The notes under the pieces: generated by a model
The model's database searches: none
The model's input: only the letters and a program-made list of their open reading frames with translations
What the model was told of the DNA's origin: nothing
In this document: positions 1 to 64,000 of the stretch, piece after piece
How positions within the stretch are numbered: position 1 is the stretch's first letter
Layout of the letters: each line of letters opens with the position of its first letter
Program-made: the position numbers and the translations under genes
Assembly (NCBI RefSeq): GCF_024500045.1
Contig: NZ_JTEO01000005.1
Location: forward strand, 62,001-126,000
DNA: 64,000 bases
Reading direction: 5' to 3'
Origin: Methanolobus chelungpuianus
GTDB lineage: Archaea; Halobacteriota; Methanosarcinia; Methanosarcinales; Methanosarcinaceae

Positions 1-1324
1 AAAGTCTTCGCCTGTCCCTCGGGAAGAGCACTACATCACGGATGTTCTCGACACCCAGCATGGTCATGACCAGCCTGTCGCATCCGATACCCCATCCGCC
101 GTGTGGTGGCATGCCGTACCTGAAAGCCCTGAGGTAGAACTCGAAGCCCTCGGGATTCAATCCCTGGGATTCTATGCGGCTCTTGAGCTGCTCCGGGTCA
201 TGGATACGCTGTGCACCCGAGGACAGTTCCATTGTCCTGTGCATCATGTCGAAAGATTTGGAAAGCTCGGGCTTGTCCTCGTAGGGTTTTGCATAGAAGG
301 GCTTTACCTCGGTAGGCCAGTCTATGATGAAATAGTGTGACTGGCCGGTCTCATTGAACACATGGTTGCCTATGGTGTGCTCCGAGAGCGTGCTCAGGTC
401 GTCACCCCATTTCAGGCTTTCCTCGCCGTAGGAGTTGACTATGGTGATAGCCTCGTCATAGCTTATCTTCATAAAAGGCGTCTGAGGGACGGCCAGCTCG
501 ACACCCAGGACCTCAAGCTGCCTTGAACAGTTGGCAATGACCTGATCATAAACGTAAGCCACCATGTTCTCCAGGATCTCCATCACATCGAAGTGATCGC
601 AGAAGCTGGCCTCAATATCGATGGACGTTGCCTCGTTGAGGTGCCTGCGGGTGTCGTGCTCCTCTGCCCTGAAGATGGGACCGATCTCGAACACCCTGTC
701 AAGTCCGCCGCTCATCAGCATCTGCTTGAAAAGCTGCGGGCTCTGGTTAAGGAATGCCTCCCTGTCAAAATAGGTTATCGGGAAAAGTGATGTACCGCCT
801 TCCGTTGCGGTTGCAACTACTTTAGGAGTAGAGGTTTCGACAAAACCGCTGGATGACAAAAAGCCCCTGACAGCCTTCAGAACCTCATGCCTGATAGTGA
901 ACACTGCTGTGGTCCTTTCCCTTCTCAGGTCCATGAACCTTGAGTCAAGGCGGGTATCCAGGTCGGCATCCACCTTGCCGGTGGTATCCATGGGAAGCGG
1001 AGACTCCGCTTCGTTAAGCAGGGTTATCTGCTCGGGTATTATCTCGTAGCCGTTCGGCGCCTTTGCTTCCGGTTTGACGACCCCTGTTACGGAAACGATG
1101 GACTCGCGTACAAGCCCCCTGGCCTTCTCCAGCAGCTCAGGGTCGGTTTTCTTCTTGACAAGTGTCACCTGGCCGCGTCCTTCACGGTCCCTGACCACAA
1201 CAAAACAAATGCCTCCGAGGTCGCGGACCTCATGCACCCAGCCTGCAACGGAGACTTTCTTGTCAGCCATCTCAGCCGGGTCGATCTTAGATGTATAATG
1301 CGTCCTGAGATCTTTTAATAACAT
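1..1324 (-). CDS. aspS: Aspartyl-tRNA synthetase, nondiscriminating archaeal type (3' end cut by window edge)
   Basis: Charges tRNA-Asp, and probably tRNA-Asn, with aspartate in the cytoplasm. The reading frame starts at the ATG complementary to 1322-1324, behind an AGGTGA ribosome-binding site, and is open to base 1. An N-terminal OB fold ([11 protein letters not shown]) is followed by the class II catalytic core with [25 protein letters not shown] and the C-terminal GIGCDRLVM and LFPRDRRRL motifs, so only the last few residues are missing. At the two positions known to decide tRNA discrimination in archaeal AspRS (Trp26 and Lys85 in Thermococcus), this protein has His31 and Pro90. That is the nondiscriminating pair, implying Asp-tRNA(Asn) is made and then amidated by GatCAB. 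gatD lies 130 bp upstream on the same strand. The family call is firm; nondiscrimination is inferred from the two residues. Confidence 0.95.
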
Positions 1325-1454
1325 AACTTCACCTTATCTGAAATATTAATTTAACAGTTTAGATTAAGCCTATATAATTGCACCAAATACTCGACACCAA
1401 TACTTATTACTTTGCTATGGACCTGATCATCACCGGGAATTTTCATCGGTATAT

Positions 1455-2777
1455 TCAACAGGTCTTCTCAGCGGTCCTGGATTGCTCCCCCGGGCCGGGC
1501 TTACCAAGATCGGCCACACAGGCCTCCACGATGCTCCTGTCGGATATCTCACCTGCGATGCTCTCTTTCATTATTGATGCAATCACAGTGGGATCGTCAG
1601 ACTGGCCCCGGGCCCACATGAGCTTGACAAGCGCAACTTCCGCAAGCATATCCTCACCTTCAATGGCACCGGCCCTGAGCATATCCCTGCCGGTATCGTA
1701 GACCCTGTCGCATACCCTGCCGTGGAGACACTGGGAAGTGATCACCACAGGAACACCCGAACTGACAGCTCTCTCGATCTGAGGTATCCAGTCAGTGGAA
1801 ACGTGGCCAAGGCCTGTGCCCTCGACCACCAGGCCGTGATAGCCTGCATCAAGGTAGTAGCCCAGAATATCCGGACTTGCACCGGGAGTGAATTTCACAA
1901 GCGCACACCTGGGATCAATATTGTCCTTCAGCTGCAGTGATTTTTCTCCTCTCCCGGTATAGTTGCCCGAACTTTCCACCTGCATGGTCCTGTAGTCAAC
2001 ATAGCCGAGAGGTTCTGCATTGATGGACTGGAAGGCGTCCCTTCTGGAGGTATGCATCTTCCGCACCTTCGTACCCCGGTGGATGGCGCACCTGCTGTCC
2101 GATTCATCAGCGTGCATGACAACAGTGACCTCGGCAATATCGCTCACTGCGACCAGTGCTGCACATATCGCGTTCATGGCATTGTCGCTGCTTGGCCTGT
2201 CAGCACTGCGCTGGGAGCCTACAAAGACTATCGGTACAGGAGTTTCGATCATAAAGGATATGGCTGCGGCCGTATACATCATTGTGTCAGTGCCATGGGC
2301 CACGATGATACCGTCGGCGCCCGCCTCTATCTCAGAGGCGATCTCCCGTGCCAGGGCCTGCCAGTACTCTGCCTTCATATTCTCGGACAGGATATTGTAT
2401 ATGGCCTTGCCACTGAAATTTGCTATTTTCGTCAGCTCCGGCATCGACCGCAGGATATCATTGGCGGAGAAGCGCGCAGTCACAGCACCGGTCCTGTAGT
2501 CGATCTTGCTTGCAATGGTCCCGCCTGTGGACAGGATGGAGACCTTTGGCAGTGCGGGAACTGCACAGGGGGTTTTCCCGGCAGCCTGGACAGGAGCCGG
2601 CTCTTTGGGCACTTTCCTCTCCAGCAGGGTAATAACGGCATTCTCAGGGTCTATTCCTGCATTGTAACCGCTCTTCATTTTAAGGACTATATGCCTGGTG
2701 GTGCTTGGCATGACCGTGCCTTCGTACTCCACACCGTCCTTCTCTATCCGGATCCTGTCGCCTTCTTCGAATTCCAT
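1455..2777 (-). CDS. gatD: Glutamyl-tRNA(Gln) amidotransferase subunit D
   Basis: GatD is the glutaminase/asparaginase-like subunit of the archaeal GatDE complex, which converts Glu-tRNA(Gln) to Gln-tRNA(Gln). The 440-residue product has the usual length. It begins with a small beta-barrel domain ([15 protein letters not shown]) followed by an L-asparaginase fold. Visible catalytic motifs are [17 protein letters not shown] with the nucleophilic Thr, [14 protein letters not shown] with the second Thr-Asp pair, and [12 protein letters not shown]. The ATG start follows a GGGGAT ribosome-binding site. It sits between argH (43 bp upstream) and aspS (130 bp downstream) on the same strand, so co-transcription is possible. 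gatE is not in this window. Confidence 0.95.
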
Positions 2778-2820
2778 GATATCCCCTGCTGCTAACTATA
2801 CACGAATATTGTTTCCCATT

Positions 2821-4290
2821 TTACATACATGATTCTGCCGCATCGAACAGACACTTGAGGGAGTTTTCGATGCTGGCATTCAGTTCCCTTATCCCGGAAC
2901 GTACCTTCCCAAGTTCCTCAAGGCTGCTGCTTATAGCCCTTGAAGTCTCATCCGGGGAAGGACCTCCTATTATCTTACGCCTCCTTATATTGGATACAGG
3001 GTCCAGTGCTTCCATTATCATCTCCTCTGTGAGGCCGCGTCCGCTTAATCCCGCACCCAGTATCCTGCCTGAGACATCGTCGACATCCTTCAATGTGGGA
3101 ACTCTGCTGCTGCGTGCAAGTACTCCCACTATCTGGTGGGCTGTCCTGAAAGGAATGCCCGTTGCCCTTACCATTGTGTCCGCAAGCTCCGTGGCCGTAG
3201 TGAAACCTGCCGTTGCCTTGTCAGCCATGGCATCTGTATTGACCTTCATTGAACCGATTATGCCGGTCATTATCCTCACGGCGCTCCTTGTGGCCTCCAC
3301 CGAGCGCCACATATTGGGCGTAGCCTCCTGCAGGTCGCGGTTATAGCTTAAGGGAAGAGCCTTGCAGATAGTAAGCAGCGCCATCAGGGAGCCCATGACA
3401 GTACCAGCCTTCCCGCGGATGAGCTCGGCAGTGTCCGGGTTCTTCTTCTGCGGCATAATGGAGGACGTGGATGAGTAACTGTCGTGCAGTTCGATAAATC
3501 CGAACTCAGGAGTTGACCAAAGCACAAGCTCCTCAGCCATCCTGCTGAGGTTGACCATCACGTTCGCAAGTACGGATGCCGTTTCTATAAGGAAATCACG
3601 GCTGCTCACGGCATCCATGGAGTTTTCCAGCAGGCCGCTAAAACCCAGAAGTGAAGCTGTTCGCTGGCGGTCCAGGTCAAAACCCGTGGAAGCAAAGGCA
3701 GCCGCCCCCAGGGGGCTCCTGTTCACCCTTGAGAATGCATCCGTCACTCGCTCGGTATCCCTTGCCACGGCGCCGGAATGTGCAAGCAGGTGATGGGCAA
3801 AGGTCGTCGGCTGTGCATGCTGCAGGTGAGTAAAACCGGGCATAAGGGTCTCTGTATGCACCGAGGCCCTGTTGAGAAGAGCAAGGCGAAGCCCCACAAG
3901 CTCCTCCATCAGGGAGAGCAGCTCATCCCTAAGCCTTATGCGGATACATGTTGCAACCTCATCGTTGCGGGAGCGTCCAGAATGCATCCTGCCTCCGGTC
4001 TCTTCGCCTACAATGTCAATGAGCCGGGACTCGAGGGAAATGTGGATATCCTCATAGGAATGATCGAGCAGTTCGATCCCGCCCTCCTTCACATGCATGA
4101 GGCCGCAGAGGATCTTACTGCAGTCATCATGTCTTATTATGCCCTGCTCTTTCAGCATGAGCGTATGAGCCAGGTCGACAAGTATGTCCGCCTCAAAGAT
4201 CCATTTGTCCGCAGACATGGAAGAAGTGAAGTTCAGTATATCTTCATCGGGACTGGAGGACAGACGCCCCCTGCGTAAAATATTGCTCAT
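2821..4290 (-). CDS. argH: Argininosuccinate lyase
   Basis: Splits argininosuccinate into arginine and fumarate, the last step of arginine synthesis. The 489-residue protein is of normal length for the fumarase/aspartase superfamily. It carries the superfamily signature SSIMPQKKNPD, the N-terminal GRSRNDEVATCIRIRLRDEL segment, and HLQHAQPTTFAHH with the catalytic His region. The ATG at 4288-4290 follows a GAGGATTC ribosome-binding site. It is the first gene of a minus-strand run argH-gatD-aspS. The 244-bp AT-rich region upstream is shared with the divergent cheW gene. Confidence 0.96.
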   Translation of the reverse strand: MSNILRRGRLSSSPDEDILNFTSSMSADKWIFEADILVDLAHTLMLKEQGIIRHDDCSKILCGLMHVKEGGIELLDHSYEDIHISLESRLIDIVGEETGGRMHSGRSRNDEVATCIRIRLRDELLSLMEELVGLRLALLNRASVHTETLMPGFTHLQHAQPTTFAHHLLAHSGAVARDTERVTDAFSRVNRSPLGAAAFASTGFDLDRQRTASLLGFSGLLENSMDAVSSRDFLIETASVLANVMVNLSRMAEELVLWSTPEFGFIELHDSYSSTSSIMPQKKNPDTAELIRGKAGTVMGSLMALLTICKALPLSYNRDLQEATPNMWRSVEATRSAVRIMTGIIGSMKVNTDAMADKATAGFTTATELADTMVRATGIPFRTAHQIVGVLARSSRVPTLKDVDDVSGRILGAGLSGRGLTEEMIMEALDPVSNIRRRKIIGGPSPDETSRAISSSLEELGKVRSGIRELNASIENSLKCLFDAAESCM

Positions 4291-4450
4291 GTGAATCCTC
4301 AGTGATCTTGATCTGTTGTATGGAATATAGTTACGTAAGAAACGAATGATTATGTAGGCTGCTTACGGCATTAACACTTAAATAAGAATCGGTTTTAGCA
4401 GGAAGGAACCTTCGTGAAGTGCAGGCCCATCCAGCATATAAAGTTCCGAC

Positions 4451-4481
4451 TTATATATAGGATAATATTATATATTTATGA
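4451..4481 (+). promoter_or_regulatory. TATA-rich promoter region of cheW
   Basis: Two overlapping TATA-like stretches (TTATATATA at 4451-4459 and TATATTTATG at 4471-4480) lie 55-85 bp before the cheW start. An archaeal TATA box sits about 25 bp before the transcription start, so a short leader is expected. Which box is used cannot be decided from the sequence. Confidence 0.4.
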
Positions 4482-4534
4482 TAAGTATAAACCTATAAAT
4501 ATTAAATGAGAATCTCACACTAGACGAGGGTAGA

Positions 4535-5008
4535 ATGGCTAACCATATGCAGCAATACCAGGAAAAGACCCCAAATGACCTGCTTCAGCTTGTCATCTTC
4601 AATCTGGGAACAGAGGAGTTCGGTATAGATATCATGAAAGTGCAGGAGATCATCCGCTTGCCAGATATCACGCGCATTCCCAAGTCCCCGGATTATATAA
4701 AAGGTGTCATCAACCTGCGTGGTAAGATAATCGTTGTAATGGACCTTGACAAACGCTTCGGGCTTCCCTCAAAAGAAATCACGGAAGAATCAAGGATCAT
4801 AGTTGCGGATGTTGACGGCAGTATTGTCGGAATGGTTGTGGATTCCGTAAGTGAGGTCATCCGGCTTATGGCGTCCAGCGTCGACCCCACCCCCGAGATA
4901 ATCACCCACAGTATCAATGCCTCATACCTCAGAGGCGTGGGCAAGATCGATGACAGGCTCCTGATATTACTGAACCTGGAAAACATTATCAATGAAACTG
5001 CAGGCTGA
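4535..5008 (+). CDS. cheW: Chemotaxis adaptor protein CheW
   Basis: CheW is a soluble scaffold that couples chemoreceptors to the CheA kinase. The 157-residue protein is one CheW domain (about residues 16-150) with typical blocks LVIFNLGTEEFGIDIMKVQE, IKGVINLRGKIIVVMDL and GMVVDSVSEV. The ATG is preceded by GACGAGGGTAG, a good ribosome-binding site. No other chemotaxis gene lies in the window, so it may serve a signalling complex encoded elsewhere. Confidence 0.95.
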   Translation: MANHMQQYQEKTPNDLLQLVIFNLGTEEFGIDIMKVQEIIRLPDITRIPKSPDYIKGVINLRGKIIVVMDLDKRFGLPSKEITEESRIIVADVDGSIVGMVVDSVSEVIRLMASSVDPTPEIITHSINASYLRGVGKIDDRLLILLNLENIINETAG

Positions 5009-5111
5009 AACAGTTCCTGCAGCAAGATCAACTTTTTTCTGCATTCCGAGTACGTTTTATAGCCTTTGCTGTATATCCTCCTATAAGAGCGATATCACAG
5101 GAAATGATACC

Positions 5112-5966
5112 ATGGGACAATCCAAACTGATAACTATTGCACTCTTACTGATGTCAGGTATTCTGCTGTCAGGCTGCCTGAACACCGACGATACTGATGA
5201 TAGCTTTTCTACTGCTGATTTTGATAAGGGTTCCGGGGATACAGGGACAACTCTTGCCTACAATAGCGATACCCTCTACCAGGTCTCCACGATCAACGCC
5301 CTTCTTGAAGGGGTCTACGACGGCGATACCAGCCTGAGAACGCTTAAAGGTCACGGGGATTTCGGCATAGGAACCTTTAATGCACTGGATGGCGAGATGA
5401 TAATGCTGGACGGGGAAATCTACCAGGTGAAAGATGACGGGATAGCATACCTGAGCAATGACTCCATGACAACCCCTTTTGCTGCCGTCACCTTTTTCGA
5501 GGGTGATGAGACTCTCCTCATCAACGAGACCATGAGCAAGGAAGAGCTGGAGGAGCATCTTGAAAATATGATGCCCAACAGGAACATCATGTACGCTGTG
5601 AAGATCACAGGGACATTCGATCACATGAAGACTAGGAGTGTTCCCAGGCAGGAACAGCCCTATCCTAAGCTGGTGGAGGTCACAAAGAACCAGCCGACCT
5701 TTGAGTTCACCAGTGTGCAGGGAACAATTGTCGGTTTCTGGCTGCCTGCCTACATGAACGGAGTGAATGTGCCTGAATATCACCTGCATTTCATAACAGA
5801 CGGCATGGATGCAGGAGGTCATATCCTTGAATACGATATTAGTGAGGGGACCGTGGAAATTGACAGGACGTATGACTTCTACCTGAGCCTCCCCCGGGAT
5901 GAAAGTTTTATGGACGCTGATCTGGAAAAAGACAACAGCTCGGAGCTTGAAATGGTAGAGAAGTAA
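5112..5966 (+). CDS. budA: Lipoprotein alpha-acetolactate decarboxylase
   Basis: Predicted to decarboxylate acetolactate to acetoin, but outside the membrane. The chosen ATG gives a 284-residue protein that begins with a lipoprotein signal peptide ending in LLSGC (lipid-modified Cys22). The mature part (about 53-262) matches acetolactate decarboxylase: HGDFGIGTFNALDGEMIML, the conserved Arg175 in MKTRSVPRQ, and the metal-binding set H224-x-H226 plus H237 in EYHLHFITDGMDAGGH. An in-frame extension back to 4992 overlaps the cheW end and carries no signal peptide at its N-terminus, so it was rejected. BudA is normally cytoplasmic, so the lipoprotein signal is unusual. An acetolactate-synthase-like gene lies at 58572 but is not linked. 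Confidence 0.88.
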   Translation: MGQSKLITIALLLMSGILLSGCLNTDDTDDSFSTADFDKGSGDTGTTLAYNSDTLYQVSTINALLEGVYDGDTSLRTLKGHGDFGIGTFNALDGEMIMLDGEIYQVKDDGIAYLSNDSMTTPFAAVTFFEGDETLLINETMSKEELEEHLENMMPNRNIMYAVKITGTFDHMKTRSVPRQEQPYPKLVEVTKNQPTFEFTSVQGTIVGFWLPAYMNGVNVPEYHLHFITDGMDAGGHILEYDISEGTVEIDRTYDFYLSLPRDESFMDADLEKDNSSELEMVEK

Positions 5967-5988
5967 GAAGTAAAGCTATCAGGAATGG

Positions 5989-7872
5989 TCAATCAACAGC
6001 CGGGAGAATAACATGCACTTTTGTCCCGGCTCCCTCTTCACTTTCGAGCCATATTCTCCCCCCATGGTCTTCAACGATCACTTTGGTGACATATAGTCCA
6101 AGGCCATTGCCCCCGTAGTTCCTTGTGGATGAGCTGTCGATCTGGTGGAATTTCCTGAACAGTTTCGGCAAGTCTTCTCTGGATATCCCTATACCGTTAT
6201 CCTCCAGCACCACGTGAATATCGCTGTTCTCGCGGTGGGCTGAAAGATTTATCATTCCCTTTCTTGGGGTGAACTTTATGGCATTATCCATAAGATTGAC
6301 AAAAGCCCTTGGAAGATAATCGGCATCGGCATAAGTGAACATTTTGCCCGGAGAGATATCACTGTTTACGGTGATGCCCTTCTCTTTCGCCTGCTCTGAC
6401 AATTCACCTATTGCAGACAGCAGGGAGTCGGACAGAAGGATCTTCTCGAAATTATAGCGTACCCTGCCTCCCTGCGAGGTACTGGCAAACAGAAGGGAAT
6501 CGATGAGGTTGTGGAGGCGCTTTGATTTGTTCACGACCTTTTCTACAGCACGTAACTGTTCCGGGTTCAGGGGACCAAAGGTGCCTTCCTGGAGCAGCTC
6601 ACTGAAACCCCTGATAGTGGTAAGGGGCGTATTGAGCTCGTGTCTCAGGTTGGAAAGGAACTCGTCCTTTAGCCTGTCAAGGGACTTGAGTTCCTCATAG
6701 GCCTTTGCAAGCTCTTCAGTGGACATCTGTAAGGCTTGTTCCGTTCTCTTGCGCTCGGTGATGTCACGGACATGTTCAACGGCCATGATGACATTGTTAT
6801 CCTTATCGAACACAGGGAAAGCACGGTATTCCAGGATCTTACCGGCGGCCTCATCCGTCTGTTCGACCTCAGTGACACTTCCCGATGAAAAAACCTCCTT
6901 CACGTAACAGGGATCACATGGGGTGTCCCTCTTCATGAAACAATCGTAGCAATGCGGGTGCCCGTTCTTATCCTGCGTGCAGGCCACGTTTTCGCTCTTC
7001 CAGTTGCTCGTGACCACCCGAAGGTCACGGTCGACTACCACTATCAGGTCCTGGAGAGCATTGAAAGTGCTGGTCAGCAGTTCTTTCTGCTGGTACAGTG
7101 CATCTTCTGACTGTTTATTCTTGGTCACGTCGGCAACTAGGCAGACGCCGCTGTCAATTGTATCATCCATAAGCCTGTGGGGCACATAGTAGGACCTGAG
7201 ATGGACCTGTCTGTGTGCCACCCTGGCAGGGTACTCATTCTCATAATAGGGCAGTACATCCCTGGCAGCCCCGAGGAGCATCTTCTCAAGCCTTTCATCG
7301 CTGACAAAGTTCGTGATGGGAGATCCGATAAGCTTTTCCCGCGGAACCCCGAATATCTTTAATGCGCTCCGGTTGCAGTGTGTGATGATCCCCTTATGGT
7401 CAATGAACATTCCAAGGGGAGAGGACTCGAATATCACCCTGTGCCTCTTCTCGGATTCAAGCAGTGCTTCTTCCAGGACCTTCCTCTCTATAACCTTCCC
7501 AAGACGGGACACGATAGCATCCATCAGCCTTTTCTCTTCTGAGGTGAAAGGGCCCGTATCAAGGACAGGTCGCTCTTCAAGGTAGACAACAAGCAGGCTC
7601 CCTTTTATCATTCCATGGACAATTATATCCACTGACATCTTCCAGGGGGTTTCCGTAAAATTATCTGTCTGGTAGCTGTTTCCATCCAGGGTAAGACGCG
7701 ATGCAGCGATCTCAGAGAACTGGCAGGCTGAGGACGCACGATTCACAATGCCTTTAAGCAGGGAAGGCAAGGGTATGTGGAGATCAAAGAGAGATGAAAT
7801 GCTGTAGAGGCACTCCAGTTCTTTTTCTCTTTTTTTGAGTAAAGCCAGTTCATCAGAATATATGAAATACAC
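5989..7872 (-). CDS. GAF-PAS-PAS sensor histidine kinase
   Basis: A probably cytoplasmic sensor kinase of 627 residues with no membrane segment in the chosen form. Order of domains: GAF-like N-terminus (about 25-130), PAS 1 (about 145-255), PAS 2 (about 270-375) with clustered cysteines C298, C308, C311, C319 and C322, HisKA with the phospho-acceptor His411 in SNLRHELNTPL, then HATPase_c with NAIKFTP, EDNGIGI and NGLGLYVTKVI. The frame stays open to 8064, but that extension runs through the AT-rich divergent promoter and overlaps the next gene. I therefore place the start at the GTG complementary to 7870-7872. No response regulator is adjacent. The ligand is unknown; the Cys-rich PAS might bind a metal or respond to redox. 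Confidence 0.88.
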   Translation of the reverse strand: MYFIYSDELALLKKREKELECLYSISSLFDLHIPLPSLLKGIVNRASSACQFSEIAASRLTLDGNSYQTDNFTETPWKMSVDIIVHGMIKGSLLVVYLEERPVLDTGPFTSEEKRLMDAIVSRLGKVIERKVLEEALLESEKRHRVIFESSPLGMFIDHKGIITHCNRSALKIFGVPREKLIGSPITNFVSDERLEKMLLGAARDVLPYYENEYPARVAHRQVHLRSYYVPHRLMDDTIDSGVCLVADVTKNKQSEDALYQQKELLTSTFNALQDLIVVVDRDLRVVTSNWKSENVACTQDKNGHPHCYDCFMKRDTPCDPCYVKEVFSSGSVTEVEQTDEAAGKILEYRAFPVFDKDNNVIMAVEHVRDITERKRTEQALQMSTEELAKAYEELKSLDRLKDEFLSNLRHELNTPLTTIRGFSELLQEGTFGPLNPEQLRAVEKVVNKSKRLHNLIDSLLFASTSQGGRVRYNFEKILLSDSLLSAIGELSEQAKEKGITVNSDISPGKMFTYADADYLPRAFVNLMDNAIKFTPRKGMINLSAHRENSDIHVVLEDNGIGISREDLPKLFRKFHQIDSSSTRNYGGNGLGLYVTKVIVEDHGGRIWLESEEGAGTKVHVILPAVD

Positions 7873-7882
7873 CCGGACCAAT

Positions 7883-7920
7883 TTTATATAGATTATATTT
7901 ATATTATATTTATTAATAGA
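7883..7920. promoter_or_regulatory. Divergent AT-rich promoter between the histidine kinase and dapL
   Basis: A 38-bp stretch made almost only of A and T with several TATA-like words (TTTATATAG, TTATATTTATATTATAT) lies between the kinase start and dapL. It is the natural site for divergent TBP binding. Confidence 0.4.
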
Positions 7921-8044
7921 TTTCGTTGAGAATGCAGTTCTGGTCAGGCCTTCACGGCAGAAGCATGTTTTTAAATATGTGGTCAGCAATAGGAAAGATG
8001 TTTGTTTATGACAGCCCTGAAAAGGGACAAAACCAGGTGAATAA

Positions 8045-9202
8045 ATGTATTCTGACAGGATCAACAGACTGCCCCCCTACTTGTTTGCAGCCATCGATGA
8101 AGCAAAAGCAAAGATCATAGCAAAAGGCGTGGATGTGATCGACCTCGGAGTGGGTGACCCTGACCAGCCGACCCCTGCACACATCGTAGAGTCAATGTGC
8201 CAGGCTGTCCGCGACCCTTCCACACACCAGTATCCCTCATACACAGGACTGCTCGAGTTCAGGAAAGCAGCAGCACAATGGTGCAGGCAGACAAGGGGAC
8301 TTGATATCGACCCTGTGTCTGAGACACTGACACTCATCGGCTCAAAGGAAGGAGTTGCACACGTTCCTCTCGCATTTATCAATCCCGGAGATGTGGTACT
8401 CTGTCCGGACCCCGGATATCCCGTATATAAGATAGGCACACAGTTCGCCGGCGGAAAGGAACACATCATGCCTCTCCTGGAAGAGAACGACTTCCTGCCT
8501 GACCTTGAGGCTATACCAAAAGACACCCTCGCCAAGGCAAAGCTGATGTTCATCAATTATCCCAACAATCCTACATCCGCAACAGCAGACCTGAAGTTCT
8601 TCGAGGAGGTAGTGCAGTTTGCCCGTGAGCACAATATCGTTGTTGTCCATGACAACGCATACTCTGAAATGGTCTATGACGGTTACCAGTCCCCGAGCTT
8701 CCTCAGCGTGGACGGTGCAATGGACATAGGCATCGAGCTCTACTCCATGTCCAAGACCTACAACATGACCGGATGGCGCCTTGGCTTTGCAGTGGGTAAC
8801 AGGGATCTCATAGCAGGCTTCGGCAAGGTCAAGTCCAATATCGACTCCGGAGCCTTCGATGCCATCCAGAGGGCAGGCATCACAGCCCTTACAAGCTCCC
8901 AGCAGTGCGTTGCTGATATGAACAACATCTACACCGAGAGAAGGAATGTGCTGCTCAAGGGACTCAGGGAGCTGGGTCTTGATGTGAAGCCACCCAAGGC
9001 AACTTTCTACGTATGGGCCCGTGTGCCTGAAGGATATGACTCCATGGGATTCTCAAAACTCCTGCTCGAGAATGCAGGCATCGTAGCAACTCCCGGAGTA
9101 GGCTTCGGCCAATATGGAGAAGGGTATATACGCTTTGCGCTTACCAAGACAGTGCCAAGGATGAACGAGGCAGTTGAAAGGATGTCAAAGCTGAAACTGT
9201 GA
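8045..9202 (+). CDS. dapL: LL-diaminopimelate aminotransferase
   Basis: A class I/II PLP aminotransferase of 385 residues that most resembles the methanogen DapL2 type. DapL makes LL-diaminopimelate directly from tetrahydrodipicolinate in lysine synthesis. Visible motifs are [15 protein letters not shown] near the N-terminus, [26 protein letters not shown], and the PLP-lysine segment [15 protein letters not shown] near residue 240. The ATG start opens [18 protein letters not shown], typical of this group. It is a single-gene unit divergent from the kinase and convergent with aroC. T-rich runs after the stop (9230-9250 and near 9275) would serve as an archaeal oligo-T terminator. Another aminotransferase specificity is possible but less likely. 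Confidence 0.9.
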
Positions 9203-9292
9203 TCTCAGCACCTGGCTCCTTATCATGCTTTTTTCTATTATCTTTTTCCGCTTATCTGCCTGTTCCGGCCGTTTTTCCTCATAAGAAAATAT

Positions 9293-10390
9293 CTACTTTA
9301 AAAACGATTCCGGGTTTATCCTCCCGCCCCTGATCATCTGGTCCGCCAGCACCAGAGCCACCATCGACTCGGCCACCGGCACCATCCTGGGCGGAATCGT
9401 CGGGTCATGCCGCCCGCGTACCTCGATGTCTGTTTCCCTCATCCCGGCCAGGCTGACGCTTCTCTGAACCTTTGATATGGAAGGTGTCGGTTTTACGGCA
9501 ATGCGGCATATCAGGGGCAAGCCTGTTGAAAGTCCACCTATGATCCCACCTGCATTATTGGTCTCCGGAACAGGATGCCCGTCCTCCATAACAAAAGCAT
9601 CGTTCATCTGGCTGCCTTTCATGCGGGCGCATTCAAAGCCTGCGCCGATCTCAACACCTTTGACGGCACCTATGCTCATGAGCGCTGCTGCGATATCAGC
9701 GTCAAGCTTGCCAAAGACCGGCTCTCCGATCCCTGCGGGCACTCCTGTTGCAATGATCTCCACGATGCCGCCTATACTGTCGCCCTCACCACGTGCACGC
9801 CTCACCTGCTCAAGCATCCTTTCGGCAGCCTGGAGGTCTGCACACCGGACAGGATTCTTTTCAACATTCTCGCGGATATCGGTGAATGTGACATTTCCGG
9901 CCTTCACACCGCCAAGCTCGGTGACGTGGGCAAAGACCTCGATACCGTAATGGGACAGGAGTTTTTTGGCAACCGCCCCGGCTGCCACCCTGCCGATGGT
10001 CTCCCTGCCGGATGACCTGCCACCGCCCCTGTGATCCCTGATACCGTATTTCTTCTGGTAGAAGAGATCCGCATGTCCGGGGCGGGGAATGTCCCTGAGA
10101 TAATCATAAGCGCCCGGATTGGCATTCCTGTTCCATACCAGCATGGATATGGGGCAGCCCGTGGTCATTCCCTCGAACACGCCGGAAAGGATCTCCACGG
10201 TATCGGATTCCGAACGGGGGGTCGAGACCTCGCTCTGGCCAGGGCGCCTGCGGTCCAGTTCCTTCTGTATGTCCGTATCTGAAAGCTCAAGTCCGGCGGG
10301 CACTCCGTCTATAACCACACCCACTGCTTTTCCATGCGATTCACCCCAGGTGGTAATCCTGAAAGAGTGACCAAAGATGTTTCCTGGCAT
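9293..10390 (-). CDS. aroC: Chorismate synthase
   Basis: Last enzyme of the shikimate pathway; converts EPSP to chorismate using reduced flavin. The 365-residue protein carries the family signatures [17 protein letters not shown] at the start, the [19 protein letters not shown] flavin/substrate segment, and [20 protein letters not shown] at the C-terminus. The start lies 22 bp after the stop of the CDF transporter on the same strand, so the two may be co-transcribed. Confidence 0.97.
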
Positions 10391-10411
10391 ATTGGTATAG
10401 TAGCCCTGATG

Positions 10412-11299
10412 CTATTTATAATTTTGACTGTTCTCTGCAGGTTCGATGTGCACAAGCACTTCCTGAATGCCGTCGAAGTTTTCCTTGATACGGTACTGGA
10501 CAATATGGGCAATTGTGTGGGATTTATAAGTGGGCATCTCGGGATCAACTTCTATGTGCATATCCACGTACACACTGCCCTGAGGACCACGCGTGCGGAT
10601 ATTGTGGCATCCCCGCACACCTTCCACCCCGCATACCACATCCATTAGCCGGGCGGGATCGATGGAATAGCGATCACAGAGTATCGAGGCACTGCTGAAT
10701 ATTATCTCAACTCCCGCATGCAGGATCACAATTGCCACCAGTATGGAGATTATAGGATCGACTATGGGATAACCTGCGTGTATGGCTGCCAGTCCCAGAA
10801 TCACAGAAACCGACACATAGATATCACTTTTCGTATGAGCCGAGTCGGCCAGCAGCACTTCGCTCTGCAGCTCTTTCCCTTTTCTCCTCTCATAGGTGGT
10901 GACCGCATAGTTCACTCCCATGGTGCCCAGCATTATAATGAAGCTGAACGTTGTGACCTCGGGACTGGTCCCGTTCCCGAATCTTTCTATTGCAGAGCGG
11001 ACTATCTCAAATGCAACCACCCCCAGTATGAAAGCGATGAAAATGGCAGCCAGGGTCTCGAACTTCCTGTGCCCGTAGGGGTGGTCTGCATCTGGAGGTT
11101 TTGAGGCGATCTGGATACCAATAAGCCCTATGACGTTGGATACTCCATCAAAAAGAGAATGATACCCATCAGACTGCATGCTGAGCACGTTGGTATACAT
11201 ACCATAGATGATCTTGGCGACAGCAACAACAAGGTTCAGCAGGAGTACATACCACATGACCCTTTGTATCTTCCTGAACCTTATCGTTGCCGCTTTCAT
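10412..11299 (-). CDS. Cation diffusion facilitator (CDF) family metal transporter
   Basis: An integral membrane cation/proton antiporter, typically for Zn, Fe, Mn or Cd efflux. The 295-residue form has six predicted membrane segments. The two paired metal-site motifs are SDGYHSLFDG in TM2 and SAHTKSDIYVS in TM5, followed by a cytoplasmic C-terminal domain with HNIRTRGPQGSVYVDMHIEV. The frame is open further upstream to 11368, but that part covers the TATA-like promoter (CTTTATATCC on the minus strand). I therefore use the ATG opening MKAATIRFRKIQRVMW. The metal cannot be predicted from sequence alone. Confidence 0.93.
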   Translation of the reverse strand: MKAATIRFRKIQRVMWYVLLLNLVVAVAKIIYGMYTNVLSMQSDGYHSLFDGVSNVIGLIGIQIASKPPDADHPYGHRKFETLAAIFIAFILGVVAFEIVRSAIERFGNGTSPEVTTFSFIIMLGTMGVNYAVTTYERRKGKELQSEVLLADSAHTKSDIYVSVSVILGLAAIHAGYPIVDPIISILVAIVILHAGVEIIFSSASILCDRYSIDPARLMDVVCGVEGVRGCHNIRTRGPQGSVYVDMHIEVDPEMPTYKSHTIAHIVQYRIKENFDGIQEVLVHIEPAENSQNYK

Positions 11300-11449
11300 A
11301 CTAATCAATATAATCAAGACGGATATAAAGTGTCTGATTTTTATAACTAAAAAAAGAAGGCTACACAATAATGTTTTAATAAACCGACTATCGAATATAT
11401 AATTTTAAATATTATAAAATGTTAAATCTTACCTGGCCAGATAATCCGA

Positions 11450-12184
11450 ATGAAACACGGTGATATCTTGAAAAAGAACCATATCCTGTATACCCTCACA
11501 GTCTTTCTGCTTTTGACCTTCTCATCCACATCAGGCTGTATTGACACTCCTGCGGCACCTGCTGCATTTGCGGACAAGAATGCTCTGGACAGTTACGGAT
11601 GGTCGCAGGTTGGAACTGTCGAGCAGAGAACGATCGAGCAAAAGATAACCACTTCGACCAGTGTCAGCTTCAATAGCACTATTGTTAAATATCGCAACGA
11701 CAGGCTCGAGAAGGATATTGAGAGCCAGGTGCAGGAATTCAGGGACCAGTACAGGCTGCCTGACAGCTTCGAAGCACCATATATCACCTCTGAGGTCCAG
11801 GTCAATCGTATCACTCTTCCGGCTGGAGTAAGGCTGCCAGGTGATATGATGAACAGGATACTGGAAAGCAAATCGAAGGAAATGAGCTCTGAAAACAATA
11901 TCGATGGTCTCAGGTCAAGCGGCACGAGGCAAATCACCTTGAAGAATGGCCTTACAGTCCCGGTCTATACATATGAGGGAAACAGAGGCTCAGGAAATGA
12001 GAGCCTCGGGGTGATCGCAATTATCACAGCATACGAGAGTGAGGAATCCAGCACTATCATTACAGGCATTGTTCCGAACGGAAGCATGTCCGTGAGCCTC
12101 GGACCTGTGAACGGAACGCTCTATACCATAGACGGGGAAAGGGAACTTCAGGAGATGCTTAAGCTCATCAGTACGATCCAATAG
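11450..12184 (+). CDS. Predicted lipoprotein of unknown function
   Basis: A 244-residue secreted protein with a lipoprotein signal peptide (hydrophobic ILYTLTVFLLLTF, then SSTSGC with the lipid-modified Cys). The mature part has the pattern YGWSQVGTVEQ, strands rich in Thr/Ser, and a KNGLTVPVYTYEG segment. It faintly resembles the DUF6517 lipoproteins of haloarchaea, but I cannot confirm this. It is divergent from the CDF transporter, and its stop lies one base from the stop of the convergent small membrane protein. No function is proposed. Confidence 0.85.
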   Translation: MKHGDILKKNHILYTLTVFLLLTFSSTSGCIDTPAAPAAFADKNALDSYGWSQVGTVEQRTIEQKITTSTSVSFNSTIVKYRNDRLEKDIESQVQEFRDQYRLPDSFEAPYITSEVQVNRITLPAGVRLPGDMMNRILESKSKEMSSENNIDGLRSSGTRQITLKNGLTVPVYTYEGNRGSGNESLGVIAIITAYESEESSTIITGIVPNGSMSVSLGPVNGTLYTIDGERELQEMLKLISTIQ

Positions 12185-12185
12185 A

Positions 12186-12524
12186 TTAACAAACAATCAC
12201 AGAAACCACAGGTGCTGTCCGGTCTGCACCTTGAATCTTTTTTATGTCGCTTTCCAAGAACGTGATATCTCGCTTAGGGTTATACTGGATGGCAAGAATG
12301 ATTGAAGGCACTCCCGGTAACAGAGCGAATATAGCATACAACCAGAACAGGTTCGCTACTGCAGGGGATCCTCCTTTGAGACTGTCCACGGAAAAGATAA
12401 TGATGGATGCAGACGCGATTGCTGCAAACATTAATGGGATATGCATTTCACTTTGTTTTCCCTCCGGTGCGGAGAGGCAGAAAAGCGCTGAGGCCAGGGA
12501 GTAAAAGGTAAAGGCAACTTCCAC
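12186..12524 (-). CDS. Small three-helix membrane protein, unknown function
   Basis: An in-frame stretch of about 112 residues from a GTG at 12522-12524 to the stop at 12186 has three clear hydrophobic segments: VAFTFYSLASALFCL, IPLMFAAIASASIIIF and LFWLYAIFALLPGVPSIIL. A charged tail with a PKRDITFLESDIKKIQG segment follows. The frame stays open upstream to 13163, but that part is antisense to cooC and reads as low-complexity His/Cys-rich noise. I therefore stop at the gap between the two genes. The start is uncertain and no family is recognised. Confidence 0.55.
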   Translation of the reverse strand: MEVAFTFYSLASALFCLSAPEGKQSEMHIPLMFAAIASASIIIFSVDSLKGGSPAVANLFWLYAIFALLPGVPSIILAIQYNPKRDITFLESDIKKIQGADRTAPVVSVIVC

Positions 12525-12566
12525 AAACCGGAAAATATAATTCTGATAAGTCCCGAGTTGAAGAAT

Positions 12567-13337
12567 ATGGTAAAGATCGCAGTTACAGGAAAGGGCGGTG
12601 TCGGGAAGACGACACTTTCCGGGACCCTGGCAAGAATGCTTGCAAGGGACGGATATGATGTGCTTGCTATTGATGCGGATGCAGATATGAATCTTGCATC
12701 TGCCGTCGGCGTGAAGAATCCTCCCAAGCCCCTGACCGATTACCAGGAACTCATTGAGGAAAGGGCTGGCGAGAAAGGTGGCATGTTCAAGTTCAACCCG
12801 AAGGTGGACGACATTGTGGACATGTTCGGCGTTGTGGGACCGGATAACGTGAAAATGCTGGTGATGGGAACCATTGAAAGGGGAGGCAGTGGATGCATGT
12901 GCCCTGCTTCTGCGTTCCTGCGCGCCTTCCTGCGCCATGTGACCCTGAAGGAAACGAGCGCGGTTATCCTTGACATGGAGGCAGGCATCGAGCATCTTGG
13001 CAGGGGCACCACCCGCGGCATAGACCTGATGATAGTGGTGGTGGAGCCCGGCATGAGGTCCATTGAGACGGCCCAGAGGATCAAGGAGCTGTCCGAGGGC
13101 ATAGAAATAAAACACCTTGCAGCTGTGATCAATAAGGGCAATGCAGCCAATATCAGGCCGCATCTTGAGAAACTTGGCATTCCCGTCCTGGGAGAGATAC
13201 CATATGACCCGGAGCTTGCACAGGCCGATCTGATGGGCCTTGCACCCATTGACGTAGGCGGCAAATGGGTTGATGCTGTGAGGGATATCAAGGAAAGCAT
13301 GCTGAGTATGATAGAGACTTTTGGGGAGACGACATAA
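12567..13337 (+). CDS. cooC: CooC-type nickel-insertion ATPase for CO dehydrogenase
   Basis: A MinD/ParA-fold ATPase that helps insert nickel into carbon monoxide dehydrogenase. The 256-residue form has the deviant Walker A motif GKGGVGKTTLSGTLARML at the N-terminus and LAIDADADMNLASAVG for switch I. It has the CooC-specific Cys pair in GSGCMCPASAFLRAFL that binds metal at the dimer interface, and LDMEAGIEHLGRGTTRG as Walker B region. I prefer the ATG at 12567 over the TTG at 12558, as the family begins with a strand directly before Walker A. No CODH genes are in the window; methanogens of this family carry them elsewhere. Confidence 0.92.
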   Translation: MVKIAVTGKGGVGKTTLSGTLARMLARDGYDVLAIDADADMNLASAVGVKNPPKPLTDYQELIEERAGEKGGMFKFNPKVDDIVDMFGVVGPDNVKMLVMGTIERGGSGCMCPASAFLRAFLRHVTLKETSAVILDMEAGIEHLGRGTTRGIDLMIVVVEPGMRSIETAQRIKELSEGIEIKHLAAVINKGNAANIRPHLEKLGIPVLGEIPYDPELAQADLMGLAPIDVGGKWVDAVRDIKESMLSMIETFGETT

Positions 13338-13394
13338 ACAAATGCCTGCATAGAGACCTGGTGATCCCGGGAAGAAAGAACAGAAAAGGGACCT

Positions 13395-13511
13395 TTGAAA
13401 CCTTTTGAGATACTTACAGGAGACATCGAGACAAAAACTCTCATCTCCTCCAGTGCAATTACCCTCTTCAGGACATACGAATCATTAATGGGAACCACTT
13501 TTATAGGATAA
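13395..13511 (+). pseudogene. Possible remnant of a truncated coding sequence (38 codons)
   Basis: From a TTG at 13395 a short frame reads LKPFEILTGDIETKTLISSS and continues for 18 more codons to a TAA at 13509-13511. The peptide has a natural amino-acid composition with alternating strand and helix, unlike noise. There is no start codon with a good ribosome-binding site and no continuation in another frame that I can see. It may be the N-terminal stub of a decayed gene; it could also be chance. Confidence 0.22.
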
Positions 13512-13660
13512 GGACACTTCTTGCCCTAAGACGAGGAAGGTAGTATGAGGCGCCTGGAAACCACCACGCTTTAAGGCGCCTCTTTCCTTACGAATCCGAA
13601 ATATTCCCCAATATTTCTTCTTAGGCTTGCGAGTGACCCATACTCGCACTGCCTGATAGG
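13499..13660 (+). ncRNA. Candidate structured RNA with three tandem hairpins
   Basis: Three near-perfect inverted repeats follow each other. The first is GAGGCGCC (13547-13554) with GGCGCCTC (13575-13582). The second is GAAATATT (13598-13605) with AATATTTC (13610-13617) around a CCCC loop. The third is TGCGAGT (13628-13634) with ACTCGCA (13642-13648), extended by AGGC (13623-13626) and GCCT (13651-13654). A TATA-like word TTTTATAGG at 13499-13507 would place a transcription start near 13530. No protein frame runs through the block. The strand is inferred from the TATA position; a minus-strand TATA exists but would start inside the third stem. I recognise no RNA family. Confidence 0.42.
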
Positions 13661-13780
13661 TGCTTTATTTATATAACCTAACCTGTTCTTAATCTCACGA
13701 ACGACTATGTAATTTGCTGACAGGCATTATTTTAATGATATTGAAATTTCATCCCGGCCCATAAGAGAGTTAACACTTTA

Positions 13781-13954
13781 TTGCTTGAAGAAAAGAGTGC
13801 TTTATATCACGTAAAGAAGAATGATGAAGCAGCCATGCTTTCCCTTGTTAATGTTCAGGTTCGGGAATTTAGGGATGTTATACTGATCTGGATACTGGCA
13901 TGGTTTATTCATGATTGCTCTGATGTTTGTATAATTACATGCATTTTTATTTAA
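13781..13954 (+). other. Possible small ORF or gene remnant in gene-poor region
   Basis: A TTG-initiated frame of 57 codons reads LLEEKSALYHVKKNDEAAML, then a hydrophobic VILIWILAWF segment, and ends in TAA at 13952-13954. It could be a small membrane peptide or a decayed gene. The start codon is weak and I recognise no homologue. The rest of 13660-14035 shows only AT-rich sequence with promoter-like words for the next gene. Confidence 0.2.
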
Positions 13955-14035
13955 ATCGATATAAATAGCAATAGATGTATAGTTGATATGTTTGAGTGGG
14001 AGCAGATGAAATCATAATCATGGGATGTGGCGCGA

Positions 14036-14815
14036 ATGAAAAAGTCATTACTTGATGTTGTGTTCATGTCAGAGAAACGAAAAGGGGTTCTCCTGCTTCT
14101 GCAGGATGAAGCAAGGGAGATGGAAACACTTCTCGGCTCTCTTAATACGACCAGACAGGCACTGCTTCCGCAGATAAGAGTACTGGAAGACCATTACCTT
14201 GTTTCCCATGACAGGGATACTTACGAGCTGACAACGATTGGCAAATTGATAGCAGATGAAATGGCTCCGCTAGTAGGTACTCTGGAAGTCCTTGATATTG
14301 ACATTGACTACTGGGGAACTCATGACTTTGATTTTATCCCGCCTGGCCTGCTGAAAAGGATTAAAGAGTTAAGGCATTGTGCGATCATAAATCCTCACCT
14401 TACAGAATTGTATTCCCTGCACAAGACCTATCATAAGGATAAAACAACAGAGCATGTCCATTCTGTTGGTAATATCTTTTACCCTGATTACCAGTCAAGG
14501 TTCACTGAGATGATAGATAATAAAATCACAATTGATTATATCATCTCTGAGGATCTGTTAGATAAAATCAGAACAGATCACCCCTATTTCAGATCAGTTA
14601 TCAAAAGCGGCTACTTTAACCTATATGTTTACCACCAAAAGATGAATTTCCTGTTCTTTACGTTTGATGATTACCATATTGTCATAAACCCACTGAAAAA
14701 TAATGGGGATATCGATACTAAATACATGCTGTGCAGTACGGAAGATGCGCTTAGGTGGGGAAAAGATCTGTTTGACCACTACCTGGAGAATTCCACACAA
14801 ATTACCGATATTTGA
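14036..14815 (+). CDS. FilR1-type winged-helix transcriptional regulator (DUF1724)
   Basis: A 259-residue regulator of the class expanded in Methanosarcinaceae, with an N-terminal winged helix-turn-helix (MKKSLLDVVFMSEKRKGVLL, then TTRQALLPQIRVLEDHYLV and a wing at YELTTIGKLIADEM). The C-terminal ligand-like DUF1724 domain (about 90-255) includes YWGTHDFDFIPPGLLKRI, which is typical. The ATG at 14036 matches how family members begin; a GTG nine bases earlier is the alternative. Such proteins control methanogenesis and methyltransferase genes in relatives. No target is evident, although the convergent TctA-like permease is its nearest neighbour. Confidence 0.88.
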   Translation: MKKSLLDVVFMSEKRKGVLLLLQDEAREMETLLGSLNTTRQALLPQIRVLEDHYLVSHDRDTYELTTIGKLIADEMAPLVGTLEVLDIDIDYWGTHDFDFIPPGLLKRIKELRHCAIINPHLTELYSLHKTYHKDKTTEHVHSVGNIFYPDYQSRFTEMIDNKITIDYIISEDLLDKIRTDHPYFRSVIKSGYFNLYVYHQKMNFLFFTFDDYHIVINPLKNNGDIDTKYMLCSTEDALRWGKDLFDHYLENSTQITDI

Positions 14816-14843
14816 TCACTTTTTTTAGGTTGTGGTCTACTGC

Positions 14844-16187
14844 TCACATGAAGTAAATTATCACCGGCAGCAATATCACCCCCATGGCATGACTTTTACG
14901 TACTTTTAAAAACGGAGCAAGCATCCCTAGAGAGGTGGAAACGATAAAGATCACCAGTCCGAACGTTCCTGTGAAGAGCAATACAAGTAAAGCAAGCACT
15001 GATATGACAGAATAACAGAGCACGGGATAATCTATAGACAGAAGCCACACGTGAACCCTGTCGCCCAGATAGATGGTGGAGAAATAGGACATTATCGCGG
15101 TCAGGGCGATGGCGCACAGGAATAATACGATGGCTGATGGGTCCAGGCCCACGCCATCAAGCAGGTCGTTGATCACCACCATGGCACCGTTCCTTGTTTT
15201 ACCGATAACTGCAAGGGCTACGAGGCCGAATATAGCATTACAGGTATTCACACCGGAAACTGATACAATGAACTCTTTGGCCGAGCTGAGCATGTCTTCA
15301 TCGGAGTAGTGTGCATATCCGTTCTCTTCCTTTGAGAAATCCTGTCTGATAAAGAGGCGCGCGAACACAGTGGCGATGGAGGAGGATACACCTGGCAGCC
15401 ATGCGACCAGCGAACCTGAGACACCTCCCACAAGGATACCCCTGAGGATACGCTGCCTTTCCAGCTCGAGCCTGGAGCGCAGCTGCACCGGGATCATGGG
15501 GTCCGACATCAGGCTGATGATAAGCTGCGACGAGCCGAAGAGGCCGCTTAGCAACGGAAGCAGTATGGATGGCTCACCGAAGGAAATAACCGGCCTCATG
15601 AGATACTCCGTCCTGAAAGCGAAGACCCCGAGCAGCCCGCTCATTATGAAAACGAGTAATGCAAAGAACCTGCCCTTCCAGTGAGAGAGCGAGCCCTGGC
15701 CCCTGACGAACTCGCCTCTCTCGGTCATTATCATGACCAGGACAACAAGAATGAGTATCCACGCAAGATAAGCCTGTATCAGCGGGTATGCTGCTACGAA
15801 GAACAGGGACAAGGGAAAGGCTAGAAAAAGAGCAAGGGCAACGGAGCCTGCGCTGCCAAGGGCTGAAAGGCGGACAGCCTCGGCACCCAAGCCCTCCAGC
15901 AGCAGAGTGTGCCCCGGCAGGACTGCCAGAGCAGTATCATCGTTCGGGGCCCCAAGGAAGATTGCAGGTATAATGTCGTGGAAGGTGTGCGAGAGGGAAT
16001 TTGACAGGATAATTACAGCAACATAGAACACCGGCACTCCGCTGTCCGATAGCATGGGTGACATTGCGAGCAGTATCAGGGCAAAGTTGTTGGTATGGAT
16101 GCCCGGGATCAGACCTGATATGACCCCCAGGAGATAACCGGCGACGACAGATAGTATGAACAGAGCAAGCGATACATCTCCAAGCAT
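14844..16187 (-). CDS. TctA-like (DUF112) multi-spanning permease
   Basis: A very hydrophobic 447-residue protein with about 11 membrane segments, of the archaeal DUF112/TctA class. The first repeat holds GVISGLIPGIHTNNFALILL and a second GVSGSLVAWLPGVSSSIATV repeats the P-G-x-x-S/N pattern, as in the inverted-repeat TctA fold. In bacteria TctA works with TctB and a periplasmic TctC, but neither is present here, which is usual for the archaeal group. The ATG is preceded by AAGGAGAAA. The substrate is unknown. Confidence 0.85.
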   Translation of the reverse strand: MLGDVSLALFILSVVAGYLLGVISGLIPGIHTNNFALILLAMSPMLSDSGVPVFYVAVIILSNSLSHTFHDIIPAIFLGAPNDDTALAVLPGHTLLLEGLGAEAVRLSALGSAGSVALALFLAFPLSLFFVAAYPLIQAYLAWILILVVLVMIMTERGEFVRGQGSLSHWKGRFFALLVFIMSGLLGVFAFRTEYLMRPVISFGEPSILLPLLSGLFGSSQLIISLMSDPMIPVQLRSRLELERQRILRGILVGGVSGSLVAWLPGVSSSIATVFARLFIRQDFSKEENGYAHYSDEDMLSSAKEFIVSVSGVNTCNAIFGLVALAVIGKTRNGAMVVINDLLDGVGLDPSAIVLFLCAIALTAIMSYFSTIYLGDRVHVWLLSIDYPVLCYSVISVLALLVLLFTGTFGLVIFIVSTSLGMLAPFLKVRKSHAMGVILLPVIIYFM

Positions 16188-16308
16188 TTTGTCGTTTTCT
16201 CCTTAGCCTTCACTTCCGGGATGAGAATATTGCGGAGCTATTTAATTTTTTTGATTTTGTTCCGCAGAAGTGAACAAATATTTATACTAGCATTCCGTTG
16301 CAAGGCTG

Positions 16309-17229
16309 ATGGAACCCACGATACTCAAATGCGATAAATGCAGCAAGGATGCTATCATCTTTCAGAAGTATTCCGGTATGCACCTGTGCAGGAAACATTT
16401 TATCGAAGATGTAGAGCGCAAGATAAAGCTGACCATCAGGAAGCATTACAGTATAAAACGGAACGAAACCATCGCTGTAGGACTGAGCGGTGGCAAGGAC
16501 AGCAGTACAACGCTCTACATACTGCACAAGATATTCGGCGGACGGCCGGATATCCGTCTGATCGGTATCTGCATAGATGAGGGGATCGAAGGTTACCGCC
16601 CCAACACAATCGAATCCGCACGGGAACTGACATCACAGCTGGGTATTGAACTCATTGTACGCTCCTTCATGGAAGAGTACGGGACCACCATGGACCTGAT
16701 AGCACCACAGAAAAGGGAGAAAGGAGCATGCAGCTACTGCGGCGTCCTCAGGAAATCCCTGCTCAACAAGACGGCACTTGAGATCGGGGCAACAAGGCTT
16801 GCTATAGGCCACAATCTTGACGATGAGGCACAGACCATCCTCCTGAACCACCTCAAGGGCGATGTTTCAAGAATGGTAAGGCTGGCCCCTCCCAAGGAGC
16901 TGGAAGGGCTGGTACTGCGCATGAAACCATTGCGCCAGATCCCGGAAAAAGAAGTTGCCCTGTATGCTTACCTGCACGACCTGCCCCTCGGTTTTGGGGG
17001 ATGCCCCTATGCGCACGAAGCCATGAGAGGGGAGATCAGGGTCCTGCTTAATGACCTTGAAGTGAACCATCCCGGAACAAAATATGCACTTGTGAGTGGG
17101 TTTGATAAGATATCAGGCATCCTGGGAAGGGAACTCCCGCAGGAGGGACTCTCGAACTGCCGCATATGCGGACAGGCCTGCACCGAGGATATATGCCAGG
17201 CCTGCAAGCTGCTGGGACGCGATCACTGA
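16309..17229 (+). CDS. ncsA: tRNA 2-thiolation protein, NcsA/TtuA family
   Basis: An adenylating sulfurtransferase that thiolates uridine in tRNA using a sulfur-carrier protein. The 306-residue protein starts with a zinc finger (CDKCSKDAIIFQ then CRKHF). It continues with the PP-loop GLSGGKDSSTTLYIL near residue 60, cluster/catalytic cysteines in GACSYCGVLRK and GFGGCPYA, and ends with a second zinc finger (CRICGQACTEDICQAC). The MoaD-like carrier and E1-like protein at 53550-54783 are possible partners. Its end overlaps the convergent membrane protein gene by 7 bp. Confidence 0.93.
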   Translation: MEPTILKCDKCSKDAIIFQKYSGMHLCRKHFIEDVERKIKLTIRKHYSIKRNETIAVGLSGGKDSSTTLYILHKIFGGRPDIRLIGICIDEGIEGYRPNTIESARELTSQLGIELIVRSFMEEYGTTMDLIAPQKREKGACSYCGVLRKSLLNKTALEIGATRLAIGHNLDDEAQTILLNHLKGDVSRMVRLAPPKELEGLVLRMKPLRQIPEKEVALYAYLHDLPLGFGGCPYAHEAMRGEIRVLLNDLEVNHPGTKYALVSGFDKISGILGRELPQEGLSNCRICGQACTEDICQACKLLGRDH

Positions 17230-18131
17230 TTGAGGATATAGTCCTCAAGGGAATAGAGTTTCCTGCCGCTCCGGTTAAGGTACAGGCGGGTCCACCATAT
17301 GATCGTGAGCGGCTGTATCACCAGCAACGTCAGCATGAAATCCGTCAATGACCATATCTGCGAAAGTGCTTCCACATAACCTGCGAGCTCCCCTATAAGC
17401 CCTGACATTACTGCAATAGCCATCAGGAAAAGCCACAATCCCATGGTGCTGGATTTGTTGGACAGGAATACGGACACACCTTTTTCAATTGCGCTTATCG
17501 GATCAAGGCCATCCAGTACAAGTGCATACTGGACAAATATAAGAGCAATGCTCACTACCAGAAGATAGAAGAGCCAGAATATAAGCCCGAAGAACAGCAT
17601 GAAAGTGCCTGCAATGGCCTGTTGTGGATTGTCGATCAGGACTCCAAGGTCTCCGACCGAGAGGATCCCGGGGATCAGGAATATTATCCCTGCAAGCGAG
17701 ATCAGTAACACCAGGATGCGTGTGAAGAACATGTTCACCAGGTTCTTCATGCCATATTCAGACATGTCCCTTATACTGGTGTCACCCCTCTCGGAAGCCT
17801 CTTTTGACATACCGATGGCTCCTGCCAGGAAGAAGGACTGTATCAGGATGTAAATCAGTACGAAGACAATCCCGAATGCCAGGAGGGACCAGAAACTGCC
17901 GGTAAGCAGGGATCCAGTTATAGCCATGAACTCATCCGGGGTCAACTGTTCCGGATCTAGGCTGCCGGCCGTAGCTGCCGGGAGGATGAAAAATGCTGCA
18001 AACAGCACGAGGGACACAAGTACCAGAAAAACCGTTGACAGGATCTCCAGAATGAAGGGTACGCAGATTGCAAGGTTTCGCTTCCATGTGCTAAAACCTT
18101 TGTGCACGATAGTGGTAATATCCTCTTTCAT
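17223..18131 (-). CDS. Six-helix integral membrane protein, DUF7847-like
   Basis: A 302-residue membrane protein with about six hydrophobic segments, a conserved-looking N-terminus (IVHKGFSTWKRNLAICVPFI) and a long loop with SKEASERGDTSIRDM. This resembles the archaeal membrane proteins often annotated as DUF7847 or as a glycerophosphodiesterase membrane domain. No catalytic motif is visible. A TATA-like run lies just upstream on the minus strand near 18165-18177. Function unknown. Confidence 0.8.
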   Translation of the reverse strand: MKEDITTIVHKGFSTWKRNLAICVPFILEILSTVFLVLVSLVLFAAFFILPAATAGSLDPEQLTPDEFMAITGSLLTGSFWSLLAFGIVFVLIYILIQSFFLAGAIGMSKEASERGDTSIRDMSEYGMKNLVNMFFTRILVLLISLAGIIFLIPGILSVGDLGVLIDNPQQAIAGTFMLFFGLIFWLFYLLVVSIALIFVQYALVLDGLDPISAIEKGVSVFLSNKSSTMGLWLFLMAIAVMSGLIGELAGYVEALSQIWSLTDFMLTLLVIQPLTIIWWTRLYLNRSGRKLYSLEDYILNQ

Positions 18132-18228
18132 AGCTTCTCTCCGAAATTATAGTCAATAGGAGATAGATATTTATATATGTAGCCTTCCTTTCCAAGAAAA
18201 ACAGATCAGGCCTAAAACTATCAACCCA

Positions 18229-18390
18229 TTTATATATAATCATCGGGCTATTTGTCTGCCCGGATATAGATGATGGTAAAGCCTAAATAGAATGATAACA
18301 TTTAGGTTTGTGCGCGGGTGCTTTTTTCATACACTAAACCCCACTCCCCAAATACATTAAACCCCCACTCCCTAACCCGCGCAAATCCTT
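18229..18390 (+). ncRNA. Candidate small RNA with a C-rich, anti-Shine-Dalgarno loop
   Basis: A TATA-like word TTTATATATAAT (18229-18240) is followed by two perfect inverted repeats: CCTAAAT (18282-18288) with ATTTAGG (18300-18306), and TGCGCGGGT (18311-18319) with ACCCGCGCA (18375-18383). The 55-base loop of the second stem holds a direct repeat, ACACTAAACCCCACTCCCC at 18331-18349 and ACATTAAACCCCCACTCCC at 18354-18372. The repeats are complementary to purine-rich ribosome-binding sites such as GGGAGTGG. No convincing protein frame covers this. A further short hairpin (18244-18262) precedes the likely start. The remainder of 18391-18708 shows nothing I can name. Confidence 0.42.
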
Positions 18391-18708
18391 TTCATTGTTG
18401 GCCAGTAATTATACTTACTTCATTTCAGGCAGCAGTCCACCTTCCCTTTGTATCGTATTATCACAGGATAATGCTAATTTCTTGTATTAGGGGGATTAAA
18501 AATCCTTTCCCGGAACCAGGTATTGACCTGATAATTGTTTTCCCTCCCCAAAAGAAGATGTTTTTGAGAGAACCTGATGAGGGATGTGAGAATGAACAAT
18601 AGGGCTAGCTGTCGTTAAGCAACTGGGCTCAACATCAGACCTTTACACACCCGGAAGAACAAAAATAGAGAAATTGATTCCGGCTGTTATGCCGGAAACA
18701 TTGCTGTC

Positions 18709-20724
18709 TTAGAAAATGCCTGCTCCGATAAAGAGTGCGGAGAACAGGATAGCGACCATGTTAACTACCTTGATAAGGGCGTTAAGAGCGGGTCCTGATG
18801 TGTCCTTGAATGGGTCGCCTACGGTGTCACCGACAACTGCTGCCTTGTGAGCATTGGAGCCTTTGCCACCGTACATGCCATCCTCGATGAGCTTCTTGGC
18901 ATTGTCCCATGCTCCTCCTCCGTTGTCCATTGTAAGGGCAAGCAGAAGACCGCATACGATGATACCGATAAGGAGGCCACCGAGTGCTGCAGGACCAAGC
19001 ACAAGTCCTACTATGAGCGGTACGAAGATAGCCAGGATACCGGGGACTGCCATCTCACGGATCGCGGCTGCGGTCACGATATCTACACACTTGCCGTATT
19101 CCGGCTTTGCAGTGCCTTCCATGATGCCCGGGATCTCCCTGAACTGGCGGCGCACCTCATTGACGATACCGAAGGCTGCCTTACCCACTGCCTGCATTGT
19201 GACGGCGGTGAATACGAAAGGAAGCAGTCCGCCTATGAACAGTCCCACAAGGACTACCGGCTGGTCAAGACTAAGATCCACGCCGCTTAAATCTACCTTG
19301 TGCCTGTAATCTGCGAACAGTGCCAGTGCACCGAGTGCTGCAGAACCAATGGCATATCCTTTTGTGACGGCTTTGGTGGTGTTCCCCACAGCGTCCAGGG
19401 AGTCTGTGACCTTGCGTACATTGGATGGCATACCTGCCATTTCCGCGATTCCGCCTGCGTTGTCAGTGATAGGTCCATAGGAGTCAAGGGCAACGATTAT
19501 ACCGGTGGTGGAGAGCATTGCTGCTGCTGCTATTGCGATACCGTATAGACCGACTGCGGGGTCTGTAGCTCCCCCTACAACGAAGAAGGATGCAAGGATA
19601 CCGATCACAATTGCTACTACCGGGAGTGCTGTGCTCTCAAAGCCCATTGCAAGACCGGAGATGACGTTGGTTCCCGCACCGGTCTCGGAAGCCTTTGAGA
19701 TAAGCTTGACAGGGCGGAATGATTTGGAGGTGTAGTACTCTGTGAATACCACCATCAGTACCATTATGGCAATGCCTACGAGGGCTGCATAGTAGAACTT
19801 CATGTCACCCATGAGGGATGTTGTAACAAAGTAGAATGCGATCAGTGAGAGTACCGCAGAGCCTGCGACACCCTTGTACAGCGCATTCATGATGTTACCA
19901 CTGCTTCCAACTTTTACGAAGAACACGGATATGATGGAAGCAAAGATTGCAACCGCACCGAGTATGAGCGGATAGAGGACCGCGTTGGGATACGAGGATA
20001 TGATGATCGAACCAAGGAGCATTGAAGCAAGTACTGTGACCACATATGTTTCGAAGAGGTCGGCACCCATGCCTGCGCAGTCACCGACGTTGTCACCGAC
20101 GTTGTCGGCAATCACGGCTGCGTTACGGGGGTCATCCTCGGGGATACCGGCCTCGATCTTACCGACAAGGTCTGCACCGACATCTGCCGCCTTTGTGAAT
20201 ATACCTCCGCCAACCCTGGCAAAGAGACTGATAAGACTTGCACCGAAACCAAAACCAATCACAAGGTCCACATCACCGTAAAGGATGTAGAAGCTGCTGG
20301 TACCCAGCAAGGCAAGACCCACCACTGCAAGACCTGTGACCGCTCCGCCGCGGAATGCAACGGACATGGCCTTCTGCAGGCCTTTGGATGCAGCCTGTGA
20401 TGTCCTGACATTAGCCCTGACAGAAACGTTCATACCAATGTATCCGGCCAGTGCAGAGCTTATTGCACCTGCAAGGAAACCGACAGCGATCTTAGTTCCG
20501 TCCTCGAGCAGGAAGAAGATAAGTGCTGCAAGTATCACGGCCACTACGGCTATGGTCTTGTACTGACGGTTCAAGTATGCCATCGCACCCTCCTGGATGG
20601 CGCCTGCTATTTCCTGCATCCTTTGGTTGCCGGCATCCTCTTTAAGGATACTGCGCGCAAAGATCCCAGCAAATAACAAACTGATCAGACCAGCAAGAGG
20701 GGCAAGATAAATTAAAGATTCCAT
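18709..20724 (-). CDS. hppA: Membrane-bound proton-pumping pyrophosphatase, K+-independent type
   Basis: Hydrolyses pyrophosphate and pumps protons across the membrane. The 671-residue protein has about 16 membrane segments. Substrate-site motifs are visible: [40 protein letters not shown] and [17 protein letters not shown]. The residue that separates the two subfamilies is Lys451 in [19 protein letters not shown]+-dependent enzymes have Ala there, so this is the K+-independent, proton-pumping class. The ATG follows GAGGAGTTAT. The C-terminal end is complete. Confidence 0.96.
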
Positions 20725-20799
20725 ATTATAACTCCTCTCAATATACTTCTGTTGCGAATTGTAAATCTGTTCACTCTTTATGTATAAGTGTTAACCGGG

Positions 20800-20829
20800 G
20801 CAACAAACCACTGCTGGATGGCTTGTTGC
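20800..20829 (-). promoter_or_regulatory. Hairpin in the predicted 5' leader of hppA
   Basis: GCAACAA (20800-20806) pairs with TTGTTGC (20823-20829) around a 16-base loop. It lies between a minus-strand TATA-like run (TTTAAATATAATATA, about 20864-20880) and the hppA start, so it would be in the mRNA leader. Role unknown. Confidence 0.35.
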
Positions 20830-20932
20830 ATAATTATTAAACAATTACCGGCTATAATAGAGATATATTATATTTAAAGGTAGGCTGAATTACGCCACCT
20901 TCGATATGAACTTATCGATTGGTTACCGGGCT

Positions 20933-21388
20933 TTAAATTCCGCCGCCTATTTGCGTTAGTTCGAATTCTATGCTATCAGGTACATCGACCCTGAACACGA
21001 AGACATTGTACCTCAGTTTCCTTGCAGCAGCCACTGCATTCTTTTCCTCTGGAGAGAGGATGCCGTCTGCGTTTGCGATACAGAATGACTTTTTGCCATT
21101 GTTTACAAGGAAATCAAAATACCGCCCGAAATCACGCAGGAATCCCATGAGCTCTTCCAGTTCGTCCCACTTCTCACACATATGGATATGCTTGGTTGCG
21201 GAATTGTTCACGTACCAGTCGCGACTCATGTAAGGATACTTGTCATACTGTTCCTTGAGTTCATCACGGGCTTTCGAAATAACAGTAGTGTCACCTCTGA
21301 TGTCAACCCATTTCCATCCCTGCTGGGAGAAATATCTTGAAGCAACGATCACAACTACCTTATCCATATCCTGTTTTTCCAGTTTCAT
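20933..21388 (-). CDS. Conserved-looking protein of unknown function
   Basis: A 151-residue soluble protein that I do not recognise. It alternates strand and helix (KVVVIVASRYFSQQGWKWVD, then VFVFRVDVPDSIEFEL near the end), contains two Trp-rich turns, and ends in GGGI. The start is supported by AGGTGGTC before the ATG; the gene begins 8 bp after the upstream DHPS-related gene, suggesting a shared transcript. No catalytic pattern or membrane segment is visible. Confidence 0.75.
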   Translation of the reverse strand: MKLEKQDMDKVVVIVASRYFSQQGWKWVDIRGDTTVISKARDELKEQYDKYPYMSRDWYVNNSATKHIHMCEKWDELEELMGFLRDFGRYFDFLVNNGKKSFCIANADGILSPEEKNAVAAARKLRYNVFVFRVDVPDSIEFELTQIGGGI

Positions 21389-21396
21389 ACGACCAC

Positions 21397-22875
21397 CTAA
21401 AAATCATCGTCCTGTGAATAGCTCCTGTTGAATTTAAGAGCTATCTCGGCTTTTTTAAGCTCCCTGCCAAGATATCCGGCATGTTCTAGCCTTGAGATAA
21501 GACCCCTGTCGATAAGCGTGTCCATCACAGCAGCAGCGGTCTTCCCGACCACCGACATAGTGTCATGCTCTGCAAGGATGAGCCCCCCATTGCCATTCTC
21601 ATCAGGGATTATGCCTATCCTTACGCTGCCAGCCGGGTCAAGCTTCCACATCCTGCCTGATCGGGCCTCTGTGAAGTCCTCAGGCAGGACAGCGTCAATG
21701 CGTCTTCTTTTTTCCTTTATCCCCATCAGGTCTATGCCAAGATCCTTGGGGGAGCTGTCCCTTTCATGCGCCAGCAGCATCATAAGGGATGCCCTGCTGA
21801 GCTCTATTATAGAACCCTGGGCCTTGTTGCTGTACTCAGGCGTGAAGAGTATGCTGGCACCCACATCAGTTCCGATACCGCAAAGGGTAGCATTGGCACC
21901 TGCGGAATCTGCGTCCAGGAGTTCCGTGACATTCCCTACCCCGAAGAACACAGGGACATCCGGGTAAAGGCAATGGAACTCCTTGTACCTTACTAAAGAA
22001 TCAACGATGCCGTGTCCTATTGGATCAAGCACCGGATCAGCTATTATTCTCTTGATGCCTGCCTGCCTGGCTGCAGCGATGTTCCTCCGAAGACTCTCAA
22101 GGCCTTCATCAGGGTCCGGGATGACCACTGCCGGCACACCTGAAGCTGCAATATACGGACCAAGAACGGCGATATTACTGCTGTCCAGGCTGAGTACCAT
22201 ATCCACGCCTGTTTCCAGGGCCCGCATAAGAAGCTCCGTGTCGAGGGTATCTATGCTGACAGGCAGCCGGGTCACAGACCGGGCAATCCCGATGGCACGC
22301 TCTACGTCGTCAGGTGTCGCATGCAGTGAAGCGCCAAGGTCAATTATATCGGCACCTTTTGCCACAAAAGAGCTTATCTTCCTGACAAGAGCATCATTCT
22401 CCATTCCGGTGGCATTGACCACTTCCGCCATGACCTTCATCCGGCTGTTACCGCCCAGTTTGAGGCTTCCCAGCATCATCGCTGGTACTGCAACTTCCTC
22501 AAGCTCCCTGGCCTTCCCTATTGCCATCTCCCGCCTTAGGTCAACAAGCAGTTCGCACGCAGGAACCTGCTTTGAGAATTCTATGCTTCCGGCAAAGGGA
22601 AGCACATAGGACAGGTCATAAGCATGCTTGGGACCAAGGCGGATGCTGCATCCAAGCCGGGCCTCAGCTTTTGAGAAATCCCCGGATACCAGTCCGGGCA
22701 GGAAGATAATATCATAATCAAAGCGGGAAACATTTTTTTCAATGGCAGCCAGCAGCTTACCAGGAGTGATAAAAGCCGCTATCTTCGTATCAGCAACAAT
22801 GACATCAGCATTGTCACCCGCCGACTTCCTTACAGCCATCTCCGCCAGATGACCCGTGGCAACCAGTATCTTCAT
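21397..22875 (-). CDS. Dihydropteroate synthase-related protein (TIGR00284 family)
   Basis: A 492-residue protein of the archaeal DHPS-related family, thought to act in methanopterin (H4MPT) synthesis. An N-terminal DUF6513-like region (about 1-140: MKILVATGHLAEMAVRKSAG, DYDIIFLPGLVSGDFSK) precedes a pterin-binding TIM-barrel core (about 150-370) with KGADIIDLGASLHATPDDVE, RLPVSIDTLDTELL and IADPVLDPIGHGIVDSL. These match the strand ends that carry DHPS substrate residues. A C-terminal domain of about 110 residues follows. It lies downstream of ftsZ (97 bp) on the same strand. Confidence 0.88.
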   Translation of the reverse strand: MKILVATGHLAEMAVRKSAGDNADVIVADTKIAAFITPGKLLAAIEKNVSRFDYDIIFLPGLVSGDFSKAEARLGCSIRLGPKHAYDLSYVLPFAGSIEFSKQVPACELLVDLRREMAIGKARELEEVAVPAMMLGSLKLGGNSRMKVMAEVVNATGMENDALVRKISSFVAKGADIIDLGASLHATPDDVERAIGIARSVTRLPVSIDTLDTELLMRALETGVDMVLSLDSSNIAVLGPYIAASGVPAVVIPDPDEGLESLRRNIAAARQAGIKRIIADPVLDPIGHGIVDSLVRYKEFHCLYPDVPVFFGVGNVTELLDADSAGANATLCGIGTDVGASILFTPEYSNKAQGSIIELSRASLMMLLAHERDSSPKDLGIDLMGIKEKRRRIDAVLPEDFTEARSGRMWKLDPAGSVRIGIIPDENGNGGLILAEHDTMSVVGKTAAAVMDTLIDRGLISRLEHAGYLGRELKKAEIALKFNRSYSQDDDF

Positions 22876-22972
22876 GGTCCAAAATGGTAATGCTACCTGA
22901 TAAGAATATCCTTTTTAAAAAAGTTGCATGGCCGGGCCACTATGGCACGGCTGCAATTACTATCGATCCGGT

Positions 22973-24166
22973 TCAGTGGATAATATCGATAATTGATCCG
23001 CCTGCGTTCTTGGAGCTCATTGGCTCCACGACGGTACGCCTGGACTTGTTGATCGGGGTTGCTGCATGTGTTGCCTGCCTGTATGCCCTCGGAGGCTCAG
23101 CTGTTATGCTGGCTGCCCTTGTTTCGTACTGCGGACCAAGGACCTGTGCAGACTGGACGCCTGTCATGATTGCCATGACACGCACCTTGCCTTCGTACTC
23201 GTTGCTTATGCGTGCTCCCCAGATGACGTTAGCACTGGGTGACAGTTCATAGGTAAGTGATGCAGCGATCTCCTCGGCTTCCTTGAGGCTGAGGTCCGGG
23301 CCGCCGGTTATGTGTACAAGGCTGCCTGTTGCTCCCCTGTAGTCCACGTCAAGGAGCGGGTGGTTCAGTGCAGCGCGCACGACATCGTCGCTCTTGTCCT
23401 GGTTCTTGCTCTCGCCCACGAGCATGACGGCAACGCCGCCACAGCTCATGATAGCCCTGATATCAGCATAGTCAAGGTTGATGAGTGATGGCTTGGTGAT
23501 TGTCTCGGTTATACCCTTCACGGTTTCGGAGATGAGCTGGTCCATGACGGAGAAAGCCTGGTCAATCGGCAGGTTCGGTACATATTCCAGGAGCCTGTTG
23601 TTATCGAGGACTATAACTGTGTCTGCTGCACGGCGGAATTCCTCAAGGCCTTCCTCTGCCTTGACTGCCCTTGCCCTCTCAACCCTGAACGGACTGGAGA
23701 CCATACCTACAACAATAGCTCCCTGCTCCTTGGCAATATCAGCTACTACAGGAGCAACACCCGTACCGGTTCCGCCTCCCATACCTGCTGTGATGAAAAC
23801 GAGATCGGCGTTCTTGAAGACCTCTTCAAGCGTACCGCGCGCAAGTTCTGCTGCCTTGGCACCTACTTCGGGATAACCACCTGCACCAAGACCGCGGGTC
23901 AGTGTCTTGCCCACGAGGATCTTCTTGTCCGCACGGATGATATCAAGGTGCTGCTTGTCAGTGTTAATGGCTATTGTCTCGGCACCTTCGATCCCGATGT
24001 TATAGAGCCTGTTGATCGTATTGTTACCTGCACCGCCGCAACCTACGATAAGGATCCTCGGCTGTCCGAACATGTCGAACTGATCATCTACTGCGATCGT
24101 CTGGCGGTACTCTTTTTCCTTTTCGGTGTGTTTTAATGCTTCCTGGACTATCGACTGCACATTCAT
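22973..24166 (-). CDS. ftsZ: Cell division protein FtsZ
   Basis: Tubulin-like GTPase that forms the division ring. The 397-residue protein has the nucleotide-binding start [19 protein letters not shown], the tubulin signature [19 protein letters not shown], and the T7-loop region [16 protein letters not shown] needed for GTP hydrolysis. A flexible C-terminal tail ends in GGSIIDIIH, the typical archaeal FtsZ tail. It heads a minus-strand run ftsZ, DHPS-related gene, unknown gene. Confidence 0.97.
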
Positions 24167-24238
24167 CCCCTCACGGATATGTTACATCTCGGTATAGTAT
24201 GCGATTTTTGCTATTACTAGCTTATTGCTCAAACCATT

Positions 24239-24390
24239 CATCAACGTTTATCAACGTTTCATAATTCTGTGATTGCTATATTTCTTTCCTTGTTTTTATA
24301 CTTATGCTTTTATGGAACTTAAGTATGTGTGCAGGTGAAGCTAGCCATCCGTCATAGATGGAAACACAACTTTGCTCAGGGTTGTGATCA
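24239..24390. other. Intergenic region between ftsZ and the site-2 protease: repeat and paired hairpins
   Basis: The 487-bp gap holds a tandem direct repeat ATCAACGTTT at about 24239-24258, a TATA-like word usable on either strand (TTTTTATAC, 24293-24301), and two adjacent hairpins. These are CCATC/GATGG (24345-24361, 7-base loop) and CACAAC/GTTGTG (24365-24386, 10-base loop). These could be a leader, an operator or a small RNA. The rest of the gap is AT-rich with several TATA-like runs before the protease gene. Confidence 0.3.
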
Positions 24391-24653
24391 CAGAACCATG
24401 GCGCGTAACAAACATGGATTGCTTCATATTTAAAAATAGTTATATATAAGTATATCTAAGCATTTCCACAAAAGTATCTGTAAATCAGGATGAAGTAACT
24501 GGCAGGTACATCTATATATACATATGCCCTTATGTTACCTCACCTTTGAAAAGGGGCCAGTGGAAAATTCCAATATTGAAGCACCGACTTATGATCAAGA
24601 AACTACTGACGTTAATATATAAACTATAATCAAAACCTCAACGGAGAGTTTTT

Positions 24654-26405
24654 TTGAACACTACTATCGCACTTACAGTCTTTTTGCTGTACTGGCTATT
24701 TGTCATCACCCTCAAAAGGCGAGGGATACTGGAAAAGTACAACATAAGCACATACGGGCCCGTCCTGATGATCAGGACGACAAGAGGCCTTGGCCTCCTT
24801 GACAAGCTTGCCACACCTAAGAGAGCCTGGAGGATCTATGCGGACATAGGTATCAGACTTATGTTCATCGGCATGATAGCAATGTTCCTTATTGTCATAC
24901 TCTCCGACATTGCACTGCTGAGCTCCATAGGCACCAACAGCATCGCAGAGCCGGGCAAATTCAACGAGGCAAGGAACATATTCCTCATACCGGGTGTCAA
25001 TGAGTTCATACCGCTCACCTGGGGGATAATTGCACTCATAGTGACACTCGTGGTCCATGAGTTCTCACATGCAATACTTTGCAGGGTTGAGAACATCCGT
25101 GTAAAGTCCATGGGTATCCTGCTCGCGCTCGTACCCATAGGGGGCTTTGCCGAGCCTGATGATAAGGAACTTTTCGGTAGAGAGGACGATGACGAAGATG
25201 ACAGGCCGGACCCTTACGGCGACCGCAGGCTGGGGATAAGGATATACGATGATGAAGAGCCTGTTAAAAAGAGAGCCGCTCCTGATAAAATGGCAACCCG
25301 CACCCAGAGGGCCCGCATACTTGCAGCCGGCGTTATGGCTAACTTCGTTGTGACCCTCATTGCCTTCTCATTGCTCTTTGGCCCTGTGCTGGGCGCAGTC
25401 TCACCTCTCGGAAACGCGATGATAGTTGACGTGGATGAGGGCTCATCTGCCTACGCTGCAGGACTGCGTCCGGGAATGGTCATCACACAGCTGGATGGGA
25501 CCAGTGTAAGCAACGTTAATGAAGTCCTTCTTTACCTGGACTCTGTTGAAACAGGCTCCACAGTACAAGTCCATGCCGCGACAGACAGGGTTGTGTCTAT
25601 ATATGCAGCTGAGGTCATGGACATCGAGCCTGAAACAAGAGGTGTACAGATACAGGGTGTTATCGACGGATCACCTGCACAGGCAGCAGGACTTGAAGAG
25701 GGCATGTACATCCGCAGCATGGATGGGCAGGAGATACGGACCGTTTCAGACTTCATGGCATTCATGGATACGACCGTTTCAGGCCAGACAATCTTGATAG
25801 AGACTGCCATTTACACTGATGACGATATCCCTGAGACTCCAGGAGAAGTGACAATACAGCTGGCAGCTCACCCCGACCAGGGCGTTTCAAAGGGTTTCCT
25901 CGGAGTCTACACCGGGGGCGACGGGTATGTGAAAACACCTCTTGGCTTCTCAGTAGGCGAGTTCCCTGCACGTGAGTACCTCGATCTCCTCAGGGACATA
26001 CCGGGTATGCTTACAGGTGCAGCAGGATGGATCATCCTTCTGGGTCTTCCGATAATAGGATTTGCAGGCGAGGGATTCCCGGGGTTCAGTGGTACCCTGG
26101 CCCAATTCTATGAGCCCGTAGGCTGGGCCGAGCCTCTTGGCATAGGTCTGTTCTGGATAGCAAATGCACTGCTCTGGATTGGATGGCTCAACTTCTATGT
26201 GGGACTGTTCAACTGCCTGCCTGCGGTTCCGCTTGACGGGGGCCACGTGTTCAGGGACTACCTGCACGCAGCCATCTCCCGCATCACGGACAACGAGACA
26301 AAGGCCGAGCGCCTGTCAGCTGCCATAACGGCTACATTCGCACTGCTGATACTGATGTCCTTCCTTCTGATGATATTCGGACCGTACATGGTGCACGGGT
26401 TCTGA
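24654..26405 (+). CDS. Site-2 protease family membrane metalloprotease with PDZ domains
   Basis: A 583-residue intramembrane zinc protease (M50). The active-site helix reads VVHEFSHAIL with H135-E136 and H139, and the third ligand lies in LPAVPLDGGHVFRDY near residue 525. Between them is a cytoplasmic acidic insert (REDDDEDDRPDPYGDRRLG) and two PDZ-like domains (about 255-420) with GSSAYAAGLRPGMVI and GSPAQAAGLEEGMYI. The start is a TTG after CGGAGAG. Proteases of this class usually release membrane-bound regulators; the substrate here is unknown. It may form an operon with the downstream potassium genes (65 bp gap). Confidence 0.92.
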   Translation: MNTTIALTVFLLYWLFVITLKRRGILEKYNISTYGPVLMIRTTRGLGLLDKLATPKRAWRIYADIGIRLMFIGMIAMFLIVILSDIALLSSIGTNSIAEPGKFNEARNIFLIPGVNEFIPLTWGIIALIVTLVVHEFSHAILCRVENIRVKSMGILLALVPIGGFAEPDDKELFGREDDDEDDRPDPYGDRRLGIRIYDDEEPVKKRAAPDKMATRTQRARILAAGVMANFVVTLIAFSLLFGPVLGAVSPLGNAMIVDVDEGSSAYAAGLRPGMVITQLDGTSVSNVNEVLLYLDSVETGSTVQVHAATDRVVSIYAAEVMDIEPETRGVQIQGVIDGSPAQAAGLEEGMYIRSMDGQEIRTVSDFMAFMDTTVSGQTILIETAIYTDDDIPETPGEVTIQLAAHPDQGVSKGFLGVYTGGDGYVKTPLGFSVGEFPAREYLDLLRDIPGMLTGAAGWIILLGLPIIGFAGEGFPGFSGTLAQFYEPVGWAEPLGIGLFWIANALLWIGWLNFYVGLFNCLPAVPLDGGHVFRDYLHAAISRITDNETKAERLSAAITATFALLILMSFLLMIFGPYMVHGF

Positions 26406-26470
26406 AGAATGGAAATAAATCATGCAGTAAGTGTCTGAAGAAAAATCACTAAGTTCAAAGGACCGATATC

Positions 26471-27481
26471 ATGCAAAGAAGATTGTGGTACAGAACGATC
26501 CTGAGGTCCTTTTTACTTACATTTTTTGTTGTCCTGGTCTATCTGTTGATCTTCATCAACATCATGGAATATGAACAGCAGTATGACCATGCGAACTTCG
26601 TGGATGGCACATACTGGGTTATGGCCACTATCACAACAGTGGGATACGGAGACATTGTATTTACATCAGCCGCAGGAAAGTTCTTTTCCATACTGGTGCA
26701 GCTCTCAGGCATCCCTGTTGTTTTCGGACTTCTTTTCAATCTTCTTCTGTCACCTTTGCTGGAAAGGAACATACGTCCCAGTATGCCGGTCAAAAGCCCC
26801 AGGAAGCTCTCAGAGCACATAATCATCTGCGGATACAATAATCTGGTCGAGACGCTCCTGGAGGAACTGAGCGAGAACAATGTTCCCTATGTACTCATAG
26901 AGGAAGAGGAAGAAAAGGTGAAAGATCTTCTCAAACGCAACATCAATGTTGTCCAAGGGAATCTTTCCGATGAGACGACATTCAGGAACGTGCATATTGA
27001 AAAAGCCAGCTTTGTGCTGGTCAACCGTTCCGATGAGGTCAATGCAAATATCATACTGACGGTTCGCAGTATGAGCGACATCAAGATCATTGCCATAGCC
27101 GAGGACAAAGCGAATAAGAAATACATGAAATATGCAGGTGCAACGAGTGTGATATCCCCAAAGGAGCTGTTTGGAAGGTTCATTGCAAGAAAAGCCGCAG
27201 ATCCTTTCCTAAGAAGACTTACGGGCGCTACGGAATTCTTAGAGGGAATTGCTATTGCAGAATTTCCCGTCTATCCCAAAAGCCCTCTTAACGGCAAGAC
27301 CATCAAAGAAGCAGCTATCCGTGAGAAGACAGGCTCCAACGTGGTAGGGGTGTGGAAAAGCGGAGCACTTTCCTTTGATGTGGAGCCGGGAGACGTTATC
27401 AGAGAAAGTTCCGTACTCCTGGCCACAGGCACCCCTAAACAACTTTCCGAGCTCAGGAAACTTACGCAGCAGACCAGATGA
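26471..27481 (+). CDS. Two-TM potassium channel with RCK (TrkA) domain, MthK-like
   Basis: A ligand-gated potassium channel subunit of 336 residues. The pore has two membrane helices around residues 10-30 and 70-92 and the selectivity filter TTVGYGD at 55-61. It is followed by an RCK/TrkA-N domain beginning HIIICGYNNLVETLLEEL (Rossmann fold, about 115-235) and a TrkA-C domain (about 255-335). The architecture is that of MthK. Its stop overlaps the next gene's start by 4 bases (ATGA), so the two are translationally coupled. Confidence 0.93.
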   Translation: MQRRLWYRTILRSFLLTFFVVLVYLLIFINIMEYEQQYDHANFVDGTYWVMATITTVGYGDIVFTSAAGKFFSILVQLSGIPVVFGLLFNLLLSPLLERNIRPSMPVKSPRKLSEHIIICGYNNLVETLLEELSENNVPYVLIEEEEEKVKDLLKRNINVVQGNLSDETTFRNVHIEKASFVLVNRSDEVNANIILTVRSMSDIKIIAIAEDKANKKYMKYAGATSVISPKELFGRFIARKAADPFLRRLTGATEFLEGIAIAEFPVYPKSPLNGKTIKEAAIREKTGSNVVGVWKSGALSFDVEPGDVIRESSVLLATGTPKQLSELRKLTQQTR

Positions 27482-28170
27482 TCCTTATGAAAGCAGAAGA
27501 TGGGCACATAATAGTACTCGGATGCGGAGATGTAGGGAAGCATGCCGCCCAGACGCTGAAATATTCAGGCCTGGAGTTCATTGTCATCGATTCTGATCCC
27601 TGGGCTTTTGAAGATGCTGATTATGAGCATCTTGTTGGCAACGCCACGGACGAGGACGCACTTAAAAAAGCAGGCATTGAAACTGCCTCAACCGTCATCA
27701 TCGCTTTGAATAACGACACGGACGTGATATTTGCAACGCTCATTGCAAGGGGACTTAACCCCGAATCGACCATCCTTGCGCGTGCAAACTCATACAAATC
27801 CATTGACAAGATCTATAAGGCCGGAGCTGACTATGTAGCTGCCCTTTCCATTGTGGCAGGACAGATGCTTGCAAGAATGACCTCACGCTGCATCGAGATG
27901 TCCTGCCGGAAAATAGATGAGGATATCATGCTTTATGAAGGCATTGAGATCGAAAAGCACACTATCGGCAGCGAGCATGACATCGTTGATAGGCCCGTGG
28001 CAGAGATCGGATTGAGAGAGCGTTTTGGATGCACACTTATAGGGATTGAGAGGCAGGGTAATATTATCACAGATATACTCCCGTCAACTGTCATATTAAA
28101 AGATGATATCATTGCAGTGATTGGTACAAAACAGGCTATCAGCCTCTTTAAATACAAGTACGTGAAGTGA
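27478..28170 (+). CDS. TrkA/RCK-domain potassium regulatory protein
   Basis: A 230-residue soluble protein with a TrkA-N Rossmann domain (IIVLGCGDVGKHAAQTLKYS, acidic strand end FIVIDSD) and a TrkA-C domain (about 145-228). It has no membrane segment. Its coupling to the channel gene suggests it forms mixed or separate RCK rings on the same channel; a link to a Trk transporter elsewhere is the alternative. Confidence 0.9.
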   Translation: MILMKAEDGHIIVLGCGDVGKHAAQTLKYSGLEFIVIDSDPWAFEDADYEHLVGNATDEDALKKAGIETASTVIIALNNDTDVIFATLIARGLNPESTILARANSYKSIDKIYKAGADYVAALSIVAGQMLARMTSRCIEMSCRKIDEDIMLYEGIEIEKHTIGSEHDIVDRPVAEIGLRERFGCTLIGIERQGNIITDILPSTVILKDDIIAVIGTKQAISLFKYKYVK

Positions 28171-28216
28171 TAAGCGGACAGACTAAAAAGTCATCATTGC
28201 AAAAAGGAGCCTACTG

Positions 28217-28966
28217 ATGGAGAACATATTCCTTATTATCACGGTGTTTATCACATCAGTCCTGTTCTCCATGCTCGGGATAGGAGGAGCTATATTTTAC
28301 GTGCCTTTCTTCTACGGGACAGGCATGGAGCTGCTTAATGCGATCACCACAGCCCTGCTGCTCAACATTGTGACTTCAGGCTCTGCAGCCACACTCTATC
28401 TGCGGAAGAAAATGGTGGATCTGCAGGCGGCAGTGCCCCTGATACTGTTCGCTGCCATAGGCACACAGATAGGAGGATATCTTGCAAGACTTACTCCGGT
28501 GGATGTGCTGCTCTTCCTTTTCAGTATCCAGATGATCTTTATCGGAGCAGAGATGCTTTTTGCCCGTTTTGAGAAATACTATAAGGGTAAAGAGATCTCA
28601 GGGAAAAAGAAAAAGTTTCTGGTAACAGGCGGAGGGCTTATCATAGGCATTCTCTCCGGTCTCCTGGGTGTGGGCGGTGGCTCTTTCGTGGTCCCTATGC
28701 TCATTATCATGGGATACGGTATCAAATGCGCCGCTGCAACCTCCGGATTCGTTGTGGTCTTTGCATCCCTGTCTGCTTTTCTGGCACATGTATGGACATG
28801 GGAGCCTGACATAACACTGGTGCTCTACATAATAGTGGCATCTTTCCTTGGGGCACAGGTAGGCTCAAGACTTATGTATAGCAGGGTCAAGGCAGATACC
28901 CTTAGAAAGATATTAGGAGTCCTGCTGTTGATCATGGCAGCAAGGATCCTGACAGGACTGCTTTAA
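28217..28966 (+). CDS. TauE/SafE family membrane permease
   Basis: A 249-residue membrane protein with about eight hydrophobic segments and the duplicated motif of this family: SMLGIGGAIFYVPFFYGTG in the first half and GLLGVGGGSFVVPMLIIMG in the second. TauE/SafE proteins are thought to export sulfite, sulfoacetate or other small anions. It lies 46 bp after the RCK gene, in the same direction, not beside the sulfur locus at 46-55 kb. The substrate cannot be told. Confidence 0.9.
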   Translation: MENIFLIITVFITSVLFSMLGIGGAIFYVPFFYGTGMELLNAITTALLLNIVTSGSAATLYLRKKMVDLQAAVPLILFAAIGTQIGGYLARLTPVDVLLFLFSIQMIFIGAEMLFARFEKYYKGKEISGKKKKFLVTGGGLIIGILSGLLGVGGGSFVVPMLIIMGYGIKCAAATSGFVVVFASLSAFLAHVWTWEPDITLVLYIIVASFLGAQVGSRLMYSRVKADTLRKILGVLLLIMAARILTGLL

Positions 28967-29023
28967 TAGAACAGTGTTGATAGAAACCTTTAATACAGTA
29001 GGTATCAATCAGTACTTCCCTGT

Positions 29024-29121
29024 GGGCTCGTAGGGTAGCCAGGATATCCTAATGGGCTTCGACGAGGCTTTGTTTGCCACGAAGACACCCATTGACCCGT
29101 GTTCGAATCGCGGCGGGCCCG
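29024..29121 (+). tRNA. tRNA-Arg(UCG) with a 24-base anticodon-loop intron
   Basis: The acceptor stem is GGGCTCG (29024-29030) with CGGGCCC (29114-29120), and the discriminator is G at 29121. The anticodon stem is ATGGG (29052-29056) with CCCAT (29088-29092). The anticodon TCG is at 29059-29061. The T arm is CCGTG-TTCGAAT-CGCGG (29097-29113). An intron at 29063-29086 sits at the canonical position after base 37. CTTC before it pairs with GAAG inside it, with three-base bulges on both sides, as in the archaeal bulge-helix-bulge splice motif. CCA is not encoded. A T6 run (29123-29128) follows as terminator. Confidence 0.92.
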
Positions 29122-29155
29122 CTTTTTTATATTCCGTATGCTTCTGGAAGGATGA

Positions 29156-30778
29156 TCACTCTTCGTTCAGATCGATCTCAAATCCCACTACAGGCTGGCC
29201 CAGGCCGAAGTTAACTATGACCTGCGGATAAAGTTCTCCCATGACGCCGACCTTCCTGCCGTTCACAAGGATGTCTGCCCTCCTGCCTTCCATGAATGCA
29301 GGGTCATCTGATTCCGCAACCTCATAGCCGGTGACACGCTCGCGCATGAAAGCGTCCACTATCTCCCTTATCTCGGTGAAATTGGCCTGTGAGTGGATGG
29401 ATACTGCAGCAAGGTGTAGGCCGTTCTTGTTATTGATAACGACATCGCCCACCTCGAATATCTTCTGGGGTAACTCCCTGTGCTGGTTCATGGAGAGTAT
29501 CTCCATCAGGTTAGGCAGTATCGTTGTCCTGACCATGGTCTGGTCCTCGCTTATGGGATGCAGCACGCATGTGACATCATCGGTTCTTTCACGACACATC
29601 CAGTCAAAGTTGATCTTCTCGCTGGTCAGGGTGAAGGGCATCACCTGGGAATAGCCAAGACCTATCATGATCTCCCTGACAGATGAGCTGATCTCAGATA
29701 CGGGATGAGACTTGCCCACTGTGGCATTCATCGGGAATATCGCGGGGATATTATTGAAACCGTACCCCACGGCAATATCTTCAATTATATCTGAATTGTC
29801 AAGGATATCCGCGCGGTATGCAGGTATCATCACTTCGATAACACCCTCGTGTAATTCCTGTGCACCGAATCCCATTCTGTTGAGCTGCCTCATGATCTCA
29901 CTTACCGGAAGATCAAGACCCACGAGAGCATCCACTTCTTCCTTCCTCAGGATCTTTACGCGAGGGGAAAGATCAAGAGGTATGTGTTCGGTGCCGTCAG
30001 CCTTGACCACCTTCACATACTCAAGCTGGCCGCCACGTTCTGCAAGCGCTGCTGCCACTATGTTGAGGGCCGTATAGACTTCTGAGCTCAGGCCTGTGAC
30101 ATCGATCAGCAGGTCAGTGGTGTTCTCGTTGACCATGGTCAGAGTACCGTTGATTATCGGCGGGAATGAAAGGACATTGTTGTTGGCATCCAGTATGAGC
30201 GGGTACCTGTCAAGGCCATCCAGTATGCCTGCAAAACGCACACCCTTTGGATGTTTCCCGAGTATTTCCCTCATGGACATGGGTTCTGTAAAGTCCAGGG
30301 GTACGAACCTGAATTCAGGGTCTGCGGCAATGTATCTGAAGGGAGCCTTTACCTTTGAGAGATCGTGCACACCGATGGACACCTTTTTCCTGTCACGGCC
30401 AAGACCCCAGTGAAGGGCTTCCTGCAGGTCCATCAGGGATTTGATGGAGGTGGAAGTGAAACTGAGGCCCCTTACAACAGCGCAGGCAAAGACGGGGCGT
30501 ATATCCTCTATCCGGGCATCCATGCTTATCTCCACCTGATAGGGCCTGACCTCATAATCACGCAGGCCGGGCTCAATGTCAAGGAAGCCTCGCATGGCAT
30601 GTGCTACGCCCTCTACACTATAGAGATCAGGGCGGTCAGGGAAGAACTCAATATCGATGGACTCCTCTTCAATGCGCTCTATATCAGCACCGATCATGGG
30701 CACACGCTTGATTATCGTGTCCCTGTCAGTCCCTGTAAGCTCTTCAAGATCATTATATGGTAGGGTTATTATTGGCAT
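29156..30778 (-). CDS. pheT: Phenylalanyl-tRNA synthetase beta subunit, archaeal type
   Basis: Non-catalytic subunit of the alpha2-beta2 PheRS. The 540-residue length fits the shorter archaeal/eukaryal type that lacks the N-terminal tRNA-binding domain of bacteria. It starts [20 protein letters not shown] and has a B3/4 editing region (about 95-260), a B5 domain (about 275-340) with [20 protein letters not shown], and a pseudo-catalytic core to the end. The pheS partner is outside the window. Confidence 0.95.
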
Positions 30779-30914
30779 GCAGGATATCCTCTCTGTCCCG
30801 TGTCACTATTCTACCTGAACATATCAACCTTTAGATTTAATGTTTTTGATTTAAGGGAACAATGCTTTTTATTTCAGTCGGGAATGCAGCTACGAATGGA
30901 CGGCAGAACATCCA

Positions 30915-31117
30915 TGTACATAAAGTCCAGTATATAAAATTGTTTTGTACATCATTCAATAAAAAGACAGCCGACTGTCCTGCAATAGTAACTTTTTATG
31001 TCCATTTGGATTTTAAGCATGTACATGCCTATATCAGAAGACAGTGAGACAGGAGCCTTCCGCCCAGCTGTAAGTTTATTATTGCACCGTTGAAGGTATT
31101 CAAGGATACAATACCTT
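30915..31117 (+). promoter_or_regulatory. Upstream region of the pilus-like operon: TGTACAT repeats and a palindrome
   Basis: The 416-bp gap before the secretion ATPase gene has three copies of TGTACAT (30915-30921, 30946-30952, 31020-31026). The last lies inside the 12-bp palindrome GCATGTACATGC (31017-31028). A separate inverted repeat AAGGTATT/AATACCTT at 31093-31100 and 31110-31117 lies about 80 bp before the start. GACAG/CTGTC (30966-30979) can form a small hairpin. These are candidate binding sites for a regulator. No convincing gene is in the gap. Confidence 0.35.
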
Positions 31118-31194
31118 TAATAACTATTGTAATTATAATAAAAGTATAATATATCTAACATGCGTAATTCATATCATTTTATCAGGTGACACTC

Positions 31195-33384
31195 ATGGCT
31201 GATGCTCAAAATGAAACCCTGCAAAAAACAGAGCTTGAAAAAGCCAAGGCTGAAAATGAAGCGGTAAACGATACAGTATCTGACGATACTTCATTAGCAT
31301 CTGAAGAAACCATAGACTTGCCGGTAGACGACACTGAAAAACAGGAAAATGAAGAGAGTGAAGACTCCCTGGATGCTTCAAATCTTCTGGAAAAGCTGGC
31401 ACAGATCAAAAAGTCTGAGCAGAAACTTGAGGAAGAATTCAATTCTCTTATACTGAAAGGATCATCCTCGTCAGAAGCCGGTAAGACACCTGATGACACA
31501 GGAATTCTTGCTCCCGGTTCAGGGAAAAGCAACGAGGCAAAGAAAAAGGAGCTTGCGCCTGAAAGTGAAGAGCTCAATATCCTCTTGCCCAGATCAGCAG
31601 GGTTCGGTCCGGCAAAAAGAAGTTTCCCTGAGAAAAAAATAAAGGAAGATGCCCCTCCCGAGAAGGATGACGAGGCTCAATTCAAGGTCAAGAGCATACT
31701 CGAGGAGAAAGCCAGGGAAGAGAAGCTTGTGCCCCTGGAAGAGGAAAAGGTTCCTGCAGATGCCGAAGCGGCAATAGAGAAGATAGCAGAGGAAACTATA
31801 GAGGAAGAAAAACTAGGATTCGTCGCTAAGATCAAGAGCCTCTTCAAAAAGATAGAGGTCGAGATCGAGCCCTATGACCCCCAGCTGCACGGTCCCATTT
31901 CTGAGTTCAGGGAAGTCGAAGGGTACGAGGAAATAGAACGCTACTGGGTCAACGAACCTTACACTTTCATAGTCATTCTCTATAACGAAGAGATAAATCA
32001 TCACCTTTACTATGTGGTGGAACCGGAATTAACTGATTTTGAGAAAGTGTTCCTGGAAGAGATAAGGGACAGGCTGCGAGACGTGCTTCTGGTGGAAGAT
32101 ATCGACGAGGATGCATGTGACAAGGAAGCTGTCCTGGACACCAAGATCTGGTCCATCATACAGGACTACACCCTTGAGATCACATCCCCGATGCTTGCCA
32201 AGATATCCTACTATATCAAAAGGGACTTCATCCGTTTCGGTAAGATCGATGCACTCATGTGCGACACCTCCATCGAGGACGTTTCCGGTAATGGCCACGA
32301 TGTCCCGATATTCCTTTACCACCGGAAATACCAGAACATCCCGACCAACATAGTATACCACGAGGACGAGCTCAACTCTTTCATTATCCAGATGGCACAG
32401 AGGAGCGGCAAGCACATATCCGTGGCCGAGCCCATCGTTGATGCCACCATGCCCGACGGGTCAAGGATACAGATGACACTGGGAACATGTGTCACTGCAC
32501 ACGGAAGTACTTTCACTATTCGTAAGTTCAGCGAGACCCCGATCACACCTGTGGACCTTATTAAGTGGGGGACCTTCTCCGCCGAGGCCATGGCTTACCT
32601 GTGGCTCTGCATTGAGAACAATAAGAGCCTTATCTATGCAGGAGGCACTGCTTCAGGTAAGACTTCATCACTTAACGCGGTCTCTCTTTTCATCCCTGAG
32701 AAAGCGAAGGTCATCACCCTTGAAGATACAAGGGAACTTAAACTGCCTCACCCCAACTGGATACCCAGCATGACCAGGGATTCGTTCACTGCTGACGAGA
32801 GAGGAGCCGTGGATATGTATGACCTGCTCAAGGCAGCACTGCGTCAACGCCCTGAATACCTGCTTGTGGGTGAGGTAAGAGGCAAGGAAGCACTGACACT
32901 TTTCCAGGCAATGTCCACAGGACACACCACCTTTTCCACAATGCACGCAGACTCTGTTGCTTCTGCCATCCACAGACTGGAAAACCCGCCCATCAGCGTG
33001 CCAAGGTCAATGATCCAGGCGCTGGATATCATGAGCATCCAGTCCCAGACATACACCAAGGGAAAACGTGTGAGAAGGAACATCAAGCTTGTTGAGATCA
33101 TCGATATAGACCCCAATACAAGGAACATCAGAACAAATGATATATTTGTATGGGATTCCGAGAACGATGTCTTTATCAGGACCGGTGAGTCAAAGGCACT
33201 CTTTGATATCAAGATGCGCCGCGGCTGGGGACAGGCCAAGGTCGAAGAGGAACTCTATTATCGCCAGAAGATACTGGAGTACATGGTCAATAACAATATC
33301 AATGACTTTAATGAGATATCAGGTATCATCAATGCTTACCAGTCAAGGCCTGAAAGAGTCCTGCAGAAACTTCAGATTACCTAG
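31195..33384 (+). CDS. Type II/IV secretion-system ATPase (GspE/PilB-like, archaeal)
   Basis: A hexameric motor ATPase for assembly of a type IV pilus-like structure. The 729-residue protein has an unusual, highly charged and probably disordered N-terminus of about 200 residues rich in Glu and Lys. It is followed by an N2 domain and the ATPase core with Walker A GGTASGKTSS near residue 483, LEDTRELKLPH, and Walker B RPEYLLVGEVRG with the His box STGHTTFSTMHADS. The ATG at 31195 is favoured over a GTG at 31186 because AGGTGA lies just before it. The membrane platform gene follows after 14 bp. No pilin or prepilin peptidase is in the window. Confidence 0.93.
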   Translation: MADAQNETLQKTELEKAKAENEAVNDTVSDDTSLASEETIDLPVDDTEKQENEESEDSLDASNLLEKLAQIKKSEQKLEEEFNSLILKGSSSSEAGKTPDDTGILAPGSGKSNEAKKKELAPESEELNILLPRSAGFGPAKRSFPEKKIKEDAPPEKDDEAQFKVKSILEEKAREEKLVPLEEEKVPADAEAAIEKIAEETIEEEKLGFVAKIKSLFKKIEVEIEPYDPQLHGPISEFREVEGYEEIERYWVNEPYTFIVILYNEEINHHLYYVVEPELTDFEKVFLEEIRDRLRDVLLVEDIDEDACDKEAVLDTKIWSIIQDYTLEITSPMLAKISYYIKRDFIRFGKIDALMCDTSIEDVSGNGHDVPIFLYHRKYQNIPTNIVYHEDELNSFIIQMAQRSGKHISVAEPIVDATMPDGSRIQMTLGTCVTAHGSTFTIRKFSETPITPVDLIKWGTFSAEAMAYLWLCIENNKSLIYAGGTASGKTSSLNAVSLFIPEKAKVITLEDTRELKLPHPNWIPSMTRDSFTADERGAVDMYDLLKAALRQRPEYLLVGEVRGKEALTLFQAMSTGHTTFSTMHADSVASAIHRLENPPISVPRSMIQALDIMSIQSQTYTKGKRVRRNIKLVEIIDIDPNTRNIRTNDIFVWDSENDVFIRTGESKALFDIKMRRGWGQAKVEEELYYRQKILEYMVNNNINDFNEISGIINAYQSRPERVLQKLQIT

Positions 33385-33398
33385 TCAGGGGTGAAAGA

Positions 33399-35576
33399 TT
33401 GACTGAAAAAGAGACTAACCCTGAAACCGCCATGCTGCAGATGGATGAAACTGAGCAGGAACCTGTTGAGAGCGCAGCTGGAGTTCCTGCAGACGAGGAT
33501 AAAAAAGCAAAAGCTGCAAAAGCTAAGAAAAGAAAGAACAAAATGGACCTTGCGCCCCATATACAGAGGGCTGAGGTCTATTTGAAGGTTCTTAAGAAAG
33601 TACCTTTTGTTCTGCTCGGGACACAGATCAAAGCCCGGAAGCAGAATTACGTGAACCTGCAAAAGCAGCTTAACCAGGCACGCATACCCGTTTCCCACGA
33701 GATGTACATCTCGAATGCCATATTCTACTCCATACTTGCAGGGATATTCGGGGCTTTCCTGGGACTTTTGCTCACCTATATTATAATCGAGCTGGTCGGC
33801 CTTCCGGACCAGCTCACAAACCTTACTTTCAGTCCAAGTGTGGCTTTCCTCCTTTCCTACAAGGAGATATTCATAGCTTTTTTCATTACTATCGTTTTCA
33901 TTGTGGGCCTGGGAGGACTGGTCTACAATATATTCATGCTCTACCCCGGGTTCCAGGCAGGAGAGCGCAAATCAAAGATAGACATGCAACTGCCTTACGC
34001 AGTGACATTCATGTATGCTCTGAGCAAGGGAGGCATGAACATCATAGATGTGTTCAGAGCCCTTGCAAGATCCGAGGACACTTATGGAGAGGCATCCAAG
34101 GAGATAGATGCTATCGTAAGGGATATGGATTACTTCGGCCACGACCTGAGGACAGCTCTTACGAACGCTTCGGAAACAACTCCTTCGGAGAGGTTCCAGG
34201 ATCTCATATACAACCTGCTTACTGTGATAGACAGTGGAGGCAACATACCCAACTATTTCCGTGACAAGTCAGAGCAGTATCTTATAAAATCAGAAGTGGA
34301 CCAGAAAGGATTCCTGGATACCCTGGCCCTGCTTGCAGAATCATATGTGACGGCCTTTGTCGCAGGCCCTCTCTTCATTATCATCATGGGAGTCATGATG
34401 GCCGTGATGGGCTCAGGGACAAGTACAATGGTATATGCGATCATCTATGCCGTATTGCCAGTGGGCTCCCTGATGTTCGTTATAATGATCAGCATCATCA
34501 CGCCTACGGAGATGGGCGAGCCGAAACTGCTCAACACGCGTATGGTGCTCGACCATGGCATACCCCAGGTACCGGCATACCTGCTTCCGGTGTACGATGA
34601 GAATGGAGAACCTGTAGGAGAGACCGGGGAGAAGGTCAGGGAAAGGAGCTATTTCGAATCGTTCATAAAATCGAAGAAATCACTTGCGCTTAAGAGGATC
34701 ATAAAGAAACCCCTTGAGCCGATGTTCCGCAACCCGCTTGCAACACTGGCGGTCACGGTCCCGCTGGCGCTTCTTCTGGTGGGTATTCCTCTGACGATGA
34801 ATATCAACAGCCTGAGAACGCCTTCTCTGCTGGTTGATTTCATCGACGACAAGCTTGTATTTGCCATACTGCTGGTAATAATACCCCTCTCGATCTTCTT
34901 TGAGATCAAGAACATGAAGAAGAAGAAAATGGAGAGTAATTTTCCGGATTTCCTGAAGAAACTGGCAAGTACCAACGAAACAGGCATGACACTCAGGGAT
35001 TCAATAAAACTGATGGCCAGATCCGAAACTGATGCTCTCAGCCGTGAGGTCAAGAAGATATGGCATGATGTACTATGGGGTGTCGAGGTCAATGACTCAC
35101 TTATAAGGTTTGCCAACAGGCTCAGGACGCAGGTCGTCACGCGCTCGCTGTCCCTTATAACCAAGGCGAACGAGTCAAGCGGCGATGTGGGAGAAGTGCT
35201 CATTGTTGCTGCAAGGGATGCGGCCTCAGAACAGGGGATGAGGAGGGAGCGTACCATGAGCATGATGATCTACATAGTCATTATCTACATATCCTTCCTT
35301 GTGTTCGTGGGTGTGATATATGTCATTTCGACAACATTCCTGACAGAAATGGCAGCAGCCGGGAAACAAATGGCAGCATCGGGCGGACAGAGCGGATTCC
35401 TCAGCAACTTCGACCTGGATGCTTACACACAGCTCTTCAAGCATGCAGCTATCATCCAGGGACTGAGTTCCGGCCTGATGGCAGGAGCCATGGGTGAAGG
35501 CAACATCATGGCGGGCCTTAAGCACTCGACCATCATGATCATAATAGGGTATGTTGTATTCACTCTCTTCATCTGA
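33399..35576 (+). CDS. Type II secretion-system F/TadC-like membrane platform protein
   Basis: A 725-residue membrane protein, the platform partner of the upstream ATPase. It has a charged N-terminus (Lys/Ala-rich, AKAAKAKKRKNKMDL), then two T2SSF domains (about 200-330 and 520-650) each flanked by pairs of membrane helices. The first holds LPYAVTFMYALSKGGMNIID and the second FPDFLKKLASTNETGMTLRD. A duplicated F domain is normal for archaea. The start is a TTG behind GGGGTGA. It is clearly co-transcribed with the ATPase. Confidence 0.92.
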   Translation: MTEKETNPETAMLQMDETEQEPVESAAGVPADEDKKAKAAKAKKRKNKMDLAPHIQRAEVYLKVLKKVPFVLLGTQIKARKQNYVNLQKQLNQARIPVSHEMYISNAIFYSILAGIFGAFLGLLLTYIIIELVGLPDQLTNLTFSPSVAFLLSYKEIFIAFFITIVFIVGLGGLVYNIFMLYPGFQAGERKSKIDMQLPYAVTFMYALSKGGMNIIDVFRALARSEDTYGEASKEIDAIVRDMDYFGHDLRTALTNASETTPSERFQDLIYNLLTVIDSGGNIPNYFRDKSEQYLIKSEVDQKGFLDTLALLAESYVTAFVAGPLFIIIMGVMMAVMGSGTSTMVYAIIYAVLPVGSLMFVIMISIITPTEMGEPKLLNTRMVLDHGIPQVPAYLLPVYDENGEPVGETGEKVRERSYFESFIKSKKSLALKRIIKKPLEPMFRNPLATLAVTVPLALLLVGIPLTMNINSLRTPSLLVDFIDDKLVFAILLVIIPLSIFFEIKNMKKKKMESNFPDFLKKLASTNETGMTLRDSIKLMARSETDALSREVKKIWHDVLWGVEVNDSLIRFANRLRTQVVTRSLSLITKANESSGDVGEVLIVAARDAASEQGMRRERTMSMMIYIVIIYISFLVFVGVIYVISTTFLTEMAAAGKQMAASGGQSGFLSNFDLDAYTQLFKHAAIIQGLSSGLMAGAMGEGNIMAGLKHSTIMIIIGYVVFTLFI

Positions 35577-35625
35577 CAGGCAAATTAATGTAGATTGCTG
35601 CAGACAGATGAACGGATAGAGTATA

Positions 35626-36312
35626 ATGATGATCGCTGGAATAGATGAGGCTGGAAAGGGACCTGTTATAGGTCCCATGTGTGTTGGCGGAGTGCTTGTG
35701 GAGGAGGAAAGGATAAACACCCTGAGGAACCTGGGCGTGGCTGACTCAAAAAAGCTGACCCCTAAAAAAAGGGAGATGCTTGCCCTCCAGATCGAAAAAT
35801 ATGCCCACAGGATATTTGTTCTTGAGATAACTCCAATGCAGATCGATGAGCTGCGCAAGGTCATGAGCATGAACGAGATTATGGTACGCGCCTTTTCCAT
35901 GGTCCTTGAGGAACTGCATCCCGACCAGGCCTATGTGGATGCTGCCGACGTTAATGCTGACAGGTTCGGTAAAAGGCTGTTGATCGAGTATGAGAAAAAA
36001 CATCCTGAAAAGGCGGGCCATCTGTCCGTTATATCAAAACACCAGGCTGATGCCATATACCCGATCGTTTCTGCAGCCTCCATTGTTGCAAAGGTACGCA
36101 GGGACAGCCTGATCGAGGAGCTCAGGAAAGAAATAGGTATTGACTTTGGGAGCGGCTATCCCTCGGACCCCAAAACCAAGCAGTTCCTGCAGGGCTGGTT
36201 CAAAGAGCATGGGGAGCTGCCTGACATTGTGAGGCATTCCTGGAAGACTGCAGAGAATGTGATCAGGCCACAAGGCAATCAAAGAAATGACAGTGACATC
36301 CCCCGCTCCTGA
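35626..36312 (+). CDS. rnhB: Ribonuclease HII
   Basis: Cleaves the RNA strand of RNA-DNA hybrids and single ribonucleotides in DNA. The 228-residue protein starts MMIAGIDEAGKGPVIGPMCV, with the catalytic Asp-Glu. It carries ADSKKLTPKKREM, the third acidic site in QAYVDAADVNADRFG, and KHQADAIYPIVSAASIVAKV. The first or second Met may be the start. It follows the pilus-like pair by 49 bp and converges with the CNNM/CorC gene. Confidence 0.96.
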   Translation: MMIAGIDEAGKGPVIGPMCVGGVLVEEERINTLRNLGVADSKKLTPKKREMLALQIEKYAHRIFVLEITPMQIDELRKVMSMNEIMVRAFSMVLEELHPDQAYVDAADVNADRFGKRLLIEYEKKHPEKAGHLSVISKHQADAIYPIVSAASIVAKVRRDSLIEELRKEIGIDFGSGYPSDPKTKQFLQGWFKEHGELPDIVRHSWKTAENVIRPQGNQRNDSDIPRS

Positions 36313-36317
36313 AAAGC

Positions 36318-37622
36318 TCACGGGGATTGTGGAACTTTCATCACCAGCACCTTGTCCACTTTATTGCCATCCATATCTACGACCTCATAGCGCATTCCTT
36401 TGAACTCTATATGGTCTCCTGTTTTCGGTATGCGTTGTAAGACGAATATTATGAACCCTGCAATGGTCCTATAGTATTCCTGCTCCTCCTGTGGAAAAGA
36501 GTCTACGGACAGGACATCCTTTACCTTTTCGAGAGGCGTGTCCCCGTCGATAAGCCAGGATCCGTCCTCTCTAAGGACCACAGGCGTTTCTGCAGGCTCG
36601 CCCAGGGATCGGACATCACCTACTATAGCTTCAAGAATATCATGAAGTGTGATCAACCCCTCAACACTTCCATATTCACCAGTGACCAGAGCAATATGGA
36701 CCCCGAGCTCCTTGAACAGCTCCAGGAGCTTCAGGACAGGAAGAGCCTCAGGTACAAAGAGCGGTTTTGCCAGATCCGCCCTTATATCGAAAGTGCCGGA
36801 CTCCACGATCTCTGCCAGGACCTGTTTTACGGACACTATCCCGACGATGTTGTCAAGATCCTTATAATATGCAGGGAAATAAGACCTGCCACTGCGGACC
36901 ATTTTCTGCAGATTCTCATCAATACTGTCGTCCAGGTCCAGAGCAATAATATCAGTATGATGGGTCATCAGTGATTCTACGCGAAGATCACCTATCTCAA
37001 GAACACCTTCGATCATGCTCAGTTCCGCCATCTCGAACACACCGGCCTCTGTCCCTTCCTCAAGCATGGACTTGATCTCCTCCTCTGTTACCGGCGGCTC
37101 GCTGGTCTGATGGATCCTCAGTAATCGAAGTACGGCCTCGGTCGAAACACTTAGAATGACAACGAAAGGCCTTGCTATGGAAGAGAGGAACATCATAGGT
37201 CTTGAGACCTTAGTGGCAATAGTTTCAGCTTTGCTCAGTGCGACCCTTTTTGGGACGAGTTCGCCAACTACCAGGGTCAGGTAAGTGATCGTGACTACCA
37301 CGATTACGATACTGAGTGCATCACTATATCTAGCCAGGGCGGAGAACTCGCTTAGGTAACCTGCAAGCCCTTGTGCTATAGTAGCTCCCCCATATGCACC
37401 GGCAAGAATACCTATCAGAGTGATCCCTATCTGGATCGTTGAAAGGAACGGTGTTAATTCATTAGAGAGGGCCAATGCAGCTTCTGCTCCCGGACTCCCT
37501 TCTTCGGCGAGTTGTTTCAGGCGGGCTTTCCTGGACGAGACAAGGGCAAACTCGGACATAGCAAATATGCCATTGAGTAAGATCAAAGTGAGGACAATAG
37601 CGATCTCAAATGTATAAGACAT
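36318..37622 (-). CDS. CNNM/CorC (hemolysin-like) membrane protein with CBS domains
   Basis: A 434-residue membrane protein of the CorC/TlyC/CNNM class, linked to magnesium or cobalt efflux. It has an N-terminal CNNM domain with three to four membrane segments (starting TFEIAIVLTLILLNGIFAMS, with FALVSSRKARLKQLAEEG). This is followed by two CBS domains (about 205-325) and a C-terminal CorC_HlyC domain (about 340-430) with WLIDGDTPLEKVKDVL. The hemolysin name is historical; no toxin role is implied. Confidence 0.92.
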   Translation of the reverse strand: MSYTFEIAIVLTLILLNGIFAMSEFALVSSRKARLKQLAEEGSPGAEAALALSNELTPFLSTIQIGITLIGILAGAYGGATIAQGLAGYLSEFSALARYSDALSIVIVVVTITYLTLVVGELVPKRVALSKAETIATKVSRPMMFLSSIARPFVVILSVSTEAVLRLLRIHQTSEPPVTEEEIKSMLEEGTEAGVFEMAELSMIEGVLEIGDLRVESLMTHHTDIIALDLDDSIDENLQKMVRSGRSYFPAYYKDLDNIVGIVSVKQVLAEIVESGTFDIRADLAKPLFVPEALPVLKLLELFKELGVHIALVTGEYGSVEGLITLHDILEAIVGDVRSLGEPAETPVVLREDGSWLIDGDTPLEKVKDVLSVDSFPQEEQEYYRTIAGFIIFVLQRIPKTGDHIEFKGMRYEVVDMDGNKVDKVLVMKVPQSP

Positions 37623-37728
37623 TTTATACTTATCATAGGATGACTATACTTAAACATATTTCGTGCCTGTATCAGCGCTGTACAATCAATCCCGATCACA
37701 GATCGGATAAAAATGAGGTAACGAAGCT

Positions 37729-40242
37729 TTAGCTCCGTTTCCTGTAAAGTACATATGCAACTGCTATCACTACACAGATGGCTGCCAGCACCAGGATACT
37801 GCCTGAGATGGCCGTGTCTGCCGAGCCAGTCCCGGCCTCATCGTCCGTAACAACATCTGTACCTGCATCGTCAGCGGACCTCAGTAAGGCATCAGTTGCT
37901 TCTGTGGATGTGCTTTCAGAGACTATTGCAAACGGTGAGAAGCCTGGTGTCCGGCTTTCAAAGTAGATGTACGTGTCATCTTCTCCGGCAAAGGACGTAG
38001 AAAGCGCATTCCACGAACTGTCAGCATACCTGTAGAGCTTCACTGAAGCAGCATCAGCGTCATTATCCTCGAGCCATGACTTCTCCACTTTGAATCCTAT
38101 AAAAAGGTTCTCAACATTTTCCGGATTCACAAAACCGGTACTGCCAACCCAGATGTTCATTTGCTGGTAGACATTTCCCGGTGCATCGGCCTTTGCAAAA
38201 GATGACCTGCCTTTGAGTGTTTCAACAATGGCCTGTACCTTCCCGGAATTCTTCAAAGCATCGAACCGGACGGATGTAATTGCATTACCATCCTTGCTGA
38301 ACTCGTAACTGACACGGGAACCTGCATTGACAAAGATACCCTGCACTTCCTTTACCGCAACGTTCTCGTACTTCTCGCCGGTGGTACCACCGCCTCCACC
38401 GCTGCTTCCACTGCTTCTGCCGGTGGAGGTAGGAGCCTGGGCGGGTTTCGGGCCGATCCAGAACCTGGTAGTGAATATCTGCAGGTTACCTGTATTGTCC
38501 TCAACATACACTGAAGCGGAATGTACACCCTTGGTAAGTCCTGTGGCATTGTACGAAGCGTATGAATCTGTTATAGTTGCATTGGAACTGTCTGTAACAT
38601 CCACGCCGTCAAACATGAGAACTATGGAGCTTCCGTTAATGCCTGTTCGCGCATCAGAGTAGTTGAAGCGGATATCCGCATATGCTGTATCTTCTGCGAA
38701 AGCATGACCGTCGGCAGGCGTGAAACTAAAGATAACTGGAGCCGTGCGGTCCACACTTACAATATGGTCTGATTCAATTGAATTGCTGTTCTTTGCAGTG
38801 TCCTTTGCAACTGCTCTGAGAGTATAGTTCCCTTCCGCAACCTTTGAGAGATCGAATTCCGCAAGCCACGAACCATCTTCCAGGTATGCAGTGGCAGTTT
38901 TCACGATCCCGGAGCCGGAAAGCAGTTCAACGCTGACAGTTGCCACATCCCCTGATGTACCGGATTCGGAGACCTTCACCAACAGGCCGGAGTTGGCATA
39001 CACAAGCTTCTCACTACCTGAGATTCCTGAGACATCGCTTATAAGAATGGAGGGGGCCGTATTGTCAACGGTCACACCTATTTCCTCAGATATCGAGTCA
39101 CCGGAGACAGTCTTAGTAAGCAGATTCAGCTTATATGTTCCACTTGGAAGGAGCTCTCCATCCTGGTCTGTCGTATACCAGTCAAACGCATAAACTCCCG
39201 AGACAAGATCATCAGTGATGTTCCTTTCGAAAACTGCAGCACCAGTTCCATCGGTTACTGAAAACCGGGATGATGCATAATCTATGCCGCTTATATCGAC
39301 TTTTATATTTACCGGCTTGTTGACACTTATGGCTTTTGCGGAACTTACTTTCATGTATGCAGTATTACCTTCTACTACTACAGTCGCGACTGCCTTAGAC
39401 CATGACATATGGTCCTTTACTCTGAATTCTATAGTGTGGGTTCCCACGGAAAGGTTAGATCTGGAAAAGCTTGACTGGTTGCTCAGCATGTTATCAATGC
39501 TGGACCACCACTGGTAACTAACGTTCTTTCCATCTGGATCGATACCTGTTCCGCTGAATACGATGTTCTGACCAGTTCTCGCATGATTCGGAGTGATAGA
39601 ATCAATAGTAGCTATCGGAAGACTATTCTCCAGAATGACCAGATAGCCATAAACCCTGTCCGACCACTGGCCCTCACTGTCCACGGCCCTGAAGCTCATC
39701 TTATGATTGCCTACAGATAAGCCCCCGGTATATAGGGTCCTTCCTGTGCATTGTAAACCATCTATATCGGAGTACCATTCATGGCCTTTCTTTGATGGGA
39801 TAGCAGTGTGATTGTAAACATATAGGCCAACTAAGCTAACAATCTCACCCCTTATCGCAGGGTTCGGCCTGATATAGTCTATTGCAACTACAGGGCGTGT
39901 ATCTGCCGAGATATAAGCGGTCCTTGTAAGGGAATGTGATCCGTTCGCATTGCCGACCGTCAGACTCACAGTATAAGTGCCTGCTGCAGTATAAGTATGT
40001 GCAGGATCCTGAAGGTTGGATGTACTGCCATCACCAAAGTCCCACAGCCATGATGCAGGCTCCCCGCTTGAATCATCTGTAAACCTGACCTCAAGAGGAA
40101 CTTTTCCGCTTACAACATCCGAGTCAAAGGAAGCTACCGGAGCTGAAGCAATCTCAGAGGCACTCACGACACCTATGCATAGAAACAATACAATTATCAT
40201 TAAAGCAACAAAGTTAATTTTGACTATGATACCACCACTCAA
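37729..40242 (-). CDS. Secreted surface protein with PKD and PGF-pre-PGF domains
   Basis: An 837-residue cell-surface protein. It has a signal peptide (hydrophobic FVALMIIVLFLCIG, likely cut after VVSA) and a PKD domain (about 36-112, with SWLWDFGDGSTSNLQDPAHT). Several Ig-like strands follow (about 113-580), then a Gly/Ser linker with GSSGGGGG and a PGF-pre-PGF domain (about 610-770, ending SRTPGFSPFAIVSES). It ends in a membrane anchor with a YRKRS tail. It has a transmembrane anchor rather than a PGF-CTERM signal. The start may be the TTG at 40242 or the ATG 14 codons on. A role as envelope or adhesion protein is inferred. Confidence 0.88.
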   Translation of the reverse strand: MSGGIIVKINFVALMIIVLFLCIGVVSASEIASAPVASFDSDVVSGKVPLEVRFTDDSSGEPASWLWDFGDGSTSNLQDPAHTYTAAGTYTVSLTVGNANGSHSLTRTAYISADTRPVVAIDYIRPNPAIRGEIVSLVGLYVYNHTAIPSKKGHEWYSDIDGLQCTGRTLYTGGLSVGNHKMSFRAVDSEGQWSDRVYGYLVILENSLPIATIDSITPNHARTGQNIVFSGTGIDPDGKNVSYQWWSSIDNMLSNQSSFSRSNLSVGTHTIEFRVKDHMSWSKAVATVVVEGNTAYMKVSSAKAISVNKPVNIKVDISGIDYASSRFSVTDGTGAAVFERNITDDLVSGVYAFDWYTTDQDGELLPSGTYKLNLLTKTVSGDSISEEIGVTVDNTAPSILISDVSGISGSEKLVYANSGLLVKVSESGTSGDVATVSVELLSGSGIVKTATAYLEDGSWLAEFDLSKVAEGNYTLRAVAKDTAKNSNSIESDHIVSVDRTAPVIFSFTPADGHAFAEDTAYADIRFNYSDARTGINGSSIVLMFDGVDVTDSSNATITDSYASYNATGLTKGVHSASVYVEDNTGNLQIFTTRFWIGPKPAQAPTSTGRSSGSSGGGGGTTGEKYENVAVKEVQGIFVNAGSRVSYEFSKDGNAITSVRFDALKNSGKVQAIVETLKGRSSFAKADAPGNVYQQMNIWVGSTGFVNPENVENLFIGFKVEKSWLEDNDADAASVKLYRYADSSWNALSTSFAGEDDTYIYFESRTPGFSPFAIVSESTSTEATDALLRSADDAGTDVVTDDEAGTGSADTAISGSILVLAAICVVIAVAYVLYRKRS

Positions 40243-40411
40243 GTGAAATAAGGATGTAAGTTAAATAAAAGTTTTAGGAAACATTGTTACTAAAAATCAG
40301 TGAATTCCCGCTGATAAGTTTCCCGAAAGACCCGAGAATGAAAAAGTGAACGAGTACAGGATTACCTGAGAGTGGTATTGCTACTGGGAAAAAACTTGAA
40401 AAAAGAATGGT

Positions 40412-41107
40412 TCAACGGCTGGAGATATACTCCAGCATTGACCTGAACACTTTTAAGCCGTCGGATGAACCCAGCACTTCCTCGGATGCACGCTCAGGGT
40501 GCGGCATCATTCCAAGCACATTCTTCCTTTTGCTGACTATGCCTGCGATATTCTCTCTGGAACCATTGGGGTTTGCCTCATCGGTGGCATTGCCATTCCT
40601 GTCAACATACCTGAAGACGACCTGGCCGTTCCTCTCCAGTGAAGCGAGGGTTGGCTCGTCTGCATAGTAGTTGCCTTCCATGTGGGCTATGGGGATGCTG
40701 AGGATATCTCCTTTCCTGAACATGGAGGTGAAGGGAGTATCGGTGGTCTCGACCCGCAGGTATGTGGGTTCGCACCTGAACTTCGGATAGTTGTTGGTGG
40801 TCAGCGCACCTTCGAGCAGGCCCGATTCGGTAAGCACCTGGAAGCCGTTGCAGATACCGATCACAGGCTTACCTGCATCAGCCTGTTTCTTCACGGAATT
40901 CATTATAGGTGTACGTGCAGCTATTGCGCCGGCCCGGAGATAGTCACCATAAGAGAAACCGCCAGGTATCACTATACCATCGAAGCGGTCAAGGTTCTCT
41001 TCCTTATACCAGACGAGTTCGGCATCAGCACCCAGAACATCCTTCAGGACGTGCAGGATATCAAGGTCACAGTTGCTTCCGCCAAACTGGACAACGGCAA
41101 TGCTCAT
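40412..41107 (-). CDS. purQ: Phosphoribosylformylglycinamidine synthase subunit PurQ
   Basis: Glutaminase subunit of FGAM synthase in purine synthesis. The 231-residue class I amidotransferase shows IPGGFSYGDYLRAGAIAA, the nucleophilic Cys in VIGICNGFQVLTESG, and the catalytic His-Glu in MMPHPERASEE. Its ATG overlaps the purS stop by 4 bases, so translation is coupled. purL is not in the window. Confidence 0.97.
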   Translation of the reverse strand: MSIAVVQFGGSNCDLDILHVLKDVLGADAELVWYKEENLDRFDGIVIPGGFSYGDYLRAGAIAARTPIMNSVKKQADAGKPVIGICNGFQVLTESGLLEGALTTNNYPKFRCEPTYLRVETTDTPFTSMFRKGDILSIPIAHMEGNYYADEPTLASLERNGQVVFRYVDRNGNATDEANPNGSRENIAGIVSKRKNVLGMMPHPERASEEVLGSSDGLKVFRSMLEYISSR

Positions 41108-41355
41108 TCTATTTCCCTCAGGGATATGGAATAATTATGGATGATCGGGTTCGCTATCAGCTTCTCGCACATCTCTTCCACGTTCTCCCTGGCGCTGTGT
41201 ATATCTGCTGCCTGCAGGACGATAGTGAATTTCTTTGCGGTCCTGACACTGTCGGTCTCATAACCAAGGTGCTCAAGCGCCCTTTTAACGGTCGTGCCTT
41301 CCGGATCGAGCATACCGGCCTTAAGTTCGATTATTACTTCAGCTTGATACTGCAT
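41104..41355 (-). CDS. purS: Phosphoribosylformylglycinamidine synthase subunit PurS
   Basis: Small 83-residue structural subunit that links PurQ and PurL. Typical motifs are MQYQAEVIIELKAGMLDPEG, ALEHLGYETDSVRTAKKF and MCEKLIANPIIHNYSI. It is first in the purS-purQ pair, with a 4-base overlap. Confidence 0.96.
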   Translation of the reverse strand: MQYQAEVIIELKAGMLDPEGTTVKRALEHLGYETDSVRTAKKFTIVLQAADIHSARENVEEMCEKLIANPIIHNYSISLREIE

Positions 41356-41457
41356 CTTCTATCCTCAGCTCTCTTTTGAATATGAATGATATGGATATGA
41401 GGCTTTAATACAGCACTTGATATTATAATCTTTGCCCCGGGAACATGTTCCTATGCC

Positions 41458-42045
41458 TTATGCAAGTGCCCTCTTTGCATGCAACAGACGCTGTATGACA
41501 GTGATGTGGGTAAGTACCACTATAATAATAATGGCAAGTCCAAGCATGCCTGTTAGGGCACCTGCGACAAGTACTATCAGCCTCTCCGGTCTCTCGGCTA
41601 TCCCGACATCCATCTCCCTTGCACCGGCAGCCTCCGCCCTGGAACGTGTGTAACTTACCAGGTAGGAGCCTATTATCGCAATTACCGTCCACAGCCACAT
41701 GGGAATGGAAAGGAAGTCCACCTGAACTATGCTGCCGGATATGAGGCCATAGATAATCCCTACGTATATAAGGGCGTCAGCGTACCTGTCACAGACGGAG
41801 TCAAGAACTGCCCCGAACGCGGTGCACAAACCATTAGCCCTGGCAACCGCACCATCGAAAACATCAAAGATGCCACTCAGAAGGATTGTAAAAGCCCCAA
41901 GGATAAGAAAACCCCTGGCAAACTCAATCGCAGCAATTACGCTGACTGCCAACCCTATAAGAGTTAAGGTGTTTGGTGAAAGAGGGATGTTCCTTGCCAG
42001 TGGCAGGAACCAGTTCCTTATATTATCCTTTAGTGCTCCCAACAT
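41458..42045 (-). CDS. CDP-alcohol phosphatidyltransferase, archaetidylinositol-phosphate-synthase-like
   Basis: An integral membrane lipid enzyme of 195 residues that transfers a CDP-activated lipid to an alcohol phosphate. The family motif D-G-x2-A-R-x8-G-x3-D-x3-D is visible as FDGAVARANGLCTAFGAVLD followed by SVCDRYAD, near residues 63-90, within about six membrane helices. In archaea this length and motif fit archaetidylinositol phosphate synthase; the exact acceptor is inferred. Confidence 0.88.
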   Translation of the reverse strand: MLGALKDNIRNWFLPLARNIPLSPNTLTLIGLAVSVIAAIEFARGFLILGAFTILLSGIFDVFDGAVARANGLCTAFGAVLDSVCDRYADALIYVGIIYGLISGSIVQVDFLSIPMWLWTVIAIIGSYLVSYTRSRAEAAGAREMDVGIAERPERLIVLVAGALTGMLGLAIIIIVVLTHITVIQRLLHAKRALA

Positions 42046-42285
42046 GTGCTTCCATCCTGATGTTTGATTTTCTATTCTATGTATTAGTATTTATTAATCT
42101 GCCTAAACCCGGTCCGGTTAAGAATTATAACTCATCATAATGATGGTGATTATACATTAAAACATAGATATAATTATATACTTGATTGTCAAACCAGCAA
42201 TTATACTGCAGAAACAGGACCCGTTCTTTCCTGATCTCTGGGGTCGTATCGGAATAACCATAAATCCGGGCAGAGGCAATAATAA

Positions 42286-42669
42286 ATGAAGACCGAACGC
42301 AAGATAATAGTATCTGAGAATGGAAAACTCGTTCTGAAGAAGATCACCCTTGCATGCAAAGATGCAAGCGGGAAAGATCTTTACCTGTTTGAACCGGACA
42401 AAAAGAAGGAAAAGACGGAAAGCCTTTACGAGCGCATGGAGAACAACTTCCTGAGAATAGGTCTCCTCAAGAAAGTTGACATGTCCACATTAAGTAATGA
42501 TGAGGTCAACAGGCTCATTTACAAGAAACATGAAAAGGAAGACAGGTTCCTCAAGGCAGGGGAGAAGCGTGGCTTCAATTTTGGCTCGGACATGGACCCG
42601 GATGATATCCTGAGATTCTATATATCCCTCACACCCGAGGAAAGGGTCGCCCTGAACTGCAAGCCGTAA
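42286..42669 (+). CDS. Small charged protein of unknown function
   Basis: A 127-residue, highly charged, Lys/Glu-rich soluble protein that I do not recognise. It begins with a beta-rich part (MKTERKIIVSENGKLVLKKI) and continues with predicted helices, including FLKAGEKRGFNFGSDMDPDD. It stands alone between a lipid enzyme and the asparagine synthetase fusion. Codon use looks like its neighbours, so I take it as a real gene. The 240 bp before it is AT-rich and promoter-like. Confidence 0.7.
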   Translation: MKTERKIIVSENGKLVLKKITLACKDASGKDLYLFEPDKKKEKTESLYERMENNFLRIGLLKKVDMSTLSNDEVNRLIYKKHEKEDRFLKAGEKRGFNFGSDMDPDDILRFYISLTPEERVALNCKP

Positions 42670-42884
42670 GCACGAACTGTGAAGATTACCATGGGGGTCC
42701 CTCAGCCCCCTGCCCTCACCCTGCTGTCTCATCCTGATATCTGTCCTTTATATCTGTCCTGTTTTCCCATTTCCCGCAGATCCACTCATAGCCCTGTGAT
42801 ATGTTTTCCGGGATGTACTATGAAAAGCTTTTATGATTAATACCATATATAGCCATCCAAAACCATACCAGTGAAGAAATCAAA

Positions 42885-45101
42885 ATGTGCGGGATTACAG
42901 GCTTTTTCAATATCGAGAACTCTCTGGAGCTGGCTCTGAGAGCCCTGGAGACCATGAGGAACAGGGGACTTGACTGTATCGGTATCTGTGGAGCCGGATG
43001 GCTGGAGCATGCCACTGATACGGAAAGCCTGAAATTTCAGCAAGGCTCCGAGCTGAACGTCCTTGGCCACCGCCTCCATTCCATGGTCAACTTCGTGCGC
43101 CAGCCTATAGCGTACAGAGGAAGGCTGGTTGCCAACTGCGAGCTGTACAACTGGAAGGAACTCGGGGAGAAGTACGGGATAGAAGCTGAGAACGATGCAG
43201 ACATGCTCATAAAACTGATAGAGCTTAAATGGCGTGAGCTGGAGAGGGCCAGGGATACAGGAAGCCCTGATCCCTCCGTGGATCACGATATCCCGGAAAC
43301 GGATGTGCTCAGGATGCTGGACGAGCTGCTTGCAGAAGTGACAGGGGTCTATGCTTTTGCTTACTGGCTGGGCGACAGGATCTACATCGCAAGGGACATA
43401 CTCGGAATCAAGCCTCTCTGGTACAGCACATCCGGAGGGTTTGCCTTCGCCTCCGAGAAAAAGGCGCTTGTGCCGACAGGCCGCACCGACATCAAGGAGC
43501 TTAACCCACGGGAGATTTTCGGCTACGACCTGCAGAACGATACAGTTACTACATTCAATAGGAGCTTTTTCTCCATCCAGCCGGAGCACACACAGCCGGT
43601 CGAGAATATCAAGGTAGACTTCCGGAGCCTTCTGGAGAATGCGGTGTCCGTACGCTTCCCGGATGAGAGGTTCGGCATATTATTCTCAGGCGGACTGGAC
43701 TCCACTGTGATAGCTTATCTCTGCAAGACGCTTGGAAAGAAGCCAGGAATTGATTTCACATGCTACACTGCCGGATTGAGTGAAGTCCAGCTTCCGCCTG
43801 ACGTGGAATATGCACAGAGGATGGCTCAGGAACTTGGCCTTGATCTTAAAGTAAAGAGGATCGGGCTGGAAGAAGTGGAAGAGTACCTCCGGCAGGTTGT
43901 CCCGCTTGTTGAAGATACTAATGTGCCAAAGGTGGGAGTAGCCCTGACCATGTACGCTGCGTGCGTAGCTGCCAGGGAGGACGGTATAAGGGTCATGTTC
44001 TCAGGCTCCGGGGCCGATGAGCTGCTGGCAGGCTATGACCGCCACAAGCGTTCCGCTGAAATAAACAGGGACTGCTATGCCGATATCCTGAAGATATACG
44101 AGAGGAACACCTACAGGGACGATGTGGTCTCCATGAACAATAATATCGAGCTGCGTGTGCCCTACCTGGACAAGCGCCTCGTTGACTATTGCCTTAAGAT
44201 CCCTGCTGGCTACAAAATGAGAGCAGACACTAACAAATGGATATTGCGTGAAACAGCCATGGACCTCGGCCTGCCTGAGGAACTGTCCCTGCGTAAGAAA
44301 CAGGCCGCCCAGTACGGCAGCAGGTTCGACAAGGCTATCGGCAAGCTGGCAAAGAGAGCAGGAGCCGGTACGAAGACCGAATACCTGAAGCAGTTCTATG
44401 ACCGGCACAATCTCAAACTGGGAGTCCTTTTCAGCTCAGGCAAGGACAGTAATTACGCAATGCACATAATGCAGGAGCAGAACTACTCCATCGAATGCCT
44501 CATCACTATCAAGAGCCAGAACCCGGACTCCTACATGTTCCACACACCCAACATCAGCCTGGCGAACCTGCAGGCGGAGGCAATGGGAATTCCGCTGATA
44601 GAGGAAACCACCAGGGGTGAAAAAGAGACAGAACTGGAGGACATGAAGAACGCCATCCTCCGGGCAAAAAAGGAGTTCGGGATAGAAGGAATTGTCACAG
44701 GCGCCCTCTATTCCAACTATCAACGCGAAAGAATAGAGAAGGTATGCGATGAGCTTGGTCTCAAGGTGTTCTCACCGCTCTGGCATATCGACCAGGAAAA
44801 GGAGATGCGCCAGCTTCTGTCAATTGGATTTGATTTTATTTTCAGCAGTGTTGCAGCCTACGGCCTTGATAAAAGTTGGGTAGGGCGCAGGATAGAAGAA
44901 AGGGACGTGGACCGGCTTGTGAGACTTAACCAGAAGATTGGTCTCAATGTAGCAGGCGAAGGCGGCGAGTTCGAGAGTTTCGTACTGGACGGACCCATGT
45001 ACAATAAAAGGATCGAGGTCAGGGCGATGGAAGTCATCGAGCTTGATGAGTACACTGCAAAAGTGAATATCACTGACGCTGTACTTGTCGATAAGGATTG
45101 A
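42885..45101 (+). CDS. Fusion: asparagine synthetase (glutamine-hydrolysing) + Dph6-type diphthine-ammonia ligase
   Basis: A 738-residue two-part enzyme. The first part is AsnB-like: Cys2 nucleophile (MCGITGFFN), a glutaminase domain to about 210, and the synthase PP-loop SGGLDS at 268-273 with FSGSGADELLAGY near 372-384. The second part from about 510 is an ATP_bind_4/Dph6 domain with its own PP-loop SSGKDS at 517-522, GIEGIVTGALYSNYQRERIE and the Dph6 signature GEGGEFESFVLDGP. Dph6 amidates diphthine on elongation factor 2. Tethering it to a glutaminase suggests that glutamine may supply the ammonia. The frame is continuous with no stop between the parts. Function of the AsnB half as true asparagine synthetase is not certain. 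Confidence 0.9.
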   Translation: MCGITGFFNIENSLELALRALETMRNRGLDCIGICGAGWLEHATDTESLKFQQGSELNVLGHRLHSMVNFVRQPIAYRGRLVANCELYNWKELGEKYGIEAENDADMLIKLIELKWRELERARDTGSPDPSVDHDIPETDVLRMLDELLAEVTGVYAFAYWLGDRIYIARDILGIKPLWYSTSGGFAFASEKKALVPTGRTDIKELNPREIFGYDLQNDTVTTFNRSFFSIQPEHTQPVENIKVDFRSLLENAVSVRFPDERFGILFSGGLDSTVIAYLCKTLGKKPGIDFTCYTAGLSEVQLPPDVEYAQRMAQELGLDLKVKRIGLEEVEEYLRQVVPLVEDTNVPKVGVALTMYAACVAAREDGIRVMFSGSGADELLAGYDRHKRSAEINRDCYADILKIYERNTYRDDVVSMNNNIELRVPYLDKRLVDYCLKIPAGYKMRADTNKWILRETAMDLGLPEELSLRKKQAAQYGSRFDKAIGKLAKRAGAGTKTEYLKQFYDRHNLKLGVLFSSGKDSNYAMHIMQEQNYSIECLITIKSQNPDSYMFHTPNISLANLQAEAMGIPLIEETTRGEKETELEDMKNAILRAKKEFGIEGIVTGALYSNYQRERIEKVCDELGLKVFSPLWHIDQEKEMRQLLSIGFDFIFSSVAAYGLDKSWVGRRIEERDVDRLVRLNQKIGLNVAGEGGEFESFVLDGPMYNKRIEVRAMEVIELDEYTAKVNITDAVLVDKD

Positions 45102-45195
45102 ACATCCATCGGCTGCGAGAATATAAATACTGTTCACTTCATAATTCCCATTGACACTAAAATAGGGTTAATAGTTTCTACTGGGAGTGGATTAT

Positions 45196-46440
45196 TTGGA
45201 ACTTACAATGATGATACCCAGCTACTGGGGCAGGGATAGTGTAACAGGCTGGAAAGAAGGGGATGCTGTCTATGACCATCCCATCCCGACAGATCAGGAA
45301 GGCACGCTTGGCAGGGCGATCAGGAGTATCGGGATACTGAGGGATAAGGATTTCAGGCTGGTGGTACTGGCAGTGCCAACCTCGCCGGAGATAGAGAATG
45401 AGGTAGAGGATATCGTAAAAAGGATAGTCGAGGAGAACACACCGGCTGCAGGAGTGGAGATTCTGGTGTTTGGGCCCTCACACCTGAAAAGTGTTCACGG
45501 CCTGCTCGACATGGATGGAAAAAAGGCATGCAGAGAGCTACTGAGTCTTAGGGGTTACTCCAATATCCGTAACATGTGCCTTTTCATACCTCACGTGCTT
45601 GGGTCAGACGCAGCTGTACTCATTGACGACGATGAGGTTTTCGAGGATCCTGATTTCATTGGAAAGGTCAGGGAGCATATAGGCCAGGAGATCGACGGCA
45701 AGAGGATATACGGACTGGCAGGCTACTACCTGCAGCCGGATGGCAACTTCTATGTGCCTGCCCCGCAAGACGGCTGGGCATACTACTGGGGCAAGCAGAT
45801 ACAGATGAACAAGGCCTTTGAAGCCGTTATCGCATCACCGCCACGTATCAAGGAAACACCCTTCGTGTTCGGCGGGAACATGACGATACACAGGAACCTT
45901 TTCATGAAGATACCCTTCGATCCCTATGTAAGGAGGGGGGAGGATATTGATTATATAATGAACTCCATGATGTTCGGCTTTAGCTTCTTCCTGGACAACG
46001 AGCTTCATATCAAGCACCTGCCACCTGCGAAAAGCCATCCTCAGTGGATGCGCCTGAGGGAGGACATATATCGCTTTGTCTTTGAAAGGGAAAAGCTGAG
46101 GCATCAGAAGAAGGTACAGGGCATGAGGCGGCTGTCTGCGGAGGATTTTGGAGAATACCCCGGTGCTTTCCTTAAAGAAGACCTTGATGAGAGAATAAAG
46201 AACGCCAGCATGCTCCTCTCCGGCGAATACCGCCGCAACGGGGATATTGCCGGCGGCATTGAGGCTTTGAAGAACATGGATGTTGCCTTTAAGGAAGCTG
46301 TTCCCTCTTTCGATCCTTTCGATCATCTGGTGGAGCTGCAAAGAAAGTGGGAGAAAATGATGATCCATACCAGCCATGATGAGCTCGCAAAGAGTATCCG
46401 GGAAACATTCATCAATGCAGAAAAGTCAGCTGAACCCTGA
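45196..46440 (+). CDS. Family 2-like glycosyltransferase
   Basis: A roughly 414-residue soluble glycosyltransferase with a GT-A-like fold. It shows TMMIPSYWGRDS at the N-terminus, the metal/nucleotide-binding DDD in AAVLIDDDEVFEDPDF near residue 150, and a later acidic RRGEDIDYIMNSMMFGF. I prefer the TTG at 45196, which lies 8 bases after GGGAG; a GTG at 45187 overlaps that site and an ATG follows at 45208. It lies 94 bp after the Dph6 fusion. The sugar and acceptor are unknown; related proteins in methanogens act in compatible-solute or surface glycan synthesis. Confidence 0.8.
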   Translation: MELTMMIPSYWGRDSVTGWKEGDAVYDHPIPTDQEGTLGRAIRSIGILRDKDFRLVVLAVPTSPEIENEVEDIVKRIVEENTPAAGVEILVFGPSHLKSVHGLLDMDGKKACRELLSLRGYSNIRNMCLFIPHVLGSDAAVLIDDDEVFEDPDFIGKVREHIGQEIDGKRIYGLAGYYLQPDGNFYVPAPQDGWAYYWGKQIQMNKAFEAVIASPPRIKETPFVFGGNMTIHRNLFMKIPFDPYVRRGEDIDYIMNSMMFGFSFFLDNELHIKHLPPAKSHPQWMRLREDIYRFVFEREKLRHQKKVQGMRRLSAEDFGEYPGAFLKEDLDERIKNASMLLSGEYRRNGDIAGGIEALKNMDVAFKEAVPSFDPFDHLVELQRKWEKMMIHTSHDELAKSIRETFINAEKSAEP

Positions 46441-46542
46441 ACGATGCAGCCTCACCAAGTACAGAGGCAACTTTTGCCGCATAAAGCATTTTTAAGTAGC
46501 AGCATGGACTAGATTATCCGGGAAGTCAGTGATATCCATGCT

Positions 46543-46614
46543 GCCAGAATGGCGGAAAGGCTACGCAATCGCCTGCAGAGCGATTCCATCCCGGTTCGAT
46601 TCCGGGTTCTGGCT
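46543..46614 (+). tRNA. tRNA-Cys(GCA)
   Basis: A 72-base cloverleaf: acceptor GCCAGAA (46543-46549) with TTCTGGC (46607-46613), discriminator T at 46614 as expected for Cys. Anticodon stem ATCGC/GCGAT with anticodon GCA at 46575-46577, T arm CCCGG-TTCGATT-CCGGG (46590-46606). No intron; CCA not encoded. A TATA-like TTTTTAAG lies about 50 bp before. Confidence 0.97.
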
Positions 46615-46720
46615 TAAGACTTGCCGTGTGGGAGAAGTGCAATAACTGCTGGTATTTTTTGCCTCCCTTATGTTCTATGAACTCCGGCAAGAGTTTTGAT
46701 AAAAAAGAGAGCAGGCAAAT

Positions 46721-46966
46721 ATGACAGAAAAGGTGACAGAAGGATTGAACGAACTGGATCTCAGGGGAGAGGTCTGCCCCTTTACTTTCGTGAAAACAAA
46801 ACTGCAGCTGGAAGGAATGGAGAAAGGAGACATCCTTACGGTTATTTTTGATTATGCTCCTGCGGTGTCAAGCGTTCCCGGAAGCGTAAAAAATGAAGGT
46901 CATAATATCCTCGGGATAGAAAAAGAAGGGGATTGCACCTGGAAGGTCCGTATTCAGAAAGCTTGA
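46721..46966 (+). CDS. tusA: TusA/SirA-type sulfur-transfer protein
   Basis: An 81-residue TusA-like sulfur carrier. The signature LDLRGEVCPFTFVKTKLQLE places the persulfide Cys at residue 19 followed by Pro. TusA proteins pass sulfane sulfur to tRNA-thiolation, molybdopterin or other pathways. It sits 107 bp after tRNA-Cys and converges with the sulfate permease gene, at the edge of the sulfate assimilation genes. Membership in that pathway is inferred from position only. Confidence 0.9.
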   Translation: MTEKVTEGLNELDLRGEVCPFTFVKTKLQLEGMEKGDILTVIFDYAPAVSSVPGSVKNEGHNILGIEKEGDCTWKVRIQKA

Positions 46967-47037
46967 TGGCAGAAGTACTTTTACTATTTATTTTTAAAAT
47001 AACCTGCTTTTGTTATTCTATCCCTTCACTTCCCAGA

Positions 47038-47997
47038 TCAGTATACAAGCCCGATAGCACTATAAGCTATCAGGCCAGCCGCTATTGGCGATATGACCCA
47101 CATGATCGCAATGCGCTTTACGGTCTTACTCTTTACCATCATAAAGCCTTCATTGGCACACCCGATCCCTATGATGGCTGCAGGCACTATCTGGCCAAGT
47201 GCCACAGGTATGCCTCCAACGGAGGCGATGTGCACAATAACTGCTGCAATGATCTCAACGAAAACAGCACGGACCATACAGAGCTCAGTTATCTCCGTAC
47301 CTACGGTCTGAAGTATCCTCCCACCAATCAACAGCGCTCCAAGACCAAGAGTCAGGCCTCCTAAGACAGCTCCTGTTGCAGAGTCCAGTAAACCCGCGCC
47401 CACAATGGGGCCAACTGCATTACCCGCATTATTGGCTCCTGCCGAAAAGGCGACATAACAACCGGATACGGTAAGAAGTTTCGCAATAACACCTTTTATC
47501 TGTAACTCGGATTTATGTCCTTCCAGCCAGGAGGCAATTCCGGGATGGAGATATTTTCCGGAAAGATAGGCAAGTACGAATGCAAGCACAGGCGTAACTG
47601 CCCACCATCCTACTATCTGTAAGAGCAGCTGGGTATCCAGCAGGCCGTAGAACAGGCCAATGCCAACAACTGCCCCAACCATGGACTGGCTTGATGATAT
47701 GGGAACCTTGAGCATGTTCCCTACCAAGAGACAAAAACCAGCTGCGCTTACCGTAATAGTTGCTGCGGTAAGTGTAATGATGCTGCCTGGAATAAGCCCT
47801 CCACCCAGGGTTTTGATAACCTCTTCACCGCTCAGCACCGCACCAAGCAGTGAAAACACTGCTATGAGCATTACTGCCTGTTTTTTGGTACGGGCTCTGG
47901 CACCGTATGCTGCACCCATGGAGGCTGCTGCATTATTCCCCCCGATGTTGATCCCCATGAAGATCGCAGATGCGATCGCAGCCAGTGCTATAATCAT
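47038..47997 (-). CDS. cysP: PiT-family permease, CysP-type sulfate transporter
   Basis: A 319-residue membrane protein with about ten segments and the duplicated PiT signature: NIGGNNAAASMGAAYGARAR near the start and FSAGANNAGNAVGPIVGAG in the second half. The N-terminal half, including GEEVIKTLGGGLIPG, is closer to what I recall of Bacillus CysP (sulfate permease) than to phosphate transporters. It is divergent from the sulfite reductase, APS reductase and ATP sulfurylase genes. These two points favour sulfate; phosphate remains possible. The ATG follows AAGGAGTT. A minus-strand TATA-like TATATAG lies at 48068-48076. Confidence 0.8.
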   Translation of the reverse strand: MIIALAAIASAIFMGINIGGNNAAASMGAAYGARARTKKQAVMLIAVFSLLGAVLSGEEVIKTLGGGLIPGSIITLTAATITVSAAGFCLLVGNMLKVPISSSQSMVGAVVGIGLFYGLLDTQLLLQIVGWWAVTPVLAFVLAYLSGKYLHPGIASWLEGHKSELQIKGVIAKLLTVSGCYVAFSAGANNAGNAVGPIVGAGLLDSATGAVLGGLTLGLGALLIGGRILQTVGTEITELCMVRAVFVEIIAAVIVHIASVGGIPVALGQIVPAAIIGIGCANEGFMMVKSKTVKRIAIMWVISPIAAGLIAYSAIGLVY

Positions 47998-48096
47998 TTT
48001 AAGTAACTCCTTCTCTATCGCCTGTAAGTCTTTTTTTCAAGAACCGAAGCACATGAAAGGTAGCCTTCTATATAGTGGTGAAGAACGGGGCTAAAA

Positions 48097-48141
48097 TTGC
48101 CGCAAAAAAAGCGGCAAATCTTGCCCTTTTACTTATTTATA
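48097..48141. promoter_or_regulatory. Divergent sulfur promoter: inverted repeat TTGCCGC-A7-GCGGCAA and TATA box
   Basis: A perfect 7-bp inverted repeat (48097-48103 and 48111-48117) separated by seven A lies between two divergent TATA-like boxes: TATATAG read on the minus strand for cysP (48068-48076) and TTTATATAT for the reductase operon (48133-48141). The spacing, just upstream of the second box, suits an operator for a regulator that controls both sides. It could instead be a short terminator hairpin. Confidence 0.5.
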
Positions 48142-48174
48142 TATCACAATCTGCATATGCCGGAGAGATGACAA

Positions 48175-49035
48175 ATGGATGAAAAGACGATTAGCTACGA
48201 CAGGATCAAACAGGGCGGTTTTCTTCGCCAGAGACAAAAGGAAGACCTCTTTTCAATAAGGCTCCGTGTTGTCGGGGGACAGCTTAATGCTGACCAGCTC
48301 AGGACACTTGCGGATGCCTCTGAAAAGTATGGCAGGGGTGAGGTCCACATAACTTCACGCCAGGGACTTGAGGTCTCATACGTTTCCCTCGAGGATGCGG
48401 AGGACCTTCTTGACGAGCTTGAGGAGGGAGGTGTCCGTCAGGGTACCTGCGGTCCCAGGGTCCGTGGTGTGGTCGCCTGTCAGGGAAACCTGATCTGTCC
48501 CCGGGGGCTAATCGATGCACAGGACATTGCAAAGAAGATCGATGAGAATTACTTTGCCATGGAACTTCCTAGCAAGTTCAAATTCGCAGTTACGGGATGC
48601 CCTGCGTCATGCATGAAACCACAGGAGAACGACCTCGGTGTAATGGGAGGGCTTGAGCCCGAGTGGGTAGAAGAGCAGTGCTCCTATTGTGGCCTCTGCC
48701 AGATGGCATGCCCCGCAGATGCGATCAAAGTAGAGAACGGGACCCTGCATTATGAAAGGGACAAGTGCATCCTCTGTGGCCAATGCCAGATGATATGCCC
48801 CAAGGAAGCATGGGTCAGTTCAAGGGAAGGATACACAGTCTACGTTGGCGGCAAGGTAGGCAGAAATCCAAGACTTGGTATCAGGCTTGTTGAGCTTGTG
48901 GATGAGAATACCCTGTTCAGGATAATAGAGAGATCGCTGGAGTTCTTCAAAAAAGAAGCAACTTCAGGGGAGCGTTTCGGAGATACAATCCGGCGTGTGG
49001 GCCTTGAGAAATTCAAGGCTTTTGTGCTGGAATAA
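48175..49035 (+). CDS. Small siroheme sulfite reductase with two ferredoxin clusters
   Basis: Predicted to reduce sulfite to sulfide with six electrons. The 286-residue protein has a ferredoxin-like half domain (1-75, with HITSRQGLEVSYV). The siroheme/[4Fe-4S] cysteines are C102-x5-C108 and C142-x3-C146 (in TCGPRVRGVVACQGNLICP and TGCPASCMKPQ). An inserted pair of [4Fe-4S] motifs follows: C169-x2-C172-x2-C175-x3-C179 and C198-x2-C201-x2-C204-x3-C208. This fits the low-mass assimilatory type known as P590 in Methanosarcina barkeri and the Dsr-like proteins of methanogens. It opens a plus-strand operon with the APS reductase and ATP sulfurylase genes. Confidence 0.9.
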   Translation: MDEKTISYDRIKQGGFLRQRQKEDLFSIRLRVVGGQLNADQLRTLADASEKYGRGEVHITSRQGLEVSYVSLEDAEDLLDELEEGGVRQGTCGPRVRGVVACQGNLICPRGLIDAQDIAKKIDENYFAMELPSKFKFAVTGCPASCMKPQENDLGVMGGLEPEWVEEQCSYCGLCQMACPADAIKVENGTLHYERDKCILCGQCQMICPKEAWVSSREGYTVYVGGKVGRNPRLGIRLVELVDENTLFRIIERSLEFFKKEATSGERFGDTIRRVGLEKFKAFVLE

Positions 49036-49080
49036 GGCAATCTCCGGTTAAACAGGACAGCAGACTATCGGGAGATGGAT

Positions 49081-49824
49081 ATGACAGTACAGGATCCGCA
49101 ATTGAAAAGTGAAATAGGGTCATTGGCCGAGGAATATAAGAACAGCTCTCCGCAGGAGATCCTGGAGTATGCCCTGGGCAGGTTTGGCACAGGCATAACC
49201 ATTGCGTTCAGCGGTGCAGAGGATGTTGTACTTATTGACATGGCTACCAGGATCAGAGAAGACATCAGTGTATTCTCAATAGATACCGGGCGCCTGCATC
49301 CTGAGACATACAGGTTCTTCGATGTTGTGCGGGAGCATTACAATATCCCCCTCGAGGTATTCTTTGCTGACAGGGAAAAAACAGAAGAACTGGTCCTCAG
49401 GAAGGGAATGTTCTCATTCTACAGGGACGGGCATCATGAATGCTGCGCTGCGCGCAAAGTCGATCCGCTCAGGCGCTCCCTCAGTACGAGGGATGCGTGG
49501 ATCACAGGACAGCGCAGGGACCAGAGCCCCAATACCCGGGCAGAAATTCCTGTAATGGAAATGGATCCGGTATTTGGTAATGGTACACTGGTGAAGTTCA
49601 ATCCCCTGGCAAACTGGACCTCCGGGCAGGTGTGGGACTATATCATGGATAAAGAGGTGCCTTACAACGAACTCCATGCAAAGGGCTACGTAAGCATCGG
49701 CTGTGAACCATGTACCAGGCCTGTGCTGCCGGGGCAGCATGAGCGTGAAGGGCGCTGGTGGTGGGAAGAATCCACAAAAAAGGAATGCGGACTGCACTCC
49801 GGAAATATCAGGCCCCCTGTCTGA
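49081..49824 (+). CDS. cysH: Adenylylsulfate (APS) reductase, [4Fe-4S] type
   Basis: Reduces APS to sulfite. The 247-residue protein has the PAPS-reductase fold ([17 protein letters not shown]). It also has the cysteines that bind a [4Fe-4S] cluster in APS-specific enzymes: C121-C122 in [17 protein letters not shown] and C208-x2-C211 in [11 protein letters not shown]. The catalytic Cys236 is in KKECGLHSG near the C-terminus. Cluster-free PAPS reductases lack the two Cys pairs, so APS is the predicted substrate; the absence of an APS kinase gene agrees. The second ATG (49081) is chosen because GGGAG lies six bases before it. It follows the sulfite reductase by 45 bp. Confidence 0.93.
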
Positions 49825-49878
49825 CAGTCAGGGGCTTTTGCATAACAGATCACAAACAGATCACAGGATCAATTGAGA

Positions 49879-50826
49879 ATGTCATTGAACATAGAAGAAA
49901 TTAATCACATAGCGAACATGACCATTGCAGAAGAATCTTATAGGCTCTCAAATCTGAAAACCCTTGAAGCTGAAAGTATAAACATTATCAGGGAAGTAGC
50001 TGCAGAGTTTGAAAATCCTGTCATGCTGTATTCTGTAGGCAAGGACTCATCGGTGATGGTCCATCTTGCGATCAAGGCTTTCTACCCGAAAAAAGTGCCT
50101 TTCCCGCTATTGCATATCGACACAGGATATAAGTTCCCTGAAATGTACGAGTTCAGGGATCATTATACTGCAAAGCACAATCTTGAACTCAGGGTTCACA
50201 GGAATGAAGAAGCCCTCAAAAGAGGAATAAATCCTCTTTCAGTGGGAACGGTCAAATGCTGTGCCGAGCTTAAGACAAAGGCGCTCCTTGATGCATTGAA
50301 GGAAGGCGGTTATGATGCAGCATTCGGAGGCGCCCGCAGGGATGAAGAGAAATCAAGGGCAAAGGAAAGGATCTATTCATTCCGTGACAGGCATGGGCAG
50401 TGGAATCCCAAGAACCAGAAACCCGAATTATGGAACCTGTTCAATTCAAGGATAGATCCCGGGGAGTCCATCAGGGTGTTTCCGCTCTCGAACTGGACAG
50501 AACTCGATATATGGACATACATTCACCATGAGAATATTGAGATCGTCCCTCTGTACTTTGCAAAGAATAGACCGGTTATCGAGAAGAATAACCAGCTGAT
50601 CCCTGTTTATACGGATGAGCACAAGGAAGAAGTCAAAGAGACCATGTGCCGCTTCAGGACACTGGGGTGCCATTACTGTACAGGTGCGGTAAGGTCAGAG
50701 GCGGACACGCTGCCAAAGATCATTGAGGAGATGATGGTTGCCCGCCATTCCGAGCGCATAACAAGGGTCATCGACCACGACCAGGATAGTTCCATGGAAC
50801 AGAAGAAGAAGGAGGGATACTTTTGA
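49879..50826 (+). CDS. cysD: Sulfate adenylyltransferase subunit 2 (CysD)
   Basis: Catalytic subunit of the heterodimeric ATP sulfurylase; makes APS from sulfate and ATP. The 315-residue product is of typical length. The PP-loop [17 protein letters not shown] lies near residue 50, followed by [35 protein letters not shown] and [20 protein letters not shown], all standard CysD blocks. I choose the ATG at 49879 rather than the TTG two codons earlier. Its last four bases overlap the cysN start. Confidence 0.95.
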
Positions 50827-52370
50827 AAGGATCTGGCTCTCTGATCAGGCAGAATGAGAATATTGACCTGCTAAGGCTTGCCACTGCAGGAAGTGTGGAT
50901 GACGGCAAGTCAACCCTCATCGGGAGATTACTATATGATTCAAAATCAATATTTGAGGACCAGCTGAGTTCGATCAGGACATTCTCGAAGACCCATCGTA
51001 ACCAGGAGATCGATTATTCCCTGGTGACCGATGGCCTCAAGTCAGAAAGGGAGCAGGGAATCACGATCGATGTCGCATACAGGTTCTTCTCGACCCCGAA
51101 AAGGCGATTCATTATCGCCGATACTCCCGGGCATGAGCAGTATACGAGAAACATGGCCACAGGTGCGTCAAATGCATCTCTTGCCCTGATACTTGTTGAC
51201 GCCAGGAACGGGGTCGTAACACAGACAAAGAGGCATTCGTTCATCTCATCCCTCCTTGGTATCAGGAACTTCGTAGTCGCAGTCAATAAAATGGACCTCG
51301 TGGACTATTCGGAAGAAGTGTTCGAGGACATTGTCAGTGAATTCAACTCCTTTGCTGACAAGCTATCAGAAGAGTCCATTTACTACATACCCATAAGCGC
51401 CCTCAAAGGCGATAACGTCACTGAGCGAAGCGACAATATGCCTTGGTACAAAGGGTCCACGTTACTTGATTACCTGGAGAATGTAAGTGTCTCCGGTGGT
51501 CGTAACCTGGCTGACCTCAGGTTCCCGGTCCAGTATGTTAACTGGGGGGGAGGCGATGATTTCAGAGGTTATTGTGGCACGATAGCTTCAGGCGTGGTCC
51601 ACAAAGGTGATAAGGTAAGAGTTCTCCCTTCCGGAAGATCAAGTCAGGTTTCAAGGATAGTCACCTACGATGGAGACCTTGATTATGCCTTTGCTCCCAT
51701 GGCAGTGACCCTTTGCCTTGAAGACGATATTGACATCAGCCGCGGAGATATGATCGCAAGGGTCGATGACCTTACAGGAATTGCCGGCAGCCTGGAGGCA
51801 AACATAGTGTGGATGGATGGTTCTCCCATGGAGGTCGGGAAAGATTATCTGATCAAGCATACCACAAACATGGTCAAAGGGAGTTTCTCAGAAGTACTTC
51901 ATGAGTTCGATCCTGAAGATATCAGTATGAAACCCTCGGCGTTCCTGAGCTTAAATGAGATCGGAAAGGTTAAGCTTGAGCTAAAGACCCCGCTATTTGC
52001 CGATGTTTATTCGGAGAACAGGAGCACAGGTTCATTCATCGTGATCGATCCCCATACCAACCAGACTGCTGCGGCCGGCATGATCTCAAAATACAATCAG
52101 GTATCTCCCGACAAGGCGTGCAGATCTGCAGAGGCGAAGGTTATCCGCTATCCAGGAGACAAGAAAGAAGAGGCGCAGGCCAGGTATGACAGGCTTTCCA
52201 TGCAGGGTACGCACTGCATCTATGTGGATGACGAACTGTTGCTTGAGACCTTCTTCAAGGGAATAACGGCTGACAGTGATCGATACTCCAGCGCAATTGA
52301 GAACCTGTGTAAGATCGTCACGAGATCAGGTGTGTCCGTGGTCCTGTGTTCCGATCACCAGGATATCTGA
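50823..52370 (+). CDS. cysN: Sulfate adenylyltransferase subunit 1 (CysN, GTPase)
   Basis: GTPase subunit whose GTP hydrolysis drives APS formation by CysD. The 515-residue protein has EF-Tu-like motifs G1 [17 protein letters not shown]3 [18 protein letters not shown] and G4 NKMDLV, then two beta-barrel domains. It is not fused to an APS kinase (CysC), as in many bacteria. The TTG start overlaps the cysD stop (TTGA), showing translational coupling. A hairpin terminator follows. Confidence 0.95.
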
Positions 52371-52441
52371 ATCTGCCGGGATGGGGGGTACTTTGCATTT
52401 GACACTCTGCATTTAACAGACGGTGCAGAGGAAGTGTATCC

Positions 52442-52480
52442 CCTGCCTTCAGTTTGGAATGGCAGGTCTTTTCCTTTTTT
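52442..52480 (+). terminator. Hairpin plus T-run after cysN
   Basis: CCTGCC (52442-52447) pairs with GGCAGG (52461-52466), followed by TCTTTTCCTTTTTT. It ends the sulfate operon. The other parts of 52371-52572 show nothing else I can name. Confidence 0.6.
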
Positions 52481-52572
52481 AGACATCCCTTTTTAAATGT
52501 TTTTCTGAGTAAGTACTCTAGAACTTGATAAAGATAAAAATTAAAAGCAAAAGCAAAAAGGTTGGTGCAGAT

Positions 52573-53481
52573 TCAAAGCTGCAGTTCCTTTACAAAACGA
52601 AGATCAAAGATATCCTCCTGACGGAGCTCACCTGAAATGTAGCCGGACTCATGCAGGGCACGCACGAATCGCATGGTTGATGCTATATAACCTTGGGGTA
52701 TGCCTGCAGAATACTTTGGTGACACTTCGTACATCTCTCTGACAAAGTCCACATCAATGACCCCGACTGTCTCTGAGACTATCCGTGATGCCTCTTCTTT
52801 GTTCCCGCAGATGAACCTGCAGGCAGCTTCGTGCAATGATATGAATTTCAGAAGGACATCGTGAGAGTTCTCTATCATGTCGCAGCCTGCAACTATCCCG
52901 TAACTGGGGTTGCCAGGCCACAGTTTTTCGGGAGGGATCACGATCTCAGCGTTGCAGCATCTCCTCGACACTACGGCGAGCGAGGGCGTCCCGACTGCGA
53001 CTTTTATTTCCCCATCTGCCATCAGTTCGGGAATGAGATCGGCCCATTCATAGTTGAGAACCCCGATATTGTTATCATAACCTGATTCCCTAAGGCAGTT
53101 CCTGATGATCACGTCATGGATGGAACCTGCAGGCGGACAGGCTATGGTCAGGCCCCTGAACTGTTTAAGAAAAAGTCTCATATCATTACTGCAATCATCC
53201 AGTGTAAGGAATCCAGGAACCGCGATCATCACTGTCCCTTCAGCATGGCCCCCTGCAATACATCTGACCTGCAGTCCCCTGTCAATCCCTATCATTGCAG
53301 GAGGAAGACCGATGTACCCTATGTCTATCTCACCTTTTTCAAATGCACTGACAATTGCGGGCCCTCCCCCGAAGAGCTTCCACTCGGACTCCAGACCTGC
53401 CTTTTCAAGCCAATCGGTCCCCATGAGCAGGAAAGAACTGTGATACATGGTCGAAAGGTGCCCTATCCTTAATTTAGTCAT
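52573..53481 (-). CDS. Substrate-binding-like protein (NMT1/SsuA class) without signal peptide
   Basis: A 302-residue protein with the type II periplasmic-binding fold seen in sulfonate, nitrate and thiamine-precursor binding proteins. Motifs include KLRIGHLSTMYHSSFLLMG, FGGGPAIVSAFEKGEIDIGY, GLTIACPPAGSIHDVIIRNC and MEVSP-like segments near the end. There is no signal peptide or lipobox, and no ABC permease or ATPase is nearby, so it is predicted to be cytoplasmic. It could be a ligand sensor or an enzyme of the Thi5/MqnA kind. It converges with the sulfate operon. Confidence 0.8.
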   Translation of the reverse strand: MTKLRIGHLSTMYHSSFLLMGTDWLEKAGLESEWKLFGGGPAIVSAFEKGEIDIGYIGLPPAMIGIDRGLQVRCIAGGHAEGTVMIAVPGFLTLDDCSNDMRLFLKQFRGLTIACPPAGSIHDVIIRNCLRESGYDNNIGVLNYEWADLIPELMADGEIKVAVGTPSLAVVSRRCCNAEIVIPPEKLWPGNPSYGIVAGCDMIENSHDVLLKFISLHEAACRFICGNKEEASRIVSETVGVIDVDFVREMYEVSPKYSAGIPQGYIASTMRFVRALHESGYISGELRQEDIFDLRFVKELQL

Positions 53482-53549
53482 TATCTTACCTTTTAGGAGA
53501 CTCTATGTATTCCTGATGAAACTGTAATGTGTACTCTGCCTGTTCTTGT

Positions 53550-53825
53550 TCATCCACCACTTATTGCAGGCAGTATGGAGATCTCGTCAGCGTCACTGAT
53601 CTCTGTGTTAAGGCCCGAGAGGTGTCTGATGTTCTCCCCGTTGACATATACGTTAACGAACCTTTGCAGCTGGCCTTCATGGATCAGGTATCTTTCAAGC
53701 TCCCTGCCGTATTCACTGACAAGCCTGCCAATGAGAAGCTGTACTGTGGTATTTCCCATACCAAGTCTTGCAGACCTTGTTTTTGTTATAGTGCTCAATG
53801 CCGATGAAAATCTTACGGACACCAT
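53550..53825 (-). CDS. MoaD/ThiS-family ubiquitin-like sulfur carrier
   Basis: A 91-residue beta-grasp protein ending in ISILPAISGG, the diglycine tail that E1-like enzymes adenylate and thiocarboxylate. It contains NVYVNGENIRHLSGLNTEIS, typical of the family. The ATG at 53825 is chosen because AGGTGA lies five bases before it. It is adjacent to, and divergent from, a MoeB-like E1 gene. It could serve molybdopterin synthesis, tRNA thiolation via NcsA, or protein modification. Confidence 0.88.
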   Translation of the reverse strand: MVSVRFSSALSTITKTRSARLGMGNTTVQLLIGRLVSEYGRELERYLIHEGQLQRFVNVYVNGENIRHLSGLNTEISDADEISILPAISGG

Positions 53826-53964
53826 CTGATTCACCTCTTAAGGTACTCAGACATTGCCGGTCCTGCATACAACTGTTCTCATATAGGTCAATATAGCCGC
53901 TTCCCATAGATATTTATCAAAGCATCGCACCTCTCTGGAAATAATTGGTTTCAGGAAGGTAAGA

Positions 53965-54783
53965 ATGTTAGGTGAATTTACTGAAGAACAGATAAGGCGT
54001 TATTCAAGACATATCATCCTGCAGGAAGTCGGCGGGAAGGGACAGAAGAAGTTACTCTCTTCCAGAGTGCTCTGCATAGGTGCGGGAGGGCTTGGCTCCC
54101 CCATCATCCAGTATCTGGCCGCAGCCGGGGTCGGAACCATAGGTATTGTTGATGACGATATCGTGGAACTGAGCAACCTGCAAAGGCAGGTCATACACGC
54201 CGGCAGCCTCAATGTGCCAAAGGTTGAGTCTGCAAAAAGATACGTTGAGAGTTTAAATCCTGATGTGAAAGTAGTTCCCTATCCGGAAAGGATCAATCCG
54301 GATAATATCCTCGATATCATCAGGGATTATGACATTATTGTGGACGGTTCCGATAATTTTGCCACCCGCTATCTGGTGAACGATGCATGCGTGATTGCAA
54401 AGAAGCCTCTTTCGCACGGCAGTATTTTCAGGTTCGAAGGCCAGGTCACCACCATTCTTCCAGGCGAAGGTCCCTGTTACAGGTGCCTTTTCGAGCACGC
54501 ACCGCCTGCAGGCATGATACCAAGCTGCCAGGAGGCCGGGGTCATCGGAGTGCTCCCAGGTATCATTGGTGTAATTCAGGCAACAGAGGTTATTAAGTAC
54601 CTGCTCGGACTGGGGGAGACACTTTCAGGCCGGCTCATATTCTACGACGCCTTAAGTATGTCTTTCGATGAGATCAAGGTCCGCAGGAATCCTTCATGCC
54701 CGGTATGCGGGGAAAGTCCGGCAATCGCATCTATAGAGGCCGGAAACTACCTGGATAATGAAAGGGTCTGCAGTATCGGATAA
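53965..54783 (+). CDS. E1-like adenylyltransferase, MoeB/ThiF/UbaA family
   Basis: Activates a ubiquitin-like sulfur carrier by adenylation. The 272-residue protein has the ATP-binding start RVLCIGAGGLGSPIIQYLAA, VDDDIVELSNLQRQVIH, the substrate site DGSDNFATRYLVNDACV, a catalytic-Cys region MIPSCQEAGVIG, and two zinc CxxC pairs (CYRCLFEH and CPVCGES). It has no C-terminal rhodanese domain. The MoaD-like gene next to it is the likely partner. Its stop TAA shares one base with a downstream ATG. Confidence 0.93.
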   Translation: MLGEFTEEQIRRYSRHIILQEVGGKGQKKLLSSRVLCIGAGGLGSPIIQYLAAAGVGTIGIVDDDIVELSNLQRQVIHAGSLNVPKVESAKRYVESLNPDVKVVPYPERINPDNILDIIRDYDIIVDGSDNFATRYLVNDACVIAKKPLSHGSIFRFEGQVTTILPGEGPCYRCLFEHAPPAGMIPSCQEAGVIGVLPGIIGVIQATEVIKYLLGLGETLSGRLIFYDALSMSFDEIKVRRNPSCPVCGESPAIASIEAGNYLDNERVCSIG

Positions 54784-55184
54784 TGATCAAGGCTCCAAAA
54801 GATTTAATTACTACGATCACATTAGTGTGTTTAGTTCACAATCGTGAACTTCATTTGGTTCTGCCAGATGATATTTATAATACACAAGGAGATACAAAAT
54901 GGGGAATCGTTTTTGTTGATAATGCCTCTGGAAAAGAAGTAGAACACGTCAGGATAGGAAAACTGCCACCATCAGCAAAACTGGTGTTCAAGGTGCTTGA
55001 GGCAAACGGGCAGATGACGCAGAAGGACATAATCCGCGAAACTGTACTTCCTTCAAGAACGGTCAGATATGCACTGAGCCGGCTTAAGGATGAGCAGATA
55101 CTAATGGAGAGGTTCAATTTCAGTGACTCCAGGCAGAGCCTCTATGAGATCAGGAGGCATGGAAGCATGGCTCTTGTGGCGTGA
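54783..55184 (+). CDS. MarR-like winged-helix regulator with a suspect N-terminus
   Basis: The real domain is the winged helix from about residue 50: GKEVEHVRIGKLPPSAKLVF, then GQMTQKDIIRETVLPSRTVR and YALSRLKDEQILMERF. The first 50 residues of the longest frame look like translated promoter sequence. A better start is the ATG at 54899-54901 with AAGGAG eight bases before, but it reads MGNRFC and then a TGA. Removing one T from the T5 run at 54910-54914 would join it in frame as MGNRFVDNASGKEVEH. So there is either a real frameshift, a sequence error, or an atypical start. A palindrome just upstream suggests self-regulation. Confidence 0.65.
   Translation: MIKAPKDLITTITLVCLVHNRELHLVLPDDIYNTQGDTKWGIVFVDNASGKEVEHVRIGKLPPSAKLVFKVLEANGQMTQKDIIRETVLPSRTVRYALSRLKDEQILMERFNFSDSRQSLYEIRRHGSMALVA
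54833..54850. promoter_or_regulatory. Palindrome AGTTCAC-AATC-GTGAACT, likely operator of the winged-helix gene
   Basis: A perfect 7-bp inverted repeat with a 4-base spacer. A TTTAATTA word lies about 25 bp upstream (54803-54810), so the palindrome would sit over the transcription start. This is a usual position for a repressor site. It precedes the MarR-like regulator, which may bind it. Confidence 0.5.
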
Positions 55185-55376
55185 AGGCAGCTTCCTTATT
55201 AGCAGGGATGAACTTCAGTGTGGTCCCCAGCCTGATATCTTCTGTATAGCAGAGGAGTCAGCTGTTCTTCTTTTTTGCATCCTCAGGGCATCTATGGGAA
55301 TCAGCTCTCCAAGAAGCAAATACTGGATAATCGGCTGATACAAGCACTAGTCTGTTTCTTAGACGAGATCAACCGA

Positions 55377-55416
55377 AAGCCTTAAGGCTTCCAAACAACA
55401 GTTAAAACGCCTTCAA
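55377..55416. other. Paired short palindromes before lrgA
   Basis: The 298-bp gap before lrgA holds a perfect 14-bp palindrome AAGCCTTAAGGCTT (55377-55390) and shortly after it GCCTTCAAGGC, which can form a second small hairpin. They may end the upstream transcript or regulate lrgAB. The rest of the gap shows no gene I can support. Confidence 0.3.
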
Positions 55417-55482
55417 GGCTGTGCACATTGATGGTACCAGGTTTCCACACGCACCAAAGCAGGCAGGCATGACCGCATACCC

Positions 55483-55842
55483 ATGATGAAACATCTTATC
55501 CAGTTTGCCATTATCCTTCTAGTCGGCTTTCTAGGTGATCTCTTCCAGTCGTCCCTGAATATACCAGTACCTGGGAACATAATAGGCATGCTGTTGCTGC
55601 TTATCCTGCTGCTTACCGGCCTGCTGAAAATGTCCATGATAGAAGATGTAAGCAACTTCATGCTGAAGCATCTCTCATTCTTCTTCATACCTGCAGCCGT
55701 GGGACTGATAAGCTGTTTTTCGGTACTGGAAGGCAAATGGGCCGAACTGATGTTCATTTCTGTCTTTTCGACCTTCATAATAGCAGTGGTGACCGGTACG
55801 ACTGTCCAGATGCTTATGAAAAGGAGGAAGGCCGGTGAGTGA
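55483..55842 (+). CDS. lrgA: CidA/LrgA family membrane protein
   Basis: A 119-residue holin-like membrane protein with four hydrophobic segments and the family block LNIPVPGNIIGMLLLLILLL, then FFFIPAAVGLISCF. Recent work links Lrg/Cid proteins to pyruvate, acetate or glycolate transport. Its end overlaps the lrgB start by 8 bases, so it forms a coupled pair. Confidence 0.9.
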   Translation: MMKHLIQFAIILLVGFLGDLFQSSLNIPVPGNIIGMLLLLILLLTGLLKMSMIEDVSNFMLKHLSFFFIPAAVGLISCFSVLEGKWAELMFISVFSTFIIAVVTGTTVQMLMKRRKAGE

Positions 55843-56539
55843 GCTCTTCTCTGTTTTCGTGAAGTCTCCCATTTTTGGAATAGGGATATCACTTTTGGCA
55901 TTCTATGCAGGCAGCCTCGTCTATAAGAGAACAGGTTCTCCCCTGATGAACCCGTTAGTGCTTAGTATGCTGATGATCATTGCACTGCTTTTGGCCTTTC
56001 ACGTCAGCTTTGATGATTATAACCGGGGAGGAAGTTTCATATCTTTCTTCCTTGGGCCTGCCACTGTCATCCTGGCCGTGCCACTGTACAGGAAGATAAG
56101 CCTGCTCAGAGAGAACGCCATGCCCATACTTGCAGGCATAGGCATAGGCTCAGCAGCAGGTATTGCCAGCATCATCCTGATGTGCAGGCTGTTCGGTCTT
56201 GATGAACTTGTAAGTGTCTCCATGATTCCCAAATCCGTGACAACGCCTATCGGGATAGAGATCTCCGGCCAGCTTGGAGGCGTGCCGTCGATCACTGTGG
56301 CTGCCATAGTCTTCACAGGCGTGACCGGCGTCCTGCTGGGTCCCGTAGTATGCAGGCTGTTCAGGATAGAGGACAAAGTGGCAGTAGGAATTGCTATCGG
56401 CACCTCTTCCCATGCCCTTGGCACCACCAAGGCTGTGGAACTGGGAGAGACCGAGGGTGCCATGAGCGGGCTTGCGATCGGTATCGCGGGACTGGTGACG
56501 GTGTTCCTTGCACCTGTACTGGCTAAATTGCTGATGTGA
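55835..56539 (+). CDS. lrgB: LrgB family membrane protein
   Basis: A 234-residue membrane protein with about six to seven segments and LrgB blocks FFLGPATVILAVPLYRKI, SMIPKSVTTPIGIEISGQLG and GTSSHALGTTKAVELGETEG. It starts with GTG inside the lrgA end. The pair may transport a small organic acid; the exact one is unknown. Confidence 0.92.
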   Translation: MSELFSVFVKSPIFGIGISLLAFYAGSLVYKRTGSPLMNPLVLSMLMIIALLLAFHVSFDDYNRGGSFISFFLGPATVILAVPLYRKISLLRENAMPILAGIGIGSAAGIASIILMCRLFGLDELVSVSMIPKSVTTPIGIEISGQLGGVPSITVAAIVFTGVTGVLLGPVVCRLFRIEDKVAVGIAIGTSSHALGTTKAVELGETEGAMSGLAIGIAGLVTVFLAPVLAKLLM

Positions 56540-56691
56540 GAGAGACAGCTAATCCTTTATGCAACCTGCTCATTTTTGTGCGCCCGCAAATTAAATAAGC
56601 CTGCCAGACAAGAATTTACAGGACAGCGGCCTTCTTGCCGGATCAGGTAATTAATGCCGCACATGAAAACATCTAACAGAGCTGTAATAGC

Positions 56692-57552
56692 ATGAGCACG
56701 GACATCTACTATTTTTCAGGAACAGGAAATTCACTGTACGTGGCAAGGGAGCTTCAGAAAAGGCTCCCTGACTCCCGGCTGGTGCCGATAGTGGGCCTTC
56801 TGCACAAAGATGTCATAGAGACTGGTGCAGAGACCATCGGGATCGTGTTTCCTGTGCATGCCCTGACCATTCCCCTGGCAGTGCGGCAATTCCTGAGAAA
56901 ACTTAACCCGGCCTCAGCAGAATACGTCTTTGCCATTGCAACGCGCCTGGGCATTGTTTTCAGGGATTTCAGGAGAATAGACCGGGCGCTTAAAGCTAAG
57001 GACAGGCGCCTTGACTCGCAGTTTATCATCAATATGTATAACAATGATGTGAAGGGCAGGGATTACAAGGTTCCCGGTGAGACTGAACTCCTGGAGATAG
57101 AAACTTCCGTTCAGGGCCAACTGGATACTATCCAGGAAATTATCCTGAACAAGGAAATGAGTAAAGAAGAAGACAGTGGCTACCTTATAGACCTGCCATT
57201 CAGCCGTCCGGTCAATAATCTACTGGAAAGGTTCCTTACTTCCTGTATGACCTTTTCAGAGCATATAGGAGGCGTGAACTACTTCTGGTCGGACTCCGCC
57301 TGTACAGGCTGCGGGATCTGCGCGAGGGTCTGCCTGTCGCAGAAGATAAAGATGACAGACAAAAAGCCGGTCTGGCAGAAGGATGTACTCTGCTATATGT
57401 GCTATGCCTGCATCAATTACTGTCCCGCAAAAGCCGTCCAGATAAACAGCATACCCGGTGTCAAGTCCCATACAAGGGAAAACAAGAGATACCCTCATCC
57501 TTATGCAGGCATTGAGGACATTTCCGGACAAAAAGGAATACCTGACCATTAA
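56692..57552 (+). CDS. Flavodoxin-ferredoxin (EFR1-type) electron-transfer protein
   Basis: A 286-residue protein with an N-terminal flavodoxin fold (IYYFSGTGNSLYVARELQKR, FMN phosphate loop) and a C-terminal pair of [4Fe-4S] motifs: CTGCGICARVC and CYMCYACINYCPAKAV. It is a typical EFR1 family protein. It likely moves electrons in the cytoplasm; the partner is unknown. It is followed after 21 bp by a small unknown gene in the same direction. Confidence 0.88.
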   Translation: MSTDIYYFSGTGNSLYVARELQKRLPDSRLVPIVGLLHKDVIETGAETIGIVFPVHALTIPLAVRQFLRKLNPASAEYVFAIATRLGIVFRDFRRIDRALKAKDRRLDSQFIINMYNNDVKGRDYKVPGETELLEIETSVQGQLDTIQEIILNKEMSKEEDSGYLIDLPFSRPVNNLLERFLTSCMTFSEHIGGVNYFWSDSACTGCGICARVCLSQKIKMTDKKPVWQKDVLCYMCYACINYCPAKAVQINSIPGVKSHTRENKRYPHPYAGIEDISGQKGIPDH

Positions 57553-57573
57553 TTTAACTGCCAGGGGATTTTC

Positions 57574-57801
57574 ATGATACACATCCAGAAAAGATACCAG
57601 GACATTGCTGATGAGATCAGTGAGGAAGACATCGATCTTGTGAAGATCAACCTGACCATCACAAGGAAGATCTGCTGCGGCGGCAGGGACAAGAAGGACT
57701 ATGAGCTGGGCTGGGTGGAGCACCCGAAGGACATGAAGCTGACCACTGTGAGGGAATATGTTATCAGGAACAGGGTGCTTGAGGTATGGATAGAACCCTG
57801 A
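57574..57801 (+). CDS. Small protein of unknown function
   Basis: A 75-residue soluble protein beginning MIHIQKRYQDIADEISEEDI, with a central KICCGGRDKKDYELGW and a beta-rich end (VIRNRVLEVWIEP). AGGGGATT before the ATG is a good ribosome-binding site and codon use matches the neighbours. I recognise no family. It may be co-transcribed with the EFR1-type gene. Confidence 0.65.
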   Translation: MIHIQKRYQDIADEISEEDIDLVKINLTITRKICCGGRDKKDYELGWVEHPKDMKLTTVREYVIRNRVLEVWIEP

Positions 57802-57863
57802 GTGAACTGGACCTCAAACTCCCCAGGAAGGAAAGGAGTTGATGGGAGCGGGCTTGCTCCGGT

Positions 57864-58154
57864 TTACTCCACTTCCAGTTCCAGACCGCCTATAACGCCT
57901 GTTACTGCGTTGAATACCAATGCTGTGATTACGCCCGAGAGAAAGCCAAGAACACAGTAGAATATGGGTAATGCGATGATGGCTCCGGCACCGAACAGCA
58001 TCCCCCCGGTCCCCTGACTATACATCATGGGGCCCATCGTGAAGGAGAAAAGGGTCATGATAATTCCGAATATCAGGCCCAGTATTGCATAGATTATACC
58101 CATGATCTTCCCCAGTGAAAGCACACTTATTTTTGTAATGTATCTTTTTACCAT
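57864..58154 (-). CDS. Small DUF3566-like membrane protein
   Basis: A 96-residue protein with two long hydrophobic regions: IMGIIYAILGLIFGIIMTLF and a second around IIALPIFYCVLGFLSGVITA. It begins MVKRYITKISVLSLGKI. The start at 58154 is chosen because GGAGGT lies seven bases before it; the frame extends five codons further upstream. It resembles the small archaeal DUF3566 membrane proteins. Function unknown. Confidence 0.78.
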   Translation of the reverse strand: MVKRYITKISVLSLGKIMGIIYAILGLIFGIIMTLFSFTMGPMMYSQGTGGMLFGAGAIIALPIFYCVLGFLSGVITALVFNAVTGVIGGLELEVE

Positions 58155-58367
58155 AAGTAAAACCTCCATTAGTATATTCTTTAGTGAGAATTTAAAAATA
58201 TAGCGGGTGAAGAAGGGCTCATCTCAAATTCTCGTAAGCAGGATCGCAGGCGATAAGGCTGCCAGGATAATACAGCTTGCTTTTGTTAAATGCTACCCGA
58301 GAACGCCTATTGAGTGCGTTCAGCGGGAAAAGTGGCGGAGATGAAAGAAACTGAGATAGAAGCAACA

Positions 58368-58515
58368 ATCCTTAAATACCACCTCCCCCAATTCCCCTCT
58401 AATGTCAAACTCTACCACAACTCACACTGTATCCAACGTGTCTGTAGTAGTGGTAGTACTGTCAGCTTGAGCAAGAACAAAGGAAATTTTTCTGGCTCAA
58501 GTGCGCTGTTTTTGG
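58368..58515 (+). ncRNA. Candidate structured RNA upstream of the acetolactate-synthase-like gene
   Basis: A TATA-like CCTTAAATACC (58368-58378) is followed by a C-rich stretch (ACCTCCCCCAATTCCCCTC, 58381-58399) and two inverted repeats. CTACCAC (58412-58418) pairs with GTGGTAG (58450-58456), with an inner ACAC/GTGT. CTTGAGC (58466-58472) pairs with GCTCAAG (58495-58501). A TTTTT run follows at 58509-58513. The block could be a small RNA or the leader of the next gene. The rest of 58170-58367 shows nothing I can name. Confidence 0.38.
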
Positions 58516-58571
58516 TTAATTACTGATTAGTGTATCCTGTGCCGGGAATGTTTCTTTCACGGAGAATGAAA

Positions 58572-60344
58572 ATGAAGGAAATGAACGGAGCAGAAGTTCT
58601 GGTTAAATGCCTGGAGGACCTTGGGGTCAGACACATCTTTGGTTATACGGGGGCGGCGATACTGCCTGTATTCCATGCCCTCCGGGAGAGCAGTATAGAG
58701 ATAATCATCAATTCCAACGAGCAGTCGGCGGCGTTCAGCGCAGCCGGTTATTCGCGGTCCTGCGGGCAGGTCGGGGTAGCCATAGTCACGTCCGGGCCTG
58801 CGATCACCAATACGCTCACCAGTGTTGCGGACGCATATGGGGACAGCATCCCACTTCTGGTATTCGCGGGGCAGGTCCCGGAGCATAAGATCGGTACCGA
58901 CTCATTCCAGCACATCAATGTCAAGGGCATTTTCGGGGAAGCTGCCAAGAAGGTCATCCAGCTATCCAATGACGATGACGTCGAGGCTATCGTCAAAGAT
59001 GCGTACTATCTTGCGAGATCAGGTAAGCCGGGGCCTGTCGTCATAGATTTCCCCATGGATAAGCAGCAGAATATCCACGAGTACCGGGGAATCAATGTCA
59101 AGCTGTTCGAGGAGAGTTACCGCGATGACAGGCATCTCTGCGAAGAACAGTGCGCGGAGTTCTTCCGGCTGCTAATCAACTCGAAACGGCCCCTGCTCTA
59201 TCTTGGAGGCGGGCTCAACTCGGAAGCAGGCAGCCGGGCTATCCTGGAGTTCAATGAGCATTTCAATATCCCTTCGGTCAACACCCTCATGGCAAAAGGG
59301 GTTATTGACGCGAGGGACGAGCTCAACCTTGGCATGTTGGGTATGTTCGGCACGCCCTATGCCAACATGCTCATCCAGGAGAACGACTTTTTCTTTGCAA
59401 TCGGCGTCCGCTGGGATGACAGGGTTGCGGAGAAGGTAGGGTTTGCAACAGGCACTGACATAGCCTACATAGATATCAATCCCGAGAAGATGCACCAGAT
59501 AAAGATAGAGCGCAGTCCGAAGTTCACATTCATAGGGGATGCGGCCACGGCTGTCCGTGACCTGCTCAGTTACGCCGTAAAACATGAAATCACCCTGGAT
59601 ATCCAAGAATGGCAGGAACGCGCCAGGTTCCTCAAACGGTCCTGGCCCCTGGATTACAACCGGGGATCCGAACACATACAATCCTCCGAGGTCATGGCCC
59701 TTCTGGCGGGCTATATTGACGGGAACACAAAGATAAGCACGGGTGTCGGCAATCACCAGATGCTGGCGGCACAATACCTGCCCATGCAGAAAGCAAAATC
59801 CTTCATGAGCTCAGGCTCCTTCGGAACGATGGGCTTTTCACTGCCCACGGCCATCGGAGTCTGTTACGCTAACCCGGATGCAAGAGTGATCGCAATCGAC
59901 GGTGATGGCAGCCTTAAAATGAACCTTGGGGAACTGCACACCATTGCAGCCTTGGAACTGCCCGTCAAGATACTCCTCCTGAACAACCGGAGCGACGGCA
60001 TGGTCCAGAACCTGCAGGATGCAGGTTACGGGGGAGCCCGGACAGGAACCCAGAGGCAAAAGGATGTTCGTTTTGCCGATATCGCAATGTCATTTGGTTT
60101 CAGTTACGCGGCAAGGATAAAAGATAGGAGAGACCTGAAAAGCACCCTGGAGACATTCCTGAATGCAGGCGGACCCTGCTTCCTGGAGATCTGCACTGAC
60201 AGCGAGGAGATCCTGTTCCCGAAAGTCCCGTCAGGAGGAGCCTACAAAGACATGATCCTTGGGCCTTATATTAAATGCATGGAAGCTGCCCCGATCACCG
60301 GCACGCCTGAAGAAATGGAGTACATGGAAGAACTGCCTGTCTGA
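58572..60344 (+). CDS. Acetolactate-synthase-like ThDP enzyme (large subunit type)
   Basis: A 590-residue thiamine diphosphate enzyme. Visible parts are the activating Glu in NSNEQSAAFSAAGY near residue 50, the central FAD/NAD-like domain (about 190-350), and the ThDP motif IDGDGSLKMNLGELHTI ending in LLLNN near residue 475. This matches acetolactate synthase, but the usual GMLGMHG block is GMLGMFG here and no small regulatory subunit lies next to it. It may be a catabolic or divergent paralogue. I choose the ATG at 58572 because GGAG lies seven bases before it. A hairpin plus T-run follows. Confidence 0.82.
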   Translation: MKEMNGAEVLVKCLEDLGVRHIFGYTGAAILPVFHALRESSIEIIINSNEQSAAFSAAGYSRSCGQVGVAIVTSGPAITNTLTSVADAYGDSIPLLVFAGQVPEHKIGTDSFQHINVKGIFGEAAKKVIQLSNDDDVEAIVKDAYYLARSGKPGPVVIDFPMDKQQNIHEYRGINVKLFEESYRDDRHLCEEQCAEFFRLLINSKRPLLYLGGGLNSEAGSRAILEFNEHFNIPSVNTLMAKGVIDARDELNLGMLGMFGTPYANMLIQENDFFFAIGVRWDDRVAEKVGFATGTDIAYIDINPEKMHQIKIERSPKFTFIGDAATAVRDLLSYAVKHEITLDIQEWQERARFLKRSWPLDYNRGSEHIQSSEVMALLAGYIDGNTKISTGVGNHQMLAAQYLPMQKAKSFMSSGSFGTMGFSLPTAIGVCYANPDARVIAIDGDGSLKMNLGELHTIAALELPVKILLLNNRSDGMVQNLQDAGYGGARTGTQRQKDVRFADIAMSFGFSYAARIKDRRDLKSTLETFLNAGGPCFLEICTDSEEILFPKVPSGGAYKDMILGPYIKCMEAAPITGTPEEMEYMEELPV

Positions 60345-60382
60345 ATCCCGGATTTGTATTCGGGATATATTACCAACACAAC

Positions 60383-60440
60383 GACACTAAAGTGCAGGGA
60401 CATTGACTTTGAGTATTAGTGTCTTTGCGCCTTTGCTTTT
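60383..60440 (+). terminator. Long-loop hairpin and T-rich tail after the acetolactate-synthase-like gene
   Basis: GACACTAA (60383-60390) pairs with TTAGTGTC (60416-60423) across 25 bases, followed by a T-rich stretch with TTTTTT at about 60439-60444. The minus-strand reading has GCAAAGGCGCAAAGACAC, a degenerate repeat-like word. Other parts of 60345-60662 hold small hairpins (for example CCGCCGAAGGCGG at 60497-60509) but no gene I can support. Confidence 0.4.
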
Positions 60441-60662
60441 TTGTTAGTTTTAACCGCAAATTGACTAACATCGATTGACATGACAAACGCAACCACCCGC
60501 CGAAGGCGGCATATTCCTTTGCTGCCGTATAGAAGGGATAACATTGCATTTATCCAATCATTGAAGGCATGGATAAAAGAAAAGATGCTAGGGAGCGGAA
60601 TCCATCAGGAATCTGCTCCGGTGACTGCGCTATTTTACTGCAGGACGTGCCCTTGCCGGAAA

Positions 60663-61949
60663 TCACATTTCCCTGTTATCGACAACTCTCCTGCTCTTCT
60701 TCTCACTGCGGGGCAGTGCGCCCAGTCCCACACATTCCACGTCAACGCTGACGCCGATAAAATCCTGGAAGGCCTTATCGAGCTTCTTTGCCTTGAGCCT
60801 GCAGTTCTCATGGTCTTCTGCATCCTCGATCTCGACCCTGAAGAGCATGGTATCCCTGCCCGCATCCCTTTCAAGGATTATCTGGTACTCGCTGCTCACG
60901 CCTTCCACTCTCTGGATGACATCCTCTATCTGTCCTGGATAGATGTTCACACCCTTGATCTTGATGCGGTCGTCCGTGCGGCCCAGCAGGCGGTCTATGC
61001 GCGGGAAAGGACATCCACACTGGCAGGGCTCGGGCAGTATCCGTGTGAGGTCCCTTGTCCTGTAGCGTATCAGCGGGGCACCTTCCTTGGTCAGTGTGGT
61101 TATGACCAGCTCACCCAGGGTGCCGTCGGGAAGCCTCTCTCCCGTAAGCGGGTCGATTATCTCAAAGAAAAGATGATCGGACCAGTAATGCAGACCCTCA
61201 TGCAGCGAGCAGTCCAGTGCGATGCCGGGACCATATATCTCGGTCAGGCCGAAGATATCATAAGTGTCTATCCCCAGCTCGTCCTCGATACGTGCCCTCA
61301 TCTTCGGGCTCCATCGCTCGGAACCGATGATGCCGACCTTAAGGCTTATTTTGTCTTTCAGACCCCTTTTTGTGATTTCCTCGGCAAGCAGCAGGGCATA
61401 AGAGGAAGTACTTGCAAGCGCCGTGGACTTGAGGTCAAGCATCATCTGCAATTGTTTTTCCGTATTGCCCGGACCCATGGGAACGGCCATTGCACCCAGC
61501 AGTTCCGCTCCTGCCTGAAACCCGATGCCTGCGGTCCATAGCCCGTATCCCGGCGTGATCTGTATCCTGTCCCTGCTGCTAAGACCTGCAAGCCTATAGC
61601 AACGCATCATCATGTCAGCCCACACTTCCACATCCCTCCTTGTATACGGGATGATGACAGGGCTTCCGGTAGTGCCCGAAGATGAATGTATCCTTACGAT
61701 TTCCTCGTCCGGCACTGCCTGTAATCCCAGTGGATAGGCATCCCTCAGTTCTTCTTTTGTGGTAAAAGGAAGAATGGTTATGTCCTCCAGGGCTTCTATT
61801 GTATCGATATCAACGCCGGCTTCCCCGTACTTTCTCTGGTAGAAGGGACTTCCCTGCATGACCCTCCGTAGGAGCTCCCGGAGTCTGACAGTTGTTTCTT
61901 CCGCTGATATGCCCAGGCCTGAGCTCTCAATCCCAGGACAGTCACACAT
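60663..61949 (-). CDS. paaK: Phenylacetate-CoA ligase (aryl-CoA ligase)
   Basis: Activates phenylacetate or a related aryl acid to its CoA thioester with ATP. The 428-residue adenylating enzyme has the P-loop-like IHSSSGTTGSPVIIPYTRRD near residue 95, FGLTEIYGPGIALDC, and the hinge and C-terminal motif RTDDRIKIKGVNIYPGQIED. The start is the ATG overlapping the last 8 bases of iorB, so translation is coupled. With iorA and iorB it can turn aryl acids into aryl pyruvates for aromatic amino acids, or work in the degradative direction. Confidence 0.92.
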   Translation of the reverse strand: MCDCPGIESSGLGISAEETTVRLRELLRRVMQGSPFYQRKYGEAGVDIDTIEALEDITILPFTTKEELRDAYPLGLQAVPDEEIVRIHSSSGTTGSPVIIPYTRRDVEVWADMMMRCYRLAGLSSRDRIQITPGYGLWTAGIGFQAGAELLGAMAVPMGPGNTEKQLQMMLDLKSTALASTSSYALLLAEEITKRGLKDKISLKVGIIGSERWSPKMRARIEDELGIDTYDIFGLTEIYGPGIALDCSLHEGLHYWSDHLFFEIIDPLTGERLPDGTLGELVITTLTKEGAPLIRYRTRDLTRILPEPCQCGCPFPRIDRLLGRTDDRIKIKGVNIYPGQIEDVIQRVEGVSSEYQIILERDAGRDTMLFRVEIEDAEDHENCRLKAKKLDKAFQDFIGVSVDVECVGLGALPRSEKKSRRVVDNREM

Positions 61950-62589
61950 TCGTCTCACACCCTTCCATTGATGGTTTTTTTGTCCGGATGTCCTCATCCT
62001 TTGGAATGCTCTCAATGGCCCTGTCAAAGACCCTGCGGTTGACATCCCTGTGTTTTTCGGGGATCAGTTTCTCAAGCACACCCCACAGGTACTCCTCCGA
62101 GAAAGGTAAAAGGCCCGCACCTGCAGCTGCAGCTATCATGGCAACGTTAGCCGCCTTGTAGGTGCCTGCATCCTTTGCAAGCCTGGTGAAATCGGCAGAT
62201 ATCATACTCTGGCACTTATCCTGACAGTTATCCCTCAGGAATCCGATGAGCCGGTCAGGCTCATACTTGACCGGACCCTGAGTGGACGGCACTATTGCAT
62301 GCTCGTTAACTATCAGGCTGCCGCCTTTACGCATATAGCGAAGGTTCCTGGCTGCCTCTGCAGGTTCAAGCCCTATGATAAGATCGGCTGTCCCCTGAGG
62401 TATAAGTGAGCCGCATACTTCATTCCCTATCCTCACATGGCTTGTTACCGAGCCTTCCCTCTGCGCCATGCCTATGGTCTCGGCTGTGGCTACATGGAAA
62501 CCTGCATCCATAGCTGCCGTGGCAAGCAGGCGGGAAGCCAGCACGACACCCTGGCCTCCCACGCCTGCGATGAGAATATCGAACTTCAT
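61942..62589 (-). CDS. iorB: Indolepyruvate ferredoxin oxidoreductase, beta subunit
   Basis: Gamma-domain type subunit of the two-subunit enzyme that interconverts aryl pyruvates and aryl-acetyl-CoA with ferredoxin. The 215-residue form begins MKFDILIAGVGGQGVVLASR and has ETIGMAQREGSVTSHVRIGN, both typical. The ATG overlaps the iorA stop (ATGA). The frame is open upstream but that part is inside iorA. Confidence 0.94.
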   Translation of the reverse strand: MKFDILIAGVGGQGVVLASRLLATAAMDAGFHVATAETIGMAQREGSVTSHVRIGNEVCGSLIPQGTADLIIGLEPAEAARNLRYMRKGGSLIVNEHAIVPSTQGPVKYEPDRLIGFLRDNCQDKCQSMISADFTRLAKDAGTYKAANVAMIAAAAGAGLLPFSEEYLWGVLEKLIPEKHRDVNRRVFDRAIESIPKDEDIRTKKPSMEGCETNV

Positions 62590-64000
62590 TGTGAGACCTC
62601 CTTCAGTGCAATAGCTCCCGAAGGGCACACCTGAGCACACAGATCGCATCCGCTGCATGTATCCTGAATAACAGGCAGGCCCGAAGACACCGAGAATATG
62701 GCAGGGCAACCCAGCTGGGATATGCAGAGCCTGCATCTTGTACATTTGTCCTTATCTATAACATACTGCCCGGCTCCCTTGCTGATAGCAACACATCTGC
62801 CCCTGAAAACGATAGCTGAAGGCCCTTCAAACTGCATGGACTCCGTGGCTGCAGCCACGCACTCATCAAGGCTGTCCGCTTCAGCGGTCCTGACCATACC
62901 GACCCCGCAGCTCCTGAGAACATCCGCGATATCGATTATCTTCGCAGGGGAACCCACAGCAGTCATGCCGATGCCCGGGTGTGGCTGGTGTCCGGTCATG
63001 GCCGTTGTGCGGTTGTCAAGAACAGCGATGGTGATGTCCGCATTGTTATACACGGCACTGACAACGGCAGCTATCCCCGAATGGAAGAAGGTCGAATCGC
63101 CGATAAATGCCACCTGTTTTGCCCTTTTTCCACTGGTGTATTCCTGTGTATGTGAGAGCCCCGCAGCAATGCTGATACCGGCTCCCATGCAGAGGCATGT
63201 GTCGACCATGTTCAGGGGCTGGGCATTTCCAAGTGTATAGCAGCCTATATCACCGGAGAAGACTGAATCGACCCCTTGTTTTGATCTCAGCCTGCCTGCA
63301 GCTTTCTTGAATGCATAGAAGACTGTCCTGTGCATGCAGCCCGCACACAGGGTGGGTGCCCTTACAGGAAGATGAGGCACATCTGCAGGATTGATCGCAG
63401 GCGACGAATGAGAGAGAGCAGGCACATCTTCATCGCTTCCTTCAAGAGCCCTGTTGATACCGTCAATGACAACATCGACATCGTACTCCCCGCTAACAGG
63501 GAAGCAGCCATCCTTCTTTCCATGCACCCTTACATTGAGATGATGCCTGCCAGCCAGCTGGAGGAACTGTTCTTCCAGATAAGGGTCCAGTTCCTCTATT
63601 ACTATCAGATCGGTAATGCCTTCCAGGAATTCGAGAGCCGCCTTCTCGGGGAATGGATACACGGTTCCCACCTTGAACAGTGAGAATGTGCCAGGATAGT
63701 CCCTTGTGGCCTCTTTTGCGTAGAGGTATGAGACACCAGATACAGCAATGCCAATGCTGCTGTTCCCTCTTGATATTGAGTTGAACGAATTGTCCCTGAA
63801 ATATCCGGAAAAACGGTCCGACAACCTTACCTGGAGCTCTTCCAGCAGGGGATGCCTCTGGGATGTGAGTTTGGGGAAGATGGTCCATCTTTTATCCCTG
63901 ACAAATCCCTCTATGTCCCTGGCAACCTGCGCTATGTCCCCGGTTATCACGTCAGCGCATCCGTGTGAGACCCGGGTTGTGGTCCTGAGTATCACAGGTG
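62586..64000 (-). CDS. iorA: Indolepyruvate ferredoxin oxidoreductase, alpha subunit (5' end cut by window edge)
   Basis: The ThDP-binding catalytic subunit. About 470 of the usual 600 or more residues are visible; the N-terminal pyruvate-binding part lies beyond base 64000. Visible are TLCAGCMHRTVFYAFKKAAG, the ThDP motif with FIGDSTFFHSGIAAVVSAVY and LDNRTTAMTGHQPHPG, and two C-terminal [4Fe-4S] motifs CTRCRLCISQLGC and CSGCDLCAQVC. It leads the coupled set iorA-iorB-paaK. Confidence 0.95.
   Translation of the reverse strand, partial: PVILRTTTRVSHGCADVITGDIAQVARDIEGFVRDKRWTIFPKLTSQRHPLLEELQVRLSDRFSGYFRDNSFNSISRGNSSIGIAVSGVSYLYAKEATRDYPGTFSLFKVGTVYPFPEKAALEFLEGITDLIVIEELDPYLEEQFLQLAGRHHLNVRVHGKKDGCFPVSGEYDVDVVIDGINRALEGSDEDVPALSHSSPAINPADVPHLPVRAPTLCAGCMHRTVFYAFKKAAGRLRSKQGVDSVFSGDIGCYTLGNAQPLNMVDTCLCMGAGISIAAGLSHTQEYTSGKRAKQVAFIGDSTFFHSGIAAVVSAVYNNADITIAVLDNRTTAMTGHQPHPGIGMTAVGSPAKIIDIADVLRSCGVGMVRTAEADSLDECVAAATESMQFEGPSAIVFRGRCVAISKGAGQYVIDKDKCTRCRLCISQLGCPAIFSVSSGLPVIQDTCSGCDLCAQVCPSGAIALKEVSQ

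Follow-up and report, generated by a model that had tools for sequence, protein, structure and literature searches.

A candidate bifunctional amidoligase in Methanolobus chelungpuianus: an asparagine synthetase-like module fused to the diphthine-ammonia ligase Dph6

A 738-residue protein of Methanolobus chelungpuianus, in which a class-II glutaminase and an asparagine synthetase B (AsnB)-like PP-loop domain are fused to the diphthine-ammonia ligase Dph6, might be a bifunctional amidoligase whose Dph6 domain makes diphthamide and whose AsnB-like module amidates an acceptor other than aspartate. We give this reading a probability of about 0.48. The gene is located in a stretch of 64,000 nucleotides (contig NZ_JTEO01000005.1, positions 62,001 to 126,000; hereafter the window) of a 2.6 Mb genome, and the features discussed below are listed in Table 1.

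Table 1. Features of the fusion gene and of its surroundings in the window (position 1 is the first nucleotide of the window)
Feature	Position	Strand	Basis or remark
AspRS, aspartate--tRNA(Asn) ligase type	2..1279	-	TIGR00458, 610 bits (cut-off 368)
purQ, left neighbor of the fusion gene	40412..41107	-	purQ also adjoins the unfused AsnB-like gene of relatives, likewise divergent
AsnB-like/Dph6 fusion gene	42885..45101	+	738 aa; ORF reading, profile matches, relatives, AF2 model
Class-II (Ntn) glutamine amidotransferase fold, residues 1-200	42885..43484	+	Pfam, residue alignment, structure match
Cys2 codon	42888-42890	+	glutaminase nucleophile position
Leu64 codon	43074-43076	+	position of the Gln-contacting Arg of AsnB (E. 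coli 49, human 48)
AsnB-type PP-loop synthetase domain, residues 240-505	43602..44399	+	Pfam, residue alignment
SGGLDS PP-loop, residues 268-273	43686-43703	+	AsnB-type domain
Ser375 codon	44007-44009	+	position of catalytic Glu-364 of human ASNS
Lys472 codon	44298-44300	+	equivalent of E. coli Lys449, kept
Dph6 (diphthine-ammonia ligase) domain, residues 510-735	44412..45089	+	profile and structure matches
SSGKDS PP-loop, residues 517-522	44433-44450	+	Dph6 domain

The original prediction, that one frame joins a glutaminase/AsnB module to a Dph6 module, is borne out by Pfam, NCBIfam and structure matches, and the two PP-loops and the single Cys2 glutaminase fold that it described are present. 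The frame is open throughout, and its first start codon, the ATG at 42885, yields Met-Cys2 at the N terminus. A Pfam search identifies GATase_7, Asn_synthase (3.7e-51) and Diphthami_syn_2 (2.6e-71, residues 511-723); the NCBIfam model Dph6_archaeal (TIGR03679) is matched with 293.1 bits, above the cut-off of 197.3, and asn_synth_AEB (TIGR01536) with 262.7 bits, narrowly below the cut-off of 267.1. An apparent deletion of about 60 residues in the Asn_synthase match (profile positions 141 to 204) was ruled out because E. coli AsnB aligns with the protein without this deletion. The AF2 model, built with 66 sequences (mean pLDDT 93, pTM 0.87), consists of three folded domains; its AsnB half matches both domains of E. 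coli AsnB (1ct9) with a Z score of 40.1 (442 aligned residues, 2.2 A), and its Dph6 half matches Pyrococcus PF0828 (3rk1) with a Z score of 34.1 (220 aligned residues, 1.2 A). The fusion is not an assembly artifact because it is found in all 26 genomes of the same genus, in one of which (G010) it is broken across two contigs, and in other genera; it is also present in G029, G031 and G033 from the same family.

The glutaminase and synthetase folds show the same relative placement as in E. coli AsnB and human ASNS (6gq3), and the equivalents of E. coli Cys1, Asn74, Glu76, Asp98, the PP-loop and Lys449 are kept. Unlike in E. coli AsnB, Arg49 is replaced by Leu, Gly75 by Cys and Glu348 (364 in the human enzyme) by Ser, and Dph6 is added at the C terminus. 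The latter domain resembles the stand-alone archaeal Dph6 proteins (PF0828, and PH1257, 2d13) over the whole fold including the PP-loop, with Ser44/Tyr45 of PF0828 corresponding to Ser549/Tyr550, but the stand-alone proteins have no N-terminal AsnB module. A yeast enzyme of the Dph6 family is described as using ATP and ammonium (PMC5354562). Unfused archaeal short AsnB-like proteins, both with a glutaminase domain (L028, L035-L039, L045) and without it (L040, L042-L044, L046, L047), share the AsnB-type domain and a KKAxQYG-like motif with the fusion but, apart from being unfused and in some cases lacking the glutaminase domain, differ from it by a Gln in the Glu-364 position.

Neither the fusion nor the hypothesis that it supplies glutamine-derived ammonia to Dph6 is new, both having been published in 2012 for AsnB-DUF71 (Dph6) proteins of Methanohalophilus mahii, Methanosalsum zhilinae and Nanosalinarum (de Crecy-Lagard et al. 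2012, PMC3541065). The sections of that article that deal with the fusions present the identical order of class-II glutaminase, Asn_Synthase_B_C and DUF71/Dph6, propose the same ammonia supply, such that the glutaminase could feed both PP-loop domains, and include a reviewer's question as to which PP-loop takes the ammonia and what the role of the AsnB-like one is. The same sections name few archaea, and residue changes, a wide spread in DPANN archaea and secondary splits do not appear in them. The open-access literature on this fusion and on amidotransferases linked to archaeal Dph6 yielded that article alone, and no later experimental test was found there. The present analysis adds the spread as a single clade, purifying selection, the loss of two AsnB residues, the finding of no asparaginyl-tRNA synthetase (AsnRS) in the order, and the splits, the Cys2 losses and the occurrence of this Dph6 without AsnB.

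Residues were counted in 82 fusions or split forms, leaving out three incomplete sequences (L108, L111, L112). In the AsnB-type ATP site, Ser268, Gly270, Asp272, Ser273, Arg411, Asp412 and Lys472 are invariant (82/82), and Gly269 is replaced by Ala in two sequences. The human Glu-364 position is occupied by Leu (43), Ser (36) or, once each, Ala, Thr and Asn, and never by Glu. The position of the Gln-contacting Arg (human Arg-48) holds Leu in 76 of the 82 sequences, and Leu in six and Val in one of the seven unfused relatives that possess a glutaminase domain; Arg63 of the M. chelungpuianus protein was considered for the Gln-binding Arg and rejected, given that this column contains C, T, R or N and that the profile alignment places Leu64 in the relevant position. 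Cys2 is found in 79/82 sequences, and Asn84, Glu86 and Asp104 are retained here and in most of the others. In nine pairs compared by simple Nei-Gojobori counts, with synonymous sites near saturation in some, Dph6 has a Ka/Ks of 0.02-0.05, the AsnB-type domain one of 0.03-0.11 and the glutaminase domain one of 0.09-0.21. Purifying selection thus acts on each of the three domains; for the glutaminase fold this, together with the retention of Cys2, is consistent with an active N-terminal domain. As judged from these patterns, the AsnB-like module appears to be a working adenylating enzyme with altered glutamine and aspartate pockets, and it may not make asparagine because a glutamine-contacting and an aspartate-site residue are both lost.

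The same data bear on the possibility that the AsnB half has no activity of its own and is decaying as a passenger. The glutaminase domain is indeed the least conserved of the three, and it is degenerate in G033, G028 and the Methanophagales-type proteins, but Ka/Ks is well below 1 in every domain and the ATP-site residues are invariant even when distant DPANN sequences are included, so that this explanation is very unlikely. The conserved ATP-site residues could still be structural or regulatory, which would argue against an amidation by the AsnB-like module itself.

The Dph6 domain belongs to the only PF01902 gene of this genome, and the same holds for 21 of the 24 other genomes examined that carry the fusion; its Ser549, Tyr612, Gln613, Glu692, Glu695 and Glu697 are conserved in all aligned sequences that reach this domain. 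Dph2 is represented by L128 in M. chelungpuianus and is matched in 23 of the 24 other genomes, and aEF2 carries DAVHRGPAQIIP, with the motif DAVHRG and the target His. Given family membership, the sole copy and the presence of Dph2 and of the target His, the C-terminal domain is the probable diphthamide-forming ligase of the cell. In most Woesearchaeota-type genomes (L075, L081, L083, L089, L094 and others), Dph2 is matched in two pieces of about 67 and 225 residues; a split Dph1/2 has been reported previously, according to a citation in PMC6349945.

Whether the cell needs asparagine from the AsnB half can be assessed from its route to Asn-tRNA. A non-discriminating AspRS together with GatCAB makes Asn-tRNA by transamidation. 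No AsnRS scores above the cut-off in 60 relatives from the same order, each of which has at most one strong class-IIb match. In the present genome this match is the AspRS encoded in the window, which scores as an aspartate--tRNA(Asn) ligase (Table 1), and gatB is present in 58 of the 60. Most likely, then, Asn-tRNA is made here by transamidation, and neither free Asn nor an Asn synthetase is necessary for translation. Several complete genomes of the genus have no Asn_synthase-domain gene other than the fusion at E values up to 1e-15. Among the 24 other fusion-bearing genomes, nine encode AsnRS; the argument does not extend to these genomes, where free Asn could matter, and this counts against the bifunctional reading.

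A second alternative is that the AsnB half functions as an ordinary asparagine synthetase and shares the glutamine ammonia with the attached Dph6. The strong match to the AsnB fold is compatible with this possibility, as is the fact that the unfused relatives with a glutaminase domain exceed the asparagine-synthase cut-off; the fusion itself falls below the TIGR01536 cut-off. The replacement of Glu-364 in all fusions argues against it, since the E364A, E364Q and D367A mutants of human ASNS are inactive even with ammonia (PMC6748925). However, Gln is common in this position in AsnB-like proteins, being found in the unfused relatives and in two other AsnB genes of the genome, so that this position alone cannot exclude asparagine synthesis. 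Together with the loss of the Gln-contacting Arg and the lack of AsnRS in the order, these observations make an ordinary asparagine synthetase improbable. In three f2 genomes, an AsnB-like gene that lacks the glutaminase part (L043:4050-5057, L044:4343-5278 and L047:1752-2639) is followed immediately downstream by gat genes. These are interpreted as gatA, gatB and, except in L047, where it was not seen, gatC; gatB alone is model-confirmed, at the same coordinates. In L043 and L044, the AsnB-like gene and the gatC-like frame share 4 bases. This operon link suggests amide metabolism, in line with an ordinary AsnB, and also points to a separate job for the AsnB-like module.

A scan of named genomes yields at least 80 fusion loci. 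The matches listed include Methanolobus, Methanomethylovorans, Methanococcoides, Methanosalsum (L072), an ANME-3 record, Methanophagales, an Altiarchaeota record, a Diapherotrites record, and many Woesearchaeota and Nanoarchaeota. In quick trees made without bootstraps, the AsnB-type domains of the fusions from Methanosarcinaceae, Methanophagales and many DPANN archaea group in a single clade (SH-aLRT 99) with a Methanosarcinaceae clade inside it (100); the fused Dph6 domains are separate from Methanosarcina-type Dph6, and the stand-alone f4 Dph6 proteins L134-L136 fall inside the fused group (enclosing branch 97, own branch 90). The simplest reading of these trees would be one fusion event followed by transfer between archaeal groups, in either direction, and by later separations. 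In Methanosarcinaceae, the fusion gene lies next to purQ, and the two are arranged divergently, as are purQ and the unfused AsnB-like gene in the Methanosarcina-like L028 and L036. The purQ locus is thus shared (window positions 40412-45101, L028, L036 and L031) although the trees separate fused and unfused genes, and we cannot yet reconcile this shared position with transfer from DPANN. The neighbor genes in DPANN form recurrent clusters without a tie to diphthamide, with members that read, as judged from sequence, as a GTPase, a prefoldin-like protein and a nucleotidyltransferase-like protein.

The fusion is divided in G030 and G028, where two separate but overlapping genes, nested within the fused clades in the trees, encode the AsnB-like part and Dph6. 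Secondary fission is seen in two Methanosarcinaceae genera (L030:4366-6559 and L031:4042-6331, the latter with Gly in place of Cys2). The AsnB part of G028 starts with MGRIAG, which places Gly at Cys2; a decayed AsnB half with stops inside the match was considered for this genome and ruled out, as the locus consists of two overlapping open genes. The N terminus of the G033 protein reads MMQKLI, and its glutaminase domain is degenerate with both PP-loops intact, whereas L120 has Tyr at Cys2. In the Methanophagales-type fusions (L125, L126, L120), Asn84 is replaced by Asp and Asp104 by Ser, and the glutaminase domain contains a Cys-rich stretch. Both Methanophagales-type genomes checked (L125, L126) encode a second, stand-alone Dph6. 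Given that the glutaminase or its Cys2 is lost where Dph6 is kept, the fusion-type Dph6, a predicted enzyme, can apparently persist without an active fused glutaminase.

These losses weigh on the proposal, made in 2012 and again in the original prediction, that the glutaminase feeds ammonia to Dph6, with the AsnB PP-loop domain as a relay or scaffold. Apart from being in print (in the fusion sections of PMC3541065), this explanation accounts for the retention of Cys2 and, mostly, of Asn84, Glu86 and Asp104, and for the purifying selection on the glutaminase domain. GAT-QueC, in which a class-II glutaminase is joined to a PP-loop modification enzyme, is a precedent. However, the first two domains of the protein superpose on AsnB as a unit, so that any inherited ammonia path would lead to the AsnB-type site; Leu replaces the Gln-contacting Arg; Cys2 is lost in G033, G028 and L120; the fusion-type Dph6 occurs alone in f4; and the invariant ATP-site residues exceed what a scaffold needs. 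Channeling to Dph6 is therefore unsupported by these data, and we regard this explanation as doubtful. The other half of the original idea, one enzyme for two amidations, fares better, except that the second is probably not the conversion of aspartate to asparagine.

The bifunctional reading, in contrast, is compatible with the near-equal constraint on the AsnB-type and Dph6 domains despite the dispensability of Asn synthetase for translation, with the occurrence of the AsnB-like module on its own, with and without glutaminase, and with the retention of both parts as overlapping genes in the split relatives. In this bifunctional enzyme, the C-terminal domain, the only Dph6 of the cell, would adenylate the diphthine carboxylate on aEF2, which would then be amidated. 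The N-terminal two-thirds would be an archaeal short AsnB-like module that has kept its PP-loop ATP site and, mostly, the Cys2 domain, and that most likely performs its own ATP-dependent amidation of a non-aspartate acceptor. The fusion would tie the two activities together, and both may draw on the same ammonia, but nothing points to a channel dedicated to Dph6; ammonia reaching Dph6 would require leakage or a second path. The acceptor might be linked to translation, e.g., a tRNA or a second protein carboxylate, although we consider this rather unlikely. For 5-cyanomethyluridine as the acceptor, no supporting paper was found among the titles and abstracts retrieved.

The value of these observations lies in a sharper form of the 2012 question, namely, where the ammonia for the final step of diphthamide synthesis comes from and what the AsnB-like domain does. 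Owing to the altered residues, the distribution and the naturally split relatives, both the ammonia source and the function of the extra PP-loop become directly testable. If the acceptor does prove to be linked to translation, a single archaeal protein would amidate two different carboxylates of the translation apparatus.
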